Assembly: GCF_015207755.1 (NCBI RefSeq)
Contig: NZ_JADEWH010000011.1
Coordinates: 1 to 64,000 of the forward strand
DNA from: Nodularia sp. LEGE 06071
GTDB taxonomy: Bacteria > Cyanobacteriota > Cyanobacteriia > Cyanobacteriales > Nostocaceae
Direction of reading: 5' to 3'
Length of the DNA stretch: 64,000 nt
Positions 1 through 64,000 of the stretch are shown piece after piece. The stretch's first letter is position 1. Every line of letters begins with the position of its first letter. The notes below the pieces were generated by a model, which was not told the origin of the DNA, made no database searches, and saw nothing but the letters and a program-made list of their open reading frames with translations. The translations under genes and the position numbers were made by a program.

Positions 1-125
<125 letters not shown>

Positions 126-144
126 TCTTCAAGCTTAGTTAAAT

Positions 145-178
145 AAAAAACGCCTCTCAGAAATGGGGGGCGTTTTTT
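145..178 (+). terminator. Intrinsic terminator of psbA
   Basis: A run of A and CGCC (145-154) pairs with GGCG and a run of T (169-178); the inner TCTC/GGGG bases extend the stem through G-U pairs. The stem ends in six T, as in a rho-independent terminator, 20 bases after the psbA stop. The A/T flanks are symmetric, so it could also work on the other strand for the leftward kinase operon. Confidence 0.85.
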
Positions 179-208
179 CATGCGAAAAATCCCTACCCTG
201 ATTCATGC

Positions 209-409
209 CTACTTATTTCTGTATTTTTGCATAACCTGGATAGCCACCATTCGTATATAAAGATTGAACAGGCTGTTTACTATAAGGTTAGGAGTTACCA
301 ATGTTTCATCGTCTAAAAAATCTCGCTTTGTCACCCTAGCATTGACTCTGAGTTCTTCTGTAGGGTTAGCCGTAGGTAATTTGGCAGAGTTGGTACACCG
401 TAGATTCAA
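209..409 (-). CDS. Small hypothetical ORF after the kinase (doubtful)
   Basis: An open frame of 66 codons whose ATG overlaps the TGA of the upstream histidine kinase gene (ATGA, 406-409). That arrangement is typical of translational coupling. I recognise no domain. The middle has a weak hydrophobic stretch (TLVTPNLIVNSLFNLYIRMVAIQVM). It may be a real fourth cistron of the phytochrome operon, or simply chance open sequence before the psbA terminator. The only positive evidence is the overlap. Confidence 0.25.
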   Translation of the reverse strand: MNLRCTNSAKLPTANPTEELRVNARVTKRDFLDDETLVTPNLIVNSLFNLYIRMVAIQVMQKYRNK

Positions 410-1563
410 ATCACAGGAAGAGTTACGGTGAATGCTGTACCTATCCCCACTTCGCTATTAACTAAAATCTCTCCACCATGCGCTTCAACACACTTTTTCG
501 CAATGGCTAACCCTAAACCAGTTCCCGGAATTCCTCCAACATTGGCTGCACGATGGAAAGAGTGAAACAACATAGGTAAATCTTCTTTGGGAATGCCAAT
601 TCCCCAATCTTGAATACGGAAAGTTACGGTGTGTTCTTGAGCAATAAGTTCAAACTGAATTTTACCCCCTGGTTGTGAATATTTAATGGCATTGCCCAGT
701 AAATTCCCTAAAATATGACGCAGTAGGATTTCATCCCAAACTGCATCCGCTAATTTTCCTACACTAGTGAACTCTATAGTTAAGTTTTTCTCCCCTGTAC
801 TCAATTGAGCTTCATCAATTAATTGTTGGCAGAATAATTCCAAATCTAAACAAATGAGTTCACACTCAAGTTTTCCAGCATCGGCTTGACCTATCAATGA
901 AACTTCATCTAATAGCTGTGCCATGTTTTTGATTGCTGAACGAATCATTTCTAAATGATGATATTTTGTCTCTTGGGTGAGTTTATCATCATAATTTTGC
1001 AGTAATCCCGCAGCTAAGAGAATAGTATTCAGAGGATTACGGATGTCATGAGAAAGCATCGAAACAAATTCAGATTTAAACTGATTAAGTTCATTGGCTT
1101 TCACTAGTTCAGCAGTTCGTTCTTCCACCCGCACCTCTAAGCGTTGATTAACTGTGCGTAATGTTTCCAATGCTTGCTTACGCTCGATGGCATAACACAC
1201 AGAACGAACCAACACATCAACATTTACCTGTCGCTTCACAAGATAATCCTGCGCTCCCTGGCGTACTGCCTCAATTGCCAAGTCTTCATCATTGGTATTT
1301 GTTAATACGACAATTGGGGTAGTGGGAGCATGATTCATGAGTACAGGTAGGGATGACAATCCTTGACTGTCAGGTAAGGTAAGATCCAATAAAATGACAT
1401 CATAACTTTCCCTAATTAATGCGTTAAGTGCTTCATTTAATCGCTTAACATGAGTTAAACGAAATTCTTTAGAGTCCGCTTGCCGCAAAAATTCCAGCAA
1501 CAACCTAGCTTCTGGCAAGCTGTCTTCAATTAACAAAACTTTTACTAAGTTGCTCAAAGTCAT
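406..1563 (-). CDS. Response regulator-histidine kinase (REC-HisKA-HATPase)
   Basis: 385 residues. An N-terminal receiver domain (about 7-125) has the acidic pair ED, the phospho-acceptor Asp in VILLDLTLPD and the Lys in LVKRQ. A short coiled coil (RTVNQRLEVRVEERTAE) leads to a HisKA dimerisation domain with the phospho-His in MLSHDIRNPLN, and then a HATPase domain with the N box (GNAIKYS), G1 (DWGIGIP) and G2 (GTGLGLAIAK). There is no membrane segment, so it is cytoplasmic. It is the third gene of a leftward cluster after phytochrome and the Rcp-type regulator (65 nt gap). It is therefore a likely later step of the same light-driven phosphorelay, receiving phosphate on REC and acting on an unknown target. 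That role is inferred from gene order only. Confidence 0.9.
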   Translation of the reverse strand: MTLSNLVKVLLIEDSLPEARLLLEFLRQADSKEFRLTHVKRLNEALNALIRESYDVILLDLTLPDSQGLSSLPVLMNHAPTTPIVVLTNTNDEDLAIEAVRQGAQDYLVKRQVNVDVLVRSVCYAIERKQALETLRTVNQRLEVRVEERTAELVKANELNQFKSEFVSMLSHDIRNPLNTILLAAGLLQNYDDKLTQETKYHHLEMIRSAIKNMAQLLDEVSLIGQADAGKLECELICLDLELFCQQLIDEAQLSTGEKNLTIEFTSVGKLADAVWDEILLRHILGNLLGNAIKYSQPGGKIQFELIAQEHTVTFRIQDWGIGIPKEDLPMLFHSFHRAANVGGIPGTGLGLAIAKKCVEAHGGEILVNSEVGIGTAFTVTLPVI

Positions 1564-1628
1564 AATCTTTGGGTTTCACCCCCTATTTTTCTTAAAAGTG
1601 CTGACTTTTGACTTTTGCTATATCTTCC

Positions 1629-2075
1629 TCACTCCGATGGCAAGGTGACGGTAGATAGCCAGAAGTCTTCGATGCCTTTGACGATTTGAAAAAGCTGACT
1701 GAGGTTGCGGGATTTAGTGATGTAGCAGTTGACGTGTAGGTCGTAACTGTGAAAGATATCATCTTCATTACGAGACGTTGTTAAAACTACTACCGGAATG
1801 CGTTTGAGTGCTGGATCAGCTTTAATTTCTGCCAGCACTTCTCGACCATCTTTTTTGGGCAAATTCAAATCCAGCAAAATCAGGTCTGGACGAGGTGCAT
1901 TAGCATACTCGCCTTCCTGACGTAAATAAGCCATTGCGTCCATACCATCTCTGACTGTTACCACTTGGTGCGGTATTGAGCTATTTTTTAATGCTTCTTG
2001 AATCAGGCGGATATCGGCTTTATTGTCTTCAACCAAAAAGATGGTTTTGAGTTTTTCTTCCGTTTCTACGCTCAC
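1629..2075 (-). CDS. Rcp-type single-domain response regulator of phytochrome
   Basis: A stand-alone CheY-like receiver (about 148 residues). Phospho-Asp is in [13 protein letters not shown], the acidic pair is VEDN, and the switch Thr and Lys are in VVLTTSRN and YITKSRN. The C-terminal [11 protein letters not shown] tail is typical of cyanobacterial phytochrome regulators (Rcp1/RcpA). The longest open frame begins with TTG at 2090. I prefer GTG at 2073-2075: GGAGG (2084-2088) sits 8 bases upstream and the product then starts [18 protein letters not shown], matching Rcp1 in length. The start lies inside the phytochrome gene (47-nt overlap), so translation is probably coupled. It should accept phosphate from the phytochrome encoded just upstream. 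Confidence 0.92.
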
Positions 2076-4326
2076 GGTCACGTCCTCCAACGGGAATGGT
2101 AAAATAGAAGGTTGAACCTTCTCCCAGTTGTGATTCTAGCCAGATCCGCCCCCGATGGCACTCAATAATCTTTTTGCAGATGGCTAGACCCATACCTGTG
2201 CCAGGATATTCATCTCGCGTGTGCAAGCGTTGAAAGATGATAAAAATGCGATCGCTAAACTGGGGATCTATGCCTATACCGTTATCTCGCACCGAGAATA
2301 ACCACTCATCTTCTAACCTTTCGGCTCCTATATGGATTTGTGGTGGTTCATCGCTGCGGAATTTGATGGCGTTGGCAATGAGGTTAAGAAATAGTTGCAT
2401 CAGTTGGGTACTACCAGCCATGACGGTGGGTAAGGGATCATGGGTAATAGTTGCCCCAGTTTCAGTAATGCGTTGGCGTAAGTTGCTGAGGGCGCGTTCT
2501 AAAGGTGTTTCTACTTCAGTCAGTTGAAAGGCGATCGCTTGGGTATCTACTTTAGAATATACCAACACGTCATCAATTAAGGTCTGCATCAAGCTGACTC
2601 CTTCGACGGCGTAGGTAATAAATTCCTTGGCATCTTGATCCAGTTCTGCTTCGTAGCGCATCTCTAACAACTGCACATAATTTGCCACTTGATTCAATGG
2701 TTCTTGCAAGTCATGGGAGGCGACGTAGGCAAACTTTTTCAGTTCGGCGTTGGAACGTTCTAAATCATGGGCTAATTGTGCTAGTTCATCGGCTTGACGC
2801 AGAACAATATTGACAATTGCTTTCCGCAATTCTAATGCGGCTTTGATTTCCACATATCGCCAAGGTAAAGAGGTGAGGTGGACTGTTTCTTTCCACAGTT
2901 CAAATGATTTGCGGGGACACAAACGCACATGACCTTCTGTGTGACTCACTTCAAAGGCTTTATTGGGATCACCACCCCAATTCACAGTTTGAATTACTTC
3001 TGGTCGGAACCATAAAACATAATTGCGCTGGGAAATGGGAATTGCTAATAAACCACTGGCGACATTTTTAAATCTTTCCGCATCTGGATAAATTTGTGGC
3101 AGAGAATCTGTGTAGAAAACTTCATCTTCAACGTTATTTTTTAACCACTGCACTAAAAAATTCAGGTCTTCTGGTTTAGGAGTTTCTCCAATTACTGTAC
3201 ATTCTTCACCAAAACAGACAGCCGCACCTTGAGCGCTGGTTAAATTCAACAAATTCGGCTGATTTTTCACCAACCCATCAATGAAGTTTTCTTCTTGGGA
3301 CATATATTCCACTAGCTTGCTTTGAATATATGTCAAATTAATTCGATAGTCGTAATCTTCTGTTTCCTCTCTGGCGGAAATTTCCGAAAATATGACTCGT
3401 CCTAAAAATTCGCAAGCTTTCCGCAATTCATAGGAAACATATTTGGGTAATTGATGATGACAAGCTATTAATCCCCAGAGTTTTTGGTCTTTAATTAAAG
3501 AAATAGTCAACGAAGCACCTACACCCATATTGTGTAAGTATTCTGTATGACAAGTAGCGGCGCTGCGGAGAATCGAATTAGTTAAATCAACTGGGCGCTC
3601 GCTGACTGGATTTTGAGCAGGTATAATCTGTACTGACTCGGCATGAGAATCTGGAATGATTCTGATGGAATTAGCAACGAATAATTTTCTGGCTGGTTTG
3701 GGTATATCTGACTCAGGGTAATGCAATCCTAAGTATGGTTCCATACTTTCTAGTTTTTCTTCGGCGATGACTGAACCATGTCCGTCATCATCAAATTTAT
3801 ATAGCATCACCCGATCAAATCCGGTGACTTTTCGCACTTCTTGGACAATTATTTGGCAAAAATCATGCAAATTTGCGGTTTTTTCTAATTGGTTAATCGA
3901 AGCTTTGGCTAGATGATAAAAGCTCAGAAAAGGAATATTTTCACGAGAAACTGCGGGTTCTAGCTCTAGAATCAAAAATCCTTCTGAATTGCGGTGAAAA
4001 ACTGCATCAAATACTGCATAATCATCACCTTTTTTTCTTACCCAAATTTTTGTAGGATTGATAAATTCCAGATTACCTTCTGATATACCTGTTTTAATTC
4101 TTTCGATTTGAAACGGATCTAGCAGGTCTTCCAGTTTTGTTTGCAAAATATTTTCAGGATGAATCCCAAAAATACTCCAAGTATTATTACTAATTTGTAA
4201 TATTTTTAAATCTGGTTCTTCTAAAACCAAAAGCACCCCGTGGGGTTGAATTTGCTTAAAAAGATGTATGGGAGCTTCTTTTAAGCTATTTACATTAATC
4301 CCTGGCAGTTCTAATTCTATAGTCAT
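2029..4326 (-). CDS. Cph1-type cyanobacterial phytochrome histidine kinase
   Basis: 765 residues. Order: PAS (about 15-125), GAF (about 140-310), PHY (about 320-500), HisKA, HATPase. The bilin attachment Cys is the one in [18 protein letters not shown] of the GAF domain, equivalent to Cph1 Cys259. No biliverdin-type N-terminal Cys is present, so phycocyanobilin and red/far-red switching are expected. The [13 protein letters not shown] motif carries the chromophore-contacting Asp. Kinase signatures are phospho-His in [13 protein letters not shown] box (NAIKFRS), G1 (DNGIGID) and G2 ([11 protein letters not shown]). The start ATG has GGAGG about 13 bases upstream. It is the first gene of the phytochrome-Rcp-REC/kinase cluster. 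The extra C-terminal tail [19 protein letters not shown] is read through the start region of the regulator and may be unstructured. Confidence 0.96.
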
Positions 4327-4948
4327 TATGATCCGATCCTCCTCTATTATTTGGGAGCATCAAAAGTAGAGTTGATATTGTTATTCCAGCTACTCTACTT
4401 AGATGTTAGTATGTAATATTTGTGTGCATCAACAAACAACTTATCAAAACCTTACTGATGATCAACAATTGAGAAATCTCATCCAGTTTTTCAACTTTCA
4501 ACGTTCGCACTTAATCTTGTTCTCATCAGTAATTCCTAAGATAGGATTTTTTCTACCGCTAACTTTTTATTTTTCAGTAGCATTTTGCAGTGTTTCTTAA
4601 GCTGCTTGCGATTAACAGTCTAACAGTCAATTCATTCAGATAGAGATAAGAAATATGAAAATTTTGTGATTGATTGAAATAGACTATGTGTAGATATATT
4701 AAGTAAATCTACAAAATATATTTTGTTTTGGCTTTTTATTAAAAAGACCTGAAATTGCTGAAGTGCTGAAGTATAGATTATCGGTTTTTAGCTGCTAGTG
4801 GGAACTAGAAAAATGCGCGGTACAAGGTGCGCTAGTTGTATCTGAACAGCAAGCTAAATAAACAATTCACCGGGGAGTGGTAAGATGATCAGCGCTGTTT
4901 TTAATGGCTATTAGGTTCTTAATAATTCTGGTTTTTACCTTGTTGTCT
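4327..4948. other. AT-rich gene-free stretch upstream of phytochrome
   Basis: Phytochrome (leftward) starts at its left edge and acr3 (leftward) ends at its right edge, so it must hold the phytochrome promoter and the end of the arsenic operon. It is strongly AT-rich around 4640-4740. A 65-codon open frame at 4403-4600 (+) has no recognisable similarity and looks accidental. I see no clear hairpin terminator. Confidence 0.5.
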
Positions 4949-6100
4949 CTATGAAAAACTATTAATACAACGTGGATCTTTTAATGTAGCCTTTTGCGGT
5001 TCCCTGGGGAACCAAGCAGCCGTGCGCTTACAAACTTCAACCAGCATCAACATGACTGGGACTTCGATTAAAACTCCTACCACTGTAGCAAGTGCAGCCC
5101 CAGAATTTAAGCCAAACAACATTACAGCCGTGGCGCTCGCCACTTCAAAGTGATTGCTAGCTCCAATTAATGCTGCTGGTGCGGCATCTTCATAAGATAT
5201 ATTCAGCTTTAATGCTGCGACATAACTAATTAAGAAAATGAAATTAGTTTGAATAAATAGTGGTACAGCAATTAATAAAATGTGTAAGAGATTATTAACA
5301 ATAACTTCGCCTTTAAACGCAAATAATAACACCAAAGTAATCAGCAGAGCCGTAATTGAAACTGGCGTGAGATACTTGATAAACCGCCTTTCAAACCATT
5401 CTCTACCTTTGTGTTTTAAAATCCAATAGCGGCTGCACATTCCTGCCAATAAAGGCAATCCGACATAAATTATCACCGATAAAACTATGGTTTGCCAAGG
5501 CACTATTAAATCATTGGCTGCTAGTAACCATCTGCCCAAAGGTGCATACAGAAACAGCATCAGCAGAGAATTAACTGCCACCATCACTAAGGTGTGTCCC
5601 TGATTAGCGTAGGAAAGATATCCCCACATCAATACCATTGCAGTACAAGGCGCGATTCCCAATAAAATTGTCCCAGCAATGTAGGAATTTGCTATTTCTA
5701 CTTCGTTCCCACGAATTAATTCCGTACCTGTAATCAGTGGACGAAATAACCAACCCAAGAAAAACTGCGAAAATGCCACCATTATGAATGGTTTAATTAA
5801 CCAGTTTACTACTAAGGTAAGAATTACAGGTTTGGGGGCGCGGACAGCATTCACAGCTTGGGTGAAATCAATTTTTACCATGATTGGGTACATCATGAAA
5901 AACAGACATACCGCAATGGGAATTGACACTTGATAAATACTCATTGCATCCAGCGCCACCGCTACCCCAGGAAATAGTCTCCCTAATGCAATTCCCGCGA
6001 AGATGCACAAAAACACCCAAAGGGTAAGGTATTTCTCAAAAAAATTGAGATTACTCCCGGCTTGTACAGGCGTTTGATTGCTGTTTTGATTTGTACTCAT
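4949..6100 (-). CDS. acr3: Arsenite efflux transporter Acr3 (ArsB/Acr3 family)
   Basis: 383 residues, about ten hydrophobic segments, plasma-membrane carrier. Family signatures are the pore Cys in [16 protein letters not shown], the preceding SYIAGTILL segment and [17 protein letters not shown] near the C terminus. These mark the bile/arsenite/riboflavin (BART) superfamily Acr3 carrier, which extrudes As(OH)3. It lies downstream of gapdh and arsJ on the same strand. It is separated from arsJ by 165 nt containing a short GCAGAGGCGCAGAG-type repeat, so it may be cotranscribed from the ArsR-type operators at 8658-8726. With an arsenate reductase encoded elsewhere it would remove arsenite, complementing the ArsJ route. 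No arsC is in the window. Confidence 0.95.
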
Positions 6101-6168
6101 CTATCTAAGCTTCTCTTTGCAGGGATTGGGGATATATTTCGTGGGCGTTGCTGAATCAAGATTTATTG

Positions 6169-6196
6169 CACGCAGAGGCGCAGAGTCGCAGAGAGG
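6169..6196. repeat. CGCAGAGGCGCAGAG-type intergenic repeat
   Basis: A tandem CGCAGAG(G/T) pattern between acr3 and arsJ. A second example lies at 45292-45321. Such GCAGAG tracts recur between cyanobacterial genes; their function is unknown. In this place it separates two genes of the arsenic operon. Confidence 0.6.
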
Positions 6197-6265
6197 AAGA
6201 GGAGGATCTCTATATATATTATGTTGGTGCTGAGGACTAACATCTTTTTTCTTTATTTCTATTTC

Positions 6266-7528
6266 TTATTCTCCACCTTCGGTTTTCCAAGCGATCGCTT
6301 TGGCTGGTTGGGGGTCGGGTAACTTCGTAGTAACTATTGCAGCTGCTAAGACTAAGAACATGGATGTCCATAGACAACCTACTAAGTCGAAATATTGAAA
6401 GACTAATCCTGATAAGACTGTGCCGGCTAATCGTCCACCGGAGTTAGCCATGTAGTAGAAGCCAACGTTTAGCGCTACTTTATCGTCATCGGTGAAGGCT
6501 AATACTAGGTAGGAATGTACGGCGGAATTGAAGGCAAAGACTACACCAAATACTAGCAGTCCACCAACGATCGCTATATTGCCAGGTACACCCAATTGTA
6601 AGGCTAAGGCGATCGCACCAGGAACAGCTGTGAGGGTAAATGTCCAAAACTGGATGGTTTTTGAACTGGGTGGCTGACCAGAACCAAATCGCTGAATTAA
6701 CACTGGTGCTAAAAACTGAATAACGCCGTAGCCAATCACCCAACAAGCCAAGAATCCACCGACTTGATAGAATGACCAGCCTAAAGTCCCCCGTAAGAAA
6801 ACCGGCAAACCCACCACAAACCAAACATCCCGTGAACCAAAGAGGAAAAATCGCGCCGCTGAGAGAATATTAATTTCTCTGCTTTTAGAAAATAGTTGGC
6901 TAAATTTAACTTTCGTTTTGATTTTGCCCATACCTTTAGGCAACATCAACCCAGTGAATAAAATCAAGAATAGTCCCCCGGCCATGATTAATAGAGCATT
7001 CTTAAAACCAACAGAAGTTAGGAGAACACTACCAACAAAGAAGCCAACACCTTTGAGAGCATTTTTAGAACCCGTTAAAACTGCTACCCACTTAAACAAA
7101 GATGACTGGGCTTTTTGGGGGACAACCAAGCGAATGGCGCTCTTAGAACTCATTTTGGTTAAGTCTTTAGCAACCCCAGAAAAAGCCTGAGCCACCATCA
7201 CATAACCAACAGCAATCCACTCAGACCAATCTGGATTTAGCCATGACAGCATCACCATCGAGAAAACCTGTAACCCAATACCAGCGTAAAGAGTTATTTT
7301 TAATCCGAATTGAGAGCCAATCCAACCGCCTAAAAAGTTGGTAACAACGCCAAATATTTCATAGAACAGAAACAGAGAAGCGATTTGTAATGGTGTGTAG
7401 CCAATACTGTCAAAATACAGCAGTACCAGCATTCGCAAAGCACCATCGGTGATGGTAAAACCCCAATAGGCAAGGGTGACAAGAGTGTAATTCTTGAGAT
7501 TAGCGCGAGAAGCTGTAGAAGAAGTCAT
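6266..7528 (-). CDS. arsJ: Organoarsenical efflux MFS transporter ArsJ
   Basis: About 420 residues with 12 hydrophobic segments of a major facilitator. I place the start at ATG 7526-7528 (MTSSTASRANLKNYTLVTLAYWGF). The open frame runs 22 codons further upstream, but only through low-complexity sequence repeated elsewhere between genes. The segments GWIGSQFGLKITLYAGIGLQ and AQAFSGVAKDLTKMSSKSA fit ArsJ proteins. The decisive clue is the partner gene: a GAPDH lies directly upstream on the same strand (83 nt). In the characterised system GAPDH uses arsenate in place of phosphate to form 1-arseno-3-phosphoglycerate, and ArsJ exports it, giving arsenate resistance without reduction. Assignment rests on sequence flavour plus this pairing. 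Confidence 0.93.
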   Translation of the reverse strand: MTSSTASRANLKNYTLVTLAYWGFTITDGALRMLVLLYFDSIGYTPLQIASLFLFYEIFGVVTNFLGGWIGSQFGLKITLYAGIGLQVFSMVMLSWLNPDWSEWIAVGYVMVAQAFSGVAKDLTKMSSKSAIRLVVPQKAQSSLFKWVAVLTGSKNALKGVGFFVGSVLLTSVGFKNALLIMAGGLFLILFTGLMLPKGMGKIKTKVKFSQLFSKSREINILSAARFFLFGSRDVWFVVGLPVFLRGTLGWSFYQVGGFLACWVIGYGVIQFLAPVLIQRFGSGQPPSSKTIQFWTFTLTAVPGAIALALQLGVPGNIAIVGGLLVFGVVFAFNSAVHSYLVLAFTDDDKVALNVGFYYMANSGGRLAGTVLSGLVFQYFDLVGCLWTSMFLVLAAAIVTTKLPDPQPAKAIAWKTEGGE

Positions 7529-7611
7529 GAAAAATTGGGGAGTAGGGAGTAGGGAGATGAGGAAAGAAGAAGCAGGGGTGAAGTTTTTTCCCAATGACTA
7601 ATGACTAATGA

Positions 7612-8622
7612 CTAATAACTCAATGCAACTTTACGAGCCAATTCAACCATGCGATTCGCGTAACCCCATTCGTTGTCATACCAAGCCAGGATTTTGACTT
7701 GAGTTTCATTCACCACCATTGTGGAGAGAGCATCAATAATCGAAGAACGAGGATCATCTTTGTAATCAATAGATACTAAAGGACGCTCTTCATAACCCAA
7801 AATATCTTTGAGTGGTTCTTGTTCAGAAGCAGCTTTCAACAAACTATTAACTTCATCTACTGTGGTCGGTCGCACCACTTCAAACACACAATCTGTTAAA
7901 GAAGCATTAAGTAAAGGCACTCTCACAGCTAAACCGTTGAGCTTACCGTTGAGTTCAGGATAAATTAAACCAATTGCGGTTGCTGAACCTGTGGTTGTGG
8001 GAATCAGAGACAGACTCGTAGCCCTCGCCCGACGCAAATCTTTATGAGGTGCATCGACAATAGTTTGAGTATTGGTATTGTCATGAATGGTAGTAATGAT
8101 GCCATGCTTAATCCCCAAACCTTCATGAATTACCTTGACTACTGGGGCTAAACAGTTAGTAGTACAGGAAGCAGCAGTCAGTAAATGATGCTTTTCCGGC
8201 TGATAGAGGTGGTCATTCACCCCCATGACAATATTTAAGGCTTCTTCCTTCACCGGCGCAGCGACAATTACTTTCTGCACACCTCTCTTAAAATAGGGGT
8301 CGAGAGTAGCAGGTGTTCTAAATTTACCGGAGCATTCCAGCACCAAATCAACACCCAACTCATCCCAAGGAACTTCGCCTGGTTTAGCATACTCACTAAA
8401 GCTGAGGGGTTTACCGTCAATTAATACCCGTTCCCCTTCTGCTTCTACTTCTGGTGTCCAACGTCCGTGAACAGAATCAAATTTCAGCAAGTGTGCAGCC
8501 GTTACAGCCCCACCTTTGATTTCATTGATATGAACAAACTCTAATTCTGACCAACCCCACGCAACTCGCAGAGCCAGCCGTCCAATTCTACCGAATCCAT
8601 TGATTCCTACGCGAAGTTTCAT
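7612..8622 (-). CDS. ArsJ-associated glyceraldehyde-3-phosphate dehydrogenase
   Basis: 336 residues. N-terminal NAD-binding motif [10 protein letters not shown], catalytic Cys in [11 protein letters not shown], catalytic His in [18 protein letters not shown], and the C-terminal [12 protein letters not shown]. It is a complete type I GAPDH. Its position directly before arsJ marks it as the dedicated arsenic-resistance isoform that makes 1-arseno-3-phosphoglycerate from glyceraldehyde-3-phosphate, arsenate and NAD+, rather than a glycolytic or Calvin-cycle enzyme. It is the first gene of the leftward arsenic cluster. Two ATCAA-N6-TTGAT-like sites lie 36 and 89 bases upstream of its ATG, suggesting arsenic-responsive repression by ArsR. 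Confidence 0.95.
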
Positions 8623-8657
8623 TTTTAGGGGTGATATTAAGTTTATGTTTATATCAT

Positions 8658-8673
8658 TTCAAAAAAAATTGAT
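8658..8673 (-). promoter_or_regulatory. Probable ArsR operator (proximal)
   Basis: TTCAA-N6-TTGAT, one mismatch from a perfect ATCAA-N6-TTGAT inverted repeat, 36 bases upstream of the GAPDH start. This is the spacing and core I recall for cyanobacterial ArsR/SmtB operators. It is embedded in a wider ATATCA/TGATAT inverted repeat (8651-8675). Confidence 0.65.
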
Positions 8674-8710
8674 ATGTCAACCACAGTCAGGGTACTGTAT
8701 ACAAATATTC

Positions 8711-8726
8711 ATCAAAAAAACTTGAT
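8711..8726 (-). promoter_or_regulatory. Probable ArsR operator (distal)
   Basis: A perfect ATCAA-AAAAAC-TTGAT inverted repeat, extended by one more pair (C8710/G8727). It lies 53 bases, about five helical turns, from the proximal site, so two ArsR dimers could bind one face of the DNA. Both sites lie between the hypothetical gene ending at 8779 and the GAPDH start. Confidence 0.7.
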
Positions 8727-8778
8727 GTATCAGGAAAAGTTATTATACTAACTGTTTGTCCCGCAAGCCGGACAAATT

Positions 8779-9381
8779 CTACAAGCCAAGATGATGACGC
8801 ATCTTTTGAGCAATTTCTTGGTGGTATTTGAGGTCAGAAGCTTGTTGGCTTGTCTTATTGCTGTTGCAGAAACTCTTGCTAAGAGTAATTTTTTTGCCAG
8901 ATTTCCGCACCATATATAATTCTGTAGAGGTACTACCATCATCATGATCCTGTTCAACTAGAATAGATTGAACTTCAGTGAAGGAAAAAATGTCGGTATG
9001 GTCTTTCCGATATAGGTAAGTTGTGGTTTTGAGAATTTGTTGATCTATGCGATCAAATGTCCATACGGTAAAGTATTTGTAAAAAGGGATACTGATTAAC
9101 ATCATGATTGGGCCAATCATCCAAATCCCCAGAATATAATATATGAAGGATCTAGAGGGTATATTTGGGATATTTGGGTCATTAGCCATATTGGTCATCA
9201 ATACATAGATAAACCCAAGCATTAAAACTGCTATGACTAAATTTATACAGCACGAAAGCCTCGCCCACTTCAACGCAGCAGACTTCGGTCGAACACCTAC
9301 CTGAAAGGTTAATTCTAGTGAGGTTTCTTGAACAAGTTGCAATTGATATTCTTTCCCAACAGAGTTGAGTCCTATACGCAT
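8779..9381 (-). CDS. Hypothetical protein with two membrane segments
   Basis: About 200 residues from ATG 9379-9381 (MRIGLNSVGKEYQLQLVQE). The frame stays open up to 9552, but that part lies in intergenic and repeat DNA, so I do not accept it. Two hydrophobic segments (CCINLVIAVLMLGFIYVLM and FIYYILGIWMIGPIMMLISI) are followed by a soluble C-terminal half with a VWTFDRIDQQILKTTTYLYRKD strand pattern. It resembles small cyanobacterial membrane proteins with a PH-like tail, but I cannot name a family. It lies upstream of the ArsR-type operators on the same strand, so it is probably not under their control. Confidence 0.7.
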   Translation of the reverse strand: MRIGLNSVGKEYQLQLVQETSLELTFQVGVRPKSAALKWARLSCCINLVIAVLMLGFIYVLMTNMANDPNIPNIPSRSFIYYILGIWMIGPIMMLISIPFYKYFTVWTFDRIDQQILKTTTYLYRKDHTDIFSFTEVQSILVEQDHDDGSTSTELYMVRKSGKKITLSKSFCNSNKTSQQASDLKYHQEIAQKMRHHLGL

Positions 9382-9521
9382 AATTAAGTTCAAGTCAGGT
9401 AGGTGGAAAAATCCATTTTGCTCTAATGTCAGGGTTCCCAAAACGATTACCACTTTATCACTTGAAAAAATTATTCTTAGAGGATGAATGCACAAGTCTA
9501 ATTTATTACTAACCCTGGCGA

Positions 9522-9632
9522 CTAGTACCGCAAGGCGGAAGTCAAAAGTCAAAAGTCAAAAGTCAAAAAGCTTATAAAATGGGCTTTTCATGGATTTTGA
9601 ATGGTCTGTTTATTTACGCCGACTTGTACTAG
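9522..9632. mobile_element. MITE-like element, family 1, copy a (111 bp)
   Basis: Begins CTAGTACC and ends GTACTAG. Terminal inverted repeats share CTAGTAC, five variable bases, GGCG and AA. The interior has tandem GTCAAAA heptamers, then GCTTATAAAATGGGCTTTTC. Near-identical copies lie at 54688-54798 and 61815-61932, and an inverted one at 26739-26846. No ORF, so mobilisation would need a transposase in trans. The outer CTAG/CTAG could include a TA target duplication. Confidence 0.85.
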
Positions 9633-9771
9633 AAGTCGCGGCTACACAGACGAAACCCACCTACGTGGGTTAATTTTTCATTAGTCCGCGTAAAGCCCTG
9701 ACGGTCAACCGCTACGCGTTATGCTTGTGTAGTAGCAAATTATATTCGCCCACAATTTTGAAAACATCCTC
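9633..9771. other. Gene-free sequence between family-1 element and arsR
   Basis: Together with the element at 9522-9632 this fills the space between the hypothetical membrane gene and arsR. It holds a short hairpin (AACCCACCTACGTGGGTT, near 9654-9671) and GC-rich fragments like those scattered between other genes here. Being downstream of arsR it may carry its terminator; I see no T-run. Confidence 0.4.
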
Positions 9772-10104
9772 TTAATCGCAGCAGAGACGGGCAGATAAAA
9801 TGATTTTATTATTGCTAAATTCGGCTAAATATGCTTCTAAAACTTTAAATTGGGGTAAGTTTAAACTGTAATAAATCCAGCGTCCTTCGTGACGGGAGTT
9901 AACTAAGCCAGCTTCTTTGAGAGTTTTGAGGTGAAAAGATAGTTTGGACTGATTCACCCCCAAAGCGTCGCACAAGTCACATACACACTGTTCTCGCTTT
10001 CGTAACAGTTCCAGTACGCCAATCCTGATTGGATCAGAAAGTGCATGAAAGCCAGCAGCAATTAAATGAGAATTGGTAGCAGAGGGGGTAGGCATCAGTG
10101 ACAT
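9772..10104 (-). CDS. arsR: ArsR-family arsenic-responsive repressor
   Basis: 110 residues, winged-helix fold. The sequence QCVCDLCDALGVNQSKLSFHLKTLKEAGLV contains a CxCxxC cluster at the start of the DNA-recognition helix, the As(III) site of classical ArsR, plus a C-terminal CC pair that could add thiol ligands. Arsenite binding should release it from operators such as those at 8658-8726. It is not adjacent to the arsenic genes: a hypothetical gene and a mobile repeat lie between. Its ATG is only 20 nt after the aminotransferase stop, so it may be read from the upstream metabolic operon or from a promoter inside that gene. I see no ATCAA-N6-TTGAT site at its own start. Confidence 0.92.
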   Translation of the reverse strand: MSLMPTPSATNSHLIAAGFHALSDPIRIGVLELLRKREQCVCDLCDALGVNQSKLSFHLKTLKEAGLVNSRHEGRWIYYSLNLPQFKVLEAYLAEFSNNKIILSARLCCD

Positions 10105-10124
10105 TTTTCAGAATATATCTATCT

Positions 10125-11336
10125 TTATTGTGGAGCAGAAACGACAGCTTCGGGTTGATAGCGGATACCAGCTTGTTTAAATCTATGCAAAGCTTCACCC
10201 AAGCGATCGCAATCTGCAATCAAACTTATCCGCACATAGCCTTCACCCGCAACCCCAAAGGCATTCCCAGGGGTGACAACAACGCCAGTTTGCTGCAATA
10301 CATCCAGAGCAAAATCTGTAGAACCTTTACCCACGGGACATTTTACCCACAGATACATGGTGGCGTTGGTTTTGGGAATATCCCAGCCCAATTTTCCTAA
10401 ACCTGCTATCAGAAAATCCCGGCGGGTGCGGTAGCGTTGCTGGACTTCATGCAAATACACATCTGGTAATTGCAATGCGGTTTCGGCTGCGGTTTGCAAG
10501 GCTGCAAAAATCCCATAATCTAAGTTGGTTTTCAGAGTTCGCAAACCTTGAATGACATGGCGATTTCCCACTACAAAACCCACACGCCAACCCGCCATAT
10601 TGTAGGTTTTGGATAAGGTGTGAAACTCTACGCCGATTTCTTTCGCACCGGGAATTTCTAACAAACTGGTGGGTTGATAACCATCAAAAGCTAACTCGGC
10701 GTAACATAAATCATGCACTAGCAGAATTTCGTATTTCCGCGCAAAAGCTACGATGTCTTCAAAAAATTCACGGGGAGCGGTGGCAGCGGTGGGATTACTG
10801 GGATAATTGAAATAGAGAATTTTGGCTTGTTCGGCAACTGCATCAGGAATAGCCGCTAAATCAATTAACCAGTTATTTTCCGGTTTAAGAATTAAGCTGT
10901 GAATTTTCCCCCCAGCAATTAACGGGCCGCGAAAATGGGCGGGATAGGCGGGAGAAGGAACCAGAACGACATCACCTGGGTTAATATAGGCGATCGCTAA
11001 ATGAGTTAATCCTTCTTTAGAACCCAGTAAAGGCAAAGCCTCACTATCGGGATCAAGTACTACACCATAACGGCGATTGTACCAATTAGTGATGGCACGA
11101 CGGAAACTAGCAGTACCTTCAAAGGGCGGATAACCGTGATTGGCGGGATTTTGCAAAGCGGCGATCGCAGCTTCTACTACAGGCTGTGGTGTCGCCCCAT
11201 CCGGGTTTCCCATGCCCAAATCAATTAAATCCAGTCCTTGTTCTCGTGCTTTCGCCTTCAATTCGTCTAGACGGGCAAATACATAAGGCGGTAGCTGTTG
11301 TATGCGATCTGCGGGGGTAATCCAATTCAAGCTCAT
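10125..11336 (-). CDS. Class I/II PLP aminotransferase (aspartate/LL-DAP aminotransferase-like)
   Basis: 403 residues. Fold type I aminotransferase: substrate region LGMGNPDGATP, Tyr/Asn/Pro in YFNYPSNPTAA, Asp and Tyr in LLVHDLCYAELAFDG, and PLP Lys in HTLSKTYNMAGWRVGFVVGN. The family contains aspartate, alanine and LL-diaminopimelate aminotransferases, and the sequence does not let me choose a substrate. Its ATG overlaps the stop of the upstream alcohol-dehydrogenase-like gene by 4 nt (ATGA), so the two are translationally coupled. arsR follows after 20 nt. Cytoplasmic enzyme. Confidence 0.9.
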   Translation of the reverse strand: MSLNWITPADRIQQLPPYVFARLDELKAKAREQGLDLIDLGMGNPDGATPQPVVEAAIAALQNPANHGYPPFEGTASFRRAITNWYNRRYGVVLDPDSEALPLLGSKEGLTHLAIAYINPGDVVLVPSPAYPAHFRGPLIAGGKIHSLILKPENNWLIDLAAIPDAVAEQAKILYFNYPSNPTAATAPREFFEDIVAFARKYEILLVHDLCYAELAFDGYQPTSLLEIPGAKEIGVEFHTLSKTYNMAGWRVGFVVGNRHVIQGLRTLKTNLDYGIFAALQTAAETALQLPDVYLHEVQQRYRTRRDFLIAGLGKLGWDIPKTNATMYLWVKCPVGKGSTDFALDVLQQTGVVVTPGNAFGVAGEGYVRISLIADCDRLGEALHRFKQAGIRYQPEAVVSAPQ

Positions 11337-12517
11337 TCTGAAACCTCTTCACTCATTCCCCTAGTGGAGACACGATTTATAACATCTCTACTATCCGTTG
11401 GTGCAGTGGTAGAAACCATCGCTGCCATCAACTGTTCTAGTGCAACTTTAAATGGTAGTCTATGGATGTCAGACTGAGGATCTAAAGCAACTTCGGCGGC
11501 TGTTTGCAACTCTTTTAATGTGATGTTGCCCAAACCTAAATCACTTAAATTTTGCGGCAGTCCAATCTCTGCATAGAATTTTAATAATTGTTGCCGTGCT
11601 GAGGCCGCTAGTTGATTGCTTTGTAACATTTCTTCTAAACGCAGTTGCACCAAAATACCATAGGCGACTTTTTCACCGTGGATACTGCTGTGTCCCGAAA
11701 TGTGAGTTAAACCATTATGTACAGCATGAGCAGCAACTGTGCGACACTGCGCTCCTCCCATTCCGCCAATTACCCCAGCCAGTAACACGGTAGCATCTAC
11801 GACTTCTCGCCAATCTTGACTACTTGGTTCTTTTAAAGCTGTAGCTGACTTTTGTAATAAAATATCTCGTAAAACTCGCGCCTGTTGGACTGCGGAAATA
11901 ATCAGAGTTTGTTGAGAATTACCACTACTCACTGATGCTTCATACCATTTAGCGATCGCATCCCCAATTCCTGCTATTAATGTCCGTGGTGGTGCAGTTT
12001 GAATTAAATCATAGTCAAGGATTAATAAATCAGGACAGCGAGACAGCGCCACATCATAGAGAAAAGCCCCGGACTCAGAATACACATTAGAAAGGGCAGT
12101 CCAAGCCGCACAGGTAGCTGCTGAGGTAGGAATTGTCACCACTGGTAACTGTAATTGATCAGCGACTAATTTCGCTGTATCCAAAGCTTTACCGCCACCG
12201 ATACCAATAATTACATCGGCTTGATGTTCCTGGGCTGCTTTCTTTAAAGTTTTTAAACTAGCTTCGCAGCAATCTACACCATAGGAGGACTGAGCAGTGT
12301 TTGACTTGGTTAAAATTGCTTGTAAATTCTTTTGGGCAATGGCAAGGGTCGAATTCCCGGCAATAATTAATGGACGAGTCCCTAAGCGGGTAATTTCTGC
12401 TGATGCTGTCTGTAACACACCAGAACCACGAATGATTTTTCCTGGAGCAACCGTCAGCGTCAAGAATGAGCTAGAGGTTTGAGTAGACACAGTTTGAGTA
12501 GAAAATTGATTGGGCAT
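11333..12517 (-). CDS. Iron-containing alcohol/glycerol dehydrogenase family protein
   Basis: 394 residues. A Rossmann-like N-terminal half with IIGIGGGKALDTAKLVAD and PVVTIPTSAATCAAWTALS resembles glycerol dehydrogenase and the glycerol-1-phosphate dehydrogenase group. The C-terminal helical half has AHAVHNGLTH and SSIHGEKVAYGILVQL, whose His residues would hold the divalent metal. It uses NAD(P)+ on an alcohol or polyol; the substrate is unknown. First gene of the pair with the aminotransferase (4-nt overlap), which hints at linked oxidation and amination of one metabolite. That link is inference. Confidence 0.88.
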   Translation of the reverse strand: MPNQFSTQTVSTQTSSSFLTLTVAPGKIIRGSGVLQTASAEITRLGTRPLIIAGNSTLAIAQKNLQAILTKSNTAQSSYGVDCCEASLKTLKKAAQEHQADVIIGIGGGKALDTAKLVADQLQLPVVTIPTSAATCAAWTALSNVYSESGAFLYDVALSRCPDLLILDYDLIQTAPPRTLIAGIGDAIAKWYEASVSSGNSQQTLIISAVQQARVLRDILLQKSATALKEPSSQDWREVVDATVLLAGVIGGMGGAQCRTVAAHAVHNGLTHISGHSSIHGEKVAYGILVQLRLEEMLQSNQLAASARQQLLKFYAEIGLPQNLSDLGLGNITLKELQTAAEVALDPQSDIHRLPFKVALEQLMAAMVSTTAPTDSRDVINRVSTRGMSEEVSE

Positions 12518-12931
12518 ATAAATCTAGTTTGCCAAAATATTGATATTTCTTAATAAAATTTTAGACTTATGTCCAGGAATTTTCGTTTCCCTTGGCTTTA
12601 ATCATGCCCATTCGTCTCAAATTCTGAACTACCAAATTTTTGGATATTTATACTTTATATAGTGATTATGTACGAATTTAGGAAAAAATGTAGACACAGA
12701 GTGGCTTGCCGCAGGCTACCACAGAGACACAGAGTTATGAGAGTTTGAGAGGTTTTTTGAGCAAGTCTTATTTTAATCTAAAGATAATGATTTACGTATA
12801 GTGCAATACAAAAAATATATGTGATTTTGGTAACAAATAAATGGGGTTTTTCCCTGTAGTGAAGAGAGAACCCTTTTAGAGACGTTCAATGGAACGTCTC
12901 TACATTCTTTGTTAAAGAGGTCTAATGAAAA
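12518..12931. other. Gene-free stretch with hairpin and GACACAGAG repeats
   Basis: Contains the promoter side of the dehydrogenase gene and the 3' side of ycf51. Repeated GACACAGAG tracts lie near 12690-12735. A hairpin at 12877-12902 (TAGAGACGTTC / GAACGTCTCTA around AATG) is a common kind of cyanobacterial palindrome and sits just after the ycf51 stop, where it could stop transcription. No ORF of note. Confidence 0.5.
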
Positions 12932-13456
12932 CTATGAAGCAGCCGAGTTAGGTAATTGATCGAATTTTTCCAAGTAAATTTCGATATCCATATCCGCATC
13001 TTCACGGCTAGCTAATGTGCGCTTGATTTGACCCAAGAACAGCGGTACAGAAACCCCTGGTTCAGGATGGATCACAGTACGGGCGCGAATCGTGAGTTGA
13101 TTGTTTCCCCGTGAACCTAAACGACCGAAAGAATAGAGATTACTAGCCGCTTGACGTAAAGTCGCTTCTAATTCCAAGGGGGTAATATTCGGTGATGTTG
13201 CAATTACCGTTTGTGTAGAAGCATTATCATAAACGAGAGTGTATTTGACTGCGCCTGGAATGACAGTGCGACTCAGAGGAACCAACGAGAGAGAAAATAA
13301 ACCCGCAGTTAGCACCAGCATAAAGCCGGTTGTACCTACCAGCCGAAAGCGGATACCCCATTTAAGAATAAAAGCCAGGACTGCGATCGCCGCGAATACA
13401 AGTGTGGCAATACCCGACCATTGGGCATACTGAAGAAAGTCAGCTGTTGAAAGCAT
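12932..13456 (-). CDS. ycf51: Ycf51 family protein (DUF2518)
   Basis: 174 residues. Two N-terminal membrane helices (GIATLVFAAIAVLAFILKWG and VGTTGFMLVLTAGLFSLSLV) precede a soluble domain starting at about residue 60 (PLSRTVIPGAVKYTLVYDNA) and ending in YLEKFDQLP. This matches the Ycf51 family conserved in cyanobacteria and some plastids, whose function is unknown. A single gene with neighbours on the same strand, but 129 nt separate it from the K+ channel end, so cotranscription is uncertain. Confidence 0.88.
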   Translation of the reverse strand: MLSTADFLQYAQWSGIATLVFAAIAVLAFILKWGIRFRLVGTTGFMLVLTAGLFSLSLVPLSRTVIPGAVKYTLVYDNASTQTVIATSPNITPLELEATLRQAASNLYSFGRLGSRGNNQLTIRARTVIHPEPGVSVPLFLGQIKRTLASREDADMDIEIYLEKFDQLPNSAAS

Positions 13457-13584
13457 ACAGATGGGCTACTTAGGCGTATTTTGGTTGATGACCGACACAC
13501 CCATTTTACCGAGTAGCAGGACTCTCATAATCCAGATTGAGAGCAATTTATTAGACTTATCCGAAAATTAGGGTGGTTAAAAAC

Positions 13585-14508
13585 TCAACCTACTTCCTCT
13601 AAAGGTTGGATATCATGGAAATGCTTGTAGTCGATATAGCGATGTCCATCGGCTGTATGATGAATGATATCGACAAAGCGATGATTCCAGAAAATTTCAT
13701 TAGCACCATAAGTATGACGGGCATGAACGACCTGTGCAACTGTTTCATCGATACCACTGACAGAGATGATCAGCAAAGCATTTGTTTTGGTTAATGATTC
13801 TGGAGTCATTCCATATAAAGGACTAAACTCATCAATTATATGCATTACAGACCAGGTTAATGAGAAGCTAGGCGTTTGATGTCTCAGCAGTCTGAGGTCA
13901 TAAATCCGACGCATAAATTCCCCTTCTGCGGTCACTTCATCACGCGTTAAGTAAACTTTCATCTGTGCCTCCAGGATCATGTTACGGCGCTGATTAGCGG
14001 TGCGAAACATCAGAGTAGGCACTCCCTCATGAGGTATGATCACCACAACTCGGCTAAACATGACACGAGCCGTAGGTTTAGAGAACCTGGCAAATGCGAG
14101 TCCTGTCATCATAGCAATTCCCATCAGTCCGACCATCGCTTCAATGGTGACAATGATATTGGCGTAAATTGTTTGAGGATACATTGCACCGTAGCCGATG
14201 GATGCTAAGGTTTGCACGCTGAAGAAAAAGACATCTAAAAACGAGCCTGGTTGAGCATTAGCAATACAATCTCCCCCTAACCAATAAGCTAGAGCAAATA
14301 GGATATTAATAGTTACATAAAAAGTAAAAATGAGGATGACGAAGCCAGTCCAAGGAATTGTCAGCAGCAAATGGTAGGGATCACGCCAGTAGGAATACCA
14401 TGTACCCATACCCATAATCTCGAACAGTCCATTTTGGATCTTGATGTGAATCTCTGGAATTAGACGCTGTTTTTGCTTTCGTGAAAGTTTCGTCAGTCGA
14501 AGTTTCAT
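13585..14508 (-). CDS. Inward-rectifier-type potassium channel (KirBac-like)
   Basis: About 307 residues from ATG 14506-14508 (MKLRLTKLSRKQKQRLIPEI). An earlier ATG at 14556 would add 16 residues and overlap the neighbouring gene. Layout: slide helix with WYSYWRDPYHLLLTIPW, outer helix, pore helix and selectivity filter TLASIGYGAMYP, inner helix with GLMGIAMMTGLAFARFSKP, then the cytoplasmic immunoglobulin-like IRK domain from about residue 145 (RVMFSRVVVIIPHEGVPTL). The GYG filter indicates K+ selectivity. The residue after GYG is Ala where many KirBac channels have Asp. Downstream of the O-antigen-ligase-like gene with only 40 nt between. Confidence 0.93.
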   Translation of the reverse strand: MKLRLTKLSRKQKQRLIPEIHIKIQNGLFEIMGMGTWYSYWRDPYHLLLTIPWTGFVILIFTFYVTINILFALAYWLGGDCIANAQPGSFLDVFFFSVQTLASIGYGAMYPQTIYANIIVTIEAMVGLMGIAMMTGLAFARFSKPTARVMFSRVVVIIPHEGVPTLMFRTANQRRNMILEAQMKVYLTRDEVTAEGEFMRRIYDLRLLRHQTPSFSLTWSVMHIIDEFSPLYGMTPESLTKTNALLIISVSGIDETVAQVVHARHTYGANEIFWNHRFVDIIHHTADGHRYIDYKHFHDIQPLEEVG

Positions 14509-14548
14509 TGGGAGTAGCCAAAAAAACGGGGAGTTTGACAAATGGGTT

Positions 14549-15811
14549 CTATACAAGTCCCCAAAGTGCAGAGAACAATAACCAAGAAATTGTATTCAGG
14601 CGGAAGTCAAATAAAGTTACGTCTACGGTATTGAATATTGACCACTGTAAAATGACAACAACATAACTGAAAATTATTAATCTATCTTTTTTGTCTATAT
14701 AGTGAGATTTTTGCAACAATTGCACACCTGCAATCCATATCCAAGCCAGACAACCAAAAAATAAAAGTGCGCTCGGTAAACCAGTTTCAGCCGATAGCAT
14801 CAAAAATAAGTTGTGGGGATGACCTAAATCAATCTGCATCTGGGCTTTGTAGAGGTCGCTAAAACTGCGTAAACCCCAGCCGGTCCAAGGCCGCTGCTGA
14901 GTCAACGACCAAGCAAACTCCCATTGGGTGCTTCGCATTAAAGCCACTGGTCTATCTGGATACATTTGATCATTTAACCGCGCCCAAAAGTAAGCGGGGA
15001 CAAAGCGGCGAAAGGTTTCAGCAATTGGTGAGGGTGCGAAAGCGGCTAACAGGACGCTAGTAATTACACTGGCAACACCAGCTATAATTAGATGCCAACC
15101 TTGATAAAGTGCATAAGCTAAACAGGCAACGATCGCGATCGCCCATCCATTGCGTGAGTCAGTTAAAATCAGAGCCACAAAGCTACTAATTACTGACACC
15201 GTTAACAAAATTGTGGGAATTTTAGACCTTAATCGCCATTGTTCTAACCACAAGCCTAATCCGAAAGTGAAGGCGATCGCTAAATAAGCAGCAAAAAGGT
15301 TGGCGTGCATGAAAATAGAAGCCATGCGTCCAGGCGGATTTCCTCCAGGGGCGAGTCCTAAATCTAATAAAATCCACAAAACCTGTAACTGGAAACTCCA
15401 ACCCCAAAACATTTGCCCAAAGCCCATCATCACCACTGGAACCGAACCAATGACGAAAATCCCAGCTATTTGCCGCAATTGGGCAGTTGTTTGAATCAGG
15501 GCGCTGAGTCCAGCAAAAACTAGAAAGAATGGTAATAAATTAAACAAGCCCAGAAAAGCCTGTATTTTGTCATCAGCAAAGCTGGAACTAATGATTAGTA
15601 ATACACTTAACAGAGCAAATCCCCTGTTCAGGGGACTGTGAATAACACTACGGTATTGGACTTGGCAAGTTCTTAATGCTGCCAAAAGTATACTCACACC
15701 CCCTAGCAACGGACTCAAGGGAAAAATCAGGAGTCCAATTTGGGTAACATTCCAAGGGGTTTGTAAACGAGGGTTGGGATGATTAAAAGCTAACTTCAAG
15801 CTGGTTCCCAA
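14549..15811 (-). CDS. O-antigen ligase / Wzy-type polymerase family membrane protein
   Basis: 420 residues and about ten hydrophobic segments. The Wzy_C-type region contains ALILTDSRNGWAIAIVACLAYAL, followed by a large periplasmic loop ending in PWTGWGLRSFSDLYK and DLGHPHNLFLMLSAETGLP. The HPHNLFL motif carries the conserved His of the family. Members join or polymerise surface sugars, or belong to the related IctB group. I cannot choose between these roles. Its start overlaps the end of the upstream YaaW gene by 16 nt, so they are translated from one mRNA. Confidence 0.85.
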   Translation of the reverse strand: MGTSLKLAFNHPNPRLQTPWNVTQIGLLIFPLSPLLGGVSILLAALRTCQVQYRSVIHSPLNRGFALLSVLLIISSSFADDKIQAFLGLFNLLPFFLVFAGLSALIQTTAQLRQIAGIFVIGSVPVVMMGFGQMFWGWSFQLQVLWILLDLGLAPGGNPPGRMASIFMHANLFAAYLAIAFTFGLGLWLEQWRLRSKIPTILLTVSVISSFVALILTDSRNGWAIAIVACLAYALYQGWHLIIAGVASVITSVLLAAFAPSPIAETFRRFVPAYFWARLNDQMYPDRPVALMRSTQWEFAWSLTQQRPWTGWGLRSFSDLYKAQMQIDLGHPHNLFLMLSAETGLPSALLFFGCLAWIWIAGVQLLQKSHYIDKKDRLIIFSYVVVILQWSIFNTVDVTLFDFRLNTISWLLFSALWGLV

Positions 15812-16695
15812 TATTCAGCACGGGTGAGACGAATTTGTGCGAGAGCAAAGATGGTGGGGATGATGCGACCATAGTTAGTAGCGATCGCTCTCCATCCTAA
15901 ATCTGCAAAAAACCAAGTCCACATCACTGGCCCAATGAAGGTAAAAACACTCCGAACTGCCCCATAACGAGCCGCATTCATCGTCATACCCCGTCGCGCC
16001 ATTTGTAGAGCTACATAGCCTTTAAATTGGGTAGCAGCTGCGTGAGAACCCGCAATTGCAGTTTGTTGAGCTACTTGATATTTAGCAAAATGGATAGCAA
16101 ATTGCCGGGCTATTTGTTGCAAAACCAATGGCTGAAGAATAGAAGTAACAGCCAAGGCGCTACCACCTTTAACAAGTAATCCCAAGGGATCACGCTGCAA
16201 TAACAATGGTAGCGGTTGTTTTAAGTCCGACTGGGACAGTTGACGTTGCACCTGCTCGTTTAATTTTTGCTTCTCATTTTCCGGCAATTTTTTCCACACC
16301 TGTCCTAATAGATGTAAAAATAACTCAGCTTCTAAATCAACGGTTGTCAGTTCATCAGAATAAGGAATTTTCAAATACTTACAGACTTGAATTAATGCTT
16401 GGCGATAAGTTACCTGACTTGTACGCCCCTTTAATACCGTCATCCCATCGGCTGCTAAAAACCGAAACCGATTTTCTAATGTATCTAACCAAGCTTTGTG
16501 ATTTTGGCTTTGAACCTCAATCGGTTCAGGTGTATGAACGTAATCTAGGGGATTAAATTTACGACTAAACAGAATTGCGGTCAAATCCTGCAATTCCTCT
16601 TCTGTTGCTAACTCCAGCACCGCCCTCAGTTCATCCAATTTCCCTTCCTCTCTGCGTGCAGCCTTTATGTACTTTATTCTACTATTAGCAGTCAT
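15796..16695 (-). CDS. YaaW family protein (UPF0174/DUF3944-like)
   Basis: 299 residues. N-terminal helical region (ELRAVLELATEEELQDLTAILFSRKFNPLDY), then QALIQVCKYLKIPY, the acidic LEAELFLHLLGQVWKKLPENEKQKL helix typical of YaaW, and two hydrophobic stretches near the C terminus (GGSALAVTSILQPLVLQQIA and FTFIGPVMWTWFFADLGW). E. coli YaaW has the same order but no known function. First gene of the YaaW, O-antigen-ligase-like, K+ channel run. Likely membrane-associated. Confidence 0.8.
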   Translation of the reverse strand: MTANSRIKYIKAARREEGKLDELRAVLELATEEELQDLTAILFSRKFNPLDYVHTPEPIEVQSQNHKAWLDTLENRFRFLAADGMTVLKGRTSQVTYRQALIQVCKYLKIPYSDELTTVDLEAELFLHLLGQVWKKLPENEKQKLNEQVQRQLSQSDLKQPLPLLLQRDPLGLLVKGGSALAVTSILQPLVLQQIARQFAIHFAKYQVAQQTAIAGSHAAATQFKGYVALQMARRGMTMNAARYGAVRSVFTFIGPVMWTWFFADLGWRAIATNYGRIIPTIFALAQIRLTRAEYWEPA

Positions 16696-16750
16696 TAGTC
16701 ATTGGTCATTAGTCATTGGTCATTGGTCATTAGTCATTGGTCATTGGTTA
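16684..16750. repeat. Tandem CATTAGT/CATTGGT heptamer repeat
   Basis: About nine units of a 7-bp repeat, alternating GTCATTA and GTCATTG, at the 5' end of the YaaW gene. Short tandemly repeated repetitive sequences of this kind are characteristic of heterocystous cyanobacteria. The repeat runs into the first codons of yaaW. Confidence 0.8.
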
Positions 16751-16920
16751 TGAGTATCCCTGAGAATCACGCCTAAATTATGACAATAGTTCCTTAGTGC
16801 TACAAGCTCCCAGATTTATCTGTGGGTTGAACAAAAAGACGCTCTCTACGAGACGCTGCGCGAACGCGGACTCGCTAACGCTACGCTATCTAAAATCTAA
16901 AATCTAAAATCTAAAATTGT

Positions 16921-17916
16921 ATGACTGATATTGCCATAATTGGTGCCGGAATGGCTGGTTTAATATGCGCCCAAAGGTTAACTGAAGCTGGATATTCGGT
17001 GTTGGTGCTGGAAAAGTCCCGTGGTTTAGGCGGACGACTGGCTACACGCCGATTATATGGAACTTGGGCAGATCATGGGGCGTGTTATTTAAAGCCTCAA
17101 GGTGAATTATTCCGAAATTTTGTGCAATTGTTATGCGATCGCCATATTTTAGAAGTCTGGACAGATCCGACTCAACCCAACTCAGCACACCGTTATATTG
17201 CACCAGATGGAATGAGTGCGATCGCTAAATTTCTCGCCGCAGGTTTACAAATCCAACTAAATCAACGGGTTACAGCTATTCACCCTACTCTTGAAAATCA
17301 TTGGTGTCTGACTCTCGAAAATAACGAACAATTAACAGCAAAAGCCTTAGTTTTAGCCATTCCAGCGCCCCAAGCTTTGACACTGTTAGCACCATTGGGG
17401 GAAGCTGTATTAGGTCAAGAATTTATCGACAATTTGAGTTCTGTAGAATTTTATCCTTCTGTGAGTGCGATCGCTGGATATCCTGCCAAATCCCAACCGC
17501 TACCAGATTGGACAGACCGAAAATTTACAGATGATCCTGTTCTGGGATGGATTGGATTAGATAGCAGCAAACGTCCCAACCCTCAACAACCTGTATTTGT
17601 CTTACAAAGTAGCGCTAAATACGCAGAACTGCATTTAGAAACCCCAGATTTACAACCAGTGGGAAAAGATATGTTGCAAAAAGCCGCCCAGAAATTAGCG
17701 CTTCCCTGGCTAGAAACACCAGAGTGGATGCAAGTACATCGCTGGCGTTACGCTTTTCCTAGTCGTCCGTGGACAAATCCAGTATTATCTGCAAGTTCTG
17801 CCACACCTTTAGTATGTTGTGGTGATTGGTGTGGTGGCTATCTTGCCGAAGACGCAATGATTTCTGGACTCGCTGCATCTAGGGAAATTAATTATCTAAT
17901 AAAGAATAACCCTTGA
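16921..17916 (+). CDS. Renalase-like FAD/NAD(P)-dependent oxidoreductase
   Basis: 331 residues. N-terminal dinucleotide-binding motif IAIIGAGMAGLICAQRLTEAG with the acidic end LEKSRGLGGRLATRR, then DHGACYLKPQG. The C-terminal FAD-contacting motif is CCGDWCGGYLAEDAMISGLAA. This is the amine-oxidase-like renalase/NAD(P)-binding family, cytosolic, substrate unknown. Transcribed alone, rightward, divergent from the YaaW operon. A 200-nt spacer with heptamer repeats and a GC-rich palindromic fragment lies upstream. Confidence 0.88.
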   Translation: MTDIAIIGAGMAGLICAQRLTEAGYSVLVLEKSRGLGGRLATRRLYGTWADHGACYLKPQGELFRNFVQLLCDRHILEVWTDPTQPNSAHRYIAPDGMSAIAKFLAAGLQIQLNQRVTAIHPTLENHWCLTLENNEQLTAKALVLAIPAPQALTLLAPLGEAVLGQEFIDNLSSVEFYPSVSAIAGYPAKSQPLPDWTDRKFTDDPVLGWIGLDSSKRPNPQQPVFVLQSSAKYAELHLETPDLQPVGKDMLQKAAQKLALPWLETPEWMQVHRWRYAFPSRPWTNPVLSASSATPLVCCGDWCGGYLAEDAMISGLAASREINYLIKNNP

Positions 17917-18062
17917 CATAGTATTAATGTTGATACTATTAATACCAATTTAATATAAAGATGCATAAATATAATTTAACCAGAAATCTAGTTCCCCTCC
18001 TCGCTTGCGGGGAGGGGCTAGGGGTGGGGTCGAAATAATATGCAGCCTCACAAATAATTGGT

Positions 18063-18116
18063 ATAAAGCAAGTTTTAGATGCGATTGAAAAAATTGAGGA
18101 AATGAAAAATGGTTAA
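18063..18116 (+). pseudogene. Remnant ORF end before the HicB-like gene
   Basis: Reading from 18063 gives IKQVLDAIEKIEEMKNG then TAA at 18114-18116, overlapping the next start by 8 nt. The amphipathic coding-like composition and the overlap suggest the last codons of a lost upstream partner gene, whose body has been replaced by repeat sequence at 17990-18050. It could also be chance. Confidence 0.35.
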
Positions 18117-18435
18117 CTACGACCACTACACCTATAGAGTTACTTGGTCAAGTGATGATCAAGAATTTGTAGTACTGTGTGCCGAATTTCCAAGTTTATC
18201 TTATCTCCATGAAAATCGTTCTACTGCACTTGAAGGTATTACAAACTTGGTAAAAGATATAGTAGTTGATATGGAAGCGAATCATGAAAGGATTCCAGAA
18301 CCTATTGCAGAAAGAAACTACAGTGGTAAATTTCAAGTTCGTATTCCTCCAGAGCTTCATCGTAGACTAGCTATAGAAGCAGCAGAGGAAAATGTTAGTT
18401 TAAACCGCTATGTCAGCCTTAAACTTGCATATTAA
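18109..18435 (+). CDS. HicB-like antitoxin
   Basis: 108 residues. The N-terminal half has the HicB pattern (YTYRVTWSSDDQEFVVLCAEFPSL, then EGITNLVKDIVVDM). The C-terminal half is a ribbon-helix-helix segment (GKFQVRIPPELHRRLAIEA, then NVSLNRYVSLKLAY) that would bind its own promoter. In complete type II systems a short HicA mRNA-cleaving toxin lies beside it. No HicA is present on either side: upstream is only a short ORF remnant, downstream the gene on the other strand is a peptidase. It is therefore an orphan or solitary regulator. Confidence 0.85.
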   Translation: MVNYDHYTYRVTWSSDDQEFVVLCAEFPSLSYLHENRSTALEGITNLVKDIVVDMEANHERIPEPIAERNYSGKFQVRIPPELHRRLAIEAAEENVSLNRYVSLKLAY

Positions 18436-18459
18436 AGTTTTCCACAATAATTCATTAAA

Positions 18460-19311
18460 TTATAATCGCCGAATCGCAACTTCTAAACCTTCGCAAACAC
18501 CTGTGAGAAAATCTAAATCCAAAGTAGCGATCGCATCACTAGATTTGTGATAATGGGGATTCCTTAAAAATGCCGTATCTGTCACCATCATGGCTGGATA
18601 ACCTAAATCCCAAAATGGCGCATGATCACTTTGCCGAGTTTGCGGCACAATTAAACCACGATTCGGCACAGGTAGCCACTGACTAGGTACACCAACTTGG
18701 CGAATATGGCGACTCATCCCGATTAAATCGCCAATTGTGCGTAAATTCCCAATTAAAGCGATAAAATCGCCCTGATTGGGATAAAAGCGTTCTAGAAGAG
18801 GAGATGGATAACGTTGACAGCCAGGAGTAAAATCACAATATCCCAACATTTCCAGAGATATCATTAAACGCAGAGGTTGCCGTTGCTCATGTAACAAAGC
18901 TGCATATGCAGCACTACCCAGCAACCCATATTCCTCCATATCAAAAGCCACCAGCCGTAAAGGATATTTAACCGGTTCAGCCGCAAATTTTCGTGCTAAC
19001 TCCAACAATACCGCCACACCTGTAGCATTATCATCCGCCCCTGGTGTCCCTGGTACAGCATCGTAATGAGCCGCAATTAAAATTGGTGGTAAATCTTTTT
19101 TTTGCGATTTAGTTTGGCAAGGTAAATTGAGAATGAGATTATTACAGCTTTTACTGCCTACTAAAAAGGTGTGGATTTCCACACTTTCCCATTGGGCAAA
19201 CTCTTGACGGATATATTCTTGAACAAAAAAATGCCCGCCTGTGGCCATGTAAGGGTCGCGTTCTCGCGCTATCTGCCGCAGATGATTTAGTAATCGCTCT
19301 TTTAAAATCAA
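18460..19311 (-). CDS. M28 family zinc peptidase
   Basis: 283 residues. Two-zinc aminopeptidase motifs: His/Asp in AAHYDAVPGTPGADDNATG, catalytic and ligand Glu in FDMEEYGLLGS, ligand Asp in SLEMLGYCD and C-terminal His in NPHYHKSSD. SDHAPFWDLGYPAMMVTDT is typical of the family. No signal peptide is seen, so it is probably cytoplasmic. It likely removes N-terminal residues from peptides; the specificity is not readable. Convergent with the HicB-like gene (24 nt between stops). Confidence 0.9.
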   Translation of the reverse strand: MILKERLLNHLRQIARERDPYMATGGHFFVQEYIRQEFAQWESVEIHTFLVGSKSCNNLILNLPCQTKSQKKDLPPILIAAHYDAVPGTPGADDNATGVAVLLELARKFAAEPVKYPLRLVAFDMEEYGLLGSAAYAALLHEQRQPLRLMISLEMLGYCDFTPGCQRYPSPLLERFYPNQGDFIALIGNLRTIGDLIGMSRHIRQVGVPSQWLPVPNRGLIVPQTRQSDHAPFWDLGYPAMMVTDTAFLRNPHYHKSSDAIATLDLDFLTGVCEGLEVAIRRL

Positions 19312-19628
19312 AGCTTTAAAATAGTTGCAGGATTAACTTTTTCTGACAGGAGAAAGGGAAAAGCAACTTTGATCAGGGTGGATTTCCCAAGTTAAATAAA
19401 CTGTAGAGCTTAGTATTGGCCGGATAAGATTTTAAGCTACTTGGACATACTTAGCATTCCCAATGTTATCCTAGTCTTGCAACTAGCTCCTCAAGCTTAA
19501 CTCCTCTACTTCTGACCCTAATGATGACTATTATACCATTGAAGTGTTTTCATCCAATAGCAAACAGCTAGAGGTAGTCCCGCATAATCATAATTAAAGT
19601 ACAAGACACGCTAGGAGAAGAGTAACGC
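19312..19628. other. Intergenic region upstream of dnaK
   Basis: Lies between the divergent M28 peptidase and dnaK starts and must hold both promoters. I looked for a CIRCE-type inverted repeat (TTAGCACTC-N9-GAGTGCTAA) and do not see one. The ribosome site AGGAGA (about 19612-19617) precedes the dnaK ATG. Nothing else stands out. Confidence 0.5.
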
Positions 19629-21722
19629 ATGGGCAAGGTAGTCGGCATCGACTTGGGTACAACCAACTCAGTAGTCGCCGTAATGGAGGGTGGTAAGCCG
19701 GTGGTGATTGCCAATGCAGAAGGAATGCGAACAACCCCCTCTGTTGTCGGCTTCAGCAAAGAGGGCGAAAGGGTGGTTGGGCAAATGGCCAGACGGCAAA
19801 CAGTTCTCAACCCACAAAATACATTTTTTGCAGTTAAGCGCTTTATCGGGCGGCAGTATGGTGAACTCAGCCAGGAATCTAAGCGTGTACCTTATACTAT
19901 CCGCAAAGACGAATTAGGTAATATTAAAATTCCCTGTCCCCGTCTCAAAAAGGATTTCGCCCCCGAAGAAATTTCGGCAATGGTGATGAAAAAATTAGCA
20001 GAAGATGCTAGTCGCTATTTGGGTGAAGCGGTGACAGGGGCAGTAATTACAGTTCCCGCTTATTTTAATGATTCTCAACGACAGGCTACCCGCGATGCTG
20101 GCAGAATTGCCGGTTTGGAAGTGTTGCGGATTCTCAATGAACCGACAGCCGCATCTTTGGCTTATGGCTTAGATAGGGGTACGACTGAAACTATCCTTGT
20201 CTTTGACTTGGGCGGTGGTACTTTTGACGTGTCAATTTTGGAAGTCGGCGATGGCATTTTTGAAGTGAAAGCTACCAGTGGAGATACTCAACTGGGTGGT
20301 AATGACTTTGATAAACAAATAGTCGATTGGTTGGCAGACCAATTTCTGGAAACTGAAGGGGTAGACTTAAGACGCGAGAGACAATCTCTACAACGTCTCA
20401 TGGAAGCTGCGGAGAAGGCGAAAATTGAGCTTTCGGCGGTCAGCGTCACTGAGATTAATTTACCTTTCATTACCGCTACTGAAGATGGTCCGAAACATTT
20501 AGAAACTCGCCTGACTCGTTCTCAATTTGAAGGTTTATGTATTGACTTAATCAGTCGTATCCGGACACCAGTCAAACGCGCCCTCAAAGATTCTGGACTC
20601 TCTCCTGTAGATATTGAGGAAGTGGTGCTAGTTGGTGGTTCTACACGAATGCCCATAGTCAAGCAGTTAGTGCGAGACTTAATTGGCATCGAACCCAATG
20701 AAAATGTCAATCCTGATGAAGTTGTAGCCATCGGTGCTGCCATTCAGGCAGGTATTTTGGCGGGTGAACTCAAAGATGTGCTGCTTTTGGACGTGACACC
20801 ATTATCTTTGGGATTAGAAACCATTGGTGGCGTGATGAAAAAACTGATTCCCCGCAACACTACCATCCCAGTTCGCCGTTCTGATACTTTTTCTACGTCA
20901 GAAAATAACCAAAACACTGTGGAAATTCACGTAGTCCAGGGTGAGCGGGAAATGGCATCAAATAACAAGTCCCTGGGACGTTTTAAACTCTATGGCATCC
21001 CACCAGCGCCCAGAGGTATTCCCCAGGTTCAGGTATCTTTTGATATCGATGCTAACGGAATTTTGCAGGTGACAGCCGTAGATAGAACCACCGGACGAGA
21101 ACAAAGCATCACAATTCAAGGCGCTTCTACTTTGAGCGAATCAGAAGTGAATCGGATGATTCAGGATGCTCAAAAATACGCCGATGTTGACCGAGAACGC
21201 AAAGAAAGAGTAGAAAAGCGGACTCGTTCTGAAGCTTTGATTTTACAAGCAGAACGCCAACTCAGAGAAGTGGCACTAGAATTTGGGATGCAGTTTGCTC
21301 GCAACCGCCGCCAGCGAATTGATGGTATTTGCCGAGAACTGCGGGAAAGTCTCCAGGAAAATGAAGATCGCGGCATTGATCAAGCCTACGCTGACTTGCA
21401 AGATGCTTTGTATGAACTGAACCGAGAAGTCCGTGAGTATTATGCTGAGGACGACGATGAGGACTTGTTCGGCACGATTCGGGACATTTTTACGGGTGGC
21501 GACAAGGAAAAGGAACGCGATCGCGATTTTTCCCGTGATTCATATCGAGAACGTGATTCTCGTGATTCCCGTGATTCCTATGGCAGGGACTACAACAGAG
21601 ACTACGATAGGGATTATGGCAGAGATAGCCGTTCCCCTGTCTACGACGACAAGCGTTCGGCTCGCAAACCCTCTCGACCAAGCTACCAGGATAACTGGGA
21701 TGATGATGATGATTGGTTGTAG
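19629..21722 (+). CDS. dnaK: Molecular chaperone DnaK (Hsp70) with Arg/Asp-rich tail
   Basis: 697 residues. Nucleotide-binding domain with [29 protein letters not shown] and [11 protein letters not shown]; interdomain linker [20 protein letters not shown]; then the substrate-binding domain and helical lid. It ends in an unusual charged, repetitive tail of RDS/RDY units (about 620-697) finishing DDDDDWL. This differs from the usual short EEVK-like bacterial tail and from the main DnaK2-type cyanobacterial chaperone. Such extended tails occur in the secondary cyanobacterial DnaK paralogues and may mediate membrane or ribosome association (inference). A J-protein gene follows after 120 nt on the same strand, a likely functional pair. 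Confidence 0.95.
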
Positions 21723-21842
21723 TCAATCAATTTGAGATTTGAGATTTTGGATGAAACTGCAATCTCAAATTGCCAATCCAAAATCCAAAATTCTTGAGTC
21801 ATCAGTCCGTATTACTAAAATTAAAAGTTAAATAATTGAGCT

Positions 21843-22838
21843 ATGCAAAATTTGCAGAATTTTCGCGACTACTACGAAATTTTAGGAATAACTAAGGATG
21901 CCTCCGGCGAAGAAATTAAAAAGGTCTATCGGCGGTTAGCAAGGCAATATCACCCCGATCTCAATCCCGGAAACAAAGAAGCAGAGGAAAAGTTTAAAGA
22001 TATCGGTGAGGCTTACGAAGTCCTTTCTGATCCGGCTAGGCGATCGCAATATGACCAGTTTAGCCGCTACTGGAAGCAGAAAGGCTTTGTCAGTAACAAA
22101 GCCCCAAAAGCTAAAAGCTGGGCTGGTTCCGCCAATGGTCGCACTAGCACTGAAGATGTCGATCCAGGACAATTTAACGATTTTGAAAGCTTCATTAATC
22201 AAGTTATTGGTGTAGGGGGTCGTAAAGACACCAGAAATGGGGGTAGTAGCACCAAAACAGATCCATTTCGTACTCCTAAAAGCAGAGTTGAATATACAGT
22301 TCCTAAAAGCCCGCCGCGCACACCTCGCCGGGATATTGAAGCTAGATTAACTTTACCACTAGAAAAAGCTTATCAAGGGGGTAAAGAACGGATTCGCCTC
22401 GAAGATGGGCGATCGCTCGAAGTAAATATGCCCCCAGGTATGGTCACAGGACAAAGTATCCGCTTACGCAACCAAGGTATTGGTGGTGGCGACCTCTACT
22501 TAAAAATTACTGTACTGCCCCATGCCCTATTTAAACTAGATGGTTTCAATATATTTTGCCAAGTCCCAGTTACTCCCTGTGAGGCAGTTTTAGGAGGACA
22601 AGTAGAAGCACCCACTTTAGATGGCCCAGTGAAAATGACTATCCCTCCAGGGGTGAGGACTGGTCAAAGACTGCGTTTAGCTAATAAAGGTTACCCTAGT
22701 GAAAACGATAAACGTGGCGATCAATTAGTAGAAATTCAAATTGTTATGCCCAAGAATCTTACACCTGAAGAACGGGAACTGTATGAAAAATTGCGGGAAA
22801 TAGAAAGCTTTAAACCCCGCGCTGATTTATTAGGTTAA
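21843..22838 (+). CDS. DnaJ-class co-chaperone (type II, CbpA-like)
   Basis: 331 residues. N-terminal J domain ([14 protein letters not shown] in [11 protein letters not shown]), a linker of about 90 residues rich in Gly/Ser/Lys, then two C-terminal substrate-binding beta domains with [16 protein letters not shown] and [12 protein letters not shown]. The four-repeat zinc finger CxxCxGxG of type I DnaJ is missing, so it is the CbpA class. It stimulates ATP hydrolysis by Hsp70, most likely the DnaK encoded just upstream. Confidence 0.93.
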
Positions 22839-22899
22839 AAAACACAGATGAATCTGCATACCATGCGGTCAGCCACTACGTGTCTACATCTGTGGTTCC

Positions 22900-23147
22900 T
22901 TATTTCTTCCTAACTACCCAAATACAAAACATTATCGCCATTCCCACCTCAATAGGTACTACAGCAATTATTTGACCTGTATCAAAACTTGTTGGACTTC
23001 TTTTTATGTATTATTTATTTAGTCTTTAATTTGAATTTGGCGTTGAATTAAACTTTCTCTTTCTTGCGGTAATCTCGCTAAATTACTTTTGTCCTTAGCA
23101 CGTTCAGTACCTACTCTTTCTTCAGCAATTGCAATTACTGCATTATT
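22900..23147 (-). pseudogene. Decayed coding remnant, two pieces in different frames
   Basis: On the minus strand 23147-23019 encodes a charged helical piece (AIAEERVGTERAKDKSNLAR, then LPQERESLIQRQIQIKD) ending in TAA. A second piece, in another frame, ends at 22900 with FDTGQIIAVVPIEVGMAIMF and CIWVVRKK, which looks like a membrane segment. Neither has a credible start. I take this as a broken gene of unknown family; it could be chance. Confidence 0.35.
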
Positions 23148-23179
23148 ATAGGACTACTATTTGATTTTTGAACAGACAC

Positions 23180-23258
23180 GTAGGGTGTGTTAGCGGTAGC
23201 GTAACGCACCAAAGCCTTAATAATGGTGCGTTACGGACTTCATCCTAACGCACCCTAC
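23180..23258. repeat. 79-bp nested palindrome (GTAGGGTGYGTTA type)
   Basis: Outer arms GTAGGGTGTGTTA and TAACGCACCCTAC, inner arms GTAACGCACCA and TGGTGCGTTAC. The whole could fold as a cruciform or RNA hairpin. A related, more degenerate palindrome lies at 54974-55041. Such GTAGGGTGCGTTA units are scattered in cyanobacterial intergenic DNA. The remaining space up to the porin gene (23259-23476) shows no ORF and probably holds the porin promoter. Confidence 0.8.
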
Positions 23259-23476
23259 AATACTTAATTTTTTCATAAATCAAACCGGATTCCTATAGGT
23301 TTAAGAGGTTGCTATAAAAGCTTTTGATCTTTATAAATCTTTTTCGCTGAAATTATTCAGACGATGATGTACTAATTTTATTCCCGATGGGAGGAAAAAG
23401 TTAAGTATATATATCTACGCCTGTGTCTCGATGATCTAAATCGCGGGAATGATCAGAGTGTCTGAACAGTGAGGAT

Positions 23477-25177
23477 ATGATGTTAAAAGTTTTATCAGCT
23501 TTATTTTTAGCAGCGCCAATAGTTGTGCTTTCTCCCTTTGTATGGGCTGGTGAAGTTCGAGAAATTGATGCTTCTGCCCAAGTAAATTCTGTATCTCAGT
23601 TGTCTGATGTACAACCCACAGATTGGGCTTTTAGTGCTGTACAATCTTTAGTAGAACGGTATGGCTGTATAGCAGGATATCCCAACGGTACATTCCAGGG
23701 AAATCGCGCCTTAACACGTTATGAGTTTGCAGCTGGTTTAAATGCTTGTTTAGATAGAGTTAATGAGCTAATTGCTACAGCTACATCAGATGTAGTGCAG
23801 AAAAAAGATTTAGCAACTATCCAACGACTACAATCAGAATTTAGCTCAGAATTGGCAACTTTGCGGGGACGAATAGATGCAGTAGAAAGCCGAACAGCAG
23901 CTTTAGAAAGTCAGCAGTTTTCTACAACTACAAAGCTTTCGGGTGAAGCGATTTTTGCTCTGACTGATGTTTTGAGTGGAGATAGTGACCCCTTTGGAGT
24001 TGGTGGATCTGGAAATAACACTATCTTCGCTAACAGAGTTCGTCTGAATTTAGTTAGTAGTTTTACAGGGAGAGATGAGCTAAAAATTAGACTCCAATCT
24101 GGTAGCACTCCTCCCCCCCACAGTGAAGGCGGTTTTCGCTATGGTGCAGATGCTTTGATAGCTGCGTTAGGTAGTAGAGAAACAACCCCAGAAGGTGGAC
24201 AAACATTTAACCAGGGCTTTTCGGAAGCGGGTAGTGTAGAAATCGGGACTGTGAGTTATAAGTTTCCGGTAGGTAATAAATTACGGGCGGTTGTATTTGC
24301 CAATCGTGGTGAACACGTAGACTATTTACCGAATGTGTTTAGTGCAGTTGGTGATCAAGATGGTGGTTCTGGTTCACTTTCTACTTTTGCTCAATATAGC
24401 CCGATTTATCGCATTGGTTCACGTGGTGCGGGTTTGGGCTTAAATTATGAATTGAGTCCCGCTATTAATTTGAGTTTGGGCTATTTAGCTGCAAATGCTA
24501 ATAGTCCAGAAGATTTAACTCCCGATAGTAGCAATGGTAAAACGGCTGGAGGTTTATTTAATGGTAACTATTCAGCTTTGGCGCAATTAACTATCGAACC
24601 GACAAACAATTTAGCTTTTGGGTTAACTTACGTCAATGCTTATACCGCAGGAATACCCACTTTTCTCAATGATGTGGGGACAACGGCGGCCAATTCTCCC
24701 AGTTTAATTTCGGATAATGACCGACGCACGATAAATTCCTATGGTGTAGCGGGGTTGTGGCGAGTTTCTCCCAAATTTGTCGTCAATAGTTGGTTGACGT
24801 ATACTAATCAACAAGGTAGATCAGCAGGGGCGGATAATGAGAGTGCGGATATTTACAGTTATGCGATCGCCTTAGCGTTTCCTGATTTGGGTAAAGACGG
24901 TAATCTGGGAGGTATTGTAGTCGGTGTCCCTCCCTATGCTGATATTTCTGGTTTCGTTCCCTTTTATAGGCCGTTGTTGGCTGGTGCAAATAGGGAGATA
25001 CTCAGTAACATCCCTAATGCTGCCAAAACACCACTACATCTGGAAGTTTTCTACAAGTATCAATTAAATGATCATATATCCATTACACCAGGTGTAATTT
25101 GGCTCGTCGCTCCTAATCAAACCAGCAATAATCCTGATGTAGTCATTGGTACGATTCGCACTACTTTCACGTTTTAA
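23477..25177 (+). CDS. SLH-domain outer-membrane porin (OprB/iron uptake porin type)
   Basis: 566 residues. Signal peptide (MLKVLSALFLAAPIVVLSPFVWA), one SLH domain at about 40-95 (LSDVQPTDWAFSAVQSLVER, then YPNGTFQGNRALTRYEFAAG) that anchors to peptidoglycan, a short coiled coil (DLATIQRLQSEFSSELATLR), then a beta barrel from about 155 to the end (final residue Phe in VIGTIRTTFTF). This is the standard major porin architecture of cyanobacteria, which allows passage of ions and small solutes. Related members are linked to iron or other inorganic ion uptake. Alone on its strand segment, with its own upstream region. Confidence 0.92.
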   Translation: MMLKVLSALFLAAPIVVLSPFVWAGEVREIDASAQVNSVSQLSDVQPTDWAFSAVQSLVERYGCIAGYPNGTFQGNRALTRYEFAAGLNACLDRVNELIATATSDVVQKKDLATIQRLQSEFSSELATLRGRIDAVESRTAALESQQFSTTTKLSGEAIFALTDVLSGDSDPFGVGGSGNNTIFANRVRLNLVSSFTGRDELKIRLQSGSTPPPHSEGGFRYGADALIAALGSRETTPEGGQTFNQGFSEAGSVEIGTVSYKFPVGNKLRAVVFANRGEHVDYLPNVFSAVGDQDGGSGSLSTFAQYSPIYRIGSRGAGLGLNYELSPAINLSLGYLAANANSPEDLTPDSSNGKTAGGLFNGNYSALAQLTIEPTNNLAFGLTYVNAYTAGIPTFLNDVGTTAANSPSLISDNDRRTINSYGVAGLWRVSPKFVVNSWLTYTNQQGRSAGADNESADIYSYAIALAFPDLGKDGNLGGIVVGVPPYADISGFVPFYRPLLAGANREILSNIPNAAKTPLHLEVFYKYQLNDHISITPGVIWLVAPNQTSNNPDVVIGTIRTTFTF

Positions 25178-25406
25178 TTCAGCTTTTGGCTGACTTAGCT
25201 GAGAAATGGGAAATATAGCAGTCCTAAATCATTTCTGAACCTCTTCACTTGGCGACCTTGGCGACTTGGCGGTTCAATAAATTCATAAATCAAAGAGAAT
25301 GGGTAATATAAGTTCCCTATATTTTGTAAGGTTACACAAAATGAAAACAGAAAAGTCAGTCCAGAAGCAAAGGGATTTGGTCAGGTTTGTTCTGGGAGTA
25401 TGGACG

Positions 25407-26102
25407 ATGCCAATTTCCACCAACGCCGTTCTGAATAAGCATGGACTGGGTACTCTGCTGCTGAGTTTAGGAATAGCAGGATGGAGTCTACCCGCCCAAG
25501 CATCGCCGCAACTCCTCTATGAGTTTCTAGAGGTAAATGGCAATTTATCTACTTGTCTCAACCGTGCCGAAACTGCTATAAAGCGTTCTGGTTTGGTGCG
25601 TCAAAATACTAGACAAAACTCGATTAATGCTCAAGGAAAAGAGATCAGCGCTACCATATACTGTCGCCCGATTAATCCTCAGTTATCGGAAGCAATACTG
25701 ATGGTTGCTGGGACAAAATTTGTCTCTGCGGCTAACTTTAATTCTGTATTCAATTCTATTGTCACAGACATAGGTGAGTCTCCTATTAGTACGCCGCCTC
25801 AGTCTAGTGCAACCGTTATCAGTGATGCTGCTTTTAAGCAACTAATGAATGCTTTGAACAGTAACTGGGCTACACCACTTGAGTTCTTAGCTCAGGCGGT
25901 TCCTCACAACTACTTCACAGCAGCCCAAGCTACTGAGATTGTCAAGGAGATAAAATTTTCGAGAAATAAGGTACCGGTGGCGGTGATGCTATATCCCCAA
26001 GTTGTGGATCGTGGTAATTGGTTTGTGGTCGAGCAGGCTTTTATTTTCGAGAGTGAGCGCCGGGAATTGCGCCGTCAGATTGCTAATTTATCTAGTCAGT
26101 AA
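25407..26102 (+). CDS. Exported DUF4476 domain protein
   Basis: About 231 residues from ATG 25407 (MPISTNAVLNKHGLGTLLLS), preceded by GGAG at 8 bases. Earlier ATGs at 25299 and 25341 would put charged sequence before the signal peptide. The signal peptide ends in LPAQA/S. The first half (TCLNRAETAIKRSGL, then ATIYCRP) has two Cys that could pair. The second half has the DUF4476 pattern: FKQLMNALNSNW, YFTAAQATEIVKEIKFSR, VAVMLYPQVVDRGNWF, FIFESERRELR. The function of DUF4476 is unknown. Periplasmic or outer-membrane location is inferred. Confidence 0.75.
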   Translation: MPISTNAVLNKHGLGTLLLSLGIAGWSLPAQASPQLLYEFLEVNGNLSTCLNRAETAIKRSGLVRQNTRQNSINAQGKEISATIYCRPINPQLSEAILMVAGTKFVSAANFNSVFNSIVTDIGESPISTPPQSSATVISDAAFKQLMNALNSNWATPLEFLAQAVPHNYFTAAQATEIVKEIKFSRNKVPVAVMLYPQVVDRGNWFVVEQAFIFESERRELRRQIANLSSQ

Positions 26103-26243
26103 TTGGCGAGAATGGCAGAAATATAAACTAGATTCAAACCTCCAGATAAAGCTGGGGGTCGAAATTATGAAGTTTTGCAGCACGTGAATTGAGAAAAGAT
26201 TTAAAATATAAAAAACTGAATTGGAGCAAAGTGAATCAAAGCC

Positions 26244-26783
26244 GTGACTGAAAACGGGACAAAGCGACAAATCAGCAAGAATACAACATATTACGGACTG
26301 CTAGGACTGCATCCCTCAGCATCGGTGATTGATATTCGTCGCGCTTATTGGGAATTGAGTAAACAGTATCATCCAGATACTACAGAATTACCTGCTACGG
26401 TTGCGACTACCAAATTTCAGCAAATTAATGAAGCTTACGCCACTCTCAGTAGTCCAGAACGGCGTTTAAGTTATGATGTGAAAATTGGCTATTCTCGGTT
26501 TGGAGTAATTCAAGCACCAACGGATTTAAACCATCCGGTGCGTAAACCTTACGATTACTCAAAATCAATGTATCTCGATGCCAGCGATCGCCCCTTATCA
26601 GCCGGAGAAATCTTTGTATTATTTGTGTTAGGCTTAACCTTGGCAGGTTGTGTATTAGTAGCGATCGCTGTTGGTCTGATTCGTGGTGACAGCAGCATCC
26701 CCAGCCAAGTTACCCCAGCACAAATTACCCATATTTCTCTAGTACAAGTTGGTGTAAATAAACAGACCATTCAAAATCCATGA
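26244..26783 (+). CDS. Membrane-anchored J-domain protein, 3' end supplied by a MITE
   Basis: 179 residues from a GTG start. J domain at about 12-80 with YYGLLGLHPSASVIDIRRAY and HPD in KQYHPDTTEL. One transmembrane helix follows near 117-143 (AGEIFVLFVLGLTLAGCVLV). The last 14 codons (LVQVGVNKQTIQNP) and the TGA are encoded by a family-1 mobile element that begins at 26739, so the native C terminus has been replaced. The J domain and membrane anchor are intact, so it could still recruit an Hsp70 to a membrane. A DUF3143 gene follows on the same strand. Confidence 0.85.
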   Translation: MTENGTKRQISKNTTYYGLLGLHPSASVIDIRRAYWELSKQYHPDTTELPATVATTKFQQINEAYATLSSPERRLSYDVKIGYSRFGVIQAPTDLNHPVRKPYDYSKSMYLDASDRPLSAGEIFVLFVLGLTLAGCVLVAIAVGLIRGDSSIPSQVTPAQITHISLVQVGVNKQTIQNP

Positions 26784-26846
26784 AAAGCCCATTTTATCAG
26801 CTTTTTGACTTTTGACTTTTGACTTTTGACTTCACGGCGGTACTAG
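26739..26846. mobile_element. MITE-like element, family 1, copy b (108 bp, inverted)
   Basis: Reverse-complement orientation relative to the copy at 9522-9632: starts CTAGTACAAGTTGG, contains AAAAGCCCATTTTAT and TTTTGAC heptamers, ends CGGTACTAG. It is inserted in the last codons of the J-domain gene and provides its stop codon. Terminal inverted repeats are conserved. Confidence 0.88.
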
Positions 26847-26932
26847 TCCCCAGCCCTGGACAAGTTAAGATTATTGAATTTTGATTTTTTAGTGATAAAT
26901 TTGAATTTTTGAGTTGTTTTATTGAGTTTTTT

Positions 26933-27199
26933 ATGCTTACCCCTGACACACCTTTATATAGTCATTCGCTACCACAAATCGAGAAGTGGTTAAAAGAGCA
27001 AGGCTGTCAACAAGATGAAAATGAGCTACATTGTTGGCGTGTAAAACGACCTAGTTGGCAAGCTGAACTGTGGCTTGATGTTGAGCAAATTACAGTCAGA
27101 TATATCAAATCTGGAGAAAATGACCAAGAAATGCAACGCTCATTTAAATATTCTCTCAGTCGCGAAGATATAGAACAAGCTGTGTTTTCTGGCCCCTAA
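26933..27199 (+). CDS. DUF3143 family protein
   Basis: 88 residues from ATG 26933 (MLTPDTPLYSHSLPQIEKWL). An upstream in-frame start at 26909 would add eight residues of AT-rich leader and is less likely. Core pattern LKEQGCQQDENELHCWRVKR, WQAELWLDVEQITVRYI and FKYSLSREDIEQAVFSGP fits the small DUF3143 family of cyanobacteria; function unknown. It follows the membrane J-protein on the same strand, a pairing I recall from other cyanobacterial genomes. Here a mobile element now lies between the two genes and may affect cotranscription. Confidence 0.82.
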   Translation: MLTPDTPLYSHSLPQIEKWLKEQGCQQDENELHCWRVKRPSWQAELWLDVEQITVRYIKSGENDQEMQRSFKYSLSREDIEQAVFSGP

Positions 27200-27380
27200 A
27201 ACAGAATGGAGCGATTACAGCAGTTTTCATTGAGATCAAGTCCAGATTTATTGTATCTGCTCAATAAGTAGGGGCAGCAAAGAAAAATCAGGTCAGCGAG
27301 GGACAGGCATTATGCAGCTTTTTCCTGCTACTACTGAACAAGACTTTGACGCTTGCCGAGGGTAGCGCAGGCAATTTAAT

Positions 27381-27689
27381 CTACAGGATTTTTGAGCCGA
27401 TAATACCAATAAATACTGCAAGACCTAGCGCTCTGCGAAAGTAATTAACACCTTGAAATAATTCCATCCACGCCCAAGTAAATAAGGAACCATTTGCCAG
27501 TACGTCTAACACTGTATTAACTTTGCCATCTGTAAAAATTAGAGCTAATATACTAGCTACTATCCAAACAATCAGCGGTAGGTTTGGCATCTGAGCTAAA
27601 ACAATTTCGCCATTGCTGTCACGGAATGTTTGATCAAATAATGTATTTTCCATCATTTCTAATTGTAATTCTTTAATCAACACGCGCAC
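27381..27689 (-). CDS. Small two-helix membrane protein (hypothetical)
   Basis: 102 residues from GTG 27687-27689; GGGAG lies 7 bases upstream of this GTG, while the internal ATGs at 27656 and 27653 have no ribosome site. Hydrophobic segments PLIVWIVASILALIF and ALGLAVFIGIIGSKIL are separated by a DVLANGSLFTWAWMELFQGV stretch. It resembles small conserved cyanobacterial membrane proteins, but I cannot give a family or role. Transcribed leftward, 133 nt after the glycosyltransferase start in gene order. Confidence 0.65.
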   Translation of the reverse strand: MRVLIKELQLEMMENTLFDQTFRDSNGEIVLAQMPNLPLIVWIVASILALIFTDGKVNTVLDVLANGSLFTWAWMELFQGVNYFRRALGLAVFIGIIGSKIL

Positions 27690-27821
27690 CAGTTTTCTCC
27701 CAGTGTTGCCAAGGGCTACTCGCTAGTGCGGAATCATCAACTTTATTTTAGGTAATTGCTCATGGTTTGTGTCAGTTACCCATTCTCAATTACCTATAAC
27801 TATTTCTGAAAATGAAGCATC

Positions 27822-28910
27822 TCAGGAATTGCTGCTCATACCTAGACTCACCACATCCTGGATATTAGCATTTTGAGCAGATTTTTCTTGGATAATTTGC
27901 CGATATACTGCCTCATAACCATCGGTCATTTGTTGCAGGCTAAAGTAATTTTCGACATACTCTCGGCAAACATAGCGGTCTAACTGCCTTACCTGATCAA
28001 TAGCACTAATAAATTCTGCCACGTTATTGCATAGAAAGCCAGACTTTCCGTGTTTAATTACCTCAACAGTAGATCCGAGTTTCATCGCAATCACGGGTGT
28101 ACCTGCTGCCATTGATTCTACCATCACTAACCCAAAAGGTTCTCGCCAAGTGATGGGGAAAAGAGTTGCGACTGCACCTCCCATCAGGGCATTTTTTTGG
28201 CTATGGTTTGCTTCACCCAAATACTCAATTTGCTGACCATCGATGTGTGGCTTGATTTGTTCCTCAAAGTATTCTTGGTCAACTACATCGACCTTCCCGG
28301 CGATTTTCAAATGGTAACCTGTTTGTTTAGCAATGGCGATCGCTAAGTGTGTGCCTTTCTCCGGAGATATCCGCCCTAAAAACGCCAAGTATGGTGGATT
28401 ATCCGGTTGGGGATGAAATTTATAACTGTTAACATCAATCCCATTGTAAACCGTTGATACATAGTTTAAGCCTAACCTGAGTTCCCTCTGGGCATTGGAA
28501 ATACTCACAAAAGGTTGGTTTTTAGCATACTGAAACATCTTTTCGTTATCAGGGGTAAAAATACCATGTAAGGTATGAATCGTGGGTGTTTTAATCAGAT
28601 TCGCATAGGGTAGTGCCGCACAGCATACATGGGAATGAATAATGTCAAATTCCTCTGCCCGTTCATAGACAAAACCTAGTTGTAACATTTCATATATGTT
28701 ATGTTCTTTCACGTCTGGATCGAGTCTTAAGGCACGGGGATGAACTGATACTAGCTTTGCCAAACTAATAGAATCTCCTGAAGCAAATAGCGTAACTTCA
28801 TGTCCCCGGCGAACTAATTCATCAGTTAGTAATCCTACCACTAACTCTATTCCGCCATAAGCTGGAGGCGGTACTCTCTCTAATAATGGGGCAATTTGAG
28901 CAATTCGCAT
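27822..28910 (-). CDS. Glycosyltransferase family 4
   Basis: About 362 residues from ATG 28908-28910, with AGGAG upstream; a GTG one codon earlier is less likely. GT-B fold. N-terminal PPPAYGGIELVVGLLTDELV with the Gly-rich acceptor loop. C-terminal nucleotide-sugar domain with AFLGRISPEKGTHLAIAIAK, then FPITWREPFGLVMVESMAAG containing the E-x7-E retaining motif, and GTPVIAMKLGSTVEVI. It transfers a sugar from an activated donor, probably to a glycolipid or exopolysaccharide; the substrate is unknown. Cytoplasmic or membrane-peripheral. Confidence 0.92.
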   Translation of the reverse strand: MRIAQIAPLLERVPPPAYGGIELVVGLLTDELVRRGHEVTLFASGDSISLAKLVSVHPRALRLDPDVKEHNIYEMLQLGFVYERAEEFDIIHSHVCCAALPYANLIKTPTIHTLHGIFTPDNEKMFQYAKNQPFVSISNAQRELRLGLNYVSTVYNGIDVNSYKFHPQPDNPPYLAFLGRISPEKGTHLAIAIAKQTGYHLKIAGKVDVVDQEYFEEQIKPHIDGQQIEYLGEANHSQKNALMGGAVATLFPITWREPFGLVMVESMAAGTPVIAMKLGSTVEVIKHGKSGFLCNNVAEFISAIDQVRQLDRYVCREYVENYFSLQQMTDGYEAVYRQIIQEKSAQNANIQDVVSLGMSSNS

Positions 28911-29337
28911 CACAAAACTCCTGCAAAATAAGCTGAAAACGATCTATCTGTTGGCTGTTTTTCCAGTGCCTTAAAAGGATTTAATTAGCACTTTCAAATT
29001 CAATTCAATACCAATTTTATAAACAGGTTCATTAAAATTATATTGTCCATATCCTAAATTTCCTTTCTACCTTTGTAGGGAAATATGGCTTTTTTTAGGA
29101 CATAAATTAGATTATTTTTATTTAAAAATTCAGCTAATCTAATCTTGGCGATTTTCTGGAAAATGTTGGTTAAATTTGGCAATTTTTTCCCAAAATTCAA
29201 TTTCTGGAACCAAGTTTTTCGGATGTTTTTCCTCGTCTCTGATTTTTGTTCGTCTCACCCCACAGCCAGAAGGTAATAAAATCTATGCATCTGAAGAAGG
29301 AGTATTTCCCACTTTTCCACTCCCTACTTCCCCACTC
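28911..29337. other. Gene-free stretch between glycosyltransferase and potC
   Basis: AT-rich. Divergent promoters for the two genes are expected here. No ORF, and no trace of potA, potB or potD upstream of potC. A CCCTACTTCCCCACTC low-complexity tract lies at about 29321-29337. Confidence 0.5.
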
Positions 29338-29366
29338 TTGACAATGTAAAATATTTATGTTATACA
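29338..29366 (+). promoter_or_regulatory. Sigma70-type promoter of potC
   Basis: TTGACA (29338-29343), a 17-base spacer and TATACA (29361-29366), close to the consensus, 42 bases before the GTG start of potC. This argues that potC is transcribed alone. Confidence 0.75.
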
Positions 29367-29408
29367 GAACACGTTCATCAGTTATAAAAAATCACAAATA
29401 TACTAAAC

Positions 29409-30206
29409 GTGCATATTTCTTCATCAAAAAAACCGCGTGTCTCCTGGCAGGCGGTTTTCACAGTAGTTCTATATGTATTTATGTATTTGCCTATACTGGT
29501 ACTGGGCTTTTATAGCTTCAACCAGTCTCCCTACAGTGCATCTTGGCAAGGATTCACTCTTGATTGGTACTACAAATTATTCAGCGACGAGCGGATTTTA
29601 TCAGCTTTGAAAAATAGTTTGATAGTGGCCTTTTGTGCGGTGGGTATTTCGGCTGTGTTGGGAACCTTAATGGCGGTAGGATTGGCACGTTATCAGTTTT
29701 TGGGTAAGAATTTGTATCGTGGTATTTCTTACCTACCATTAATTATTCCAGATATTGCGATCGCAGTAGCTACTTTAGTTTTTCTCGCCGCCTTTGCCGT
29801 TCCCTTGAGTTTGTGGACAATTATTGCCGCTCATATCGTATTTTGCCTAGCTTATATCGGAGTTGTAGTTTCTTCCAGACTGACAAATTTAGATCCCCAC
29901 TTAGAAGAAGCAGCGTTAGATTTAGGCGCGACACCAATCCAAGCATTTATAAAAGTATTACTACCTCAGTTAATGCCTGGTATTATAGCTGGCTGTCTCC
30001 TAGCTTTTGTACTGAGTTTAGATGACTTTCTCATTGCCAGTTTCACATCAGGTAGCGGTTCTAACACCCTACCTCTAGAAATTTTTAGTCGCATTAGAAC
30101 AGGAGTTCAGCCTGATATGAATGCTTTGAGTGTTCTCCTGATTACAGTATCGGCAATTGTCGCCTTTATAGCTGAATTTATTCGTGCTTTTGATCACAAT
30201 AAATAA
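29409..30206 (+). CDS. potC: Spermidine/putrescine-type ABC transporter permease PotC
   Basis: 265 residues, GTG start, six membrane helices. The binding-protein-dependent permease motif EEAALDLGATPIQAFIKVLL (EAA loop) contacts the ATPase. SLDDFLIASFTSGSGSNTLP and the C-terminal AEFIRAF fit PotC. In known systems it works with PotB (second permease), PotA (ATPase) and PotD (binding protein). None of them lies in the neighbouring genes, and a strong promoter stands directly in front, so it is an orphan locus. Partners may be encoded elsewhere. Inner membrane. Confidence 0.9.
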   Translation: MHISSSKKPRVSWQAVFTVVLYVFMYLPILVLGFYSFNQSPYSASWQGFTLDWYYKLFSDERILSALKNSLIVAFCAVGISAVLGTLMAVGLARYQFLGKNLYRGISYLPLIIPDIAIAVATLVFLAAFAVPLSLWTIIAAHIVFCLAYIGVVVSSRLTNLDPHLEEAALDLGATPIQAFIKVLLPQLMPGIIAGCLLAFVLSLDDFLIASFTSGSGSNTLPLEIFSRIRTGVQPDMNALSVLLITVSAIVAFIAEFIRAFDHNK

Positions 30207-30483
30207 CTGGTAAACTGTACAAAATTAACCGGATAGAGACAGACTTGACAAATTCCAGAGTTTCACAATATTATTTCTCTTGTGATCAAAATTCAAAATA
30301 TATAATCTCCGAATTATTCGTATTTAAATACTACCTAGAACCAAATATAAATTAAATTTCTGCCTGTCTATTTTTCCTATAAGTATATATGCAGATGTAG
30401 TTCAGGTTGATTTGTCTATATATGTATTTTGAATTTGATCTCATTGGGGCTAACTTTGGATAAGATGCTATTTCCTCCTCATT

Positions 30484-32295
30484 ATGCAAATTTGCCAAAA
30501 TCCCAATTGCTCGAATCCATTCAACCCTGAAGGCAATAGATTTTGCATGAGTTGCGGACAAAGTAACTTTGGCAAATTTATGCGAAATCGCTATCGCGTC
30601 TTGAGACTTTTAGGTGAAGGTGGATTTAGCAGAACTTATGCAACTGAAGACGCAGACAGACTGAATGCGCCTTGCGTCATCAAACAATTTTTTCCTCAAG
30701 TTCAAGGTACAATCCAACGCAACAAAGCCGCCGAATTTTTCAAAGAAGAGGCATTTCGGTTATATGAATTAGGAGAAAATCATACTCAAATTCCCAGATT
30801 ATTGGCTTATTTTGAACAAGGTTCCAGCTTGTATCTGGTGCAAGAATTTATCGAAGGGCAAACTCTTTTACAAGAAGTTCAGCAAAAACCTTTTACTGAA
30901 GAGCAAATTTACCAGCTTTTAACTGATTTATTACCAGTTCTGCAATTTGTTCATGCTGCTAACGTGATTCATCGAGATATCAAACCAGAAAACATCATTC
31001 GCCGTGACAGTGATGGGAAACCAGTATTAATTGACTTTGGTGGTGCTAAACAGGTCACACAAACAACTTTAGCTAGACAAGCTACGGTGATTTATACCAT
31101 TGGTTATGCACCATCTGAACAAATGGCGGGATTTCCTTGTCATGGAAGTGATTTATATGCTTTGGGTGTAACTTGCGTGCGTCTGTTAACGCAATGTTTA
31201 CCATGCCAAAATACTTATGGGGAAATTAATGATCCTCTTTATGATGCCATGAACGGTAATTGGTTATGGCAAGAAGAATTACAGAAAAAAGGCATGACTA
31301 TCGGCGACGAATTAAGCCAAATTTTAAATAAATTATTAAAACATTTAGCGAGTGAAAGATATCAAACAGCCACAGAGGTGATCAATGATTTGAAATCTCT
31401 CAAAAAAACGGCTATTGAAGTAAAAGGTCGAGAAATTCCTTTACCTGTATTAATCAAATTACCACCACCAAAGAAAGTCACACCTCCATTACCCCCCTTA
31501 GAAACATTTAAGTTTGAAGTAGTTACACTAGATACAGCAGGTAGAGAAGTCAACCGCAATTTCCTGAGCGCCAAATTTTTTGCCGAAAAAATCAGCCAAG
31601 CCATAACACTGGAAATGGTGTCAATTCCCGGTGGTAGTTTCATGATGGGTTCGCCAGAGTTTGAAGGAGATGCTGACGAACGTCCTCAACACGAAGTGAT
31701 TCTCAACCCATTCTTTATGGGTAAATATCCCGTAACTCAAGCTCAATGGAAAGCTGTAGCCGCTTTACCTCAAGTCAAACAACGGTTAAATCCTCATCCC
31801 TCAAAATTTAAAGGTGCTAATCTTCCTGTAGAAAGAGTCTCTTGGTACGAAGCGGTAGAATTTTGCGCCAGACTGTCCGCAAAAACCGGACGTGAATATC
31901 GTTTACCCAGCGAATCTGAATGGGAATATGCTTGTCGCGCCGGAACTACGACTTCGTTCCACTTTGGGGAAATGATTACCAGTGATTTAGTGAATTGTAG
32001 CTGCAAAGAAACAACCGATGTCGGCAGTTTTGAGGTGGCAAACGCTTTCGGATTGTATGATATGCACGGGCTGGTGTGGGAGTGGTGTGCTGATACTTGG
32101 CATAATGATTATCGGGGCGCACCTGCTGATGGAACGGCCTGGGAAGTTGAGGGTGACTTTTATCGTCGCTTATTACGTGGCGGTTCTTGGAGTTTTAGTG
32201 CAGAACTTTGTCGTAGCGCTAGCCGGAGTTGGAATGATTCTGATGGTGGTTTGAGGATATGCGGTTTTCGGGTGGTATTTTCCACAGTTCCCTAG
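30484..32295 (+). CDS. Serine/threonine kinase fused to FGE-sulfatase-like domain
   Basis: 603 residues. N-terminal four-Cys zinc ribbon (C4, C9, C21, C24), Hanks-type kinase at about 36-300 (GEGGFSRTYA, VIHRDIKPENII, LIDFGGAKQ), Pro-rich linker, then a formylglycine-generating-enzyme-like domain at about 375-603 (MVSIPGGSFMMGSPEFEGDA, RLPSESEWEYACRAGTTTSF, LRGGSWSF). The copper-binding Cys pair of true FGE is not seen in RGGSWSFSAELCRSASRSW, so the domain is probably a ligand-binding or partner module. Relative to typical paralogues about a dozen residues are missing before TTDVGSF, and the usual HGNVWEWC is HGLVWEWC. No transmembrane segment. Followed by TM2 and HhH genes on the same strand. 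Confidence 0.93.
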   Translation: MQICQNPNCSNPFNPEGNRFCMSCGQSNFGKFMRNRYRVLRLLGEGGFSRTYATEDADRLNAPCVIKQFFPQVQGTIQRNKAAEFFKEEAFRLYELGENHTQIPRLLAYFEQGSSLYLVQEFIEGQTLLQEVQQKPFTEEQIYQLLTDLLPVLQFVHAANVIHRDIKPENIIRRDSDGKPVLIDFGGAKQVTQTTLARQATVIYTIGYAPSEQMAGFPCHGSDLYALGVTCVRLLTQCLPCQNTYGEINDPLYDAMNGNWLWQEELQKKGMTIGDELSQILNKLLKHLASERYQTATEVINDLKSLKKTAIEVKGREIPLPVLIKLPPPKKVTPPLPPLETFKFEVVTLDTAGREVNRNFLSAKFFAEKISQAITLEMVSIPGGSFMMGSPEFEGDADERPQHEVILNPFFMGKYPVTQAQWKAVAALPQVKQRLNPHPSKFKGANLPVERVSWYEAVEFCARLSAKTGREYRLPSESEWEYACRAGTTTSFHFGEMITSDLVNCSCKETTDVGSFEVANAFGLYDMHGLVWEWCADTWHNDYRGAPADGTAWEVEGDFYRRLLRGGSWSFSAELCRSASRSWNDSDGGLRICGFRVVFSTVP

Positions 32296-32382
32296 TAGCA
32301 CTGCGTTTAAAGTCTATATTAAACCGCTCCACACATCGGCTATGTATCATATCCTTAAAGAAACTGTGGTCGTGGTAGGTTG

Positions 32383-32766
32383 ATGGGGAAGATGTTAACA
32401 AAACGCAAAAGTCGCAGCATTGCGGCAATTTTAGCTTTATCCGGGACGCTGACTATTTCCGGGTTACATAAGTTTTATTTGGGACAACCGTTGTGGGGTG
32501 TGTTGTATGTGTTGCTTTCCTGGACACCTATCCCCAAGGTAGCCAGCGCTATTGAGGGCGTTTGGTATTTAGCGCAAGATGAGGAAGCTTTTGACCGTCA
32601 TTTTAATTTGGGTAAGTCAGCAGTGAAGAACTCACCACAAAGGAGTAATCAGGTGGAAGCGATCGCTAACGCTGTGCGTGAGTTAGATACTCTGCGTCAA
32701 GATGGACTGATTACTGAGTACGAATTTGAGCAAAAGCGCCGCCAGCTGCTAGACCAAATTTCTTGA
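32383..32766 (+). CDS. TM2 domain protein with SHOCT-like C-terminal helix
   Basis: About 127 residues from ATG 32383. An in-frame TTG lies at 32380 and another ATG at 32392. Two hydrophobic segments form a TM2 pattern (RSIAAILALSGTLTISGLHK, FYLGQPLWGVLYVLLSW). The C terminus (VRELDTLRQDGLITEYEFEQ, then KRRQLLDQI) is a SHOCT-type short helical motif. TM2 proteins are small membrane proteins of unclear function. 87 nt after the kinase and 13 nt before the HhH gene, so a shared transcript is plausible. Confidence 0.85.
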   Translation: MGKMLTKRKSRSIAAILALSGTLTISGLHKFYLGQPLWGVLYVLLSWTPIPKVASAIEGVWYLAQDEEAFDRHFNLGKSAVKNSPQRSNQVEAIANAVRELDTLRQDGLITEYEFEQKRRQLLDQIS

Positions 32767-32779
32767 TGAACCAAAAAAT

Positions 32780-33310
32780 ATGAACTGGCTACCTTTAAAT
32801 TCCAAGTTGCAAAAACTCCGTGCCAAACTCCTCAATGACCCTTATTATCGATTACAGTCTGGGGAGGAAATTCAGCTGGCGGTAAAATTGGGGATACGGA
32901 TTGATGCGAATCAAGCGACTGTGGATGATTGGTTACGGCTACCTGGTTTGTCAATTCACCAAGGGCGATCGCTTGTGGAACTTTCCCGCTCTGGTGTTAA
33001 ATTTTACTGCATTGAAGATGTGGCTGCGGCTTTAGCTATACCGACTCAGCGACTCGAACCCTTAAAGCCTCTGCTAATTTTTATTTACTATGACAACGAA
33101 TCTTTAGATTATCCGACTCAGTTAGTTAACCCGAATACGGCGACGGTTGAACAATTAGTGACAATTCCTTTTATGGATGTATCTCTGGCTGAGGCTGTCG
33201 TTCAAAATCGTCTATCGGCTGGGCTTTACCGCAACTTGGCTGATTTACAGCGACGGTTGGATCTACCTGGTGAGGCGATCGCCCAGCTGATGTATTTTCT
33301 CCGCTTTTGA
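32780..33310 (+). CDS. ComEA-like helix-hairpin-helix protein
   Basis: 176 residues. Two HhH units: one around residues 40-75 (IDANQATVDDWLRLPGLSIH, then QGRSLVELSR) and one around 110-165 (VNPNTATVEQLVTIPFMDVS, then AEAVVQNR). HhH pairs of this type bind DNA without sequence preference, as in ComEA. No signal peptide or membrane anchor is visible, unlike true ComEA, so it is probably cytoplasmic. The gene starts 13 nt after the TM2 gene. Confidence 0.85.
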   Translation: MNWLPLNSKLQKLRAKLLNDPYYRLQSGEEIQLAVKLGIRIDANQATVDDWLRLPGLSIHQGRSLVELSRSGVKFYCIEDVAAALAIPTQRLEPLKPLLIFIYYDNESLDYPTQLVNPNTATVEQLVTIPFMDVSLAEAVVQNRLSAGLYRNLADLQRRLDLPGEAIAQLMYFLRF

Positions 33311-33373
33311 TACAGAACCTCACGCCCTACAAACCGAATTGCACTGTAAATCCGGTTCCCCTCCTCGCTGGCG

Positions 33374-33518
33374 CTACGGTGTACACACAAGTCTTGTCTG
33401 TCTGCCTTTGAGCCTGTTTTGCCCCCTAAATCCCTCAAGTTTGGGGGACTTTGAAAAATCTTGTTCCCCCATAATTGGGGGTTAGGGGGCGATTCGATCA
33501 CTTCTGTGTACACCGTAG
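33374..33518. mobile_element. MITE-like element, family 2, copy a (145 bp)
   Basis: Terminal inverted repeats CTACGGTGTACACA and TGTGTACACCGTAG. The interior holds a GC-rich hairpin region with CCCCCTAAATCCCTC and GGGGGTTAGGGGGCG. Equivalent copies are at 57818-57962 (same orientation) and 61948-62112 (inverted). A short open frame with a PPNPQLWGNK motif runs through copies but has no start context and is not a gene. Confidence 0.85.
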
Positions 33519-33543
33519 CCTTGGTAGGTTGAAGTTCCTTCTT

Positions 33544-34038
33544 TTATCTACATTCCAAAGACTCGCGAGTATCCACACCAGTCTGAGAATTCACCCCACT
33601 AGCCTGAGTGCAGAGTTTTTTAATCTGCGTCCCATCTAAAATTGCATTGGTAAAATCAGCCCCCGTGATGTCAACATCATCAAAAACCGAACGTAACATC
33701 ATGGCGTTAGTGAATATCGCATCAGTGAAATCCCCACCCTTGAACTGTGTCAAATAAGCGATACCATCACTAAAATCGACACCATGCATATTCACTCCCT
33801 CCAACAGCGAACCGTTAAATACGCCGCCACGGAAATCAGCATTGCTAAAATTAGTATTCTCTAAAATCACATTGGTAAACTCAGATCCCACCAAATTTTG
33901 ACCAGAGTAATCCTTAATCTCAACTTCATCACCCACAGAACGGGTAATGCTGGAAGAACTAGCAGCTTGCGCCGAGAGGGGAAACAAAAACAGAACCATA
34001 GCTAAAACACAGCTAGCCAGTAGTTGCCAATACTTCAT
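33544..34038 (-). CDS. Exported pentapeptide-repeat protein (thylakoid lumen type)
   Basis: 164 residues. Signal peptide (MKYWQLLASCVLAMVLFLFP, cleavage after SAQA). About 15 pentapeptide units of A(D/N)LxX type from about residue 45 to 135 (SEFTNVILENTNFSNADFRG, GADFTNAILDGTQ) form a right-handed quadrilateral helix. The C-terminal pair of Cys (KLCTQASG, SLECR) may form a disulfide. It resembles lumenal pentapeptide proteins conserved in cyanobacteria and plants, whose function is unknown. Monocistronic, facing away from gcvT. Confidence 0.88.
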   Translation of the reverse strand: MKYWQLLASCVLAMVLFLFPLSAQAASSSSITRSVGDEVEIKDYSGQNLVGSEFTNVILENTNFSNADFRGGVFNGSLLEGVNMHGVDFSDGIAYLTQFKGGDFTDAIFTNAMMLRSVFDDVDITGADFTNAILDGTQIKKLCTQASGVNSQTGVDTRESLECR

Positions 34039-34158
34039 AATCTTTTATTAACAAATCTCAACAATTGCACTATTTACCATTAAACCTTACAGCTAACTCC
34101 AACTGTTGTGATTTGCCAGAGATTTGTAAATCGTCTAAATAAACCAACCATTCCCAGT

Positions 34159-34206
34159 CAATGAAAAGCCTGAGATTTTTTGACTTTTGACTTTTGACTT
34201 CCGCGT
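34159..34206. repeat. Truncated family-1 element fragment
   Basis: Contains AATGAAAAGCC, TTTTTTGAC and TTTTGAC heptamers ending TTGACTTCCGCG, matching the interior of the family-1 element in inverted orientation. Neither CTAGTAC terminus is present. It lies in the 243-nt space before gcvT, in which I see no glycine riboswitch signature. Confidence 0.6.
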
Positions 34207-34281
34207 AGCGTCGCTTGCCTGTCAAACTATCAACCATCTCTTAGGATATAGAGATATTGACGTGCGATCGCAAAAATACCT

Positions 34282-35418
34282 GTGGCTAATCAACAAGACA
34301 TCACCCAAGCCCTAGCGCGAACCCCCCTATATCAAAGGAGTGCAGAACTCAAAGCCCGCTTTACCAGCTTTGGCGGTTGGGAAATGCCTGTACAATTTGC
34401 TGGTATTAGCAAAGAACACGAAGCAGTGAGAAACGCCGCTGGAATGTTCGATATTTCCCACATGGGCAAATTTACCCTCCAAGGTAAACACCTAATTGAC
34501 CAACTTCAGCGTTTAGTGCCTTCAGACTTGCACCGATTGCAACCAGGTCAAGCGCAATACACCGTATTGTTAAATCCCCAAGGGGGAATTATTGACGATA
34601 TCATTGTCTATTTTCAGGGTGAAGATGCCACTGGTAGACAACAGGCTGTAATTATTGTCAATGCCTCAACCACAGATAAAGATCAAGCATGGCTATTACA
34701 ACAGCTTGATCTCAATCAGGTAGAATTTCAAGACCTATCGCCAGAAAAAGTTTTAATTGCCGTCCAAGGGCCAAAAGCAGCGAAATATCTCCAGGCCTTA
34801 GTAGAGTCAGACTTAGAACCAATTAAAGCCTTTGGTCATCTCCCCGCAACAATACTGGGTAAACCTGCTTTTATAGCCCGCACAGGTTACACCGGCGAAG
34901 ATGGTTTTGAGGTGATGGTTGATCCAGAAGTCGGAGTAGAATTGTGGGAAAAACTTTATCAAGCTGGCGTTACCCCCTGCGGACTTGGTGCTAGAGATAC
35001 CCTGCGACTAGAAGCAGCAATGGCACTTTATGGACAAGATATCGACGACACCACCACACCCCTAGAAGCAGGTTTGAGTTGGCTGGTTCACCTCGATACC
35101 AAAGGTGATTTTATCGGTCGAGAAGTTTTAGCACAGCAAAAAGCCGATGGAGTGCAGAAGCGATTAATCGGCTTACAAATGTCAGGGCGTAATATCGCCC
35201 GTCACGGCTACCCAGTTGTCTCAGCAGGTGAAGTTGTGGGAGAAATTACTAGTGGGACATTATCGCCTACACTTGGTTATCCCATAGCCTTAGCCTACGT
35301 TCGTACACAGCTAGCAAAGGTTTGTCAACAGCTAGAGGTAGAAATTCGGGGCAAAACTTACCCAGGCGTTGTAGTAAAACGTCCCTTTTATCGCGCCAAA
35401 AATCGTGTCACTAGCTGA
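34282..35418 (+). CDS. gcvT: Glycine cleavage T protein (aminomethyltransferase)
   Basis: 378 residues, GTG start. Three-domain folate-binding T protein: FGGWEMPVQFAGISKEHEAV, MFDISHMGKF, the folate-site RTGYTGEDGFEVM, the conserved LRLEAAMALYGQDID and the C-terminal barrel with PVVSAGEVVGEITSG. It moves the aminomethyl group from lipoylated H protein to tetrahydrofolate, releasing ammonia, in the glycine decarboxylase system that recycles photorespiratory glycine. First of gcvT-gcvH-gcvP on one strand; gcvH starts 101 nt later. Confidence 0.97.
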   Translation: MANQQDITQALARTPLYQRSAELKARFTSFGGWEMPVQFAGISKEHEAVRNAAGMFDISHMGKFTLQGKHLIDQLQRLVPSDLHRLQPGQAQYTVLLNPQGGIIDDIIVYFQGEDATGRQQAVIIVNASTTDKDQAWLLQQLDLNQVEFQDLSPEKVLIAVQGPKAAKYLQALVESDLEPIKAFGHLPATILGKPAFIARTGYTGEDGFEVMVDPEVGVELWEKLYQAGVTPCGLGARDTLRLEAAMALYGQDIDDTTTPLEAGLSWLVHLDTKGDFIGREVLAQQKADGVQKRLIGLQMSGRNIARHGYPVVSAGEVVGEITSGTLSPTLGYPIALAYVRTQLAKVCQQLEVEIRGKTYPGVVVKRPFYRAKNRVTS

Positions 35419-35519
35419 TAATGTGTGTTGAGTTACTCAATCTCAACTATGGTTAATAACCGACCATAACTTGGATAACTTTGGGGCGCTAACTATTTTG
35501 ATATCGAAGGAAAACTGAT

Positions 35520-35909
35520 ATGTCGTTTGAATATCCGCAGGATTTTAGATACCTGGATACTCATGAATATGTGCGGCTAGATGGTGAAATTGGCACCATT
35601 GGCATTACTGAATTTGCTGTAGACCAAATGGGTGATGTCGTATTTTTGGAATTACCAGACATTGGTGATTTGCTGACCAAGGGTGAAACTTTTGGCACAA
35701 TTGAATCTGTGAAAGCCGTTGAAGACCTGAATTCACCAGTCACCGGCACAGTCATAGAACGCAATGAAGCTTTGATTGAATCTCCCGAAGAAATAGCAGA
35801 TGACCCTTATGGGGAAGCCTGGCTATTAAAAGTACGTGTCAATGATGCAGATGAAGTTCTGGATGCTTTGACAGCCGATGAGTATCGCGCCCTAGTAGAA
35901 GGCGAGTAG
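35520..35909 (+). CDS. gcvH: Glycine cleavage H protein (lipoyl carrier)
   Basis: 129 residues. Lipoyl domain with the modified Lys in [18 protein letters not shown] and the [11 protein letters not shown]-like strand ([20 protein letters not shown]). It shuttles the aminomethyl intermediate between P, T and L proteins. Full length. Sits between gcvT and gcvP; a spacer of 389 nt follows before gcvP, longer than expected for a tight operon. Confidence 0.97.
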
Positions 35910-36298
35910 AAGAGTCAGGGGGAATAATTCTTAATTTACTCCCCCACTTCACAATAGACATCTGCTGACCTCTCTTGACTCTGTGTCCTCTGCGTCCTCT
36001 GTGGTTTGTTTTTCCTGAATTATTCCTAATTCCTGAGAAAATATGGTTCAGTTATGGTTCAAACACTTTGTCAAAATCAATTTTTTTTTAAACGAACCGC
36101 CAAGTACGCCAAGTACGCCAAGGGAGAAGTACGCCAAGTGAAGAAAGAGAAGAAAGAGAAGGAAGAAATGCTTTGCAAATTGGTTAAACAATTTTGTTCA
36201 AAAATCAGCGATGAAATTTAGATGAATTAATCTGCGACTCCCACTTATTATGAGTATTTGTTGCAAAATATGAAATAGTTACGTTTGGAGTTCAACTT
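35910..36298. other. Spacer between gcvH and gcvP with AAGTACGCC repeats
   Basis: Contains three tandem AAGTACGCC units and two AGAAAGAGAAG units at about 36100-36170, plus a TCCTCTGCGTCCTCTG tract. No ORF and no clear terminator. It may carry a separate gcvP promoter. Confidence 0.5.
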
Positions 36299-39199
36299 GT
36301 GGTACATTACCCGCCTCTTCCTAAATCAAGCCATTCACCGATGGTGAGTCAAAGGAGTCCCAAGTCAAGTAATTTCGCACAACGACATATTGGCCCTAAC
36401 TCTGATGACATCCAGCAAATGCTTGAGGTTTTGGGTTTACAAAATCTGGACTCCCTGATTGACAAAACAGTACCGCAGGGTATTCGACTCCAGAAAAGCC
36501 TCAAGTTACCACCAGCCCAAAGTGAGTATGCAGCACTGGCAAGATTAAAACAAATTGCTGCCAAAAATCAGGTGTGCCGTTCATATATCGGTACGGGATA
36601 CTACGACTGTATCACTCCCCCGGTCATTCAACGGAATATTCTGGAAAATCCTGGTTGGTATACAGCCTATACTCCCTATCAGCCAGAAATTGCCCAAGGA
36701 AGACTGGAAGCGCTGCTGAATTTTCAGACGATGATTATTGACCTCACAGGGTTGGAAATTGCCAATGCTTCCTTACTTGATGAAGCGACAGCCGCAGCCG
36801 AAGCTATGAGTCTCAGTTATGGTGTGTGCAAAAATCAGGCAAATGCTTATTTTGTCTCTGAGAATTGCCATCCCCAAACTATCGATGTGTTAAAAACTAG
36901 GGCTAAACCCTTGGGGATTAAGATCATTATCGGTGATCATCAGACATTTGATTTTGCTGAACCGATTTTTGGGGCTGTTCTGCAATATCCCGCCAGTGAT
37001 GGCACGATTTACGACTACCGCGCTTTTATTGAAAAAGCCCATGCTGAGGGTGCATTGGTGACGGTAGCGGCAGATCCTTTAAGTTTAACTTTACTCACGC
37101 CACCTGGAGAATTTGGGGCTGATATTGCTGTGGGCAGTACTCAGCGCTTTGGTATTCCCTTGGGGTTTGGGGGACCTCATGCGGCTTACTTCGCTACGAA
37201 AGCAGAGTATAAACGGCTGGTTCCAGGGCGAATTGTGGGAGTATCAAAAGATGCTCAAGGTAAACCCGCTTTACGTCTGGCTTTGCAAACCCGTGAACAG
37301 CACATTCGTAGAGAAAAAGCAACTAGTAATATCTGTACGGCACAGGTTTTATTGGCAGTGATGGCGAGTATGTACGCTGTATATCATGGTGCGGATGGTA
37401 TCAGGAATATTGCTGAGAATGTTCACCAGTTAACTGTCACTTTGGCAGCAGGATTGAAGCGGTTAGGATACAAGATTAATTCTGAACATTTCTTTGATAC
37501 GCTGCAAGTGGATTTAGGTACACAATCTGTCAAAGCTATTCTGGAAGCTTGTCAAGGGCGAAATATTAATCTGCGGATTTTCGATGCTACATCTGTGGGG
37601 ATTTCCTTAGACGAAACCACGACACCAGAAGATTTAATTGACCTCTGGCAGATTTTTGCAGGTACAGATCATCTTCCCTTTACCATAGAAGAATTACCCC
37701 CATCTTCTCACATCCCCTTCCCCCGTACCAGTAACTATCTGACTCATCCTGTATTCAATCGCTATCATTCAGAAACTGAGTTGTTGCGTTATCTGCATCA
37801 GCTAGAAACGAAGGATTTGTCTTTAACTACATCGATGATTCCTTTGGGTTCCTGCACAATGAAGTTGAATGCAACATCTGAGATGATTCCGGTGACTTGG
37901 GAGGAATTTGGCAAGATTCATCCTTTTGCGCCACCGTCACAAACACGGGGTTATCAAATTCTGTTCCAGCAACTTGAGGCATGGTTGGCTGAAATTACGG
38001 GATTTGCAGGAGTTTCTCTCCAACCTAATGCTGGTTCTCAAGGGGAATACGCAGGACTTTTAGTGATTCGGCAATATCACGAAACTCGTGGGGAAGGACA
38101 CCGCAATATCTGTTTGATTCCGGAATCAGCACATGGAACTAATCCAGCTAGTGCGGTGATGTGCGGCATGAAGGTGGTGGCTGTGGCTTGTGATAAATTC
38201 GGTAATATTGACCTAGATGATTTGCAAGGGAAGGCTGAAAAACACAGTCAGCAACTGGCGGCTTTAATGGTGACTTATCCTTCAACTCACGGTGTGTTTG
38301 AGGAAGGAATTCAGGAAATCTGCGCTGTTGTGCATAGTCACGGTGGACAAGTTTATATGGATGGGGCGAATATGAATGCCCAAGTGGGTATTTGCCGTCC
38401 TGGCGATATTGGCGCGGATGTCTGTCATTTAAATCTGCACAAAACTTTTTGTATTCCTCATGGTGGCGGGGGCCCTGGTATGGGACCGATTGGTGTGGCG
38501 GAACATCTTGTACCGTTCCTTCCTGGACATCCTGTTGTACCTAAGACTCAGCATTCTCAGATTGGGGCGATCGCAGCTGCGCCTTGGGGTAGTGCTAGTA
38601 TTTTAGTGATTTCCTGGATGTACATTGCCATGATGGGTGCTGAGGGTTTGACTGATGCAACGAAGGTGGCAATTCTCAATGCTAATTACATCGCCCACAG
38701 ACTCAGTGATTACTATCCGGTGCTGTATAAGGGGAAAAATGATTTAGTTGCCCATGAGTGTATTTTAGATTTGCGATCGCTCAAAAAATCTGCGAGTATC
38801 GAAATCGATGATATTGCCAAGCGGCTGATAGATTATGGTTTCCATGCGCCGACTGTCTCTTGGCCTGTGGCTGGTACTATTATGGTGGAACCGACGGAAA
38901 GCGAGTCTAAGGAGGAGTTAGACCGTTTCTGTGATGCGTTGATTGCTATTCGTGGGGAAATCTCGGCAATTGAATCAGGAAAGATGGATATTCAAGATAA
39001 TCTCTTGAAGAATGCACCTCATACTGCCCAAAGTTTGATTGTGGGTGAATGGAATCACGGCTATTCTCGTGAACAAGCTGCTTACCCTGCGCCTTGGACG
39101 CGTGAACATAAGTTCTGGCCGAGTGTGGGAAGAGTTGATGCGGCGTTTGGCGATCGCAATTTTGTTTGTTCTTGTCTGCCAATGGAAGCTTATCAGTGA
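36299..39199 (+). CDS. gcvP: Glycine dehydrogenase (decarboxylating), P protein
   Basis: 966 residues from GTG 36299. An ATG at 36341 ([20 protein letters not shown]) is an alternative; both precede the conserved FAQRHIGP. Homodimer-type P protein with two aminotransferase-like halves. PLP Lys is in [20 protein letters not shown], with the glycine-rich [10 protein letters not shown] loop and the N-terminal [14 protein letters not shown]. It decarboxylates glycine and loads aminomethyl onto GcvH. The lipoamide dehydrogenase subunit is not in this window, as is usual. Confidence 0.97.
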
Positions 39200-39464
39200 A
39201 CAGTGAACAGTTATCAGTTATCAGTCAAGAGAGATAATTGGGTTTAACTCCCGGACTATATCGGCGTTAAATCCACAAAAAGCGTTGGTGGCGGGTCTAA
39301 ATCCCCCACCATCGGCCTTCCTAAATGTTCACTGATTTCAGAGAAATTACGGATGAACCCTGTTAAACTTTCAGTAGGGAGTATCTCAAATGTGTAAAAA
39401 TAAAGAAAGTCAAATTATTTGCAATTGTCCATCGCGAATAATCTAGTAAAAGTCGGCAGAAATA

Positions 39465-42400
39465 ATGAATTGGGATCACTTGGTGGCAATGATCGCTCTC
39501 CAGATCCGTCAATCCTTAGACCTGGCTACGATTTTACAAACCACTGCGGACGAAGTGCATCAACTTCTTAAGTGCGATCGCGTACTACTATATCAATTTG
39601 ACCCTGATTGGAGCGGTCAGGTGGTGGTGGAAGCCGTTGCCGATCCCCAGTGGTCGTTGTTGAATCGGGTGGTACATGATACCTGTTTTGAGTCCTGCTG
39701 GCTGGAATCCTATCAAGAAAAGCAGATCCGCGCGATCGCTGATGTTGCTGCTGCCAACCTCACCCCCTGCCATGCCGAATTTCTGACCGGATTTCAGGTC
39801 AAAGCCAACCTGGTGGTTCCAGTGCTGTGTACATCCCAGCTTTGGGGGTTGTTAATTGTCCATAACTGTACGGCTCCTCGCCCATGGCCAGATGCAGAAA
39901 TTGCTGGTGTGCAACAAATTGCCGTTCATCTGGGCATCGCAATTCATCAAGCGGGCTTGGTGGCTCAGTTGCAAGCTGCAAACGCGGATTTGGAAGCTCA
40001 GGTCGCAACTCGCACCCAGGAACTAGAACAGGCTAATCAGCAACTTTTAGCCAAAGTAGAGGAGTGCAACGAAGTCGCGATCGCATTGCACCAACGGGAA
40101 ACCTTTTTGCACCAGGTTCTTGATAGTCTGTTTACCTTTGTCTGGGTGTTAACCCCCGATGGGGTGTTGATCGAGTCCAACCAAGCTCCCTTGGATGTCG
40201 CTGGCATAACTGAGGATGTAATTGGCAAGCCCTTTGCTGATGCTTACTGGTGGTGCTACTCCTCAGAGGCACAGGCACAAATTCGTGAGGCCATCGCCCA
40301 AGCCCAGCAAGGAAATTCCGTGCGATTTGATATTCCGGTGCAGGTGCGGGGAGGCGATCGCATCATTATCGATTTTTCCCTCAATCCCCTCCGCGACGCT
40401 ACTGGAAAAATCACTCATCTGATTCCCTCTGGCATTAATATCACTAAACGCAAACAAGCAGAAATTGCCCTGCGCCAAGGCCGAGACGAACGGTTTCAAC
40501 TGGCGGCGATTGTGGAATCTTCCCAGGATGCCATCATTAGCAAAACCTTTGATGGCATGATCACCAGTTGGAATCAGGCGGCAGAAAGATTATTTGGCTA
40601 CACCGCCTCGGAGGTAATCGGTCAGTATGTGACGGGAATGATTCCACCAGAGCGCCAGTCGGAAGCCGAATTGATTTTACAGCGCATCCACCGAGGGGAG
40701 TGGGTTGATACCTACCAAACCCAACGGTTACATAAGGATGGCAGCTTAGTAGATGTAGGATTAACCATTTCCCCGATTCGGGACGAAAACGGTGTGGTAA
40801 TTGGCACATCGAAAATTGCCAGGGATATTCGCGATCGCCAACGTCTGGAAGCTGAACGAAACCAAGCCGAACTTCAGCTGCGCCAGAGCAACGCCCAACT
40901 TGAAGATTTCTTTGACAATGCCAGCGACCTGATCCAGAGCGTCTCTTTGCAGGATGGGCGGTTTCTCTATGTGAACCGCCTATGGCTGACCACCCTGGGC
41001 TACGAGCGCGATGAACTTGCCGCTTTGACTATCTTTAACTTGATTGCCCCTGAGTGTCTACCAGATTATCAAAGGATATTTCAGGAATTGCAATCGGGAG
41101 CAATTGACCATGTTGAGCCACTGGAAATTGCCTTTGTCAGTAAAACAGGAAAAAAGATTCTCCTGGAAGGTAGTCTCAATGTCCGCTGTGAAGCAGGGAT
41201 ACCCATTGCCACCCGCGCCATCTTGCGGGATGAGACAGCGCAACGCCAGGTGGAAAAAACTCTCCAGGAGCAAACAACGATACTCCGCATCTTCTATGAA
41301 TCTTCGCCCCTAATCCTGGGAGTGGTGGAATTATCAGACAATGACATTCTCCATACATACCATAACCCAACCAACCTCAAGTTTTTTGGGGTTTCTCCCG
41401 AAGCCCTCGACCACAAATGGGCTAGTGAAATTGGAGTTCCACCAGAGCATATCCAACTTTGGTTGTTTCACTACCACCAAAGCCAGGAGATGCAAAAGCC
41501 GGTTCAATTTGAATATGAACATGAAACGGAGGCTCAGACTTACTGGTTGTTAGCCGCAGTTCAATTTATCGGCATTGCCAACAGTGGGCGATCGCAATTT
41601 TCCTATACAGTGCAAGATATTACTGAACGCAAACAACTGGAAATTGAGCATCAGCGTGCAGAAGCTATGCAGCGTCAGGCGGAACAAGTCAGTCATGAAC
41701 TCAAACTCCTGGAGAATATCTTAGATATCATCCTGGCGGGCTATTGGGATTGGGATATTCAGGAAAATCAAGAATACCTCAGCCCCGGCTTTAAACGGAT
41801 GTTTGGCTATGATGCTCACGAACTCCCCAATTCACCACAAACCTGGCAAAAACTGATCTTTCCAGAGGATTTAACCAGGGTCTTAGCCTGTTTTGAGCAA
41901 CATATTCAAAGTCGTGGGCAGATTCCCTACTACAACGAAGTCAGATATCGTCACAAGGATGGCTCAACGGTTTGGGTGATGTGTTCAGGACAAGTGATTG
42001 AGTGGGATAACGAAGGCAATCCCATGCGGATAATTGGTTGTCATATTGACATTACTGATCGCAAACAATCAGAAAATAACCTCCGCCACATTAACCTGGT
42101 ATTAGAAAACGCTGTGGAAGGAATTGCCCGCTTAGATACTACTGGGCGATACATCAGCGTTAACCGCGCCTATGCTGAGATTTGTAGCTATGAACGTGAT
42201 GAATTAATCGGTCAGGGATGGAAGGTGACAGTTTATCCAGAGGATTTACCTGCTCTGGAATCGGCCTATGAAACCATGCTGCAAACGGGCAAGGTAAATG
42301 TTGAAGCCAGAGGGGTGCGTCAGGATGGCTCTCTGTTTTACAAGCAGGTGATCATGATTACAGACCACGATGACCAGGGCGCATTCATCGGGCATTACTG

Positions 42401-44234
42401 TTTGATGAAAGATATCAGCGATCGCAAACAGGCAGAACTCGCCTTACAGCAAAGTGAATCCCGCTATCGCAACATCATTGAAACCACTCTGGAAGGGGTG
42501 TGGATGCTGGATGCAGATGGTAAAACCACCTTTGTCAACCAGAGGATGGCAACCATGCTGGGTTACACTGAGTCCGAGATGAAAGACACCACGCTCATAG
42601 ATTTCATTGCTCCGGGTGACCTCCCCCAAGCCCAAAGTTATCTGCAAAGGCGACGAGAAGGCATTGAGGAACAGCATTCCTTCAAGTTTAAGCGCCAGGA
42701 CGGAACTGATCTGTGGGCGATCATCTCAGCAACACTGTTGTTAGATGACCACGGCAAGTTCATGGGGATAACTGGTTTACTCACCGACATTACCGAACTC
42801 GTCACTGTTCAAGATGCACTCAAAACCTCGAAAATGCAACTCAGTAGTGTTTTAAATAGTTCCTTGGATGGCATCATGGCGTTTCGTGCCTTACGCGATG
42901 ACCAAGGCATGATCATCGACTTTGAGTGGCTGTTGAGCAATCCCACCGCCTACTCCCTTGTGGGACGACAAGTAGATGACCTGATTGGGAAGCGGCTGTT
43001 GCAGGAACTTCCTGGCAATCGAGATGAGGGTTTGTTTGATCTCTATGTTCACGTGGTGAAAACTGGCGAGCCAATTCAGCGAGAGTTTTACTATAACCAG
43101 GATGGGCTTGAGTCTTGGTTTGAAAATATTGCGGTCAAATTGGGAGATGGCTTTGCTGTCACCTTTCGCGATGTGACGCTGATCAAAAAATCAGAACTGG
43201 CGCTCAAACTGGTGAATCAACAACTGAAAGAGCGTGTTGCTGACCTTGATCAACGCCATGCCGAAATGTTGATCTTGAGCGAAATCAGCGATTTTCTGCA
43301 AGCCTGTCTGACAGTAGCAGAAGCCTGTGCCGCCCTCAGCAGCTTGGTGGAATCCCTCTTCCCTGGCTGTACAGGGGGAGTGTTTGTTACCAATCCGTCT
43401 CGTAACCGATTGGAGATGCTGTCCTCTTGGGGAGATTCCCTCCAATCTGCACCCGACTTTCACCCCAAGGATTGCTGGGCATTGCGGCGGGGGCGATTGC
43501 ATACCTGCGACCACCATCGGTCGGGGCTACGCTGCCAGCATATCCCGGCAAATGAAGCGATAGCCATTACCCTCTGCATCCCCATGATTGCCCAGGGTGA
43601 GACTTTGGGTTTGTTCTACCTCAGTACCGATACACCTACCGCCCTACCCGACGCTAAACGACAGATGGCGCGTACTGTTGCCGAACAGGTAGCACTGGCG
43701 ATCGCTAACCTCAATCTTCGGGAAACCTTACAACATCAGAGCATCCGCGATCCTCTCACTGGTTTATTTAACCGACGGTATCTGGAAGAAGTCCTGAAAC
43801 AAGAAATTGATCGCGCCCAACGTAAGCAACACTCAATCGGTGTGGTGATGATTGATGTGGATCACTTTAAGCGATTCAATGATACCTACGGTCATGATGC
43901 CGGGGACTATGTGCTGCAAACCATTGGCGCACTACTGAAAGAAAGGGTGCGTGGGTCAGATATTGCCTGTCGCTATGGGGGAGAAGAAATGACCCTGGTT
44001 CTGCCGGAATCTTCCCTAGAGGAAACCACTATTAAGGCAGAAGCAATTCGAGAGGCGATCGCCAAACTGACTCTTGCTTACAACGGAAAGCATTTGGGCA
44101 ACCTTACCATATCACTCGGCATTGCAGGCTTCCCAAAGCACGGCACCACAGGCATAGCCCTGATACAAGCTGCTGATGCTGCCCTCTACCGTGCCAAAGC
44201 CGCCGGACGTAATCAAGTTGTAGTTGCACCATAA
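39465..44234 (+). CDS. DXCF cyanobacteriochrome-multi-PAS-GAF-GGDEF diguanylate cyclase
   Basis: 1589 residues. An N-terminal GAF (about 15-165) carries both marks of a DXCF cyanobacteriochrome: DTCF with Cys74, and the canonical bilin Cys102-His103 in LTPCHAEFL, followed by VKANLVVPVL and LWGLLIVHN. A coiled coil and eight PAS/PAC units follow (to about 1225), several ending in DITxRKQ. Then come a second GAF (about 1240-1400) and a GGDEF domain (about 1410-1589). The active-site signature is GGEEM (1505-1509), with the product-inhibition RxxD (RGSD, 1496-1499) intact. Predicted role: blue/green or similar short-wavelength light controls c-di-GMP synthesis. Soluble, no membrane segment. Gene GC content looks higher than that of its neighbours. 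An insertion sequence lies 88 nt downstream. Confidence 0.93.
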   Translation: MNWDHLVAMIALQIRQSLDLATILQTTADEVHQLLKCDRVLLYQFDPDWSGQVVVEAVADPQWSLLNRVVHDTCFESCWLESYQEKQIRAIADVAAANLTPCHAEFLTGFQVKANLVVPVLCTSQLWGLLIVHNCTAPRPWPDAEIAGVQQIAVHLGIAIHQAGLVAQLQAANADLEAQVATRTQELEQANQQLLAKVEECNEVAIALHQRETFLHQVLDSLFTFVWVLTPDGVLIESNQAPLDVAGITEDVIGKPFADAYWWCYSSEAQAQIREAIAQAQQGNSVRFDIPVQVRGGDRIIIDFSLNPLRDATGKITHLIPSGINITKRKQAEIALRQGRDERFQLAAIVESSQDAIISKTFDGMITSWNQAAERLFGYTASEVIGQYVTGMIPPERQSEAELILQRIHRGEWVDTYQTQRLHKDGSLVDVGLTISPIRDENGVVIGTSKIARDIRDRQRLEAERNQAELQLRQSNAQLEDFFDNASDLIQSVSLQDGRFLYVNRLWLTTLGYERDELAALTIFNLIAPECLPDYQRIFQELQSGAIDHVEPLEIAFVSKTGKKILLEGSLNVRCEAGIPIATRAILRDETAQRQVEKTLQEQTTILRIFYESSPLILGVVELSDNDILHTYHNPTNLKFFGVSPEALDHKWASEIGVPPEHIQLWLFHYHQSQEMQKPVQFEYEHETEAQTYWLLAAVQFIGIANSGRSQFSYTVQDITERKQLEIEHQRAEAMQRQAEQVSHELKLLENILDIILAGYWDWDIQENQEYLSPGFKRMFGYDAHELPNSPQTWQKLIFPEDLTRVLACFEQHIQSRGQIPYYNEVRYRHKDGSTVWVMCSGQVIEWDNEGNPMRIIGCHIDITDRKQSENNLRHINLVLENAVEGIARLDTTGRYISVNRAYAEICSYERDELIGQGWKVTVYPEDLPALESAYETMLQTGKVNVEARGVRQDGSLFYKQVIMITDHDDQGAFIGHYCLMKDISDRKQAELALQQSESRYRNIIETTLEGVWMLDADGKTTFVNQRMATMLGYTESEMKDTTLIDFIAPGDLPQAQSYLQRRREGIEEQHSFKFKRQDGTDLWAIISATLLLDDHGKFMGITGLLTDITELVTVQDALKTSKMQLSSVLNSSLDGIMAFRALRDDQGMIIDFEWLLSNPTAYSLVGRQVDDLIGKRLLQELPGNRDEGLFDLYVHVVKTGEPIQREFYYNQDGLESWFENIAVKLGDGFAVTFRDVTLIKKSELALKLVNQQLKERVADLDQRHAEMLILSEISDFLQACLTVAEACAALSSLVESLFPGCTGGVFVTNPSRNRLEMLSSWGDSLQSAPDFHPKDCWALRRGRLHTCDHHRSGLRCQHIPANEAIAITLCIPMIAQGETLGLFYLSTDTPTALPDAKRQMARTVAEQVALAIANLNLRETLQHQSIRDPLTGLFNRRYLEEVLKQEIDRAQRKQHSIGVVMIDVDHFKRFNDTYGHDAGDYVLQTIGALLKERVRGSDIACRYGGEEMTLVLPESSLEETTIKAEAIREAIAKLTLAYNGKHLGNLTISLGIAGFPKHGTTGIALIQAADAALYRAKAAGRNQVVVAP

Positions 44235-44322
44235 TCGGGATTGAGCGCTGATTAAACTCAGCTTTGTTACAGCTATTTTCAGCTAAATGAACTACATCTT
44301 TATATCTCACGCATTGGCGCTA

Positions 44323-45200
44323 GGGCGTGTTTTCAAACTGGTTGTATCCTAAGAAATAGGCGATCGCGTTGTAGTGATGATGAATAGACCAGACTTAAGC
44401 AACGAACAGTGGGAGAGGTTAAAACCGTTACTACCACCAGAAAAGCCACCAACAGGGAAGCCAAATAATGACCACCGCACAGTTGTGAATGGCATTCTTT
44501 GGATACTGAGAACAGGCGCACCGTGGCGGGATATACCAGAACGTTATGGAAAGTGGCAGAGTGTGGCCACAAGGTTTTACCGATGGCAAAAAAATGGAAT
44601 CTGGAATCAAATCTTAGAACATCTACAAGCAAGCGCTGACGAACAAGGAAAGCTTGATTGGGAGGTTCATTACGTTGATGGAACAGTGATCCGCGCCCAC
44701 CAACACGCAGCTGGTGGAAAAAAAGGGGCGCAGAAGAGGAGAAACTAGGTCGAACACGCGGTGGGTTTAGTACAAAAATACACATACGTTGTGAAGGTAA
44801 AGGTAAACCCATAACGTTTATTCTCAGCCCTGGACAAAGAAACGAGTCCATTTTTCTAGAACAATTGATGGAACAAGGAGCAGTCAAGCGTTCTGGGCGT
44901 GGTCGTCCACGTTTACGCCCTTTACGATTAGTCGGAGATAAAGGGTACACGGGTCGGAGAATACGTAATTACCTTCGCCGCCGTGGTATCCGTCTCACCA
45001 TTCCACGACTCTCAAATGAACCGCGACGCGGCCCTTTTAACCGTGAAATCTACCGTCAACGCAACATTGTCGAACGCGCTATCAACAGACTCAAACAATT
45101 TCGCCGCATTGCCACCCGATATGAAAAACTTGCAGCCAATTATACAGCTATGATTACGATCGCCTGCATTTTGTTGTGGTTATAGTTTGAAAACACGCCC
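44323..45200 (+). mobile_element. Complete IS5-family (IS427-like) insertion sequence, 878 bp
   Basis: Perfect 17-bp terminal inverted repeats GGGCGTGTTTTCAAACT / AGTTTGAAAACACGCCC. Flanks are C-TA and TA-G, so the target was CTAG with a TA duplication, as in the IS427 group. It holds one two-frame transposase. Inserted downstream of the diguanylate cyclase gene without breaking it. Confidence 0.92.
44374..45185 (+). CDS. IS5-family transposase, ORFA/ORFB joined by -1 frameshift
   Basis: ORFA runs 44374-44748 and ORFB continues in the -1 frame to 45185. The overlap holds a slippery run of seven A followed by four G (44718-44728). Slipping there gives continuous sequence through EEEKLGRTRGGFSTKIHIRC and GKPITFILSPGQRNES, the normal IS5 core. 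DDE residues: Asp in HYVDGTVIRAHQ, Asp in LVGDKGYTGRRIRNYL, Glu in RNIVERAINRLKQFRRIATR. Total about 270 residues, full length for the group. Everything needed for cut-and-paste transposition seems intact; the frameshift would keep transposase levels low. Confidence 0.9.
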
Positions 45201-45333
45201 TAGCCTCTCCCTTTGGGGGTTTTAAGATTGTTAAGAATTTTGTGGGTAATGGATAGCTTTGTCAAGGCGAGGGGAGTTTTTTAATTTTTATCACGCAGAG
45301 GCGCAGAGACGCAGAGGAGGAGGAAGAGATGAG

Positions 45334-46206
45334 CTAAATTTTTGGAATTCGCTCTAGTTCTGTTTTTATGGATAGGGGTTGATACCCTAATGCAAAGGCT
45401 TTGGCACTATCTAAGGATACGTCGGCGGGTCTGGGTGCTGCCATTTTTACGTCTTGCTGTTGGCAACTTTTGAGTCCGGTTTCTGGGAGTTGGAATACTT
45501 CTACTAGTAATTTGCCGAAATCGTAGCGCGAAATTCGCTCTTTTCCTCCCAGGTGAATGTAGCCGTTGATTTTTTCTAATGCTAATAAAATGCCTTTAGC
45601 GGCTGTGATTCCACTAACTGGGGTGCGAAATTCATCTGTGAATAATTTTAATTCTTTGCCCTCTTTTAAGGTTTGGATAAATGGTTGCATAAAGCTTTTG
45701 GCTGTGGGTGTTTCTCTACCAAACATTAAGGGCATTCGACACACTGCTGTCATGGGATATCGTTCTAACATTCCTATTTCTGCCATGACTTTTTGTTCGC
45801 CGTAAGTATTGACAGGAGACACAGAATCTGTTTCTTTATAGGGTGCATTTAAACCATCAAAAACTAGGTCTGTTGATGTGAAGGCGCAAGGTATGGCATA
45901 ATCTGCACAAAGTCCGGCAATATTACAGGATGCGGTGACGTTAATTGTCTGGGTTTCTTGGGGATGGGTTTGACAATAATTAGGTTGCGATCCCGCGGCT
46001 GTATGAATGACTGCATTGGGGCTGATATCATTGAAGAGGCGCTTTAAGTCTGAAAAATCTGTTAAGTCTACTGGGAGGATTTTGATTCCTGGCAATTCTA
46101 GAGAATGGGTGCAATAAGTACCATAAACTTCCCATTCTTGTTTGGCTAGTTGGCAAAGATGCCACCCTAAAAAACCACTAGCTCCGGTGATTAAGATTTT
46201 TTTCAT
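45334..46206 (-). CDS. RmlD-like NAD(P)-dependent sugar-nucleotide reductase (SDR)
   Basis: 290 residues. Rossmann motif ITGASGFLGWHLCQLA, VIHTAAGSQPNYCQ, the Ser/Thr in FTSTDLVFDG, and catalytic Tyr-x3-Lys in NTYGEQKVMAE. This order fits dTDP-4-dehydrorhamnose reductase relatives, which reduce a 4-keto sugar nucleotide for surface polysaccharide. The exact substrate is not known, and no rmlABC genes are nearby. The TPR gene ends 21 nt into its upstream region on the same strand. Confidence 0.88.
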   Translation of the reverse strand: MKKILITGASGFLGWHLCQLAKQEWEVYGTYCTHSLELPGIKILPVDLTDFSDLKRLFNDISPNAVIHTAAGSQPNYCQTHPQETQTINVTASCNIAGLCADYAIPCAFTSTDLVFDGLNAPYKETDSVSPVNTYGEQKVMAEIGMLERYPMTAVCRMPLMFGRETPTAKSFMQPFIQTLKEGKELKLFTDEFRTPVSGITAAKGILLALEKINGYIHLGGKERISRYDFGKLLVEVFQLPETGLKSCQQQDVKMAAPRPADVSLDSAKAFALGYQPLSIKTELERIPKI

Positions 46207-46226
46207 TTCGCGGAGTATGATACACT

Positions 46227-47006
46227 CTACAATGATTGCTGAATAATTTTTTGAAACTGCTGCTTATTACGCACTTTATCAAAGTCTGGGTCAGTTTTTG
46301 CTAACTCTTCATACTTCCCAGGAATCAGTTGCATGGCTTTTTGCAGGTTCTCAATTGTTAAGTCAACATTTTCTTGTAAGGCATAAGCACAGGCTTTATT
46401 ATAATAGGCTTGATGCTTGTCCGGCTGAAGGGCGATCGCCTGATTATAAGATACTAATGCTTCTGGGTATTTTTGCATTTTTGTCAGGACAATTCCTCGG
46501 TTAATCCAGGCTTCGTGTTTGTTTGGCTGAAGAGCGATCGCTTGATCGTATGATGCTAATGCTTCTAAATGTTTTTGCAATGCTGTTAAGGCATTACCCC
46601 GGTTATACCAAGCTTCATCTTTATCGGGTTTTAGTGCGATCGCCTGATCATAAGATGCCAATGCTTCTTCGTATTGCTGCAATGATATCAGAGCATTGCC
46701 ACGATTTATCCAAGTGTCAGGATTCTTCGGTTGGACAGTGATCGCTTTGTCATATACTTGAACAGCATCTTGGTAATGTTGCGTGTCTAGTAAACTATTG
46801 CCTTCATGAAATAAATTTTGCGCTTTTTGGGTGGCTTTAGCTTCTGTTAGTAACTGAGCAACATTAATTTCTTGTACTACTTGCGTAGCATATTTTGTTG
46901 ATGTTCCTGTGCCATTACCACAGCCAAACGTGAAAAAACTCATCACACTAGAGGCAACTAAGCAACGCCAAAAAACCATGCTATACCTACAAAACTCATA
47001 GAACAA
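46227..47006 (-). CDS. Exported TPR-repeat protein
   Basis: 259 residues. An N-terminal hydrophobic stretch (WRCLVASSVMSFFTFGCGNG) looks like a signal peptide with a possible lipobox Cys. From about residue 60 there are four near-identical TPR units (NPDTWINRGNALISLQQYEE and ALASYDQAIALKPDKDEAWY style) and a degenerate C-terminal one. TPRs are protein-protein interaction scaffolds. The first gene of a leftward pair with the RmlD-like gene; whether the pairing is functional is unknown. Periplasmic or membrane-anchored is inferred. Confidence 0.88.
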   Translation of the reverse strand: MFYEFCRYSMVFWRCLVASSVMSFFTFGCGNGTGTSTKYATQVVQEINVAQLLTEAKATQKAQNLFHEGNSLLDTQHYQDAVQVYDKAITVQPKNPDTWINRGNALISLQQYEEALASYDQAIALKPDKDEAWYNRGNALTALQKHLEALASYDQAIALQPNKHEAWINRGIVLTKMQKYPEALVSYNQAIALQPDKHQAYYNKACAYALQENVDLTIENLQKAMQLIPGKYEELAKTDPDFDKVRNKQQFQKIIQQSL

Positions 47007-47288
47007 TGTTCAAACACTTTGAAATTTTATAATACTATCAAAAAACATTAAATTTTTGCATTAATTTTTGCTGATCTGGAAAATTAACTAGCGCCATTAG
47101 CGTAACGCGGAGCCTCTCGTAGACAAAGGCTTGAGGCGTTATGGGCTACGCGCACGTTTTTCTACAGTTCAGTGCATCTATGGCTACACCACACAAGCTA
47201 TCATACAGAATTGGTATAAAGCAGTAACTACGAGTCAGGAATTTATATCCCACAAATCTCAACCTGTTGGGTAAAAATAGTAAGCATA

Positions 47289-48623
47289 ATGACTGAATCT
47301 ACTCCCCCCCAGCCACCAAATCCAGAACCTTTAACCCCAGACAATTTTGACAGTGGTACAGATGACAATAACTTGACCCCAGAAGCACTAGCCGCGCAAG
47401 AATCCTTAGCAAAAATTGCCTCTTTGCAATCTCCACAAAATAGAGATGCTTTGCAAAAAGCCCATTCCCAAATTAAGCAATACACTATTAGTCAATTCAC
47501 TGTCAAGCCGAGGGCATTACTGTTTACTTTAGTCGCGATCGCCATCACTTTTTTTGGACTTGTAATCAATAACTGGCTGATAGGCATCTTGGGAACTGTG
47601 ATTAGTTTAGTATTATCTCTGACGATGCTATTACCTTGGTGGCAATATGTGTTGCAAAAGTGGTTTTCGTCCCAAGATAGAACACTATTTGTCGCCTTTG
47701 TCGGTCTAGTAGTCGGGATAATCGGCGTATTTAAATTTACTGGTTTAGGCTCCCGCTTGCTGATTTGGGGAAAGCAAATTAGCTGGGAAGCTTCGGGTAG
47801 TTTAGCCGAATGGTTTGGGGCTTTGGGGCAAATTCTGATTGCGATTATTGCCGTTTATGTCGCATGGCGACAATATGTGATTTCCAAAGACTTGACAATT
47901 CAGCAAAACCTGCTGACAGTGCAGCAAAATATTATTACTCAGCAGCAAACCATAGATTCCTATTTCCAAGGTGTCTCAGATTTGGTCTTAGATGAAGAAG
48001 GATTATTAGAAGATTGGCCCCAAGAAAGAGCGATCGCAGAAGGACGGACAGCCGCTATATTTAGTAGTGTAGATGGCAGTGGTAAAGCGAAAATTATCCG
48101 TTTTCTCTCCCGTTCCAAATTGCTCACCCCTCTCAAGCGCGATCGCCGCTTAGGTAGAGCCATTCTTGACGGTATGGGGGGTTACGAAGAAGACCGCCTA
48201 GATGGTGTCCGCGTCATCGATTTAGGCGTAATGTTAGCCGCAGCAGACCTTTCTAGTAACGATTTACGTTGGACTGACCTGAGTGAAGCTAATTTGGTGC
48301 GCGGTAATCTCAGCAATTGTGATTTAGTCAAAGCTAATCTCGCCCGCACTATCTTATATAGTGCTAACCTCACTGGTGCTGATTTAAATGGGACTCGTTT
48401 TTTCTATGGTTCACTAGCAACAGCCTCACCCCGCAGTCGTGACGAGCCACCAAACTACCAGACGGGAGAACACACTGGGGCTGTGGTGGAAAATGCCGAT
48501 TTTACCAATGTCCAGCGTCTACCTGAGATGACTCGTCACTACTGCTGTGCTTGGGGTGGTGAAAAAACTAGAGCCACTATTCCCGGCGGTTGCGAAGGTA
48601 TTCCTAACAAATTGGGACGGTAA
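47289..48623 (+). CDS. Membrane protein with C-terminal pentapeptide repeats
   Basis: 444 residues. A Pro-rich, acidic N terminus, then hydrophobic segments at about 75-115 (ALLFTLVAIAITFFGLVINN, LIGILGTVISLVLSLTMLLP), 135-155 and 175-200 (WFGALGQILIAIIAVYVAWR). A cytoplasmic coiled region (TIQQNLLTVQQNIITQQQTI) is followed by pentapeptide repeats at about 315-370 (DLSSNDLRWTDLSEANLVRG, NLTGADLNGTRFF). The Cys-rich end (HYCCAWGGEKTRA) could bind a metal or be structural. Related proteins are common in filamentous cyanobacteria without known function. Confidence 0.85.
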   Translation: MTESTPPQPPNPEPLTPDNFDSGTDDNNLTPEALAAQESLAKIASLQSPQNRDALQKAHSQIKQYTISQFTVKPRALLFTLVAIAITFFGLVINNWLIGILGTVISLVLSLTMLLPWWQYVLQKWFSSQDRTLFVAFVGLVVGIIGVFKFTGLGSRLLIWGKQISWEASGSLAEWFGALGQILIAIIAVYVAWRQYVISKDLTIQQNLLTVQQNIITQQQTIDSYFQGVSDLVLDEEGLLEDWPQERAIAEGRTAAIFSSVDGSGKAKIIRFLSRSKLLTPLKRDRRLGRAILDGMGGYEEDRLDGVRVIDLGVMLAAADLSSNDLRWTDLSEANLVRGNLSNCDLVKANLARTILYSANLTGADLNGTRFFYGSLATASPRSRDEPPNYQTGEHTGAVVENADFTNVQRLPEMTRHYCCAWGGEKTRATIPGGCEGIPNKLGR

Positions 48624-48776
48624 AAAGAGGCAGGGGGCAGGGTGCGGGCTTGCCCTGAGCGTAGCCGTAGGGGGGCATGGGGGAAGACCCAGAGGTCGCT
48701 TGTATCCCGCCCCAGTTGCATGGAACGTCTATACATTCTTGGTCAGCAGATGTCTACTGTTAACTGATAACTGAAC

Positions 48777-49538
48777 TTAAGCTAGGGTGAGAATTTCCAC
48801 GCCATCTTCTGTTACAGCTAAGGTATGCTCACATTGTGCCGACAATTGGCGATCGCGAGTTACCGCCGTCCAACCATCATCGAGAACCTCAACTTCCCAA
48901 GTACCAACATTAATCATCGGCTCGATGGTAAACACCATTCCGGCTCTGAGACGTTTGCCTTTGCCTCGTGTACCATAGTGGGGAATATCGGGTGCAGTGT
49001 GGAAAATATTGCTGATCCCGTGTCCTACAAAGTCGCGCACCACAGAAAAGCCCTGCGCCTCCGCATACTCTTGAATGGCTGCACCAATATCCCCAATTTT
49101 TGCCCCAGGCTTGACTTCAGCAATCCCCAGACGACGACATTCTTCGGTTACCTCTACCAGTTTCTGCGCTTTTGGGGAAGGAGTTCCAACTAAAAATGTC
49201 TTGGATGTATCGCCGTGGTAGCCATCCACAATCAATGTGACATCGATATTGATAATGTCCCCTTCCTTGAGAATCTGTCTGGCGTTAGGAATACCATGAC
49301 AGACGACCTCATTCACACTGGTACAAATTGACTTGGGATAGCCTTTATAACCCAGAGGTGCGCTTTTAGCTCCGTGAGCTTGTGTCCAACGTTCAGCTTC
49401 ATCATTCAGTTGGAGTGTGGTAACTCCCGGCTTCACCATTGGTTCCAAGTGTTGTAAAAGTTGCCCCGCCAAGCGTCCTGCTTGACGCATTTTGTCGAGT
49501 TCTCGTGTAGATAAAATGACAATTGGTTCGGTTTTCAT
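48777..49538 (-). CDS. map: Methionine aminopeptidase type I
   Basis: 253 residues. Metal ligands of the pita-bread fold: Asp pair in NIDVTLIVDGYHGDTSKTF, His in VGHGISNIFHTAPDIPHYG, Glu in AGMVFTIEPMIN, Glu in CEHTLAVTEDG; substrate His in SVNEVVCHGIP. It removes the initiator Met from nascent proteins in the cytoplasm. Its ATG overlaps the stop of the upstream biliverdin reductase gene by 4 nt (49535-49538), so the two are translationally coupled. Cyanobacteria have several map genes; this is one of the standard length without an N-terminal zinc extension. Confidence 0.96.
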   Translation of the reverse strand: MKTEPIVILSTRELDKMRQAGRLAGQLLQHLEPMVKPGVTTLQLNDEAERWTQAHGAKSAPLGYKGYPKSICTSVNEVVCHGIPNARQILKEGDIINIDVTLIVDGYHGDTSKTFLVGTPSPKAQKLVEVTEECRRLGIAEVKPGAKIGDIGAAIQEYAEAQGFSVVRDFVGHGISNIFHTAPDIPHYGTRGKGKRLRAGMVFTIEPMINVGTWEVEVLDDGWTAVTRDRQLSAQCEHTLAVTEDGVEILTLA

Positions 49539-50554
49539 AAACTTTTGTCGGCAGGATCTCTCATAAATATAGTTAAACCCGTCTGTGCAGCTCTTTGGAC
49601 AGCATCAGCAACCTTAAGGGTATATAAACTTGACTCTGGGGTGACGTACAAAGGAGTGCCATCAAAAAGATGATCTAACACCATAGTTGTATCTTTAGCA
49701 AACAAACCCCGACGAGTCCCAACCTCTATTGGTGTTGTTTCCCCGGATTGAATCAAAAGTCCGGTGTTGCTATCAAAGATTAAACCACCCTGTTCGCCGT
49801 GAACTTCAAATTTCCGTTCTGGTTGCCAAAGGGTTTCGCCTTTGCCATAAACTACTTGTGCTAACAGTCCATTTTCAAAGCACAGTTGACTGATGCAGAA
49901 ACAAGTTTGATAGTAATCCTGTTCTGTTTCCCAATATCGCTGATGACAGTTAACTGTAAAGACTTTACCAAATAAATCGGTGAGCCGATGTAATCGCGAC
50001 AGCGCCCCAATTAAAGGGAAACCAAACAGTTGATGATTATAAGTCCACTTCCGGGGTGCGGGATGCTGAGGATTGATGGTGCTGTAGCGAACATAAAAAA
50101 TCTCGCCAACTTTAGCTATGTTCTGCTTCAAGGCTTGATGTAAGCCACCCAAGAGTTCAATGTGTTCGACGTGTAACAGCTTATTTTGGGCTTTGGCTAA
50201 GGCGATTAATTCCTCAGCTTCGGTGACATCTACAGACAAGGGATATTCGACAATTACGTGTTTGCCTTGTAAAAGTGCTGCACGAGCGATCGCACCATGA
50301 TCGCGGTTAATTGTGGAAATCACTACCAAATCAATATCTTCGCGCTCTACTAATTTTTCCCAGGAAGTCAACGCTTCTGTCTGGTATTCTTGAGCAAAGG
50401 CGGCTGTGTTTTCTGGCTGATGACCTGCGATCGCTACTAAATTTGTGCGTTGATCACCCAGTAATGCCTCAGCCCGTAGTTTTGCTGCATATCCAGTACC
50501 GACTAAGCCTACACGCACTTTTGCTGTTTCCAAAGTTCTCTCTGAATTATACAT
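49535..50554 (-). CDS. bvdR: Biliverdin reductase BvdR (Gfo/Idh/MocA fold)
   Basis: About 339 residues from ATG 50552-50554 (MYNSERTLETAKVRVGLVGT). The frame is open for 46 more codons upstream, but that part is not conserved. Rossmann motif VGLVGTGYAAKLRAEALLGD, then VISTINRDHGAIARAALLQG, KHVIVEYPLSV and LLHVEHIELLGGLHQAL. These match the Synechocystis BvdR pattern, including the HVEHIELLGG block and FGFPLIGALSRLHRLTDLFG. It reduces biliverdin IXalpha to bilirubin with NADPH, and so competes for the precursor of phycocyanobilin. First gene of an overlapping pair with map. Confidence 0.88.
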   Translation of the reverse strand: MYNSERTLETAKVRVGLVGTGYAAKLRAEALLGDQRTNLVAIAGHQPENTAAFAQEYQTEALTSWEKLVEREDIDLVVISTINRDHGAIARAALLQGKHVIVEYPLSVDVTEAEELIALAKAQNKLLHVEHIELLGGLHQALKQNIAKVGEIFYVRYSTINPQHPAPRKWTYNHQLFGFPLIGALSRLHRLTDLFGKVFTVNCHQRYWETEQDYYQTCFCISQLCFENGLLAQVVYGKGETLWQPERKFEVHGEQGGLIFDSNTGLLIQSGETTPIEVGTRRGLFAKDTTMVLDHLFDGTPLYVTPESSLYTLKVADAVQRAAQTGLTIFMRDPADKSL

Positions 50555-51050
50555 GATCCTCACCAGTTCTGTTTTTGACCAAGCCCAGTTGGGGCGGGGT
50601 GTGGGGGAAGAAAGAGCATCGAACAACCAGTGGATCACAAGCCCCGTCGTCTCAAGACGATTGTATTGATGGGGGTTCCAAGCCCCGACCAATACCGTCT
50701 TCCCTACACCCTACCCCCTACACCCCATTCGTGACATCCCACGCCTAGAATATGCGAAATTGTTGGTTCATGGGTCAAGAAATAGGAAAGGGGGCAGGAA
50801 GAAGAGACAAAGAGGAGGGGCAGGGAGCAGGGGAGAATACTGATGGCATTTAATATATAAAATAAACTTATTGTTATCTAATAACTCAACTTCATTACTA
50901 ATCGGGGTCGATTTCCAGTTAAAACCTGTGATTTTTCTCGTAGTATCAGAATTGAAGTCATTGGAAACTAGCGGCTCATCTCATAAGGAAAGCCCTGTGC
51001 TGTGCTTCAGAATAACTTATACTGCCGTTTGAACAAGAGAGGATTACTTA
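50555..51050. other. Gene-free stretch upstream of petF
   Basis: Holds divergent promoters of bvdR (leftward) and petF (rightward). GC-rich low-complexity tracts (GGGGCAGGAAGAAG, near 50789-50840) give way to an AT-rich segment at about 50850-50890, then the petF leader. A ribosome site (AGAGAGG) lies about 10 bases before the petF ATG. No ORF seen. Confidence 0.5.
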
Positions 51051-51350
51051 ATGGCTACTTTCAAAGTCACTTTAATTAACGAAGCCGAAGGTTTAAACCA
51101 AACAATTGATTGTGAGGAAGACACCTATATTCTTGATGCGGCAGAAGAAGCTGGTCTTGACCTGCCTTTCTCTTGCCGTGCTGGTGCTTGCTCAACCTGT
51201 GCTGGTAAAATCGTCAAGGGTAGTGTTGACCAATCTGACCAATCATTCTTAGACGATGACCAGATTGAAGGTGGATATGTGCTGACCTGTGTTGCTTACC
51301 CAACTTCTGACTGTACAATCGAAACTAACAAAGAAGAAGACCTCTACTAA
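51051..51350 (+). CDS. petF: [2Fe-2S] ferredoxin, plant type (PetF)
   Basis: 99 residues, the usual length. Cluster Cys ligands in [13 protein letters not shown] and in [14 protein letters not shown]-terminal KEEDLY is typical of photosynthetic ferredoxin. It accepts electrons from photosystem I in the stroma-side cytoplasm and passes them to FNR, nitrite reductase and other enzymes. Monocistronic: own leader upstream and a strong hairpin 53 nt after the stop. Confidence 0.98.
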
Positions 51351-51403
51351 GAGATCACTGTCTCAATCAAACACCTCTTTCTTGCAAGAGTTAATACTGG
51401 TAT

Positions 51404-51433
51404 AGCAGGGGTGTAAGGCCTTGCACCCCTGCT
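51404..51433 (+). terminator. Hairpin terminator after petF
   Basis: A nearly perfect 15-bp inverted repeat, AGCAGGGGTGTAAGG / CCTTGCACCCCTGCT, with no loop spacer and no long T-run. It is probably the 3' end of the petF mRNA, or a stabilising structure. Confidence 0.7.
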
Positions 51434-51440
51434 TAAGTTA

Positions 51441-51508
51441 GAAAAGCCGGGTTTTTGTCCCTGGAAAGATCAAATTTTTCTGGTGCCAACTCGCAAAAAC
51501 CCGGTTTC
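51441..51508. repeat. CCGGGTTTTTG inverted repeat
   Basis: Arms CCGGGTTTTTG (near 51448) and CAAAAACCCGG (to about 51504) flank about 35 bases. A common type of intergenic palindrome in these genomes. It lies after the petF hairpin and before the RHH gene end. Confidence 0.65.
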
Positions 51509-51601
51509 TGAGATTTAACGTGTCGCGGAAGTCCCCACCCTCAATGTACTCATAGGGTGGGGATAGGGAGCGGACGGCGACGATTCCAACTCCGACCAAT
51601 A

Positions 51602-51781
51602 TCAATCTTCAGATTGATTAGAGAGCGGGTTGGATAAGGAGTCGTCAATCTTGAGACTAGGCAACCTGTCAATGTAATCTTCAATCATTTGAGTTACTGT
51701 TTTTTCCTTCAACGTGGCATGGTTTTTTAGTTTGTTGAAACGCTTTTCCGATATACGGATATGCACTTCCTTTGTTTTCAT
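51602..51781 (-). CDS. Small ribbon-helix-helix (CopG-like) protein
   Basis: 59 residues from ATG 51779-51781 (MKTKEVHIRISEKRFNKLKN). A further 19 codons upstream are open but cross a palindrome and are unlikely. The beta strand EVHIRIS and the two helices (KRFNKLKNHATLKEK, TVTQMIEDYIDRLPSL) make a standard RHH DNA-binding fold, acting as dimers. No toxin gene is adjacent. Small RHH genes of this type are, as I recall, found beside TnpB-type transposon genes in filamentous cyanobacteria, and the neighbouring structured region fits a lost element of that sort. Confidence 0.75.
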   Translation of the reverse strand: MKTKEVHIRISEKRFNKLKNHATLKEKTVTQMIEDYIDRLPSLKIDDSLSNPLSNQSED

Positions 51782-51783
51782 AA

Positions 51784-51806
51784 ATATGTCTATACCGTGG
51801 ACATAT
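51784..51806. promoter_or_regulatory. Inverted repeat at RHH gene start (possible operator)
   Basis: ATATGTC, nine bases, GACATAT, directly upstream of the RHH start codon. RHH proteins commonly bind such repeats in their own promoter, so autoregulation is likely; this is inferred from position only. Confidence 0.5.
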
Positions 51807-51869
51807 CTATGGTAATATATAAATGGTTGTTGACCCACCCACTCGACTCATAACAAACGGTCACAGTAG

Positions 51870-52197
51870 CAGTAATATGCTTACCAAGTCTAAGAGCGAG
51901 AGAAAGGGGGAAAGACCTCGGTCACTGGTTCGCAAGGTTACGTCCTGCGGTAAAAATAAGCCATACAGAGGTGTACGAGAAAGTAATCAAACTGTCTGCG
52001 GGAGGCGGACGGCTGCGCGGGTTCTTCCGATGAGTTGATAAAGGTAGCAATACCAGAGACGCTGTGTAAGACCATCATCGGGTTTAGTCCCGAATATCCT
52101 TGTGATATACCCAACGTGGCAACGACGAATGAGACGCGAAACGATGATGGTTGTTTTACTGAAGCTCCGGTTTCAGCGAAGCAAGCCGGAGTACTTC
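51870..52197 (+). ncRNA. Possible structured RNA or end of a lost TnpB-type element
   Basis: Between the RHH gene and spoIID there is no credible gene but clear secondary structure. A 10-bp stem ACCATCATCG (52071-52080) / CGATGATGGT (52142-52151) encloses a TCGGG/CCCGA hairpin. A terminal hairpin follows at 52161-52197: GAAG, CTCCGG, loop, CCGGAG, TA, CTTC. This last shape, with GGAGTACTTCACC at its end, resembles the right ends of IS200/IS605-IS607 elements in cyanobacteria, where the guide-like omega RNA ends. No tnpB frame was found. The hairpin may instead serve spoIID as terminator. Confidence 0.4.
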
Positions 52198-52200
52198 ACC

Positions 52201-53799
52201 CTAAAACTTGATCTCGTTGCTGAGACTTTTAATCTGGGTATCAGGGTAATAAAATTGCAGAATTTGGGAATTTGACCAACCAAGTTTAGCTAAATTTTGA
52301 GCGCCAGTTTGACTTAAGCCAACTCCATGCCCCAATCCACCACCAATAAAAGCATATCCCCACAAATCTGGTGTACCTTTGTTCAGAGCTTCTATATAAA
52401 ACAGCGTACTTCTCGGAGCTGCAAAGGCGCTACGAATTTCGTCTTTCTCTAGGGTAAAAACGCCGATATCTGTCTTCACAGCCAGTTCCAGAATCCGGCC
52501 ACTTTTACTCCGCTTAACTACAGACATAGCCTCAACGGTGTTAAATTTGGCATAGGGGCTATTTTTGATTTCCAGGAATTTTTTTAAGAGTTGGTTAATA
52601 TCATCAATGGGAGTTTCCCGGTTCCAACGAAAGGTATTCCAGGCACTTTCATTAAATCCTTCTCGCCGATTAATAAAGTTACGAAAGTTGGTTTCATCGG
52701 CTAAACTCTGCTCAGATAAATTCCAAAAATTAGTCGCTGCATCGACTACAGGGCGTAAATAGGGACGATCTTCACCATTCCAAACATCACTAAAATAGGC
52801 AGTAACGCCGCCAGTAGTAGAAGAATATAGGGCATCCACTAGCTGATCATCATAAGTTAAAACCATACCCCTCGTTGCGGCGATCGCCTGATCGGTACTA
52901 GGGGCTGTGCCACTCCAACCGTAATAAACTTGACAGTGAGTATCAGCACACAACTGATAGTTATCAGTCACAAATCTCCGCAAATTCCTTAAAGCATAAG
53001 TCCGGGCGAGAATGGCTTGGGCTTCCACGGCGGCCTTTGGCGCACTTGTGCCAATTTCGTGAGGTACAACCCCACGCAAATAGCTTTCTAGAGGTACTTC
53101 ATTCACTAAAGTATATGTACCATAGGCATTGGGCTGTAAAGTCAGACTTCCGGGATAGAGACGATTAGTTTCGAGTTTTTCGCCTCTTTTGACCCGAATT
53201 AAGTTGTTATTTGTACTAATTTCTAAATTATTGGGGCTGTAACTGTTACCGTTGACCAACCAACGCACTCGCGGCACTTCTGGCAAAATTTTCGTATCGA
53301 TATATGCCATTTCCTTTCCCGCAGCTTGTACGCCCTGAAATAGCAACCGTCGCAGCAAGGGACTACTGTAAACATCCCGTTTAGCCCAAACTTGCCAGCG
53401 TTCTGGTTGGGCTATTTCTACCTCTATTCCCTGAGAACGCCAATTTTCGGCGCTGTTTTCCGCAGTTTCAAAGGTGCGGTATGTACCTAAAACCACTACC
53501 TCCTCCACTTCAGGTTTCGGTAAAGGTTCCATGACTGTTTCTAGATTGACTGGGTTTTGGGTGACTAAGGTTTTTTGCTGATTACCTTCTGTAAATCTAA
53601 GCTGTAAGCGATCGCCTGATGTTGGTTCCAGTTGCAACTTGACTTGGAGATTCTCGCCAAATCGCTGTACAATCCCAACTCTCAGTTCTACATCCTGATT
53701 TTTGCTATCAACAGCCGAAGCCCCTGTCAGCCCCAACAAACAAAATGTTGTCAGTACAGTGTAGGAAAAACGCCAGAATGTAGATGTCATAGTAGTCAT
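52201..53799 (-). CDS. SpoIID/LytB domain protein
   Basis: About 532 residues from ATG 53797-53799 (MTTMTSTFWRFSYTVLTTFC); other starts at 53790 and 53874 are possible. N-terminal signal peptide or anchor (FSYTVLTTFCLLGLTGASA). A SPOR-like middle (VVVLGTYRTFETAENSAENW) leads to the SpoIID domain at about 240-520 (YRGVVPHEIG-like LRGVVPHEIG, AQAILARTYALRN, VYYGWSG, ALYSSTTGGVT, GLGHGVGLSQTGAQNLA). In other bacteria SpoIID is a lytic transglycosylase acting on denuded peptidoglycan; in cyanobacteria the role is envelope-related but not settled. Periplasmic. Confidence 0.9.
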   Translation of the reverse strand: MTTMTSTFWRFSYTVLTTFCLLGLTGASAVDSKNQDVELRVGIVQRFGENLQVKLQLEPTSGDRLQLRFTEGNQQKTLVTQNPVNLETVMEPLPKPEVEEVVVLGTYRTFETAENSAENWRSQGIEVEIAQPERWQVWAKRDVYSSPLLRRLLFQGVQAAGKEMAYIDTKILPEVPRVRWLVNGNSYSPNNLEISTNNNLIRVKRGEKLETNRLYPGSLTLQPNAYGTYTLVNEVPLESYLRGVVPHEIGTSAPKAAVEAQAILARTYALRNLRRFVTDNYQLCADTHCQVYYGWSGTAPSTDQAIAATRGMVLTYDDQLVDALYSSTTGGVTAYFSDVWNGEDRPYLRPVVDAATNFWNLSEQSLADETNFRNFINRREGFNESAWNTFRWNRETPIDDINQLLKKFLEIKNSPYAKFNTVEAMSVVKRSKSGRILELAVKTDIGVFTLEKDEIRSAFAAPRSTLFYIEALNKGTPDLWGYAFIGGGLGHGVGLSQTGAQNLAKLGWSNSQILQFYYPDTQIKSLSNEIKF

Positions 53800-54046
53800 A
53801 TGCTTTCTTACCAATTCAAAAATGCAAACAATTACGGAGATTTTTTTGTTGTTTCTACCTAAAAGTGTTGGCACTTATAGTTCATAAATTAACAGACCCT
53901 TTCATCCAAAGAAAAGTTTTAAAATTGATCAATCGGTAACAAAAGCAAATATTCACTCTGGGAATGGGTGAAAATGTCAAAAGCATACCTTTAGCGCCAA
54001 AATAATCAAGGTATTCGTCCCACATTTTGAACTGGCTGAAATCTTT

Positions 54047-54619
54047 ATGACTCCTCACGAAAGTGATGCAAAACCAGCTGCTACGTCATCGAAAGGATGG
54101 AGTAGTTGGCTAGAAAATCTGACTCTGATTGCGATCGCCTTATGTTTAGCCATCCTGATCAGAACATTTATCGCCGAACCCCGGTATATCCCATCAGACT
54201 CAATGCTACCTACCTTACACACAGGCGATCGCTTGGTAGTAGAAAAAGTCTCATATCGTTTTCACCCTCCCGCAGCTGGAGAGATTATCGTTTTTCAGCC
54301 TCCCGCAGAACTGCAAAGCCGGGGATATCCCCCAGACCAAGCCTTTATTAAACGCGTCATTGGTGTCCCTGGAAAGATACTCAAAGTCACTAACGGTAAA
54401 GTTTACCTGAACGGAGAAGCTTTAGAAGAAGACTACATCGCCGAACCCCCCAATCAGCCATTTCCCGCCGTACAAATTCCAGAAGAAGAGTTTTTTGTCA
54501 TGGGAGATAACCGCAACGATAGTAACGATTCTCGCTACTGGGGGTTTTTACCGAGACAAAATATCATCGGTCGGGCAGCATTTCGTTTTTGGCCTCCTGA
54601 TCGCATTGGCTTTATTTAG
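54047..54619 (+). CDS. lepB: Signal peptidase I
   Basis: 190 residues. One N-terminal membrane helix (LIAIALCLAILIRTFIAEP), catalytic Ser52 in IPSDSMLPTL, general-base Lys in FIKRVIGVPGK, box D/E in VMGDNRNDSNDSRYWGF. It cleaves signal peptides on the outer face of the plasma or thylakoid membrane. Short form with a single anchor, as usual in cyanobacteria. Divergent from spoIID; the 247-nt space between them shows no other gene. Confidence 0.96.
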   Translation: MTPHESDAKPAATSSKGWSSWLENLTLIAIALCLAILIRTFIAEPRYIPSDSMLPTLHTGDRLVVEKVSYRFHPPAAGEIIVFQPPAELQSRGYPPDQAFIKRVIGVPGKILKVTNGKVYLNGEALEEDYIAEPPNQPFPAVQIPEEEFFVMGDNRNDSNDSRYWGFLPRQNIIGRAAFRFWPPDRIGFI

Positions 54620-54687
54620 TGTCACTCAATTTGGGATTTGGGATTTTAGAGTCCAAACTAAGCGATCGCATTTTTTCTAGGATACAA

Positions 54688-54798
54688 CTAGTACCGCAAG
54701 GCGGAAGTCAAAAGTCAAAAGTCAAAAGTCAAAAAGCTTATAAAATGGGCTTTTCATGGATTTTGAATGGTCTGTTTATTTACGCCCTGTTGTACTAG
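54688..54798. mobile_element. MITE-like element, family 1, copy c (111 bp)
   Basis: Same orientation and length as the copy at 9522-9632: CTAGTACCGCAAGGCGGAA start, GTCAAAA heptamers, GCTTATAAAATGGGC, end GTTGTACTAG. Inserted 69 nt after the lepB stop. Confidence 0.88.
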
Positions 54799-54973
54799 TG
54801 GACTGACAAGCCTAAAATGTTGCATTATGTTTCTCTTGTGGAACAAGCATACTATGGCTAACGCCACGCTACGCGAACGACAAGCTCAGTACACGTCTTG
54901 CCTGTTCTGGAGGGACCAGTAGCCCACCCCACAATCTTTATGCTTATGCACTAATTTAAGCTTGCCACGCCAG

Positions 54974-55041
54974 TAGGGTGCGTTATGGGCTTTAGTCCTA
55001 ACGCACCGAAATTTTAGGATGTGCCGAGTAACACACGCTAC
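54974..55041. repeat. GTAGGGTGCGTTA palindrome (68 bp)
   Basis: GTAGGGTGCGTTATGGGC pairs partly with AGTCCTAACGCACCG and a further TAACACACGCTAC arm. Related to the palindrome at 23180-23258. The rest of the space from 54799 to the LRR gene (55190) has no ORF I would accept. Confidence 0.65.
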
Positions 55042-55189
55042 GATGGGGTACTGCTGTATTTAACCAAAAAGCGCTATATTTGACCTGATAATTCCGTAAA
55101 ACTAGTTAATGCTGGTGTAAATAGCTTTTAACAATGTGGTTGCTGACAGGCGCAAGGCGCAACATTTCTTTTATCTGCAAGGCACAAAT

Positions 55190-56641
55190 ATGTCACAAAT
55201 ACCTCAACGCGTCTGGGAAAAAATCCAGGAAGTAAAGGAGAAGCGGCTTCAGGAATTGGATTTAAGCAATGATTGGAACGCTGATGACAAGGAAAAATTA
55301 ACAGACATTCCTGCTGAGGTATTTGATTGCAACTGGTTACAAGTATTGAACTTAAGCTACAACCAAATCACAATATTGCCTGATGCGATCGCCCGGCTTC
55401 AAAATCTCGCCACACTGAATTTAAGGAACAACCAAATCACGACATTGCCAGATGCGATCGCCAGTCTGCAAAATCTCAAAAAACTGGATTTAAGGAACAA
55501 CCAAATCACGACATTGCCAGATGTGATCGCCAGTTTGCAAAATCTCACACAACTGCATTTTAGCGGAAACCAAATCACCAGATTCCCTGATGCGATCGCC
55601 AGTCTGCAAAATCTCACTTCACTGTATTTAGGCAGCAACCAAATCACAATATTGCCTGATGTGATCGCCAGTCTGCAAAATCTCACCCAACTGGATTTAA
55701 GCTTCAACCAAATCACGACATTGCCTGATGCGATCGCCAGTCTGCAAAATCTCACCACACTGAATTTAAACAACAACCAAATCACCACATTACCTGATGT
55801 GATCGCCCGTCTGCAAAGTCTTACCTCACTGGATTTAAGCGGCAACCAAATCACGACATTGCCTGATGCGATCGCGCGTCTGCAAAATCTCACCTCACTG
55901 AATTTATGCAACAACCAAATCACCACATTACCTGATGCGATCGCCCGTCTGCAAAGTCTCACCGCACTGGATTTAAGCAACAACCAAATCACCATATTCC
56001 CAGATGCGATCGCCCGTCTGCAAAATCTCACGGAACTGGGTTTAAGCAGCAACCAAATCAGAACATTGCCTGATGCGATCGCCAGTCTGCAAAATCTCAC
56101 AGAACTGTATTTAAGCGGCAACAAAATCACAACATTGCCTGATGCGATCGCCAGTCTGCAAAATCTCACCCAACTGGATTTAAGCGACAACCAAATCACG
56201 ACATTGCCGAATGCGATCGCCCGTCTGCAAAGTCTCACCTAACTGTATTTAAGCCGCAACCAAATCACCATATTCCCAGATGCGATCGCCCGTCTGCAAA
56301 ATCTCACAAAACTGGATTTAAGCAACAACCAAATCACCACATTCCCAGATGCGATCACCCGTCTCCAAAATCTCACGGAACTGGGTTTAAGCGACAACCA
56401 AATCACCATATTCCCAGATGCGATCGCCCGTCTCCAAAATCTCACCCAACTGGATTTAAGCGACAACCAAATCACCACATTGCCTGATGCGATCGCCCGT
56501 CTCCAAAATCTCACAGAACTTTATTTAGACAACAACTCCATTGAAAAGCCACCACTGGAAGTTGTAGAAAAAGGTCTGGAGGCAATTAAAGATTATTTCC
56601 GACAATTAAAAGAGGAAGGCACAAGTTCAACAAGGAAATAA
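55190..56641 (+). pseudogene. Leucine-rich-repeat gene with in-frame TAA (Roco-like remnant)
   Basis: ATG 55190 (MSQIPQRVWEKIQEVKEKRL). After a 45-residue cap there are 18 tandem 23-residue LRRs of the type LQNLTxLxLSxNQITTLPDAIA. Repeat 14 has TAA (56240-56242) where other repeats have CAA, GAA or AAA, and the frame then continues cleanly for four more repeats to a TAA at 56639-56641. Translation would therefore give 350 residues, or 483 if the stop were sense. The C-terminal VVEKGLEAIKDYFRQLKEEG is the linker that in cyanobacterial Roco proteins leads into the ROC GTPase, which is absent. Most repeats encode DAIA through a HIP1 site. I judge it a recent pseudogene or a shortened LRR protein. 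Confidence 0.8.
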
Positions 56642-56645
56642 TGAG

Positions 56646-56903
56646 ATGACACAAAATTCTAATAATGAAGAAAAACTTCAACCAGCAGAGCAAGTTAAAT
56701 TGCCATCTGCGTTTAGAAATGGAATGTTCTATTTATTTGTATTTGTATTTGTAATTGTATTTTGTATGATTGCATTTTTCGGCGGCTCATTACCATTGCC
56801 TTATCTAGCTTTAACAATTATTGGCACAACTATATTTATTGTCTTGATTGGAGTTTTACAACTTCGTCAAGATGACCGCTTATCTGAAATAAATACTGTA
56901 TAA
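56646..56903 (+). CDS. Small two-helix membrane protein, possibly truncated
   Basis: 85 residues, starting 4 nt after the LRR frame ends. Hydrophobic segments NGMFYLFVFVFVIVFCMIAF and ALTIIGTTIFIVLIGVLQL, then RQDDRLSEINTV and a TAA (56901-56903). In the same frame three codons later (56913-56975) comes MVLEQLPLIGNLIKQITGKK and TAA, which reads as the natural tail of the protein. The first TAA may therefore be a GAA-to-TAA change. It resembles the membrane-tail proteins that accompany LRR/Roco genes, but I cannot name the family. Confidence 0.6.
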   Translation: MTQNSNNEEKLQPAEQVKLPSAFRNGMFYLFVFVFVIVFCMIAFFGGSLPLPYLALTIIGTTIFIVLIGVLQLRQDDRLSEINTV

Positions 56904-57000
56904 TTAATAAAGATGGTATTAGAACAGTTACCTTTAATTGGCAATTTAATTAAACAGATTACAGGTAAAAAATAAAAGTATTGCACATAATGAGAGGCTC

Positions 57001-57033
57001 AGATCCCCGACTTCTCAAAGAAGTCGGGGATCT
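57001..57033 (-). terminator. Perfect hairpin at the end of the OCP-like gene
   Basis: AGATCCCCGACTTC / GAAGTCGGGGATCT with loop TCAAA, 11 nt after the stop of the leftward OCP-N-like gene. It lies between convergent genes and could stop both transcripts. This sequence type is a widespread Nostoc intergenic repeat. Confidence 0.7.
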
Positions 57034-57043
57034 ATATTTCTAC

Positions 57044-57553
57044 TTATAGCACCTGCTTTAAGAAGTATACTAAATCGTTAGGTTCTAATGATTTGAGGGA
57101 GTTCAATACTTCTGTTGCAGGTTGAGAAAGGCTATAGTCATGGGGAATATCGATGATTGTAGTTCCCAATCTTTCCGCTAACAGAGACCAAAAAGCCACC
57201 TTAGCTTCAGGTTTCATTGCGCCATACTCACCTGTGGGAATTGTGGTTCCGCCTTGTGCAAGTTCTACTGTGGCTTTGGTAGGATGTGGATCAAGCATGA
57301 TTTCATCTTGATCATTTTTTGTAGCTGGTAGCAAATCACGCAAAGCATAAAGTTGTTCTTCTGGGGAAATTTGCTGAATTTGTGCTACTAACTCTGCTGC
57401 TTTTTGTGTTGGTAAGGCATCGATCATATCAGCAGGAAGTTGCTCCGCAATTTCGGTATAAAGTCGCCCTATTACTCCTAATCTATCATCTATATCCAAC
57501 TGTTTAAATTTGGATGCGCTTTGCTGGACAGGATTAATGTTGGTAGATGTCAT
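57044..57553 (-). CDS. OCP N-terminal-domain-like (helical carotenoid protein) paralogue
   Basis: 169 residues, all-helical. FKQLDIDDRLGVIGRLYTEI, SPEEQLYALRDLLPA, KVAFWSLLAERLG and SLSQPATEVLNSLKSLEPND line up with the N-terminal carotenoid-binding domain of orange carotenoid protein. By eye, the aromatic at OCP Tyr44 (RLY) and Trp110 (AFW) are kept, while the Trp41 position appears to be Gly. There is an insertion of about 20 residues (QDEIMLDPHPTKATVELAQG) between the two helical bundles. No NTF2-like C-terminal domain. Carotenoid binding and singlet-oxygen quenching are possible but not certain, given the changed residue. Confidence 0.65.
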   Translation of the reverse strand: MTSTNINPVQQSASKFKQLDIDDRLGVIGRLYTEIAEQLPADMIDALPTQKAAELVAQIQQISPEEQLYALRDLLPATKNDQDEIMLDPHPTKATVELAQGGTTIPTGEYGAMKPEAKVAFWSLLAERLGTTIIDIPHDYSLSQPATEVLNSLKSLEPNDLVYFLKQVL

Positions 57554-57817
57554 AAAAGCCTCCCGTTTGATGATATTTTTGATCTAAAAAGGTGGGAAAT
57601 TTAATTTTTGGACTTTTTTAAGGTTAGAAATTTTGGTTCTATGTCAGGCACTATAGAAAGATAGAGAATTATGGTAAATTTTAATGTTTTAAGCCAGCCA
57701 CAAGAAGGATGAAATATCAGTATTTTAGGTTTGGTCGATTGATTCCTTGGGCGTGTATTTGGCTAATGGGGAAGAGTATTGAACCACTGAGGCGGAGTTC
57801 GCGCAGCGTCTCGTAGG
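57554..57817. other. Gene-free upstream region of the OCP-like gene
   Basis: AT-rich near 57580-57690, where the leftward promoter is expected, then GC-rich fragments including GCGGAGTTCGCGCAGCGTCTCGTAGGC-type sequence (57791-57817) that recurs elsewhere in the window (16840-16880). No ORF seen. Confidence 0.4.
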
Positions 57818-57962
57818 CTACGGTCTACACACAAGTCCTTCCTGCCTGCGTTTGAGCCTGTTTCGCCCCCTAAATCCCCCAAGTTTGGGGGACTTGGAAA
57901 ATTCTTGTTCCCCCATAATTGGGGGTTAGGGGGCGATTCGATCACTTGTGTGTACACGGTAG
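57818..57962. mobile_element. MITE-like element, family 2, copy b (145 bp)
   Basis: Same length and orientation as the copy at 33374-33518. Termini CTACGGTCTACACACAAG and TGTGTGTACACGGTAG; interior with CCCCCTAAATCCCCC and GGGGGTTAGGGGGCG arms. Confidence 0.85.
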
Positions 57963-58094
57963 GTCTCGTAGGAGAGGACGCGGAGGAAGTAAATACTAGA
58001 AAATTGGCTGGAGTTCCTGCAACGGCGAAAACCCGGAGATCAAACCCAATACCAAATTTACAATTCCAGCTTTCGTGACTGGATTATTAAAATA

Positions 58095-58167
58095 TGGAGC
58101 TAAGCGGATTCGAACCGCTGACCTTCTCAATGCCATTGAGACGCGCTACCAACTGTGCTATAGCCCC
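58095..58167 (-). tRNA. tRNA-Ala (GGC)
   Basis: 73 nt. Acceptor GGGGCTA / TAGCTCC with discriminator A, D arm AGCACAGTTGGTAGCGC, anticodon stem TCTCA / TGAGA around ATGGCAT (anticodon GGC), T arm CAGCGGTTCGAATCCGCTT. Reads GCC/GCU alanine codons. No encoded CCA. No intron. Confidence 0.95.
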
Positions 58168-58492
58168 ATGCGACCCTCTACAGATGCCCTATATATAGCT
58201 TTGAGCTATTAGGTGTTTTTTCTGAAGTTGTCGTATTAATCAATTATATGGCAGCTTATGTCAATTTTCAACAAGGCAATTGTTAAGTTATATAAAATTA
58301 AGTCAGGTTTATTTTGATTTATGGTTGATTTCCTTAACTAAACCTTTGACTTCCTCCACTCCTTAAAAATCTTTTTATGCTCCCTAACATAAAAATAGTG
58401 ATTGTATTTTGAGGCAGCAATACAGCAATTGCAGTGTCAATATAATGTCTTTTATACTTATAATAAAAGGAGTTTACTTGTGCCTTTAAATT
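58168..58492. other. Space between tRNA-Ala and the M15 peptidase gene
   Basis: AT-rich, no ORF. It must carry the leftward tRNA promoter and the rightward peptidase promoter. A TATAATAAAAGGAG segment (58461-58474) before the peptidase gene could combine a -10 box and ribosome site. Confidence 0.4.
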
Positions 58493-59215
58493 ATGTATCC
58501 AAGCTTAGAGTCCATCGTTGAAGGAATGCACATCACTGAAGCAAGTGCTGAGGTGATCAAAGAAATACAGCAAATACTAGGAGTTTCTGTTGATGGTAAA
58601 GTTGGCCCGGAAACACTCAAAGCTTTTACAGATTTTAAGGAAAAAAGATATTTAGATTACCCGGATTATATAGGAGTATCTACGGCTCAATCTTTAATTG
58701 TTCACGCCGAAAAGCACGTTATTACAGAGCAGCTAGATAACCAACCCACAAAGCTTATAGAGAATGCAGGAACACGCACCGGAAAAAGCGTTACCTTGCC
58801 AGTGGTAGGGTTAGTCTACACGAATGAATTTATTGTTCCTGATATCCCTCTAACCTGGGGTGAAATGACAAAAGATTTTGACCCGCGCAGAATCCCAAAT
58901 ACTGAAGATATTGTGCGAAATATCAGGGCGTTGGCTGTAGTATTTGGCAAAGCGCGTGCTAAGTATGGCAAACCTGTAGGTGTTAATTCAGGTTATCGCC
59001 CTGCGGCGCTTCGTATAGGCGTGCGTAACTCACAGCACATTCCTGGGAGGGCAATTGATACTTGTCCACTAAATCGTGGTGACTTACGGCAGTGGCATAG
59101 TATTTTAATGGCAACACCAGAATTTACCGCAGTAGGTGATGCAGTGAACAAAGGGTTTGTACACTCAGACATCCGTCCTTCAAGTGGTAGAGGACAGATT
59201 AGATTCGGCTATTAA
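58493..59215 (+). CDS. Peptidoglycan-binding M15-type peptidase
   Basis: 240 residues. N-terminal peptidoglycan-binding-like helices (IKEIQQILGVSVDGKVGPET, then LKAFTDFKEK). The C-terminal metallopeptidase domain carries SGYRPAALRIGVRNSQHIPG, where SxHxxGxAxD (SQHIPGRAID) is the first zinc motif, and the second zinc His in GFVHSDIRP. This matches D-Ala-D-Ala carboxypeptidase or phage-endolysin-like M15A enzymes. No signal peptide is visible, so export is uncertain. Possibly a phage-derived lysin, but no other phage genes are near. Confidence 0.85.
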   Translation: MYPSLESIVEGMHITEASAEVIKEIQQILGVSVDGKVGPETLKAFTDFKEKRYLDYPDYIGVSTAQSLIVHAEKHVITEQLDNQPTKLIENAGTRTGKSVTLPVVGLVYTNEFIVPDIPLTWGEMTKDFDPRRIPNTEDIVRNIRALAVVFGKARAKYGKPVGVNSGYRPAALRIGVRNSQHIPGRAIDTCPLNRGDLRQWHSILMATPEFTAVGDAVNKGFVHSDIRPSSGRGQIRFGY

Positions 59216-59449
59216 TTTAGTTAGTACGCACTCAGCATACTTAATGAATCAAGATATGCCGAGTGCGTCAAAGGTTTCGCATTACCGGAATATGTGACCT
59301 TCTAGCCAAGGCTGATATTTCTTGAGTGTATGTTCAGGAGTTCTAGTATTTTAATTTACTACACAGAATTTTAATATTTTCTTAATATTTGAGCTTTGTC
59401 CAGTCAAATTGATTAAATGTAATATATATCGTCGATGAAACAGGATGTT

Positions 59450-59641
59450 TTAGGACACTTGTAACAAATAAGTCATACAGTGTCCCATGAGGAAATAGAC
59501 TACCAACATAGCAGCAGCAGCCAGCGCCACTAATGTCCCCGCCAGCATTAACGAAAACTCTTTATGCTGTACGGCTTTTTCCATGAGGTGCAGTGACCAC
59601 GCTACTAACGCTACGTCAAATAGTAAAATAACAATCAACAT
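59450..59641 (-). CDS. Small two-helix membrane protein (hypothetical)
   Basis: 63 residues. Hydrophobic segments MLIVILLFDVALVAWSLHLM and LMLAGTLVALAAAAMLVVYF are joined by EKAVQHKEFS. Amino-acid composition and two clean membrane spans suggest a real small membrane protein. I do not recognise a family. It sits 107 nt downstream of hisF on the same strand; the preceding 234 nt after the M15 peptidase gene hold no other gene. Confidence 0.6.
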   Translation of the reverse strand: MLIVILLFDVALVAWSLHLMEKAVQHKEFSLMLAGTLVALAAAAMLVVYFLMGHCMTYLLQVS

Positions 59642-59748
59642 AATATTATTAATATTTATTCATACTTGTAAACCAATGTTAACACTGTTTGAGAGAACTG
59701 TATCTAACTGATGATGGATGTGGTTAAATTTTGATGACGTTTTGGAAA

Positions 59749-60522
59749 TCAGTAACACAACCGTACTGGTACTGAATGATCGTGCAGATAGTTCTTAATT
59801 TCTGCCACGCTTAATTGTCCGTAATGCAGTAATGATGCTAGTAATGCAGCTTCGGCTTTACCCTCAGTTAATGCCGTATAAATATGTTCACAATTACCTG
59901 CACCACCAGAAGCAATGACGGGAACTTGTACAGATTCGGCGATCGCTCTTGTTAGACCTAAGTCGTAGCCAGCTTGAGTTCCGTCTGCATCCATACTTGT
60001 CACCAGTAATTCTCCTGCACCTCGTCTTTCCACTTCTTGCGCCCAACGTAAGGCATCTAAACCAGTATTTTCTCTCCCACCTCGCACATACACATCCCAG
60101 CCAGGATTGTTGGGGTCAACCCTGCGTCTGGCATCAATTGCAACAACGATGCATTGATTACCAAAGCGATCGCTTGCCCGATTTATTAAGTCTGGATCAC
60201 GTACCGCCGCCGAATTAATACTAACCTTGTCAGCCCCTGCTCGTAACAAAGCTTTAACATTTTCTAAGGATTGAATCCCACCACCCACAGTCAACGGAAT
60301 AAAGACCTGTTCAGCAGTGCGGTACACCACATCAATAATTGTATCCCGGTCTTCATGAGTAGCTGTAATATCCAGAAACACTAACTCATCAGCACCGGCT
60401 TCATTGTAAACCTTTGCCAGTTCCACCGGATCGCCGGCATCCTTGAGGTCTACAAAGTTAACTCCTTTTACAACCCGTCCCGCCTTCACATCTAAGCACG
60501 GTAAGATTCTTTTAGATAACAT
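59749..60522 (-). CDS. hisF: Imidazole glycerol phosphate synthase subunit HisF
   Basis: 257 residues, full-length (beta/alpha)8 barrel. Catalytic Asp in [18 protein letters not shown] and in [10 protein letters not shown]; phosphate-binding loops in LTVGGGIQS and [12 protein letters not shown]. The cyclase half of the HisFH complex takes PRFAR and ammonia to IGP and AICAR in histidine synthesis. HisH is not nearby, as usual for dispersed his genes in cyanobacteria. Divergent from ruvB. Confidence 0.97.
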
Positions 60523-60683
60523 AATAACTTTTTCACTCCTGGGTAATCGACTGGAATTTAAATTCTAAATTGACGCGTGTAGTTCTCGCCGAAAATTTTT
60601 GCCCCTTTTCTCGTGTTTACTCGCAGCCATTGCGGCGTAGATAGCCCTCAAACAGTCCTCAAGTCAAAGGTGATAGCTGAATT

Positions 60684-61784
60684 ATGGCGATAATCTCCTC
60701 GAAAAAACAGCCTCAAGAACCCAACGGAGAACCAAAGCCGCATCGGGAGTCGGCCCCCGCACCTGCAAATCAGAACATTTTGCAACCTGAAGCTGCTACT
60801 GACGAACAAGGTAAGCAAGAAGAGAGTATCAGACCTCAGCAATTTGCTGATTACATTGGACAGAAAGACTTAAAGGATGTGCTAGATATTGCCATCAAAG
60901 CAGCTAAGTCAAGGGGTGAGGTGCTGGATCACTTGCTGCTATATGGACCTCCGGGATTGGGTAAAACAACAATGGCAATGATTTTAGCATCAGAGATGGG
61001 AGTTGACTACAAAATTACCAGTGCGCCAGCGCTAGAACGTCCCAGAGATATTGTCGGGCTACTAGTTAACCTTAAACCCGGAGATGTCCTCTTTGTTGAC
61101 GAAATTCATCGTCTTTCGCGGATGACCGAAGAAATTCTCTATCCAGCTATGGAAGATTATCGTTTAGATATTACCGTAGGCAAGGGTGCTGGCGCTCGCA
61201 TCAGAAGTATACCACTGAACAAATTTACTCTCGTGGGAGCCACAACTCGTGCAGGGGCGCTGAGTTCACCATTACGCGATCGCTTTGGCTTAGTCCAGAA
61301 GCTGCGATTTTACGAAGTTGACGAACTCAGGCAAATTGTGTTAAGAAGTGCCGATTTTCTCAAAACTCCCATCGCCGATGATGGGGCGATAGAAATTGCT
61401 CGGCGTTCCAGAGGCACACCCCGGATTGCCAATAGGTTACTTAAGCGTGTACGTGATTACGCTGAAGTAAAATCATCAGGTGAGATTAATGAAACCGTTG
61501 CATCCGAGGCATTACAACTATTTCAAGTAGACCCATGCGGTTTAGATTGGACAGACCGCCGAATGCTGAGTGTCATAATTGAACAATTTAATGGTGGTCC
61601 CGTAGGATTAGAAACAATTGCCGCCGCTACAGGTGAAGATACCCAAACAATTGAAGAAGTTTATGAACCTTACTTAATGCAAATTGGCTATTTAGGCCGG
61701 ACTCCCCGTGGCAGAATCGCCACAACCTCAGCCTACAAGCATTTGGGTTTTAAGCCGCCTAATGAACAATTATCGTTGCTGTAA
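60684..61784 (+). CDS. ruvB: Holliday junction branch migration helicase RuvB
   Basis: 366 residues. AAA+ ATPase with Walker A ([14 protein letters not shown]), Walker B ([11 protein letters not shown]), sensor 1 (VGATTRAG) and arginine finger (SPLRDRFG); C-terminal winged helix with [17 protein letters not shown] non-conserved, charged N-terminal extension of about 45 residues ([17 protein letters not shown]) is typical of cyanobacterial RuvB. It forms hexamers that drive branch migration with RuvA. Monocistronic. Confidence 0.97.
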
Positions 61785-61814
61785 CAGCACTGCCTCACCC
61801 GGACTTTGCAAGGT

Positions 61815-61932
61815 CTAGTACCGCAAGGCGGAAGTCAAAAGTCAAAAGTCAAAAGTCAAAAGTCAAAAAGCTTATAAAATGGGCTTTTCATGGGTTTTGA
61901 ATGGTCTGTTTATTTACGCCAACTTGTACTAG
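61815..61932. mobile_element. MITE-like element, family 1, copy d (118 bp)
   Basis: CTAGTACCGCAAGGCGG start, four GTCAAAA units instead of three, GCTTATAAAATGGGC, end ACTTGTACTAG. Length differs from copies a and c by exactly one 7-bp unit, showing slippage inside the element. Directly followed by a family-2 element. Confidence 0.88.
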
Positions 61933-61947
61933 GAACTGAATTTCTGG

Positions 61948-62112
61948 CTACCCTGTACACACAAGTGATCGAATTTAGTCAAGCCTTCACCGAACCGCCC
62001 CCTAACCCCGAATTATCGGGAACAAGAATTTTTAAAGTCCCCCAGAGTTGGGGGATTTAGGGGGCAAGATAGGCACAAACGAAGACAGGTAGGATTTGTG
62101 TGTACACAGTAG
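61948..62112. mobile_element. MITE-like element, family 2, copy c (165 bp, inverted)
   Basis: Termini CTACCCTGTACACACAAG and TGTGTGTACACAGTAG; interior in the opposite orientation to copies a and b, with about 20 extra bases on the left side (GAATTTAGTCAAGCCTTCAC). Confidence 0.82.
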
Positions 62113-62578
62113 GAAGCAGGGGTTTCAGAATACTTTGCGATTTTTCAAACATCCTCATCATCTCCGACTTGATCACAAAGAAGGTCGGAAAAGTCAGGAT
62201 TATTGCGCCTAAAAGTCGGATTGCTCGATGAAATTGGCTATTTCATCCATATAATATATTTAAGTTTTTTTTTAGACAAATTAAAAGTAAGACTTACGCA
62301 AAAATCACCCTAACATCCTGATAGGTTGAGAGAGACAATCAGAATCCCTTTTTTTCAGGGGTAGGGGATATCAAAGCCTAGTACAGCCGTCAAGTCAAAA
62401 GTCAAAAAGCTGATTTTATAGACTTTTGATTGACTTCAAATGGTTGTGCTATATATTGCTGTCCGATTAATCAATAATCAGTTAACCAAAAAGTTTTCTC
62501 CCAAAGCCAGATTTCTCAGTTGCGCTGAACGCGATCGCTAACAATACTCGTAAAAATCTCCAAAACAGGTGCTTAACC
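62113..62578. other. Upstream region of the EF-hand-arginase gene with a degenerate family-1 copy
   Basis: Contains a diverged family-1-like element starting CTAGTACAGCCGTCAAG at 62378, with GTCAAAA units and reading to about 62453 without a clear right end. The last 120 nt before the arginase gene include a HIP1 site (62531-62538) and should hold its promoter. No ORF seen. Confidence 0.5.
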
Positions 62579-64000
62579 ATGACTACAACCACATCAATTA
62601 CATCTCAACAATATGCAGAATTTGACCATGTTTTCCAATTGTTTGATGCTAATGGTGATGGCTTCATCACTCATGAGGAAATCGTGGATGCTCTCGAAGT
62701 TCTGGGAAAAGGCGTTTCGACTCAAGATCGGACTAACCTGTTGAATGTACTCAAAACCAACGATATCGTGACACGGGATGCTTTCATTGAATGGATGGCA
62801 AACCGCCAGGATATGGACATGGCGGCGGATCTACGACAAGTGTTCCATCTGATTGATGTTGATGGTAGTGGCAAATTATCCGTTGATGAGTTCACGCAAG
62901 TTATTCGCTGTTTCAATACCACAGCCAGCGATGCAGAAATTGCCGCATCGGTGAAAGCAGTCGATTTAGATGGAGATGGTGAAATTGATTTTGAAGAGTT
63001 TATTGTGAGTCAGACTTCTGAATCGCCTCTGAAGATTTCCATCGCAGCCTTACGCAGTTTCAAAAAGACTTTGCTTCAGTACAAGAAAGTTGCCGAGTTT
63101 TCCTCAATTGCCCTGATTGAAGTTGATTCTGAATTGGGAGCAGGAACGCGCGGTCAATCTATGGGAACGGCCGCATTGAGAGAAGCTGCAATCCAAAAAC
63201 AGTCTGCCCTCATGCACGCCGAGAATGGTGTTTTGAGTCTGGATAGTCTGAAAGTGCAAACAGAAAATAAGGCAGATGCCCTGGGAAACAAACATAACCA
63301 CGCCAAGTATATTGATGCATTGTATAAAGTGTTGACTGGAACGAGTGAACTGGTGGCACAAACCCTACAGGCGGGGTTGTTTCCAGTTGTACTGGGAGGA
63401 GATCATTCAACGGCGGCGGGAACGATCGCTGGCATCAAAAAAGCCTTTCCCCATAGCCGTTTAGGAGTCGTCTGGATTGATGCTCATGCCGATATTCATT
63501 CACCCTATACGACCCCATCGGGGAATATGCATGGAATGCCAGTGGCGATCGCTACTGGCACTGATAACTTCGCCAAACAAATCAATGACTTAGACTCAGA
63601 CACCCTAGAAATGTGGAATCTCTGCAAAGCATTAGGATTAGGAAATGGTGCCAATTTGAGCATTGACGATCTGGTGTATGTGGCAGTGCGAGATACCGAA
63701 GAAGCAGAAGATCACCTGATTGAAACACACCACATCCTGAATATGACCGCCGAGCAAGTTCGTACCTGGGGTGCGGATGTCGTAGCACAACACTGTTTGG
63801 CAAAATTAAATGGGGTGGATCTGATTTACGTCACTTTTGACGTGGATAGCATGGATTCCTCGATTTGCATGGGAACAGGGACTCCGGCTCCTCATGGCAT
63901 TTTTCTTGAAGAAGCGCGGCTGCTCAATGAAACGTTGGTCAAAGATCCACGGGTATGTTGTTGGGAAATCTGCGAAATTAATCCCCTGCTTGATACCCTG
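62579..64000 (+). CDS. EF-hand-arginase (ureohydrolase) fusion, partial at window end
   Basis: 474 codons in the window from ATG 62579, still open at the edge. N-terminal calmodulin-like part (about 10-145): canonical Ca2+ loops at 23-34 (DANGDGFITHEE), 93-104 (DVDGSGKLSVDE) and 129-140 (DLDGDGEIDFEE); the second hand around 57-70 is degenerate. From about 175 an arginase-family domain follows: GGDHS (273-277), DAHAD (301-305) and DVDSMD (421-426) supply the dinuclear Mn ligands, and WEICEINPLLDTL is the typical end of the catalytic core. The likely reaction is arginine to ornithine and urea, or a related guanidine substrate, with Ca2+ as regulator. Catalytic substrate and C-terminal residues are outside the window. 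Confidence 0.93.
   Translation, partial: MTTTTSITSQQYAEFDHVFQLFDANGDGFITHEEIVDALEVLGKGVSTQDRTNLLNVLKTNDIVTRDAFIEWMANRQDMDMAADLRQVFHLIDVDGSGKLSVDEFTQVIRCFNTTASDAEIAASVKAVDLDGDGEIDFEEFIVSQTSESPLKISIAALRSFKKTLLQYKKVAEFSSIALIEVDSELGAGTRGQSMGTAALREAAIQKQSALMHAENGVLSLDSLKVQTENKADALGNKHNHAKYIDALYKVLTGTSELVAQTLQAGLFPVVLGGDHSTAAGTIAGIKKAFPHSRLGVVWIDAHADIHSPYTTPSGNMHGMPVAIATGTDNFAKQINDLDSDTLEMWNLCKALGLGNGANLSIDDLVYVAVRDTEEAEDHLIETHHILNMTAEQVRTWGADVVAQHCLAKLNGVDLIYVTFDVDSMDSSICMGTGTPAPHGIFLEEARLLNETLVKDPRVCCWEICEINPLLDTL

What the first reader, a model, noticed from the sequence alone, without database searches (positions are those of the whole stretch)
62579..64000. Calmodulin-like EF-hands fused to an arginase-family enzyme
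One uninterrupted frame carries three canonical 12-residue EF-hand loops (plus one degenerate) and then a full set of arginase metal motifs (GGDHS, DAHAD, DVDSMD). Arginases are normally single-domain. The fusion suggests direct Ca2+ control of arginine or guanidine breakdown, relevant to cyanophycin and nitrogen metabolism in a filamentous cyanobacterium, where Ca2+ signals accompany heterocyst formation. I do not know a characterised example.
Basis: partly seen in the sequence, partly recalled or inferred. Interest (0 to 1): 0.75.

Follow-up and report, generated by a model that had tools for sequence, protein, structure and literature searches.

The report
Calmodulin-like arginase paired with urea channel
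A cyanobacterial enzyme that should split arginine into ornithine and urea carries a built-in calmodulin-like calcium sensor, and its relatives travel with a urea channel that carries a second such sensor, which suggests that some bacteria control arginine nitrogen and urea directly with calcium.

Summary
One uninterrupted 495-aa frame (62579 to contig position 64066; the window cuts off the last 22 residues) joins a four-EF-hand, calmodulin-like domain (loops 1, 3, 4 canonical, loop 2 degenerate), a conserved basic helix, and an arginase-fold domain with all metal ligands and the arginase SGNxHG loop. It is a family: 22 distinct genomes hold an intact fused frame (this host, Moorena, Symploca, UBA8803, Xenococcaceae, 14 Cyanobium/Synechococcus-type, one myxobacterial bin). 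Ca-ligand positions are selectively conserved. Best reading: a two-part Ca2+-controlled module, arginase plus urea channel, each built as effector, junction helix and calmodulin-like domain. Ca2+ binding, activity, direction of control and true substrate are untested; two substrate-contact positions differ from textbook arginases and the rocF cut-off is missed. A heterocyst role is not supported: 1 of 217 family genomes has the fusion. I found no paper describing it in the searches made, although a 492-aa Synechococcus entry that may belong was tabulated in 2007.

The parts
62579..64000 (+). EF-hand arginase gene, window part (473 whole codons of 495; stop at contig C11:64064-64066)
62603..63022 (+). 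calmodulin-like domain, residues about 9-148, eight helices in the model
   Evidence: Pfam; structure; PDB sequence matches to calmodulin
62645..62680 (+). EF-hand loop 1 (residues 23-34), canonical
62750..62785 (+). EF-hand 2, degenerate loop (residues 58-69); position 12 is F in 16 of 16 aligned fused rows
   Evidence: still forms helix-loop-helix
62855..62890 (+). EF-hand loop 3 (residues 93-104), canonical
62963..62998 (+). EF-hand loop 4 (residues 129-140), canonical
63041..63094 (+). junction helix (residues 155-172), basic and amphipathic
   Evidence: helix in model; conservation and moment; segment 150-175 pI 10.3 between domains of pI 4.1 and 4.8
63107..64000 (+). arginase domain (residues 177 on)
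63404..63406 (+). metal-ligand His276 in GGDHS
   Evidence: invariant in 21 rows of A2
63479..63493 (+). metal-ligand motif DAHAD (D301, H303, D305)
   Evidence: invariant in A2
63518..63535 (+). SGNMHG loop (residues 314-319), arginase-type substrate loop
63839..63847 (+). metal-ligand motif DVD (D421, D423)
   Evidence: invariant in A2

Best explanation
The gene encodes an arginase-type enzyme, probably cytosolic, whose activity is set by a built-in calmodulin-like domain. When cytosolic Ca2+ rises, the three working EF-hands fill, the calmodulin-like domain captures the neighbouring basic junction helix, and the arginase is switched (I favour activation, about 60:40, by relief of inhibition). 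Arginine, for example from cyanophycin, is then split into ornithine and urea. A separate urea channel with its own junction helix and EF-hand tail answers the same Ca2+ signal and moves urea across the membrane. Shown here: architecture, conservation, selection, co-occurrence, neighbourhood. Inferred: Ca2+ binding, switching and its direction, arginine as substrate, location, direction of urea flow.
For: Fusion and domains. Over all 22 intact fused rows, positions 1, 3, 5, 6, 8, 12 of loops 1, 3 and 4 have a mean commonest-residue share of 0.89, against 0.46 for the other loop positions, 0.43 for degenerate loop 2 and 0.49 for the rest of the domain; D1 and E12 are 22 of 22 in loops 3 and 4. 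dN/dS of the sensor 0.17 and 0.083 in the two pairs with dS of about 1 or less. One clade, read as one fusion and two losses. UT-EF in 28 of 29 distinct genomes tested that hold this arginase subfamily, and in 21 of 21 tested with an intact fused frame, against 11 of 386 in the phylum sample; Fisher p 1.3e-13 on the sample, relatedness not corrected. Next gene, same strand, in 21 of the 28, two of these UT genes being broken. Conserved basic junction in both proteins. The same calmodulin-plus-junction unit on a methyltransferase (34% identity over 164 aa).
Against: No biochemistry. The arginase score (209.7) is under the rocF equivalog cut-off of 227.6, and His and Glu replace two substrate-contact positions (recalled as N130 and D183 of animal arginase I). 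Loop 1 starts with E in L009 and is missing in L011. Three genomes keep the arginase without a detectable sensor, so the enzyme can do without it. UT-EF also occurs without EF-arginase (G125, G374, G368) and in several genomes lies beside nucleoside hydrolase genes, so it is not tied to arginine alone. The 12-codon loops by themselves give dN/dS 0.32 in the closest pair, from few sites. No NtcA-type site in 400 bp upstream of 20 such genes, 2.2 expected by chance.
Confidence: 0.6

Rival explanations
1. The calmodulin-like domain is a tether rather than a switch: it docks the arginase onto the urea channel (for instance onto the channel's junction helix or EF-hand tail) so that urea is passed on, and Ca2+ or Mg2+ only stabilises it.
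For: Close pairing and frequent adjacency of the two genes; both carry a junction helix and an EF-hand part.
Against: The channel with its tail occurs without the arginase in 3 sampled genomes, and the same sensor-junction unit sits on a methyltransferase, which fits a self-contained switch better.
Confidence: 0.17
2. The substrate is another guanidino acid, not arginine; the enzyme still releases urea under Ca2+ control.
For: rocF cut-off missed. His at the place of Asn130 (29 of 29 subfamily rows) and Glu at the place of Asp183 (28 of 28 readable rows; numbering recalled), both shared by 11 of 11 sensor-less Bacteroidota rows. Synechocystis ureohydrolases once annotated as arginase have no arginase activity (PMC2242806, section 13).
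Against: The whole TTPSGNMHGMP loop, close to that of Thermus and Bacillus arginases, is kept; best profile is rocF, far ahead of agmatinase 62.8 and hutG 73.9 bits; the 50 entries listed in the fold comparison are all arginases.
Confidence: 0.15
3. The EF-hands are structural or Ca2+-buffering only and have no effect on catalysis.
For: Sensor missing in 3 subfamily genomes without loss of the arginase.
Against: Selective conservation of ligand positions and of the junction helix over deep divergence; pairing with a second EF-hand protein of the same pathway.
Confidence: 0.08

Closest known systems
Bacterial arginase RocF (Bacillus, Thermus; PDB 1cev, 2ef4)
   Different: No sensor domain; Asn at the place of His; this protein stays under the rocF cut-off
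Plain arginases of Cyclobacteriaceae/Flammeovirgaceae (L051, L052, L097)
   Same: Close relatives of the catalytic half in the tree, same D[IL]HTP[YF]TTPSGNMHGMP loop
   Different: No EF-hands found
Mitochondrial ATP-Mg/Pi carrier (PMC6283063, abstract and outline seen)
   Same: Four-EF-hand calmodulin-like domain, amphipathic helix, effector domain in one chain; works-like model for both proteins here
   Different: Eukaryotic nucleotide carrier; unrelated effector
Calcium-dependent protein kinases of plants and protists (recalled)
   Same: Effector, junction, calmodulin-like domain; the junction is the switch
   Different: Kinase; sensor at the C-terminus, as in UT-EF but not in the arginase
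Animal UT-A/UT-B and bacterial dvUT urea channels
   Different: No EF-hand tail (recalled)
Calredoxin (PMC4911631, start of abstract in the listing)
   Same: Four EF-hands fused to an enzyme domain in a photosynthetic organism
   Different: Green alga, thioredoxin
CSE, Ca2+ sensor EF-hand of Anabaena (PMC7065334, passages)
   Same: Cyanobacterial EF-hand protein tied to nitrogen
   Different: Small protein with two EF-hands and no enzyme; called there the only known Ca2+ sensor of Anabaena

Membership tests
Arginase/ureohydrolase superfamily (PF00491) | profile match over the curated cut-off | tested here: met
   170.7 bits against cut-off 22
Arginase/ureohydrolase superfamily (PF00491) | binuclear metal ligands H, DxHxD, DxD | tested here: met
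   invariant in 21 rows
Arginase/ureohydrolase superfamily (PF00491) | arginase fold | tested here: met
Arginase RocF equivalog (TIGR01229) | score over the curated cut-off | tested here: not met
   209.7 bits against 227.6
Arginase RocF equivalog (TIGR01229) | substrate loop SGNxHG | tested here: met
Arginase RocF equivalog (TIGR01229) | Asn130 and Asp183 contacts (recalled numbering) | tested here: not met
   His and Glu
Arginase RocF equivalog (TIGR01229) | hydrolyses L-arginine | not testable with these tools
   needs protein
Agmatinase (TIGR01230) | score over the curated cut-off | tested here: not met
   62.8 against 174.3
EF-hand domain pair (PF13499) | profile over cut-off | tested here: met
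   73.7 bits against 30
Calmodulin | four canonical loops | tested here: not met
   three of four; loop 2 degenerate in 16 of 16 rows. Hence calmodulin-like, not calmodulin
Calmodulin | binds Ca2+ and changes shape | not testable with these tools
   needs protein
Urea transporter (PF03253), partner protein P0002 | profile over cut-off; UT fold | tested here: met
   236.7 bits against 25; fold modelled on the Xenococcaceae homologue
Urea transporter yut equivalog (TIGR03441), partner protein | score over the curated cut-off | tested here: not met
   146.1 against 274.6

The most novel reading that the evidence does not exclude
Cyanobacteria use a portable calmodulin-junction cassette as a true intracellular Ca2+ switch, placed on different effectors: arginase, an ArsM-like methyltransferase and, as related tails, a urea channel and a 5'-nucleotidase. 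Together these form a Ca2+-run nitrogen and urea module, a bacterial counterpart of calmodulin signalling with direct metabolic outputs.
Probability: 0.4. Interest if true: 0.88.

Novelty: new variant of a known kind. Interest (0 to 1): 0.72.

Why it matters
Whether bacteria use Ca2+ as a second messenger with defined effectors is a long-standing question; a 2020 paper calls CSE the only known Ca2+ sensor of Anabaena (PMC7065334, passages). Here a sensor is welded to an enzyme and another to a channel for the enzyme's expected product, so the output (urea release, urea flux, with and without Ca2+) can be measured directly. It is also a candidate for a genuine arginase in cyanobacteria, where two Synechocystis proteins first annotated as arginases proved to have no such activity (PMC2242806, section 13).

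Tried and rejected
Assembly or frame error: rejected, because the fused frame is open in 21 other distinct genomes. Agmatinase or formimidoylglutamase: profiles far below cut-off; guanidine hydrolase was not tested by a profile of its own. The weak XopAW hit is below that model's cut-off and rests mainly on the EF-hand part. Heterocyst link: 1 of 217 family genomes. Nitrogen control by NtcA: 0 sites in 20 upstream stretches of 400 bp, 2.2 expected, with approximate gene starts for L039 and L044. Plasmid or phage carriage: of 57 plasmid records with a match none covers 80% of the query; the sensor part alone has no plasmid match at 1e-8; 2 phage records match, residues 176-473 only, at 28%. Local EF-hand island (NOX5-like oxidase, phosphatase-EF) as the functional partner: among loci L004-L108 pieces of two of its genes recur at 63-92% identity in L037 only; weak matches were pentapeptide parts in L092 and L107 and an MscS part in L035. 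I do not claim a link. The fold comparison of the EF-arginase lists no calmodulin chain because arginases fill its 50 rows; that is no evidence against the sensor fold.

The genome of L029 is not held, so it counts among the 22 intact frames but not among the 21 or 29 tested for UT-EF. Alignment A2 holds 16 of the 22 intact fused rows; L007-L011 and L044 were left out there (L007-L011 because structure jobs may not hold them, L044 by choice). One search recounts the loops with all 22; loop 1 is E at position 1 in L009 and absent in L011. L063 was left out of A2 after a stop in the reference. The tree used 51 loci chosen by me, without L037; L046 (5' end off the contig) was not assigned to a group. 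L045 (labelled Bifidobacterium but sitting among Synechococcus) and L056 (one myxobacterial bin) were kept.

Full report

The catalytic half. The ligands of GGDHS, DAHAD and DVD are invariant in 21 aligned rows. The loop TTPSGNMHGMP matches Thermus and Bacillus arginases closely. Against that, the protein scores 209.7 bits with a rocF cut-off of 227.6, and at two places where animal arginase I has substrate contacts (Asn130 and Asp183; numbering recalled) it has His and Glu. Both are shared by 11 of 11 sensor-less Bacteroidota rows, so they look older than the fusion. I therefore call it an arginase-like ureohydrolase, most likely acting on arginine, and not a proven RocF. The genome has one other PF00491 protein (C14:9529-10395), whose sequence (L121:4440-5492) lacks the SGNxHG loop.

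The sensor half and the junction. Over the 22 intact fused rows, positions 1, 3, 5, 6, 8 and 12 of loops 1, 3 and 4 have a mean commonest-residue share of 0.89; the other loop positions 0.46, the degenerate loop 0.43, the rest of the domain 0.49 (a first count on 16 rows gave 0.90, 0.50, 0.44, 0.52). D1 and E12 are 22 of 22 in loops 3 and 4; in loop 1, D1 is 20 of 22 (E in L009, absent in L011) and E12 21 of 22. That is the mark of selection for metal binding. dN/dS is 0.17 (sensor) and 0.074 (arginase) between the window and Moorena, and 0.083 and 0.051 between two Symploca; the other pairs have high or saturated dS. Between the two acidic domains (pI 4.1 and 4.8) lies a basic segment of pI 10.3 that is helical in the model and conserved (LKISIAALRSFKKTLLQYKKVAE here; a LADLKRLKK core in most Cyanobium types), with hydrophobic moment 0.31-0.59 and charge +2 to +5 over 16 rows. 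This is what a calmodulin target looks like; that it is one is inference.

Who has it. In 386 genomes sampled over the phylum, 24 have a match at 1e-20; 7 are fused in one open frame, one more (G358) is split and one (G175) has the arginase part alone. The genome collection added Moorena, Symploca, UBA8803, a Xenococcaceae bin, further Synechococcus/Cyanobium types and one myxobacterial bin. With duplicates merged, 22 genomes have an intact fused frame. In the myxobacterial bin's phylum 47 of 282 genomes have a match, but only the bin's own match covers the sensor part. Within the host's family the fused gene is in 1 of 217 genomes. In a tree of 51 catalytic domains the fused proteins form one clade (SH-aLRT 100, 28 rows) with three sensor-less rows and one cut row nested inside, read as one fusion and two losses; Cyclobacteriaceae/Flammeovirgaceae arginases and Raineya lie next to it. 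The host's copy groups with UBA8803 and Moorena, which with the family count suggests horizontal gain.

In Cyanobium (L042) and the myxobacterial bin (L056) the next gene encodes a urea transporter (PF03253) with C-terminal EF-hands. This genome has one too, on another contig, C20:44104-45732 (P0002, 543 aa, exact start uncertain). In the same 386 genomes UT-EF is in 11; 8 of these are among the 9 with the arginase subfamily, Fisher p 1.3e-13, or 1.1e-11 if G175 is not counted with the arginase (relatedness not corrected). Of 13 cyanobacterial genomes with a UT over the Pfam cut-off in that sample, 11 have the EF type. Merging duplicates, 29 distinct genomes with the arginase subfamily could be tested and 28 have UT-EF or pieces of it; the one without, G358, has a split arginase. 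Of the 21 tested with an intact fused frame, 21 have UT-EF: next gene, same strand in 16; not adjacent in 5 (own, UBA8803, three Symploca). Of all 28, 21 are adjacent, including two broken UT genes; G403 and G404, which lack the sensor on the arginase, also have UT-EF elsewhere.

Shared decay. In Moorena SIO3I8 the fused gene has a stop in the sensor and the adjacent UT is interrupted, though a second intact UT-EF lies elsewhere. In UBA11344 the arginase is frameshifted, no sensor part was found, and the UT next to it is in pieces. In G358 the gene has a stop in the sensor and about 500 inserted bases, and no UT match is left. This fits a shared function, with three cases only.

A portable unit. 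The family search also hit G755, where a calmodulin-like domain and a very similar junction (RSFKEILKQYTQLAE; RSFKKTLLQYKKVAE here) sit in front of an ArsM-like methyltransferase (34% identity over 164 aa, E 2e-27; below the cut-offs of the ArsM models). Its sensor is close to eukaryotic calmodulin (1e-33 to a calmodulin chain). Sensor and junction travelling together on another enzyme is the best hint that the two form one switch.

How it most likely works. Ca2+ loads three hands, the sensor grips the junction helix, and the hold of that helix on the arginase changes; UT-EF responds to the same signal. The published parallel is the ATP-Mg/Pi carrier (four EF-hands, amphipathic helix, carrier; PMC6283063, abstract) and, recalled, the calcium-dependent protein kinases. 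Which way the switch goes is not known; I favour activation.

What is in print. Searches for arginase with EF-hand, calmodulin or calcium in bacteria or cyanobacteria, and for EF-hand urea transporters, listed no paper that by title or start of abstract describes either fusion. The library is open-access only, listings are capped, and preprints are not held. PMC2242806 (passages and section 13) lists WH7805_06086, 492 aa, 53.8 kDa, pI 4.48, among ureohydrolases of 24 cyanobacteria; its main text holds neither 'EF-hand' nor 'calcium'. Size and pI fit this family (P0001: 53.8 kDa, pI 4.64), but I did not see that sequence. The same paper says that Sll0228 and Sll1077 have no arginase activity. 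PMC11844795 (passages) describes urea as a nitrogen carrier from heterotrophs to a cyanobacterium, a setting in which a regulated urea channel would matter; the passages seen name no such channel. SyNOS, another arginine-using cyanobacterial enzyme, lacks a calmodulin-binding domain (PMC6104048, passages).

Noticed in passing
L003:77-2086 (contig C11, about 73076-75085, outside the window): NOX5-like NADPH oxidase with EF-hands, 9 kb downstream of the gene; cyanobacterial NOX5 is already known (PMC9421330, passages).
   Followed up: partly
L002:10866-12917: Histidine-phosphatase (phosphoglycerate-mutase-like) domain, a long middle part that looks membrane-spanning by eye, and EF-hands at the end.
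   Followed up: partly
L002:8715-10733: Two globin domains, a likely membrane stretch (by eye) and pentapeptide repeats in one protein; pieces recur near the broken arginase in L037.
   Followed up: partly
L186:823-2034 (genome G755): Calmodulin-like domain plus a very similar junction helix fused to an ArsM-like methyltransferase.
   Followed up: partly
L161:9681-11366 and L163:6541-8235: 5'-nucleotidase with C-terminal EF-hands close to UT-EF in Moorena and Symploca, with a nucleoside hydrolase.
   Followed up: partly
L031:3903-8307, L035:4378-8564, L034:6-2504: Stressosome-like operon (Protoglobin-STAS, STAS, HATPase, SpoIIE, DUF6272 in L031) near EF-arginase in three loci; in L035 two and in L034 one of its genes were scanned, the rest judged by eye. 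In L158 a SpoIIE gene with an ETR1_N domain and a DUF6272 gene lie beside UT-EF.
   Followed up: partly
L183:3658-7757 (contig C2 of the window's genome): A second nifH split by about 3.2 kb that holds a distant phage-integrase-like gene (PF00589 3.5e-4, under cut-off); looks like a heterocyst excision element. An intact nifH lies on C8.
   Followed up: partly
L036:10490-11000: About 500-bp insertion with ends resembling an IS200/IS605 element by eye, in the junction between sensor and arginase.
   Followed up: partly
L045: Bin labelled Bifidobacterium breve carries the Synechococcus-type pair; probably mislabelled.
   Followed up: no
L160:10728-11933 (genome G368): Sodium/glutamate symporter about 1 kb after a UT-EF that has no EF-arginase match in its genome.
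   Followed up: no
window 55136-56242: Leucine-rich-repeat protein of near-identical repeat units (by eye), with a long antisense frame that is probably only a by-product of the repeats.
   Followed up: no
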